A program made the translations under genes and the position numbers. The notes below the pieces were generated by a model. The model worked only from the letters and a program-made list of their open reading frames with translations. It was not told the DNA's origin and searched no databases. A stretch of DNA of 17,078 nt from Ignavibacteriota bacterium (GTDB taxonomy: Bacteria; Bacteroidota; Ignavibacteria; Tepidaquicellales; Tepidaquicellaceae). The stretch is from positions 1 to 17,078 of the forward strand of contig PNBM01000291.1 in NCBI GenBank assembly GCA_003135995.1. The letters run 5' to 3'. This document shows, one piece after another, positions 1 to 17,078 of the stretch. Each line of letters opens with the position of its first letter. Position 1 is the first letter of the stretch.

Positions 1-892
1 CATAAGGATTATTTAAATTCATTGAGTGTAATTTATCCAGTATTATTCCGGATATATCTTTTAAAGGTCTTCCGCTCAATCCGCCGGTCTCATCCAAATC
101 CGATATCAAGTCATATCTTGTAATTGTTGTGTTGGTGGCAACAATTCCGCACAGGTCGTATTTGGCAACTAATAAAAATATATGCTCTATTTCTTCATTT
201 GTTAGGTCGGGTGCGATTTTCAAAAATATGTTTTTTGGCAAAACCGAGTATTTTTCTGCCTGTTCTATATTTGTTAAGGTAATTACATCAAGTAAACTAT
301 CGAGATATTCGTCTGTTTGCAGGATTCTCAGGTTCTCGGTATTGGGTGAAGAAATATTCACAGTAAAGAAATCTGCAACATCAAAAAGTTTTTCAATACA
401 GATTTTGTAATCTTCCGATGCATTTTCAATTTGTGTGTCTTTATTTTTTCCGATATTAACGCCTATTAAAAAATCAGAGGATATCTTTTTTCTCGCCTTC
501 AGAATATTTTCTCTGATTATATCCGCGCCCGAATTATTAAACCCCATTCTGTTAATTAGTGCTTTGTCTTTTACCAGCCTGAAAAGCCTCGGTTTCGGGT
601 TTCCCGGTTGTGGTAACGGAGTAACGGTACCGACCTCAATGTGAGAAAATCCGATAGCATCAAAAAACCTGATGGCTATTCCGTCTTTATCGAGCCCCGC
701 TGCAATACCAACACGGTTTCTGAACTTTAAACCTTTAATTTCAATCTCATCCCATACCTCTTTAGGCGAATATAAAAATTTAAATAAAGGGTAAAAGAAT
801 TTAAGTCTGGAAATTATATTAAATATTAAGTCGTGTGCGGACTCAGGGTTGAGAAGAAATAAAATCGGTCTGATAAATATTTTATATATCAT
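1..892 (-). CDS. pyrD: Dihydroorotate dehydrogenase (quinone), class 2, C-terminus off the left edge
   Basis: Oxidises dihydroorotate to orotate in de novo pyrimidine synthesis, using FMN and passing electrons to membrane quinone. Reading down from ATG at 892-890 gives 297 codons without a stop. The N-terminus (MIYKIFIRPILFLLNPESAH) is the short membrane-associating helix pair typical of class 2 enzymes. It is followed by the FMN/substrate motifs GIAAGLDKDG, IEVGTVTP, NRMGFNNSG and VNISSPNT (a serine is the class 2 catalytic base), then IVATNTT and GGLSGRP near the edge. E. coli PyrD is about 336 residues, so roughly 40 C-terminal residues lie outside the window. No strong Shine-Dalgarno precedes the start. 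The gene is divergent from the T9SS gene at 1299. Class 2 rather than class 1 is supported by the N-terminal extension and the serine motif. Confidence 0.94.
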   Translation of the reverse strand, partial: MIYKIFIRPILFLLNPESAHDLIFNIISRLKFFYPLFKFLYSPKEVWDEIEIKGLKFRNRVGIAAGLDKDGIAIRFFDAIGFSHIEVGTVTPLPQPGNPKPRLFRLVKDKALINRMGFNNSGADIIRENILKARKKISSDFLIGVNIGKNKDTQIENASEDYKICIEKLFDVADFFTVNISSPNTENLRILQTDEYLDSLLDVITLTNIEQAEKYSVLPKNIFLKIAPDLTNEEIEHIFLLVAKYDLCGIVATNTTITRYDLISDLDETGGLSGRPLKDISGIILDKLHSMNLNNPY

Positions 893-1298
893 TCTTTTTA
901 AAATTCATATAAGCATTCAGCCTAAAATTAACTAAATAATAACACACTAAAAATAATAAAAGGTTTAGATATAAGAACTAAAAATGATAATAAACATTTT
1001 TATTAAAATAATAAATAACACGGATAAAAAACCACATTAATCAGGGAACAGATAAAAATATTGATTATCAATAATTTCTTTATTAGTTTTTCCGATATAA
1101 TAAATAATATTTTCGGAGGGATTAAAAACATAATCATATAAAATTCCAATATTCATTTTTATTTAGTCTTTGAATTAATTTTAAATCTCTTCAATTTGGT
1201 TATGTTTACTGAGAATTGTAAACTGAAAATATGTAATTCTGTCGAAAAATAAATCAAAGCCCAAAAAATATTTCAAAAAAAATATTAATAAAAATTTT
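893..1298. other. Divergent intergenic region between pyrD and the first T9SS gene
   Basis: A very AT-rich 406-bp spacer that must hold both divergent promoters. I see no gene in it and no convincing -35/-10 pair. The one distinct structure is the palindrome TATTGATTATCAATA at 1059-1073 (7-bp arms around one T), which could be an operator. No Shine-Dalgarno is visible before 1299. Confidence 0.4.
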
Positions 1299-2621
1299 AT
1301 GAAAAAAAGTATTTTAATTTTTATTTTTTTGATTATTTCGAATTATTCACTTTGTCAAACAGGCTGGATAAACCAGAGCACCTGTTTTCCTTCAAACAAT
1401 AATCATACATATAGTTCAATTTATGCTCTCAGCTCGTCGGTTTGTTATATGACGACCAGGCATTTATCAACACCAATGTTAGACTCGAATAACTATATGA
1501 TTTTTAAAACATCGAATGCGGGATTAAACTGGTCTTTAATTTCACAGGGAAACGGATATTATATAAGAGCCGTACAATTTATAAACGAAAATACTGCTTA
1601 TGCAGTTGGAGGACATTATTACTATTATCCGACTTTAGAAAATGATTATGGCCAGGTTGTAACGAAATCAACAAATGGCGGAGTTAACTGGGTAATTGTA
1701 TTTGAAATTGATATGCCGTTAATTAATTACTCGATTGAATATACAAGTTTATCATTCTTTGATGCAAATACAGGGTGGGTATGCGCCATGGACGGCGGAA
1801 TAAGAAAAACAACAAATGGAGGCATTAACTGGACAGCTCAAGTAACTCCAACAACATTCAATAAAACATCCATTCGTTTTGCAAATTCGCAGTACGGATG
1901 GGTAACCGGAAGCGGAGGAAACATTGCATATACAACGAACGGAGGAGTGAACTGGTTAATGCAAACATCGGGCACTACGAATAAATTGAATTCAGTATTA
2001 TTTATTGATTTAAATACGGGCTGGGCATGCGGACAGGGAGGTTCTATTTTAAAAACTGTTAACTCCGGTACTAACTGGATTTTCCAAAACTATAATACAA
2101 CGGATGTTTATAATTCACTGGCTTTCATAAATTCAAATTCGGGGTGGATTGCAGGAAACAACAAAGTGATTGCAACTACGAATGGCGGTAATAACTGGAC
2201 CGAGCAATTATCAAACAGTAATGCAAGTTTTGAGAGTATTTCATTTTGTAGTACTCAGGTAGGCTGGGTGTGCGGCTCGAGGAGTGTATACGCAACAACC
2301 AGCGGCGGCACTAACATTAAAAAAACAGGCACAAATATACCCGGTGCTTTTAAACTATATCAAAATTATCCGAATCCGTTTAATCCGGTCACGAAAATAA
2401 TGTTTGATATTCCCCCCTTTGAAGGGGGGAAAGGGGGGATGTTAGTTCTCAAAGTTTATAACATTCTCGGTAAAGAAATCGAGACACTTGTTAATGAAAA
2501 AAAATCACTTGGTACTTACGAAATAACTTTCGATGGAAACAGGTTTGCATCCGGAGTCTATTTCTATACTCTCTTTATTGATAAATTTTCAGAAACGAAA
2601 AAAATGTTGATTTTAAAATAG
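1299..2621 (+). CDS. Secreted YCF48-like beta-propeller protein with T9SS type A sorting domain
   Basis: A 440-residue exported protein of unknown specific role. Residues 1-19 form a Sec signal peptide (lysines, hydrophobic core, cut near SLC|Q). About six to seven repeats of the form TGWV-x-G-x(n)-KTTNGGxNW follow over residues 20-340. This is the YCF48/BNR pattern, expected to fold as a beta-propeller on the surface or outside the cell. The C-terminus (about 356-440) is a Por secretion tail with NYPNPFNPVTKI, VYNILGKEIETL, SGVYFY and a basic KKMLILK end; it targets the protein to the type IX secretion system and is normally removed. Residues 372-380 (PPFEGGKGG) come from a G/C-run palindrome and interrupt a strand-connecting loop that is short in the other three sorting domains here. 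Start choice rests on the signal peptide; there is no clear ribosome binding site. Confidence 0.88.
   Translation: MKKSILIFIFLIISNYSLCQTGWINQSTCFPSNNNHTYSSIYALSSSVCYMTTRHLSTPMLDSNNYMIFKTSNAGLNWSLISQGNGYYIRAVQFINENTAYAVGGHYYYYPTLENDYGQVVTKSTNGGVNWVIVFEIDMPLINYSIEYTSLSFFDANTGWVCAMDGGIRKTTNGGINWTAQVTPTTFNKTSIRFANSQYGWVTGSGGNIAYTTNGGVNWLMQTSGTTNKLNSVLFIDLNTGWACGQGGSILKTVNSGTNWIFQNYNTTDVYNSLAFINSNSGWIAGNNKVIATTNGGNNWTEQLSNSNASFESISFCSTQVGWVCGSRSVYATTSGGTNIKKTGTNIPGAFKLYQNYPNPFNPVTKIMFDIPPFEGGKGGMLVLKVYNILGKEIETLVNEKKSLGTYEITFDGNRFASGVYFYTLFIDKFSETKKMLILK
2412..2438. repeat. GC-rich palindromic element inserted in frame in a T9SS sorting domain
   Basis: The run CCCCCCTTTGAAGGGGGG (2412-2429) is a near-perfect hairpin, followed by AAAGGGGGG (2430-2438), a second G-run that could pair with the same C-run. 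In an otherwise AT-rich gene this 27-bp block (nine codons) is compositionally foreign. It is read as PPFEGGKGG and leaves the frame intact. It sits between the DIP and LVLKVYN strands, where the other three paralogous domains have only about three residues. No second copy occurs in this window. Confidence 0.7.
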
Positions 2622-3090
2622 TAAATTTATTAAATTCCTGAAACCCTTACAAAGTCTCGCATTGGGCCCGGATAGACATCCTGCCTTTTAAATTTTTGTT
2701 TTAAAAGAGAGAAAAATAAAGTTAAATATTTCGTTATTATTGAATCCCTGAAATATGTCTCTGTATTTACGAGTTTTAAATTATTTATTAACAAAAATTT
2801 TTAAATTAACAAAAAAATCCAACGGAAAAATTATATCTTGTAATGAGAAATTAAGTTTTAATGTGAGAAAAGCAATTAAAATTTCAAACTACTGTAATTG
2901 TTTAATATAAAAAAATTTCACCCTCCGAATTTGGTCTGCCCAAATGTTAAAGTTTCATTTTGAGATTTCTATAAATTCTTTCAAAGTATTGTTATAGACC
3001 AAATTAAATACTTAATCATCATAGATAAATTTAATTCAGATTCTTTCACGAAAAAGTTGTTGTAAATTTTCAGAATGGGAAAAATTAATA

Positions 3091-3125
3091 TTCGAATTCG
3101 AACAAATTTCCGACATTATTCGGAA
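3091..3125. promoter_or_regulatory. Two adjacent palindromes upstream of the sigma-54 promoter, possible activator sites
   Basis: TTCGAATTCGAA at 3091-3102 is a perfect 12-bp palindrome. TTCCGA (3108-3113) and TCGGAA (3120-3125) form a perfect 6-bp inverted repeat with a 6-bp gap. They lie roughly 45-80 bp upstream of the expected start site of the sigma-54 promoter. That is where an enhancer-binding protein could bind, although such sites are often further upstream. Assignment as activator sites is inference. Confidence 0.35.
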
Positions 3126-3143
3126 TATTCCTTTCGTTTTTTC

Positions 3144-3159
3144 TGGCACGGCAATTGCA
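3144..3159 (+). promoter_or_regulatory. Sigma-54 (RpoN) promoter
   Basis: TGGCACG-GCAA-TTGCA matches the RpoN consensus TGGCACR-N4-TTGCW at every defined position, with GG at 3145-3146 and GC at 3157-3158 in the required spacing. Transcription would begin near 3170, giving a leader of about 40 nt before the ATG at 3209. It implies that the glycosidase-like gene downstream is under an ATP-dependent activator. Confidence 0.75.
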
Positions 3160-3195
3160 ACAACTAAGATAAAAGTTTTAGTAACAAAATCTAGT

Positions 3196-3201
3196 AAGGA
3201 G
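3196..3201 (+). promoter_or_regulatory. Ribosome binding site fixing the start at 3209
   Basis: AAGGAG ends 7 nt before ATG at 3209. It is the clearest Shine-Dalgarno in the window, where most genes lack one, and it supports this start together with the signal peptide that begins there. Confidence 0.75.
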
Positions 3202-3208
3202 CAATTCA

Positions 3209-4381
3209 ATGAAAAAAATATTAGCAATTTTAATGACAGTCTTTTTCATGGCTCAGATAACGAATGCAACAACAATTGACACAACCAGGATATACGGAGT
3301 TACCATAGACGGGATAGGTAAACTTCCCGGAATAGTAACATCATTATCAACTATGTGTAAAAAACCAACCACGCGCATAGTATTCGACGAAAACGTTCCT
3401 GCAACTAATTATGTTAATGCAGTGAACCAGATTCATCCTATAAGTTTTATTATGGGGGAAATTCTTGATAGTTATTATATGAAAACGTATAATTTACAAC
3501 AGTACACAGACAGGACAAATGAATATTTAAATTTACTCGGTGATAAAGTAGATATTTGGGAAATCGGTAACGAAGTAAACGGCGAATGGTGCGGAACAAT
3601 AAGCGATGTTGTAGCAAAAATAAATTCCTGTTATAATATTGTGAAAGCTAATAACAAGAAAACAGAGCTTACACTATATTATAATTACAATTGCTATTCA
3701 AACAAAAACAATGAAATGTTCACCTGGGTAAAAAATAACGTTTCCACGACTATGAAAAACGGTCTCGATTACGTTTTGGTTTCCTATTACGAAGATGATT
3801 GTAACGGTTATCAACCCAACTGGCAAAAAATGATGGATAGCCTTCACGTGCTGTTCCCGAATTCAAAAATCGGTATTGGTGAATGCGGTACTAACAAAGC
3901 AACCAAAAAAGCAGCATATATAAGTAAATATTATTCCATTAAAGTAACTACACCGAATTTTATCGGCGGATGTTTCTGGTGGTATTACAGGCAGGATTGC
4001 ACTCCTAAAACAAAAGCCTTGTGGGCAAATATGGATGCGGCTTTTGTAAAAGCGTTTACAGGCGCACTTCCGGAATCACCGGCACCGGTAGCTGCCGAAC
4101 AGGAAGGTGTTACAAACACTAAAGTAATTCTGAAAGATAATTACCCGAATCCGTTTAATCCGACAACAAGAATATCTTATTCACTTCCACAGGAATCATT
4201 TGTAACATTAAAAATATATGATGCCGTCGGAAGAGAAATTGCAACTCTTGTAAACGGGTTAAAATCTGAAGGTGAATATTCAGTTGACTTCAATGCGGGA
4301 TCATTTGCAAGCGGTTTTTATTTCTATAAGCTTGAAGCAGGGAATGTAACGCAGGTTAAAAAAATGATGCTGATAAAATAA
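3209..4381 (+). CDS. Secreted clan A glycoside hydrolase-like (TIM-barrel) protein with T9SS sorting domain
   Basis: A 390-residue exported, probably carbohydrate-active enzyme. Residues 1-20 are a signal peptide (MKKILAIL...ITNA). The catalytic part, about 25-285, reads like a small (beta/alpha)8 barrel of the clan A type. WEIGNEVNG places Glu122 after an Asn, as for the general acid/base at the end of strand 4. IGIGECG places Glu225 as the nucleophile of strand 7, and FWWYYR (about 256-261) follows like strand 8. The exact GH family is not resolved. Residues 290-300 are a Pro/Ala/Glu linker, and about 308-390 is the sorting tail (NYPNPFNPTTRI, IYDAVGREIATL, ASGFYFYKL, KKMMLIK). It is preceded by a sigma-54 promoter and a good ribosome binding site and followed by a terminator, so it is probably monocistronic. 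At about 260 residues the barrel is short for the family. Confidence 0.78.
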   Translation: MKKILAILMTVFFMAQITNATTIDTTRIYGVTIDGIGKLPGIVTSLSTMCKKPTTRIVFDENVPATNYVNAVNQIHPISFIMGEILDSYYMKTYNLQQYTDRTNEYLNLLGDKVDIWEIGNEVNGEWCGTISDVVAKINSCYNIVKANNKKTELTLYYNYNCYSNKNNEMFTWVKNNVSTTMKNGLDYVLVSYYEDDCNGYQPNWQKMMDSLHVLFPNSKIGIGECGTNKATKKAAYISKYYSIKVTTPNFIGGCFWWYYRQDCTPKTKALWANMDAAFVKAFTGALPESPAPVAAEQEGVTNTKVILKDNYPNPFNPTTRISYSLPQESFVTLKIYDAVGREIATLVNGLKSEGEYSVDFNAGSFASGFYFYKLEAGNVTQVKKMMLIK

Positions 4382-4402
4382 TTTTCTCAGCCGGAAGAAT
4401 TT

Positions 4403-4439
4403 AAAAAGCACTGCATCCAAAAGGTAGTGCTTTTTTTTT
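4403..4439. terminator. Bidirectional intrinsic terminator between convergent genes
   Basis: AAAAGCACTGC (4404-4414) pairs with GGTAGTGCTTTT (4423-4434) as an 11-bp stem (one G-T pair) around a 9-nt loop. It ends in a nine-T run on the plus strand and in TTTTT on the minus strand. It lies between genes ending at 4381 (plus) and 4516 (minus), so it can serve both. Confidence 0.88.
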
Positions 4440-4515
4440 ATTGCTTGACACAATTTTATAAAACGAAAAAGAAGTTAATAACTAAAAATGTCTAAGTGTT
4501 CATTAAAATCATATT

Positions 4516-5442
4516 TTATTTCCGCTCTTCCAAAAATTCTGATATAACTGAAGATATCATTTCGGAATAATACTTTGCCCCTTTTGAATTTAAATGTGTA
4601 AAGTCTGCAAAATTTCCCGGATAATCCGAGAAATTATTATCATTTGAATAATCAATAAATTTTATATCGCCATTTTTAATATTTTCCATCAGGATATTTT
4701 TACCTACGGTATAATTAATATCCTTTTCATATTTGAATAACGGAGAATTTATTATAAGCAAATGAATTTTTTTCTCGGTACATATCTTTACAAATTTTTG
4801 GAATGTAACAACCTTATTTGAATCAATTTCCGGATGATTATCATTAGTCGTAATTGTATTCGCCGTATTATTTGTATCAATAAAGGCGTCTAACGGATCA
4901 AAACCCGACAACAGGATTGTGTTATTTACTTTTTTAAAATGCTGGGCAAAATAATCGTAGATGCAGGAATTATAGGGATATATTTTGGACAAAAATTTTA
5001 TTTTCTCATTAGGACTCTTCATCAAAATTATTTTGTCTACCTCGGGATTTAACTTAAAATACGGAAGCATTACTTTAAGATTTTCGTAATCTATTGAATA
5101 TTTGAAAAAATCCACCGGAGAAAATTCCAATATTATTAAATCGGGACTGTATCTTTGCGTTATCATAAATAATTCGGAATAATGTAGAAGAATAGAATGT
5201 CCCCCGTCAACACCATAGTTAAAACAGGTGCGATTTGTGTTTTTTGTTATTATTGCAGGATTAAAATGATGTAACGCTCTCGAATTACCCAATATTATAA
5301 TTTTTTCATCGGCATTATAAAAAGCCCGGTTCAATGAATATATAATACCCCCGCCGGTATTATTGTAAAGGTATTTTAATGAACTGCCAATGACAAAGTC
5401 CAGAATAATTATAAGTATTATTATAGATATTATTTTTTTCAA
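4516..5442 (-). CDS. Membrane-anchored SGNH/GDSL-fold protein, partner of an MBOAT O-acyltransferase
   Basis: A 308-residue protein with an N-terminal membrane anchor (about 3-20) and an extracytoplasmic SGNH-type domain. LGNSRALHHFNP puts Ser54 in the block I position, FNYGVDGG (about 74-81) fits block II/III, and DFTHLNSKGAKYYS puts Asp280 and His283 in the block V D-x-x-H pair. Proteins of this kind accompany MBOAT acyltransferases and pass the acyl group to an extracellular glycan or act as its esterase. The start codon is TTG (5442-5440), overlapping the upstream gene's TGA as TTGA; no ATG occurs until residue 93, so the signal anchor requires this TTG. No Shine-Dalgarno precedes it, which points to translation coupled to the MBOAT gene. 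The polymer modified is unknown, since no glycan synthesis genes are adjacent. Confidence 0.82.
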   Translation of the reverse strand: MKKIISIIILIIILDFVIGSSLKYLYNNTGGGIIYSLNRAFYNADEKIIILGNSRALHHFNPAIITKNTNRTCFNYGVDGGHSILLHYSELFMITQRYSPDLIILEFSPVDFFKYSIDYENLKVMLPYFKLNPEVDKIILMKSPNEKIKFLSKIYPYNSCIYDYFAQHFKKVNNTILLSGFDPLDAFIDTNNTANTITTNDNHPEIDSNKVVTFQKFVKICTEKKIHLLIINSPLFKYEKDINYTVGKNILMENIKNGDIKFIDYSNDNNFSDYPGNFADFTHLNSKGAKYYSEMISSVISEFLEERK

Positions 5443-6833
5443 AATTTAAAATATATAAATTGGCTTCCGTCCAGCACGCCTATTACAAGAATAATAATTA
5501 CAAGAAAAACATATGACAATATTTCTTTAAAACTGTTGTCATATTCGGGAATTTCAGATTTTTTTAAACGAGTCTCCTGCAAAAATTCAAACAGTAATAA
5601 AATAATTATTCCAAATCCCGCATAGAAAAATCCTTTCTTTCCCCCTTCTATAAATAAACTTCCCGGTTTCGTAAATATATTCACGGCAACGGTAAAAGCA
5701 TCATTCAGGCTGAGCCTGAATAACAGCCATGAAAAATTAATTACAATAAAACTAAATGCAATTTGAAAACTTCTGCGTAATGTTTTGTGTTTTGATAATC
5801 CCGTCCTGTAACTTAATTTCCCGCGAATTTTTTTTGTAAAAAGAGACAAAGATATTACTATACTCCAGAATATTCCCCATACTAAATAATTAATTTCAAT
5901 TCCGTGCCATAAACCGCATAACGAAAAAGTTATAAATGTGCTGATAAAATATACTAACTTAAGTTTTTTCCCTTTAAATATTTTTGTGAGTTTATAAGAA
6001 ACAGGAAGAAACACATAATCTCTTAAAAAAAGCGATAACGATATGTGCCACCTGTTCCAGAATTCTCTTAAACTAAATAAAAAATATGGACGGTTAAAAT
6101 TTTGTATCAGGTTTATTCCAAACATTTTTGCACTGCCCAAAGCTATATCCGTGTATCCGGAAAAATCAGTATAAATCTGAATCGTATATAAGAAAAGAGC
6201 CAGCAGGTAAGTTTTTCCGTTGTATTGATGTACATCCGAGAAAACCACATTTGTATAAATTGCAAGCCTGTCGGCGATAACTAATTTTTTAAACAGACCC
6301 CAGATTATAAATTTTATTCCTATGTAAATATTTTCCGAATTGATTTTATCCGGTAATTTTAGCTGTGAAAATAATCCCGCGGGTTTTTCTATCGGTCCCT
6401 GTGCTACTTTAGGAAAAAATAATCCCGCAGTCAAAAAAATACCAAAATTTGTATTAACGGCAGAATTATTTCTGTATACTTCTATATCATAAGCAATTAA
6501 AGGCAATACAAGATATGATAAACCCAGCGGATAAGGAATAATCGGGGATGCAAAAAATTTAAATAAAAATAATACAGCTATATTTAACATTACTATCACT
6601 GAAGTCAGAAATAATTTTGTTTTTACGCCTATTTGTTTTTTTACAATAAAACAGGTTAAATAATTAAATATTATTAACGAAACAAATAAAATAATATTTG
6701 AAGACGGAAGTGAATAATAATAAAATGAGCTGAACAACAATATAACAAGCCACTTGAATCGGTTTGGAAAAAAATAAATCAGGAACACACTGATAGAAAG
6801 GAAAAATATATAATTTAATGAGTTGAAAAACAT
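5439..6833 (-). CDS. MBOAT family membrane O-acyltransferase (AlgI/DltB-like)
   Basis: A 464-residue polytopic membrane protein with about ten hydrophobic segments along its length, a normal size for bacterial MBOAT proteins. It carries the family core: PKVAQGPIEKP (about 141-151), YTDFSGYTDIALG (221-233), NFNRPYFLFSLREFWNRWHISLS (245-267) and CGLWHG with the invariant His310. These enzymes move an acyl group, usually acetyl, from the cytoplasm across the membrane onto polysaccharide or teichoic acid. The next gene, an SGNH protein, overlaps its stop codon, so the two form one operon and a probable surface-glycan O-acylation module. The ATG at 6833 precedes the first membrane segment. A TTGACA-like sequence occurs about 100 bp upstream on the minus strand but I could not find a matching -10. 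Confidence 0.93.
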   Translation of the reverse strand: MFFNSLNYIFFLSISVFLIYFFPNRFKWLVILLFSSFYYYSLPSSNIILFVSLIIFNYLTCFIVKKQIGVKTKLFLTSVIVMLNIAVLFLFKFFASPIIPYPLGLSYLVLPLIAYDIEVYRNNSAVNTNFGIFLTAGLFFPKVAQGPIEKPAGLFSQLKLPDKINSENIYIGIKFIIWGLFKKLVIADRLAIYTNVVFSDVHQYNGKTYLLALFLYTIQIYTDFSGYTDIALGSAKMFGINLIQNFNRPYFLFSLREFWNRWHISLSLFLRDYVFLPVSYKLTKIFKGKKLKLVYFISTFITFSLCGLWHGIEINYLVWGIFWSIVISLSLFTKKIRGKLSYRTGLSKHKTLRRSFQIAFSFIVINFSWLLFRLSLNDAFTVAVNIFTKPGSLFIEGGKKGFFYAGFGIIILLLFEFLQETRLKKSEIPEYDNSFKEILSYVFLVIIILVIGVLDGSQFIYFKF

Positions 6834-6972
6834 ATTAATATATATTTATTATCATAATTAAGCGGTAAGATATGAAATATAAGAAATCTTGTAAATAAAA
6901 ATCAGTTCTGATTTCACAAGAACAAGTTTGTCAAAAGCAAATATAACTTGATGAACTTTATGAACTAATGAG

Positions 6973-7062
6973 TCGGAACGGTACCGATGTATCGGGACGA
7001 CCTCACAAGCTGACTTGTCAGAACGGTCCCGATGTATCGGGACAATCTCACAAGCTTACTTG
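6973..7062. repeat. Two 45-bp tandem repeats, each opening with the tRNA-Pro 3' end and carrying two hairpins
   Basis: Unit 1 is 6973-7017 and unit 2 is 7018-7062; they differ at few positions. Each starts with TC[G/A]GAACGG, the complement of the last nine bases of tRNA-Pro. Each contains GTCCCGAT-GT-ATCGGGAC (perfect in unit 2, one mismatch in unit 1) and ACAAG-N4-CTTGT. A third copy of the opening 9-mer begins exactly in phase at 7063, where it continues as the true tRNA fragment. Confidence 0.8.
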
Positions 7063-7104
7063 TCGGAACGGCTGGATTCGAACCCGCGACCTCCAGTTCC
7101 CAAA
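7063..7104 (-). pseudogene. tRNA-Pro 3'-half fragment (possible attachment-site remnant)
   Basis: 41 of 42 bases are identical to the 3' half of the complete tRNA-Pro at 11239-11313 and lie in the same orientation: discriminator base, acceptor strand, T arm, variable loop and anticodon 3' strand. Identity stops in the anticodon loop. The single change (7085, C for A) breaks a T-stem pair. A 3'-half duplicate ending in the anticodon loop is the classic footprint of tyrosine-recombinase integration into a tRNA gene. Weak similarity may continue for about 15 bases beyond the break (gcga-aacc), so an old decayed whole tRNA is an alternative. Confidence 0.8.
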
Positions 7105-7458
7105 CTTTCTGCGAAACCTTTTTTTTCTCAAATATTCTCACTTTTTTTATTCATTGTTAAACAGTTTCGCTAACATTTGTGCATCTTTTCCTAATATTTT
7201 CCATAAAAATAGTAAATATGATATCAAAACAAAAGTATTATATTCATAAGAAAAAAAATGGTTACTATTACCTTGTAATAGTATCAAATATCCCATACTT
7301 AGGCTATGTTTTATAGGTCAATAAAAAATAATGCAATCTGGTCTATTTGTGCAAAAACTGGGCTATCTGGGGAGGGTGTTTTGAGCTGTGTTTTAACGGA
7401 TTAACCTTCAAACTACTGAATTATACATTATTTTAAGTTTATGTATGATAAGGTTGTC

Positions 7459-7495
7459 AGATTTACCGGATATGCAAAGCATATCCGGTTAATCT
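7459..7495. repeat. Long inverted repeat after the 7526 gene (hairpin, possible transcript end)
   Basis: ACCGGATATGC-AAA-GCATATCCGGT (7465-7489) is a perfect 11-bp stem. AGATT/AATCT extends it by five pairs past a single T-T mismatch. It begins about 30 nt after the stop codon of the minus-strand gene. There is no T-run on either side, so it is not a standard intrinsic terminator. mRNA 3'-end protection or a protein-binding palindrome are alternatives. Confidence 0.6.
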
Positions 7496-7525
7496 CCTTC
7501 CCTTAATAATATATTAAAACTATCA

Positions 7526-8743
7526 TTACTTAATTAACAGCATTTTCTTCGTATCGCTGAATCCATCCGTCATCAATCTATAAAAATATACTCCACTGGG
7601 ATATTGCGATGCGTTAAATGTTGCTTCGTATGTGCCTGCATTTTGTTTTTCATTCACAAGTGTTTCAACTTCACGTCCGAGCATATCGAAGATAACAAGT
7701 TTCACAAATCCATTCTTTGGAATTTCATAGCGAATACTTGTTGATGGATTAAAAGGGTTCGGATGGTTTTGTTCCAATGAATATGATGATGGAACAACTT
7801 CAGAGATTGGTTTTATTCCTAAAATCTCCGTGTAAGAACGACGCCAAACACTCCAACAATTATAACCTGATATACCTATAAAGATGTAATTGTTAAAGAA
7901 TAAAATCGCTGTAGGTGATGGACCGTAACATAATCCTTGATTTTTATCTATCCAGTTTGTTCCATTATTTGTAGAAAGATAGATGCCGCTACCATTTGTC
8001 CCAGCGAGAATATTATTTTCAATGTTGGCAAGGGAAAGGATTTCTGTATTAAATGAAACATTAAAATTCCAGTTTGTGCCATTATTTGTGGAAAGATAAA
8101 TACATGCACTAGCACTACTATACCATGTCCCTGCAAATATATTATTTCCATTCACTGTTATTTTATAGACCAATTGATTATTCAACCCTGTTTGGCTCCA
8201 GTTTGCTCCATTATTTGTGGATAGATAAACTCCATTATTACCAGTTCCCGCAAAAATGTTATTCCCATTAAATGCAATGGTATTTACATTATCATTATTC
8301 AAAGCAGTTTGAACCCAGCTTGTTCCGTAATCCGTTGAAAGAAACACGCCGCCGTAAGTTCCCGCAAAAATGTCATTTCCTCTCACGGCAAGGCAAAAAA
8401 TACCTAAATGTAAAGAATTTTGAGTCCAGCTTGTTCCATTATTTGTAGAAATATAGAGCCCACTGGTATCAGCTCCTGCAAATATATTATTTCCAATAAC
8501 CGCAAAGCAATTAATTGTTTTATTATTCAAACCAGTTTGTGTCCAGTTCGTACCGTTATTTGTCGAAACATAAACACCATAAAGAAATGTTCCTGCAAAA
8601 ATATAATTTCCGTATGTCGCAAGGGACCAAACCTCTTTATTATTTCCCATTCCACTCGACATCTGCACCCACTGTGCTGAGCAGTTGTTAAATGTTAAAT
8701 TATAAATTAAAAGAGCAAGTAAAACGGTAATCATTTTCTTCAT
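7526..8743 (-). CDS. Secreted beta-propeller-like repeat protein with T9SS sorting domain (shorter tandem paralogue)
   Basis: A 405-residue exported protein of unknown target. A signal peptide (about 1-23, ending NNCSAQW) is followed by about six copies of a roughly 38-41-residue repeat of the form GNNIFAGTxxxGVYLSTNNGTNWTQTGLNN. This resembles sortilin/BNR-type propeller blades with the S-T-N-N-G-x-x-W turn. The C-terminal 85 residues are a sorting tail (NHPNPFNPSTSIRYEIP, IFDMLGREVETLVNEKQNAG, PSGVYFYRL, KKMLLIK). The repeat unit and tail are very close to those of the longer gene just upstream on the same strand (41-nt gap), so the two look like a tandem duplication and one transcript. The ATG at 8743 is used; a second ATG three codons later is also possible. 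Confidence 0.85.
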   Translation of the reverse strand: MKKMITVLLALLIYNLTFNNCSAQWVQMSSGMGNNKEVWSLATYGNYIFAGTFLYGVYVSTNNGTNWTQTGLNNKTINCFAVIGNNIFAGADTSGLYISTNNGTSWTQNSLHLGIFCLAVRGNDIFAGTYGGVFLSTDYGTSWVQTALNNDNVNTIAFNGNNIFAGTGNNGVYLSTNNGANWSQTGLNNQLVYKITVNGNNIFAGTWYSSASACIYLSTNNGTNWNFNVSFNTEILSLANIENNILAGTNGSGIYLSTNNGTNWIDKNQGLCYGPSPTAILFFNNYIFIGISGYNCWSVWRRSYTEILGIKPISEVVPSSYSLEQNHPNPFNPSTSIRYEIPKNGFVKLVIFDMLGREVETLVNEKQNAGTYEATFNASQYPSGVYFYRLMTDGFSDTKKMLLIK

Positions 8744-8784
8744 TTTTATATCTTCTATTAATTAGAATTAAGTAATTTTATTTT

Positions 8785-10806
8785 TTATTTCACTAACAAC
8801 ATCCGCTTCGTCTCGCTGAATCCATCAGTCGTTAATCTATAAAAATAAACTCCGCTTGAATATTGTGAAGCATTGAAAGTTGCTTCGTATGTTCCTGCGG
8901 TTTGTTTTTCATTTACAAGAGTTTCAATTTCACGACCAAGAGCGTCATATACAATTAATCGCACATTTTCACTTCGGGGAATTTCATATCGAATATTTGT
9001 TGAGGGATTAAATGGATTTGGATGGTTTTGACATAAAGAAAATTTGTTTGGAGCGAGTGAACTAATACTTTGAACTCCTAAAATTTCCGTAAGTGAACGA
9101 CGCCAAACAAATTGCCCATCAGTGCCTGCAAAGATATAATTGTTTGTTATCAACAAGGAATAAACCGTCGGAATAATAATAAACCCCTGATTTTTATTTA
9201 CCCAGCTTACACCATTATTTGTAGAAAGATAGACTCCATTATCTAATGTTCCTGCAAAAATATTGTTCCCGCTTGGAACAAGAGAATAAACAGTTTTATT
9301 ATTTAATGTAGTTTGAGTCCAGGATGTTCCCAAATTTGTAGAAAAACAGACTCCATTATCTAATGTTCCTGCAAAAATATTGTTACCGATGGATATAAGA
9401 GAATAAACAGTTTTATTATTCAAAGCAGTTTGAATCCAATTTGTTCCGTTATTGGAGGATAGGTAAATACCATTAATATCCGTTCCCGCAAAAATAAAAT
9501 TACCAAGTATTGTGAAAGAACGAATGGTTTTATTATTCAAAGCAGTTTGAATCCAGCTTGTGCCGTTATTTGACGAAATATAAACACCAGACGAATCTGT
9601 TCCTGCAAAAATATTATTTCCGAGTGAAGATAATGACCATACAGTTTTATTATACATTGCGGTTTGCGTCCAATTAGTCCCGTTATTTGTTGAGAGATAT
9701 ACACTTCTAATTGCCCCAGCAAAAATATTATATTGAGAGATTGAAAAGGAATATACAGTAGTAGTATTCAAATCAGTCTGTATCCAATTTGTTCCACTAT
9801 TTGTGGAAATATTTATACCGATATAATCTGAACCTGCAAAGATATTATTTCCGAGTGAAGATAATGTCCTAACATATTGATTATTTAAATCAGCTTGAAT
9901 CCAGTTTGTGCCGTTATTAGTGGAAAGATATACGCAATTTTCATACGTCCCTGCTATGATAATATTCCCGATTGTTGCAAGAGACAAAATGTATAAATTA
10001 CTCAAACCAATAGGCGTCCAATTAGTTCCGTTATTTGTTGAAAGATAAACACCATGATTAATTGTTCCCGCGACAATATTATTTCCAACTGTGGTAAGTG
10101 AAGAAACAGATATATTATTCAGTCCAACTTGAGTCCAATCAATCCCGTTATTTGTTGAGAGATATACTCCATTATTATATACCCCTGCATAAATATTATT
10201 ACCTTTAAAAGTAAATGCCCAAGCTGATTGATTCAAAGAAGTTGGAGTCCAATTTGTGCCGTTATTTGTAGAGAGGTAAGTGGTATAAAGCGAATTTCGT
10301 GCAAAAATATTATTTCCATTTGCAGCAATTCTACTAATAAATGTAGTTAAAGCGGTTTGAGACCAATTAGCGCCATTATTTGTGGTGATAAAGACTCCAT
10401 AATCTGTCGCAGCAAATATATTATTACCACTCGTAGCAAGGCCTGAAATTTCTCCGTTATTTAATGAGGTTTGAATCCAACTTAAGCCGTTATTAGTTGA
10501 AAAATAAACACCTTTATAAGTTGTCCCTGCAAAAATATAATTCCCGTTAACAGTAAAAGATGTAACCCATTCACTTTTCAAAGTAGTTTGAGTCCAGTTT
10601 GTTCCATTGTTTGAAGACAAATAAATACCTTGTTGTGTCCCTACGCAAATATAATTATTGCCGAATGTAGCAATGGAATTACCACTCCCTACCGAAAATC
10701 CATATGTTTGCACCCACTGCGAAGAGCAATTTTTAATTAAGAATGTTAAATTAAAAATTAGTAAAACGGGAATTAACACTATTAACTTATAATTAATGTT
10801 ATTCAT
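8785..10806 (-). CDS. Large secreted repeat protein with 13 propeller-type repeats and T9SS sorting domain
   Basis: A 673-residue exported protein. The signal peptide is about 1-36 (MNNINYKLIVLIPVLL...NCSSQW). I count 13 copies of a repeat built on GNNIFAGT-x-x-GVYLSTNNGTNWxQTxLNN, at 114-123-bp spacing in the DNA; several neighbouring copies are nearly the same (the NNKTVYSL copies at residues about 400-540), indicating recent internal duplication. The tail (about 590-673) has NHPNPFNPSTNIRYEIP, VYDALGREIETLVNEKQTAG, SGVYFYRL and KRMLLVK, the type IX sorting signal. Such proteins are surface or released; function beyond that is not visible, and adhesion or binding is only a guess. It is upstream of and probably co-transcribed with its paralogue. 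Both lie between the two tRNA-Pro copies. Confidence 0.87.
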   Translation of the reverse strand: MNNINYKLIVLIPVLLIFNLTFLIKNCSSQWVQTYGFSVGSGNSIATFGNNYICVGTQQGIYLSSNNGTNWTQTTLKSEWVTSFTVNGNYIFAGTTYKGVYFSTNNGLSWIQTSLNNGEISGLATSGNNIFAATDYGVFITTNNGANWSQTALTTFISRIAANGNNIFARNSLYTTYLSTNNGTNWTPTSLNQSAWAFTFKGNNIYAGVYNNGVYLSTNNGIDWTQVGLNNISVSSLTTVGNNIVAGTINHGVYLSTNNGTNWTPIGLSNLYILSLATIGNIIIAGTYENCVYLSTNNGTNWIQADLNNQYVRTLSSLGNNIFAGSDYIGINISTNSGTNWIQTDLNTTTVYSFSISQYNIFAGAIRSVYLSTNNGTNWTQTAMYNKTVWSLSSLGNNIFAGTDSSGVYISSNNGTSWIQTALNNKTIRSFTILGNFIFAGTDINGIYLSSNNGTNWIQTALNNKTVYSLISIGNNIFAGTLDNGVCFSTNLGTSWTQTTLNNKTVYSLVPSGNNIFAGTLDNGVYLSTNNGVSWVNKNQGFIIIPTVYSLLITNNYIFAGTDGQFVWRRSLTEILGVQSISSLAPNKFSLCQNHPNPFNPSTNIRYEIPRSENVRLIVYDALGREIETLVNEKQTAGTYEATFNASQYSSGVYFYRLTTDGFSETKRMLLVK
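8850..10640. repeat. Intragenic 114-123-bp tandem repeats encoding propeller blades
   Basis: The plus strand shows a recurring block of the type CC[GA]TTATTTGT[TG]GA near 9211, 9455, 9565, 9680, 9796, 9914, 10028, 10147, 10259, 10375, 10490 and 10606, coding the STNNGTNW turn. The spacing is constant and the reading frame is kept, so the array can grow or shrink by recombination without frameshift. Confidence 0.75.
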
Positions 10807-11238
10807 ATAATTATTTTTTAAATTACTTTTATAAAACTTATTTATAACAGTAATAATCCCAGTGAGATTAGATTTGGATTCATAGTTGAAACGTATATAG
10901 AAATATTAAAAAAATAAAGTTATTTATCAGGAAAAGGATTTCTTTAAAATCACTTTAAATAGTTTGTTTTGATTGCAGGCAAAATTCAGAGAGTTGATTT
11001 ATAAAAATATTCCTCTTAGATTATATACAAAACTTGCAAAATGGCTTGCAAAGATTTTTTTTGATAATGAAACCTTTAAGGGTTATAATACAGGCATAAG
11101 CACCTGGCAAGTAATCCCTTTTAGGTTTTTTTATTTTATGAAAATATTTTAGATAAAAATTGTTAAATAAATTGATAAGAATGTATATAAAAACAAATAA
11201 GGATTTGTGGAAAAGAATAGAAATTCTAACTGTTTTTG
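10807..11238. other. Intergenic region upstream of the long T9SS gene
   Basis: A 432-bp AT-rich spacer with no supported gene; the reading frame at 11021-11356 on the minus strand runs through the tRNA and a hairpin and is rejected. It holds a direct repeat CTTGCAAA (in 11033-11053) and the terminator-like hairpin at 11070-11132. No clear promoter for the 10806 gene was found. Confidence 0.4.
11070..11132 (+). terminator. Terminator-like hairpin with a T-run, plus strand, with no obvious gene to end
   Basis: AAACCTTTAAGGG (11070-11082) pairs with CCCTTTTAGGTTT (11116-11128) over 11 of 13 positions. The 33-nt loop contains its own CAGG/CCTG stem, and a T-run ends at 11132. No plus-strand gene lies upstream of it, so it may end a small RNA, block read-through, or be a dispersed palindromic element. 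Confidence 0.4.
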
Positions 11239-11313
11239 TCGGAACGGCTGGATTCGAACCAGCGACCTCCAGTTCCCAAAACTGGCGCGATAACCGGACT
11301 ACGCTACGCTCCG
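11239..11313 (-). tRNA. tRNA-Pro (anticodon UGG)
   Basis: The minus strand folds as a full cloverleaf. The acceptor CGGAGCG/CGTTCCG is 7 bp with one G-T, the D stem is GCG/CGC, and the anticodon stem CCAGT/ACTGG closes the loop TTTGGGA, so the anticodon is TGG. The variable loop is AGGTC, and the T arm GCTGG-TTCGAAT-CCAGC is followed by discriminator A. The next bases are CAA, so the CCA end is not encoded. The apparent plus-strand peptide containing GTAGFEPATSSSQ is the well-known antisense artefact of this tRNA. Confidence 0.95.
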
Positions 11314-11362
11314 AAGGTAGAATATCACAAATTTTAACTAAAATACACATTTTCAAATTCAG

Positions 11363-11390
11363 TTGAAAGGTGCATTTTTAGTATTATACT
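11363..11390 (+). promoter_or_regulatory. Probable integrase promoter
   Basis: TTGAAA (11363-11368), a 16-bp spacer and TATACT (11385-11390) form a housekeeping-type promoter. The predicted start site falls at the first TAGTGAGGA repeat, about 85 nt before the integrase ATG. Confidence 0.5.
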
Positions 11391-11396
11391 CTAAAA

Positions 11397-11436
11397 TAGT
11401 GAGGAATAGTGAGGAGTAGTGAGGAAATAGTGAGGA
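11397..11436 (+). repeat. Four helically phased TAGTGAGGA direct repeats (candidate integrase arm sites or operator)
   Basis: TAGTGAGGA starts at 11397, 11407, 11417 and 11428, a spacing of 10, 10 and 11 bp, so all four face the same side of the helix. They lie between tRNA-Pro and the integrase gene, immediately after the integrase promoter. This is where arm-type recombinase sites or an autoregulatory operator would be expected. Confidence 0.75.
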
Positions 11437-11482
11437 GTCTTTCATATAGATTATAAACAATATTCCAGAAAGGGATATTTAT

Positions 11483-12538
11483 ATGTTCTTATCTAAAAAT
11501 AGAAAAACAGGAGGTAGATATTATGTTTATTATACAGATGAAAACGGAAAGAGAAAATCAGTCACTACTGGAACCTCGTATAAGAACGAAGCGTTAGCCT
11601 TCTTAATAGCCTTTGCTAACCGACCAAAAGAAATAAAGCCCACCGAACCTGTTATAAAACCTCTTGAAAAGTTTTCTGAACTTGAAGATAAAGTAATAAG
11701 CTTTGTAAAAGATAACCATCGGAAAGGAACTGTTAGTATATATAAATTCACTATGAAATCTTTCCGTGAAACCATCGGTGATAAACCTCTCAACGAAATA
11801 ACTATTAGAGATGTTGAGCATTACAAATCTGAAAGACTGAAGAAAGTAAAACCATCTACATGTAACATTGATATTGCCACCCTGAAAGCAAGTTTTAACA
11901 TAGGATTAAAGTTCGGGTGGGTTTTACACAATCCGGTTAAAGGAATTCCCAAGCTAAAAATTCCTCAAAAAGAAAAACTATGTATGTCTGATGAAGAAGT
12001 AGCTAAGCTTTTAAGCGAAGTAAAAGAGTACCCTTTGATGCGTAATATAATTCTCTTTGGTTTGTACACTGGTTGTCGCATGAAGGAAATCACGAATCTT
12101 CAATGGAAAGATATAGATTTGAAAGATAGAATAATACAAATCCGAAACAAAGAAGACTTTAATACCAAAACAGGAAAATCAAGGTTGATTCCCATAAGCG
12201 ATAAACTGTATTCAACTATCAATCAGATTATAACTGAAAATGGAAATATAATTAACTTCCACGACCCGGATTCATATATATTTTCAAAAGAGAATAATAT
12301 TAGATTCACTAATAGCTCCGTTACTCATATGTTTAAGTATTACATTCGAAAAGCAAGACTCCCGGAGAAGTTTCACTTCCATTGTTTACGTCATACGTTT
12401 ATAACTAACTGTATAAAGCGTGGAATCAGCATTAACTACGTTCAAGCCTTGGCAGGCCACAGTGAAATAAAGACCACGCTAGGCTATATTCACATTGGAA
12501 TTGAAGACTTAAAGAAAGCAATCCTGGCTATTGATTAG
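11483..12538 (+). CDS. Tyrosine recombinase (phage/island-type integrase)
   Basis: A complete 351-residue site-specific recombinase. The N-terminal part (about 1-50) has the short strand pattern of an arm-binding domain (GGRYYVYYTDENGKRKSVTTG). Residues about 65-150 form a SAM-like core-binding domain, and about 165-345 the catalytic domain. The catalytic residues are visible: Arg199 in TGCRMKEI, a lysine in NTKTGKSR (about 229-232), His300 and Arg303 in HCLRHTF, His326 in AGHSEIKTT and the nucleophile Tyr335 in GYIH. A Shine-Dalgarno AAAGGG (11469-11474) precedes the ATG at 11483. The gene points away from tRNA-Pro and lies on the 5' side of that tRNA, an uncommon geometry for a tRNA integrase. 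It marks the start of the mobile-element part of the window. Confidence 0.95.
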   Translation: MFLSKNRKTGGRYYVYYTDENGKRKSVTTGTSYKNEALAFLIAFANRPKEIKPTEPVIKPLEKFSELEDKVISFVKDNHRKGTVSIYKFTMKSFRETIGDKPLNEITIRDVEHYKSERLKKVKPSTCNIDIATLKASFNIGLKFGWVLHNPVKGIPKLKIPQKEKLCMSDEEVAKLLSEVKEYPLMRNIILFGLYTGCRMKEITNLQWKDIDLKDRIIQIRNKEDFNTKTGKSRLIPISDKLYSTINQIITENGNIINFHDPDSYIFSKENNIRFTNSSVTHMFKYYIRKARLPEKFHFHCLRHTFITNCIKRGISINYVQALAGHSEIKTTLGYIHIGIEDLKKAILAID

Positions 12539-12554
12539 GCTGGGATTGTTTTTT
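12520..12554 (+). terminator. Integrase terminator overlapping its stop codon
   Basis: AATCCTGGCT (12520-12529) pairs with AGGCTGGGATT (to 12547) in a 10-bp stem including G-T pairs. The TAG stop sits at the loop edge, and GTTTTTT follows. The stem spans the last codons of the integrase. Confidence 0.6.
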
Positions 12555-12572
12555 CGATAATTAAACATAATC

Positions 12573-12608
12573 AAGTAATCACGATTGCAAAATCGTAGTT
12601 ACTTTTTT
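12573..12608 (+). terminator. Second intrinsic terminator after the integrase
   Basis: AAGTAA-TC-ACGATT-GCAA-AATCGT-AG-TTACTT is a 12-bp stem with one mismatch and one wobble, closed by GCAA and followed by TTTTTT. It is stronger than the hairpin 20 bp upstream and insulates the integrase from the convergent operon. Confidence 0.78.
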
Positions 12609-12993
12609 CGGAACAGAGATAAGTACTGCATAATGGAGGAGTGTTATCGTAAGTTATCCGTATTAAGATGACTCTTATAATCTCTCTTATTAAGTTCTCT
12701 TATAGTTAGCTCTATCTACTTGAATAACTTAATAATCTTGATTATACCCCTTGGTTATATATATCTTGATTGTGTATTACTATGCTATGTAAGGCCTATT
12801 ACTATGAAAGCTTATGTTATGAAAAAAAAATCCATTTTTTTTGGGGGTGGAATATTCCTTTCCCGCTAATTCAATCTATTTCTGCATTTTTTTTTCGTGG
12901 CTGTATATAGAGCCAAACGAATTTTCCATTTAAGTGGAATATCAGTATTTCTGTCCATCAATTTTCCACTCAAGTGAAAAATGTAGGGGTGAG
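12609..12993. other. Non-coding spacer rich in short direct repeats between convergent genes
   Basis: A 385-bp stretch with no gene. It has a loose CTTAT-type series at about 12-13-bp spacing (12674-12715), ATCTTGATT twice (12735, 12763), TATTACTATG twice (12775, 12797), an A8/T8 inverted repeat near 12821-12840, the palindrome GGAATATTCC (12849-12858) and a pair of 18-bp repeats at 12922-12979. Such density suggests protein-binding or element-end DNA, but I cannot assign it. Confidence 0.4.
12922..12979. repeat. Pair of 18-bp palindromic direct repeats
   Basis: TTTTCCATTTAAGTGGAA (12922-12939) and TTTTCCACTCAAGTGAAA (12962-12979) agree at 15 of 18 positions and are 40 bp apart. Each is internally palindromic (TTCCA...TGGAA; CACT-CA-AGTG). 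They sit just past the stop of the 12994 gene and could be paired dimer-binding sites. Confidence 0.6.
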
Positions 12994-13722
12994 TTATTTT
13001 TTGTTAGATAGATTATTAGGATATATTATATTACCATCGTCATCTGTTATTGTAATTTTAATCATACCTTCAATTTCTTTTCTTATTTTAGTTGGAGGGC
13101 TTTTAATTACAATGTATCGCTTTTTATCTTCATCCCATCGACTCCAGTCGTATCTTGTAAAAATAAAACTGTTCTCATAATAATGACCAATTACTTTTTC
13201 CTCGTTCGGATCATCATAAGGATGATATTCATAAAATCCAAAATCAGAAATTCCAATGACCGGTTTGTATTCACTAATATTTTTATCCAGGTTACTTCCA
13301 TTACTAATTAAATCCGAAAGAATAAAATTTCTTGGCTCACTTCTAATGTTATTATAATCGGTCAAATACAATCTTAAACAGTCAAGACTATGACATTTAG
13401 TAAGACTTTTATAGACGACAGCGGAAGGACCATCATGTTCATAAATATATTGTGACTGCTTGATGTTATAATAATCTGAATTAATGTGGTGGGCAATCCA
13501 GTGCCAATCCATCGCCCAGTCTTTTGTATAGTGTCCAAAATCACTTGCTAATTGTTGATTTGATTTAACATTCTCTAATGCGACACAAACGATATCAGCA
13601 AGATGTTTGATTTCGGTATTGCTAAACTGATATTCTTCATCCATTGGTTCAACAATAAACTTGTTTACATAGTTTAAAGATCTTTCCCGTAATGTTAATT
13701 CAAGGATATTCATAAAGAACAT
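12994..13722 (-). CDS. Uncharacterised protein, third gene of a three-gene operon
   Basis: A 242-residue soluble protein (233 if the second ATG is used) that I do not recognise. It has no signal peptide or membrane segment. It is rich in aromatic residues and Asp: DWAMDWHWIAHHIN at about 69-82 and FGFYEYHPYDDPNEE at about 172-186. The ITITDDDGNII end is a beta-hairpin-like tail with a basic terminus (LSNKK). His/Asp/Trp density near 63-80 could mark a metal or catalytic site, but no family pattern is evident. Two starts are possible: ATG at 13722, or ATG at 13713, which overlaps the upstream TGA as ATGA. Either way translation is coupled to the preceding gene, so the two products are probably made in step and may act together. 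Confidence 0.7.
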   Translation of the reverse strand: MFFMNILELTLRERSLNYVNKFIVEPMDEEYQFSNTEIKHLADIVCVALENVKSNQQLASDFGHYTKDWAMDWHWIAHHINSDYYNIKQSQYIYEHDGPSAVVYKSLTKCHSLDCLRLYLTDYNNIRSEPRNFILSDLISNGSNLDKNISEYKPVIGISDFGFYEYHPYDDPNEEKVIGHYYENSFIFTRYDWSRWDEDKKRYIVIKSPPTKIRKEIEGMIKITITDDDGNIIYPNNLSNKK

Positions 13723-14501
13723 TCATTTATTTCTATAATTTTATTAACAATTCTAGTCGCTACTTCTTGATTAAACCATCCATTTGATGGGTGGCGAGTT
13801 AACCAGACTCTACCACAACTTGAACCGCGCCATTTAATTGGAAGTTGGCTTCTAGGATTAATTACAATATCTTCTTCAATATAATTATTATTTGCATCAA
13901 GTCTTGGAAAAGATAATTCACTTGGAAAAATAAAACCTAACTTTTCAAAAGTATTTTTTAATTCACTTCCAACTTCTTTTCCCATTATAAAAAAATATAT
14001 ATCATTAGGTTTCTGTTTTAATTTGTACTTAATGAATTGTTTAAGTAAATAAATTCTTTTATTTAATATTCTATTTCTAAATTTTACTTTTTCTGTCTGT
14101 GAATTCATAATACCAAATATCTCTTTGTATTGTTTTGGGTAAGGTGCAAGATCTCTATTGCACCCTAGTGGATATAAATTTGAACAAAATTCTTTATACT
14201 CAATATTATTGTTAAAGATTAAATATCCTTCTTCGGTTCCTATATTTTCTCTATAAATATCTCTGCGTATTTTATATGCTAACCGAGTTTGTTCTTCTTC
14301 TGTTCCGGGTGCAGTATTAACAGGATTATTTTGATAATATAAGTTTATTATTTTTTTTCTTTTAGAACACCAATTTCGATAATCCTTTAAACTTATGAAA
14401 GGACTATTTTCTTCTATAGCAATAAAAATTATAGAAGCCGTTAATGCATTTCCATAACCTAAAAATTTAATTGGGATATTAATTCTTTTATATTTTCGCA
14501 T
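13710..14501 (-). CDS. Uncharacterised protein with motifs resembling the uracil-DNA-glycosylase superfamily; second operon gene
   Basis: A 263-residue soluble protein not recognised with certainty. Four segments fall in the order expected for the UDG fold. SIIFIAIEENSPF (about 23-35) could be a first strand plus active-site loop, and EFCSNLYPLGCNRDLAP (about 104-120) resembles the TN-x-x-P segment. IYFFIMGKEVGSELKNTF (about 168-185) resembles a central strand plus GKxA-type helix. VWLTRHPSNGWFN (about 232-244) resembles the HPS leucine-loop motif. This reading is a remote-similarity inference; if right, the protein binds DNA and may excise or sense a modified base. It starts 3 nt after the upstream stop and overlaps the downstream gene, so it is the centre of a tight operon on the presumed mobile element. 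Confidence 0.6.
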   Translation of the reverse strand: MRKYKRINIPIKFLGYGNALTASIIFIAIEENSPFISLKDYRNWCSKRKKIINLYYQNNPVNTAPGTEEEQTRLAYKIRRDIYRENIGTEEGYLIFNNNIEYKEFCSNLYPLGCNRDLAPYPKQYKEIFGIMNSQTEKVKFRNRILNKRIYLLKQFIKYKLKQKPNDIYFFIMGKEVGSELKNTFEKLGFIFPSELSFPRLDANNNYIEEDIVINPRSQLPIKWRGSSCGRVWLTRHPSNGWFNQEVATRIVNKIIEINECSL

Positions 14502-14504
14502 AAA

Positions 14505-15005
14505 TTATTCTTTTGGAAATTCTTCAATTGGGATAATTTGTCTAGAATCTTTTTCACTAAAATGTTTTCTAGCTTCTTTTATGTCAGCTTTTGTATATTT
14601 TCCTTTCACAATATTTGCCCCAATTACAATCGCACTAACTACTCCAAACAAATCCGGCGGATTATCGATTGATACTTGAAAACCAAAACCATAAACCCCA
14701 TATTTAAAATCATCATTTTCGATTTCATTTATTAATTTAAGTTCTACCATTCTTTCTAATTCTTTATGTAATTTCAAGGGTTCGCTTTTTGAATAATAAA
14801 ACAAATCCCAATTTCCAGTGGCACTATTTAAGCGTGAAAACACTCTTGTTGAGTTACCTGCATTAAACGAATCTTGAACAGATTCTAATTTTTCTCCTAT
14901 ATAAGACCTTTCGCGACGGCTTATTGATCCAATTTCCCAAGCAAAGTAAAGTCCAATAGGATAACCATCTAGTAATTTTCTTTTATTTGAAAAAAGTATG
15001 TCCAT
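14505..15005 (-). CDS. Uncharacterised protein, first gene of the three-gene operon
   Basis: A 166-residue soluble protein that I do not recognise. It has no signal peptide or membrane segment. Visible pieces are an N-terminal helix-rich part (ISRRERSYIGEKLESVQDSF, about 28-47), the aromatic stretch GNWDLFYYSKSEP (about 64-76), the helix HKELERMVELKLINEIEN, and a strand pattern KYGVYGFGFQVSIDN. A hydrophobic Gly/Ala/Val segment (FGVVSAIVIGANIVKG, about 119-134) is too short and too mixed to call a membrane helix. The C-terminus is charged. The ATG at 15005 has no Shine-Dalgarno and lies about 40 nt past a strongly structured leader. The next gene starts 3 nt after its stop. Confidence 0.7.
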   Translation of the reverse strand: MDILFSNKRKLLDGYPIGLYFAWEIGSISRRERSYIGEKLESVQDSFNAGNSTRVFSRLNSATGNWDLFYYSKSEPLKLHKELERMVELKLINEIENDDFKYGVYGFGFQVSIDNPPDLFGVVSAIVIGANIVKGKYTKADIKEARKHFSEKDSRQIIPIEEFPKE

Positions 15006-15044
15006 TTTTAATTTGCTTGATTTTTTTAAGATAAAGAAATTGCT

Positions 15045-15104
15045 CCGAGGTACAACATCACGCGGTGCTGTACCCCGGACCCGGAAGTGTGCTACCGCGT
15101 AATG
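15045..15104 (-). ncRNA. Structured leader with two interleaved inverted repeats (pseudoknot or switch candidate)
   Basis: Stem B pairs CCGAGGTACA (15045-15054) with TGTACCCCGG (15069-15078), 9 of 10. Stem A pairs CATCACGCGGTGC (15056-15068) with GCTACCGCGTAATG (15091-15104), 13 pairs with one wobble and one bulge. The arms alternate B-A-B-A, so they either form an H-type pseudoknot or are mutually exclusive folds. The patch is markedly GC-rich against its surroundings and lies about 40 nt upstream of the first operon gene. Which strand is functional is not proved; a DNA-level recognition site is also possible. Confidence 0.5.
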
Positions 15105-15133
15105 CTTAACTCAGGGATTTGCACAACTCCTTT

Positions 15134-15146
15134 GATTTTCAAAATC
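15134..15146. promoter_or_regulatory. Palindrome in the operon leader
   Basis: GATTTTCAAAATC has perfect 6-bp arms around one base. It lies between the possible -10 (15188-15193, TATAAT on the minus strand) and the structured leader, so it is a candidate operator. No matching -35 was found. Confidence 0.35.
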
Positions 15147-15288
15147 GTCATCTCAGTTTCTATCATTCATGGTATTTGTTTTTTTCGATTATATAAAGAT
15201 GAATAGTAAGTGGCGGAAATTTAAACAGACTTAATTTAACATATATTCTAAAAGTTCAAAAGATGCCCCTAAAAAAACTTAAAACCGC

Positions 15289-15304
15289 CGACTCGTAAGA
15301 GTCG
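15289..15304 (-). terminator. Stem-loop before the phased repeats, possible minus-strand terminator
   Basis: CGACTC-GTAA-GAGTCG is a perfect 6-bp stem. On the minus strand it is followed, after GCGG, by TTTT and then TTTTTTT, a two-step T-run. It could end the transcript of the initiator-like gene some 280 nt downstream of its stop, or simply border the origin. Confidence 0.45.
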
Positions 15305-15344
15305 TTTATAATGATTTATATTAATTTATAATAATTTATAAGAT
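15305..15344. repeat. Four TTTATA repeats at exact 10-bp spacing (candidate DNA unwinding element)
   Basis: TTTATA starts at 15305, 15315, 15325 and 15335, each followed by four mostly A/T bases. Exact 10-bp phasing of AT-rich units next to iterons is the layout of the melting region in iteron-type origins. Confidence 0.6.
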
Positions 15345-15417
15345 CTATGAGGACCGGCATAATGTATGTAACTTGATTATATTATTGGCATTTAACCATT
15401 TTTTGTGTATAAAAACA

Positions 15418-15589
15418 TTGCATGACTCATTGAAATATTTGCATTACTCTTAAAATATATTGCATAATTATTAGAAAAATTGCATTACTCTCTTAAAATA
15501 TTGCACAGTAATTTGATATATGAAAATTGAATAGCTGTGCAAATTTTACTTTAATACAGTTGAACAATGCAATATTTTACTTTAAGCAG
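15418..15589. other. Iteron array: candidate plasmid-type replication origin
   Basis: TTGCA[T/C] starts at 15418, 15439, 15460, 15480 and 15501 (spacing 21, 21, 20, 21). The fuller unit is TTGCATTACTC followed by TTAAAATA; copies two and four are the best. TTGCACAG (15501-15508) is mirrored by CTGTGCAA (15535-15542). Two further inverted copies of the form TGCAA-ATTTTACTTTAA lie at 15538-15559 and 15568-15589, the last overlapping the stop of the initiator-like gene. Two-turn spacing, the AT-rich repeats beside it and an initiator-like gene next door fit an iteron replicon. Partition or repression sites are the alternative. Confidence 0.65.
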
Positions 15590-16829
15590 GAACCTCAGCT
15601 TTTTCTTCTATTTCACAGAAATGATCCAATCTCCAAAAATACTCATTTACTGTTTCATTACTAATATTTTGTGCCTTAAGAACTTTATCAATAATATCTT
15701 TATTTGTACAAACTCTAGTTAATCGCTCTATTATTTCAAAATCTTTTTTAAGCTTTTTCGTATCTACATCTTCCGTAATGTAAATATATCCATATTCATT
15801 ATATGGTGAATCCTTTTCATTTTCTAAAGTATTTGGTCCATCGGTTGCAAAGTTATTTTGAGAAATTTCATTATCATCCAATTCAATATCTTTTGAAATA
15901 TCAACGTTTACGTCTTCGTCATCATTTAATGATATTTTATTATCCATTTTTATATCATCATCCGATATTTGTTTTTGATCGTCATTTCCACAGTATTCTC
16001 TTATCGATTCCGGATTCTTTTTTGCTTCATCTTTTTTTAGAAAGCATTCTGTTTTCTGCATCGGTTCAAATTCATAGGTTGATTCTTCTGCGTCAGAATC
16101 ATCCGCAGTAATCACTTCATTAATCTGAATAATGTGATTACTCATTTTACTATTCTGAATCGTATTATAACTTTTCTTAAATGGCTTGCAGGTTCCATAG
16201 TCATATACAGTATTTATGATATTATATCCTTCATCCATTTCGATGTAACCCATTTTTTGTAATACTCTAAGGTATTTCTTCACATAATTTTCATCGTGGT
16301 GTAAAAATGCACTAATTGACTCAGATGTTTCTCTGGATTCTATAATCGGCGCATTAATAAGATGATGACGATTTTTGGCGATAAGATAATGATAGACCTG
16401 TAATACTTTTACGAGTGTTTTCTCTTTTTTACTTGTATCCGGCAGAGCATTTTTTAATCTCGATAAAAAATCGAGCAAGAAATTATTATTTACTTTAATA
16501 TAATTCTGAAAACCCTCGACTTCCTCAAATAAAGAGTTACATATGTCATGATTTGCTTTTACAAGATGCCCCTTTTTTTCTACTAATCCATATTCGGTTA
16601 ATTGATCTTTCGCTCTTGATATTGTCGCTGGATCAGTGTCTAATAATTCACAGATCAGATTTGTATCTGTTTTGAAAAAATTATTCGGATTGTACTTTAT
16701 AGTTTTGACATCTGACAAATAGATACATATGTATACCCAAGGTGTATATACTGATTTGAATTTTTTGTGTTTGTCGAAAAGAAAATCCGGTTTCATTTCA
16801 ACATGGCATTTATCGGCTCTTAGTTTCAT
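15582..16829 (-). CDS. Initiator-like protein with two winged-helix domains (probable plasmid/element replication protein)
   Basis: A 415-residue soluble protein. Residues about 28-92 form a winged helix: a first helix WVYICIYLSD, recognition region CELLDTDPATISRAKDQLTEYG and wing LVEKKGHLVKA. Residues about 138-212 form a second one (VYHYLIAKNRHHL, then SISAFLHHDENYVKKYLRVLQKMGYIE, wing EGYNIINTVYD). About 240-345 is a very acidic, Asn/Asp/Ser-rich linker, and about 350-412 is a helical C-terminal part. Tandem winged helices are the architecture of Rep initiators that bind iterons, and an iteron array starts directly after the stop codon. I do not see a specific family signature, so a DnaD-like or regulatory protein is possible. 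It follows the partial upstream gene by 3 nt in the same operon. Confidence 0.65.
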   Translation of the reverse strand: MKLRADKCHVEMKPDFLFDKHKKFKSVYTPWVYICIYLSDVKTIKYNPNNFFKTDTNLICELLDTDPATISRAKDQLTEYGLVEKKGHLVKANHDICNSLFEEVEGFQNYIKVNNNFLLDFLSRLKNALPDTSKKEKTLVKVLQVYHYLIAKNRHHLINAPIIESRETSESISAFLHHDENYVKKYLRVLQKMGYIEMDEGYNIINTVYDYGTCKPFKKSYNTIQNSKMSNHIIQINEVITADDSDAEESTYEFEPMQKTECFLKKDEAKKNPESIREYCGNDDQKQISDDDIKMDNKISLNDDEDVNVDISKDIELDDNEISQNNFATDGPNTLENEKDSPYNEYGYIYITEDVDTKKLKKDFEIIERLTRVCTNKDIIDKVLKAQNISNETVNEYFWRLDHFCEIEEKAEVPA

Positions 16830-16832
16830 AAT

Positions 16833-17078
16833 TTATAGAGATTTTGGTTTATTATAAAAATTGAATTTAATATCAGTACTGAAGATAACTCTCCCTTCTT
16901 CTTTACTGTAAGAATGTATATAGTAATCGTTGTATACTAAAATGGAGCGACAGCTTTTATGGTGCGGTTGGACATATTCGGTATTTTCAATCATACCAAA
17001 TTTTACTAGTTCTCTGAAAGCACGCCTGATTATATTTCTGCATACTTTGGTTTCTCGGTGTATCTGATTGATATTAAG
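16833..17078 (-). CDS. Winged-helix DNA-binding protein, N-terminus off the right edge
   Basis: From the right edge, the minus strand reads 81 codons without a stop (from CTTAATATC) to TAA at 16833-16835. The visible part includes a helix-turn-helix followed by a wing: IHRETKVCRNIIRRAFRELV, then KFGMIENTEYVQPHH, and strands SILVYNDYYIHSY. It resembles the winged helices of the next gene, which starts only 3 nt after this stop, so the two are one operon. It could be a second replication or control protein of the element. The true start and length are unknown. Confidence 0.65.
   Translation of the reverse strand, partial: LNINQIHRETKVCRNIIRRAFRELVKFGMIENTEYVQPHHKSCRSILVYNDYYIHSYSKEEGRVIFSTDIKFNFYNKPKSL

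Follow-up and report, generated by a model that had tools for sequence, protein, structure and literature searches.

The three closely packed genes on the minus strand between positions 12,994 and 15,005 are best explained as a mosaic that came together at the junction of a mobile element, and not as a three-component machine, a reading to which we would give a probability of roughly 0.68. Two of the three proteins encoded there can now be placed, and the first of them in transcription order is probably a fragment. The DNA under study, referred to here as the window, is the whole stretch of 17,078 bases, and it forms the first part of a contig of 24,974 bases (C199) in a draft genome of 4.2 Mb.

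An earlier note on this DNA had drawn attention to the close packing of three open reading frames, and their coordinates, the 3-nt gap between the ORFs of 166 and 263 aa and the stop/start overlap that follows were all confirmed (Table 1). According to the ORF list, the order of transcription is 166, 263 and 242 aa. With the listed start of the last ORF the overlap is 13 nt, yet the alignment of its family favors a start at Met4 (position 13,713), which is the exact start in 7 of the 11 other members, and we therefore take the reading frame to encode 239 aa and to overlap the preceding gene by 4 nt (ATGA). None of the three ORFs is plausibly a chance frame, given its length: at their own composition the probability of an open frame of such length is about 4e-10 for the 242-aa ORF, 3e-12 for the 263-aa ORF and 1e-7 for the 166-aa ORF, and codon usage favors the annotated frame in each. 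Third-position GC differs among them (166-aa ORF, 0.17; 263-aa ORF, 0.14; 242-aa ORF, 0.25), so the three may have separate histories.

Table 1. Features of the window, in order of their first position.
Feature	Position	Strand	Remark
45-bp copy of the 3' half of tRNA-Pro (11236-11280), 98%	7060..7104		likely att remnant
tRNA-Pro (TGG)	11238..11313	-	5' end faces integrase
Tyrosine recombinase/integrase	11483..12538	+	
242-aa ORF (239 aa from Met4)	12994-13722 (12994-13713 from Met4)	-	third in transcription order
263-aa ORF	13710-14501	-	second in transcription order
166-aa ORF	14505-15005	-	first in transcription order
40-bp segment matching contig C5	14986..15025		39/40 to the first 40 bases of C5, same genome
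Terminator-like hairpin, 14 pairs	15044..15079	-	between Rep-like gene and 166-aa ORF
Stretch downstream of Rep-like gene	15119..15348		79% identity to the corresponding stretch of L039
415-aa winged-helix protein, Rep-like	15582..16829	-	backbone gene
Winged-helix backbone gene	16833..17078	-	cut at window end (contig runs to 24974)

A search with the 166-aa protein returned four proteins, itself included. A 407-aa relative encoded on a Poribacteria contig (L009) is matched, at 52% identity, over residues 245-407 alone, and a relative at a second locus, L092, is 45% identical to the 166-aa protein. The relatives of this C-terminal module that were seen whole have 398, 407 and 414 aa (three loci: L009, L092 and L093), and the N-terminal part of the 407-aa protein matches NERD (E 0.0019) and Hjc (E 0.013), both below the curated cut-offs; a D...EVK pattern can be made out in it by eye. 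The likeness to this unnamed NERD or PD-(D/E)XK family of about 400 aa thus consists of the C-terminal module, which is present in the 166-aa ORF and collinear with it, whereas the family's N-terminal nuclease-like domain is not, the copy in the window being without some 240 N-terminal residues. When the genome itself was searched with the 407-aa protein, the copy on C199 (residues 241-406) was found along with one weak match (E 0.022), the latter being all that was seen elsewhere in the genome of the D...ExK domain that the window copy lacks. A profile of the 407-aa family matched 8 of the 395 genomes of the phylum, own genome included; in the seven others, two matches span the C-terminal module (the genes of 398 and 414 aa) and five match the N-terminal half. 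Neither the phage nor the plasmid search with the 407-aa relative gave a match, and a search of genome contigs with alignment A2 returned one locus. The reading frame is intact, but set against relatives seen whole it is not that of a complete gene. Several neighbors of the wider family were recorded in passing. A BrnT-type toxin gene stands 3' of the 407-aa relative in L009; in L087 and L097 a distant NERD-like relative comes directly after the genes for an AbiEii toxin and a DUF6088 protein, the match in L087 being one of the five to the N-terminal half.

The point at which the 166-aa ORF begins is marked by a segment of 40 bp that also opens another contig of the same genome (C5), covers the first codons of the ORF and gives way to diverging sequence directly after them. 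The simplest reading of these sequences is that the 166-aa ORF would be a 3' remnant, the gene having lost some 240 codons from its beginning at a putative recombination junction, although the junction rests on a single 40-bp match at a contig end, where an assembly fault may be involved. Several observations pull the other way. The 166-aa ORF is open with coding-like codon usage, and its cluster (P0014) consists of one sequence listed for 15 contigs; in addition, two further relatives are listed as short (P0015, 260 aa, and P0016, 186 aa), from which it follows that a stand-alone C-terminal form may be real. A 257-aa metagenome protein, P0017, in which a phytoene-synthase-like N-terminus is fused to the 166-aa protein's C-terminus on a contig of 1428 bp, is probably a chimeric assembly and was left out of the alignments. 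Upstream of the ORF there is a terminator-like hairpin; hairpins of this type are no more numerous in the window than in its shuffles, and a promoter scan gave 23 candidates against 19.2 (sd 4.2) in shuffles. Near the end that shares the 40-bp segment, C5 encodes a protein of 556 aa (L049, 1173-2843) whose GNPGSGKS stretch is P-loop-like and which might be a STAND-type defense protein.

The mobile-element setting put forward in the earlier note is supported: a tyrosine recombinase and a tRNA-Pro lie on one side of the three genes, and on the other, from position 15,582 onward, is an integrative element that recurs within the bacterial family, several genomes of which carry it (L036, L038, L039 and L041 as well as the window). 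Its genes are the Rep-like and second winged-helix genes, those for a sigma-54-type AAA protein, a HATPase and a ClpP-like protein (the last Pfam-confirmed only in contig C235), a small HTH-like ORF, and an integrase with a tRNA; to our knowledge, no name exists for it. To the right of the window the contig continues with genes for the sigma-54-type AAA protein, a 180-aa protein, the HATPase and others, and the relative of the second winged-helix gene on C235 has a GntR match below the cut-off. Matches to the Rep-like protein were found in 6 of the 99 relative genomes searched, own genome included, amounting to 12 rows and 11 distinct places. The kin loci (L037-L045) share the Rep-like and winged-helix pair and the far-side AAA and HATPase genes with the window, but have no relative of the cassette. 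The 166-aa ORF is separated by 114 bp from the conserved backbone sequence upstream of it, and the alignment with L039 ends at window position 15,119, which indicates that the cassette abuts the Rep end of the element; window 11,000-15,100 had no match in L039, and positions 15,126-15,225 are 75% identical to another contig of the same genome, C98.

Whether the Rep-bearing element simply carries the cassette as cargo, as the earlier note had proposed for a mobile element in general, was considered. Gene order in three kin copies (L038, L039 and L041) speaks against it, since there, unlike in the window, the integrase is at the opposite end beside a tRNA (102, 56 and 95 nt from tRNA-Glu, -Lys and -Pro, respectively), on the side away from the 3' end of the Rep gene and after a small ORF that is HTH-like by eye. 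The integrase at 11,483 sits elsewhere than these, and may belong to a second element. On the other hand, pieces of integrase are found in L038 on the Rep side as well (5781-6401), and genes for 185 and 126 aa stand between them and Rep; this order resembles that of the window, makes a cargo place on the Rep side possible and so counts to some degree against the mosaic, and it keeps the cargo idea alive. Further traces of integration were noted around tRNA-Pro. On C235 (3997-4347, L016), four copies of the 5' half of tRNA-Pro lie beside an integrase fragment, and these, with the 45-bp copy of the 3' half in the window, suggest that integration has occurred more than once at the anticodon region. 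At 7526-10806, in the interval bounded by the window's two half repeats of tRNA-Pro, stand the genes of two adjacent proteins with many tandem repeats of about 39 aa and, by eye, a C-terminus of the secretion-sorting type.

The family of the third protein comprises 12 proteins, the window's own and 11 others at 42-75% identity, all 12 of which make up alignment A1. One of them, P0004 (51% identical to the window protein), matched 12 phage records by tblastn (best E 2e-17), and the window protein itself aligns to all five of the phage loci that were fetched, with E values in that small set of 5e-15 to 8e-4. In four of the five (L005, L006, L007 and L008) a recognizable portal gene is no more than about 3 kb away, directly adjoining in L006 and one or two genes away in the others; in L004 the portal profile was matched only through a nudix-like stretch, a point that weighs against the mosaic. 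The phage forms and the window's clade have in common the core VYK ... LYL ... F.LSELI.NG.N.GK...W.P, and the 239-aa protein shares with the phage minor-head proteins encoded near portal genes the pattern (VYK)...LYL...EP..F.L..LI.NG.N.G....W.P and a C-terminal KITI-like segment. At the level of sequence, these comparisons show that the 239-aa protein is homologous to, though diverged from, phage proteins whose genes have a portal gene nearby. All five phage relatives have a CxxC and an HxxCxC motif, whereas in the window's clade HxxCxC is gone from all 12 rows and CxxC from 11 (it persists in P0006), the window protein being without either, and an insertion of about 20 residues occupies the motif position. 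As the loss of HxxCxC is common to every row of A1, the divergence must be older than this locus. IMG/VR pattern scans found nothing for the three proteins, nor for A1, A2, P0004 or P0008, from which it appears that the clade may live outside recognized phages; a search of genome contigs with A1 and a plasmid tblastn with P0004 were likewise without matches.

Placing the protein within a named head-protein family is a matter for more caution. No Pfam MuF match was found by hmmscan for the window protein, for four phage relatives (L004, L006, L007 and L008) or for P0004. The fold model of the 242-aa protein (pLDDT 83.6) retrieved from BFVD by Foldseek two phage proteins annotated as Hint/intein (E 7e-9 and 3e-7, with low TM-scores of 0.46 and 0.36), a MuF-like fusion (E 0.089) and head-morphogenesis proteins (E 0.11 upward), and fold searches of the PDB gave nothing convincing and no head protein among the matches listed. 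PMC5576092 gives SPP1 gp7 as a studied example of the MuF superfamily, and states that muf genes adjoin portal genes and that, of the muf genes found in bacterial genomes, 96% belong to prophages or their remnants. By that account the setting of the 239-aa gene, with no portal among the proteins scanned nearby, is unusual for the family, if the relation holds. The same figure, together with the homology to the portal-associated phage proteins, is consistent with the 239-aa gene being the leftover of a prophage head module of which the rest was deleted. We regard this origin as unlikely, if by no means far-fetched: portal, terminase and capsid families were absent from 15 C199 proteins scanned (6 in the window and 9 to the right of it, the scan having covered ORFs from 11,483 rightward), and the loss of HxxCxC throughout A1 predates the locus.

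The middle gene is an orphan. Among approximately 5.8 billion clustered proteins, the 263-aa protein has near-identical copies only, and tblastn found no match for it in phages or plasmids. Within the phylum, weak matches (E <= 0.1) occurred in 20 of 395 genomes, own genome included, the best outside the own genome having an E value of 7.8e-4 over 51 residues; these were dropped, being scattered over different parts of the protein and in some cases containing stops. Three of its stretches, IIFIAIEEN, NLYPLG and RVWLTRHPSN, bear an apparent likeness to motifs of uracil-DNA glycosylases (UDGs), and this resemblance is the sole point in favor of its being a remote UDG-like enzyme that acts on phage DNA. 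Such an identity seems very improbable, as an hhalign comparison of the single sequence with an alignment from 30 UDG loci scored 12.7 when the best shuffled control (20 shuffles) reached up to 18.9, Pfam gave no match, and the single-sequence fold model, at pLDDT 37.6, was useless for the purpose.

What, then, of a joint function? The earlier note had taken the packing of the genes to imply co-production and a common role, with phage defense as one candidate, and had named the single occurrence of homologues as the outcome that would tell against it. In L009, L092 and L093, the relatives of the first gene stand, in the stretches fetched, without 263- or 242-like neighbors, the middle gene has no relatives in the protein search beyond near-identical copies, and the third is related to phage head-module proteins, which together argue against a three-gene system. 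No match to the 263- or 242-aa protein was found in any of 19 related loci, of which 8 represent the 407-aa family and 11 are element or contig loci, and all three genes in order were not seen in unrelated genomes in the protein searches and loci reached. Scans of the three proteins against Pfam, PADLOC, NCBIfam and PHROGs returned nothing significant (best E 0.022), PADLOC in particular giving no match for the 263- and 242-aa proteins and that single weak match for the 166-aa protein, and sequence searches of the PDB nothing below E 0.27. A joint defense system is unlikely. A Cas10 match in a PDB profile search with alignment A3 (E 0.0035, 73 residues) was taken as chance.

A more modest version of the idea is a two- (or three-) gene accessory module in the cargo slot of the element. 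The orphan and the minor-head-like protein would then act together against phages or aid a satellite, e.g., through binding of a portal or prohead, and the first gene would be a genuine stand-alone C-terminal domain. The ATGA coupling fits this idea and makes the 263-aa/239-aa pair the most plausible functional unit. It is also favored by the short forms P0015 and P0016, by the small genes between integrase pieces and Rep in L038, and by the IMG/VR scans. Moreover, P0003, a relative of the third gene, and P0015, a relative of the first, are at an equal divergence from the window (75-76% identity) and apparently on one contig of 21,860 bp; the first and third genes may consequently be a long-lived pair, an observation that also weighs against the mosaic. 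If that contig is indeed shared, it either lacks the middle gene or carries a form too divergent, or too different in size, to be detected. With near-identical copies of the middle gene only in the protein database, the lack of co-occurrence and the PADLOC results, such a module nevertheless seems distinctly improbable.

The mosaic reading, to which we return, would have the following history. The Rep-bearing element would have arrived at the locus, or recombined with it, removing the nuclease half of the first gene and perhaps its promoter, and the in-frame 3' fragment that remained, the 166-aa ORF, would probably be inert. The 239-aa gene would be a captured minor-head gene, and, if its product still works, the likeliest mode of action would be to bind an infecting or helper phage at its portal or prohead.

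The locus carries a caution of wider relevance, in that close packing of genes beside an integrase can arise by truncation at an element junction, with no selection for joint function. What is worth keeping is the small clade, the 12 rows of A1, of phage minor-head relatives that have lost HxxCxC, here standing without recognized head genes. It is conceivable, although we consider it a long shot, that this clade represents a minor-head protein domesticated by non-phage integrative elements, which would insert at an infecting phage's portal vertex and block or redirect packaging, with the 263-aa protein as a partner. No matching paper was found in the literature on domesticated head proteins, which is no proof of novelty; if true, however, that reading would amount to an undescribed kind of capsid-interference module, and, should portal binding by the 239-aa clade be demonstrated, mobile elements would be seen to have a new means of acting on phages.
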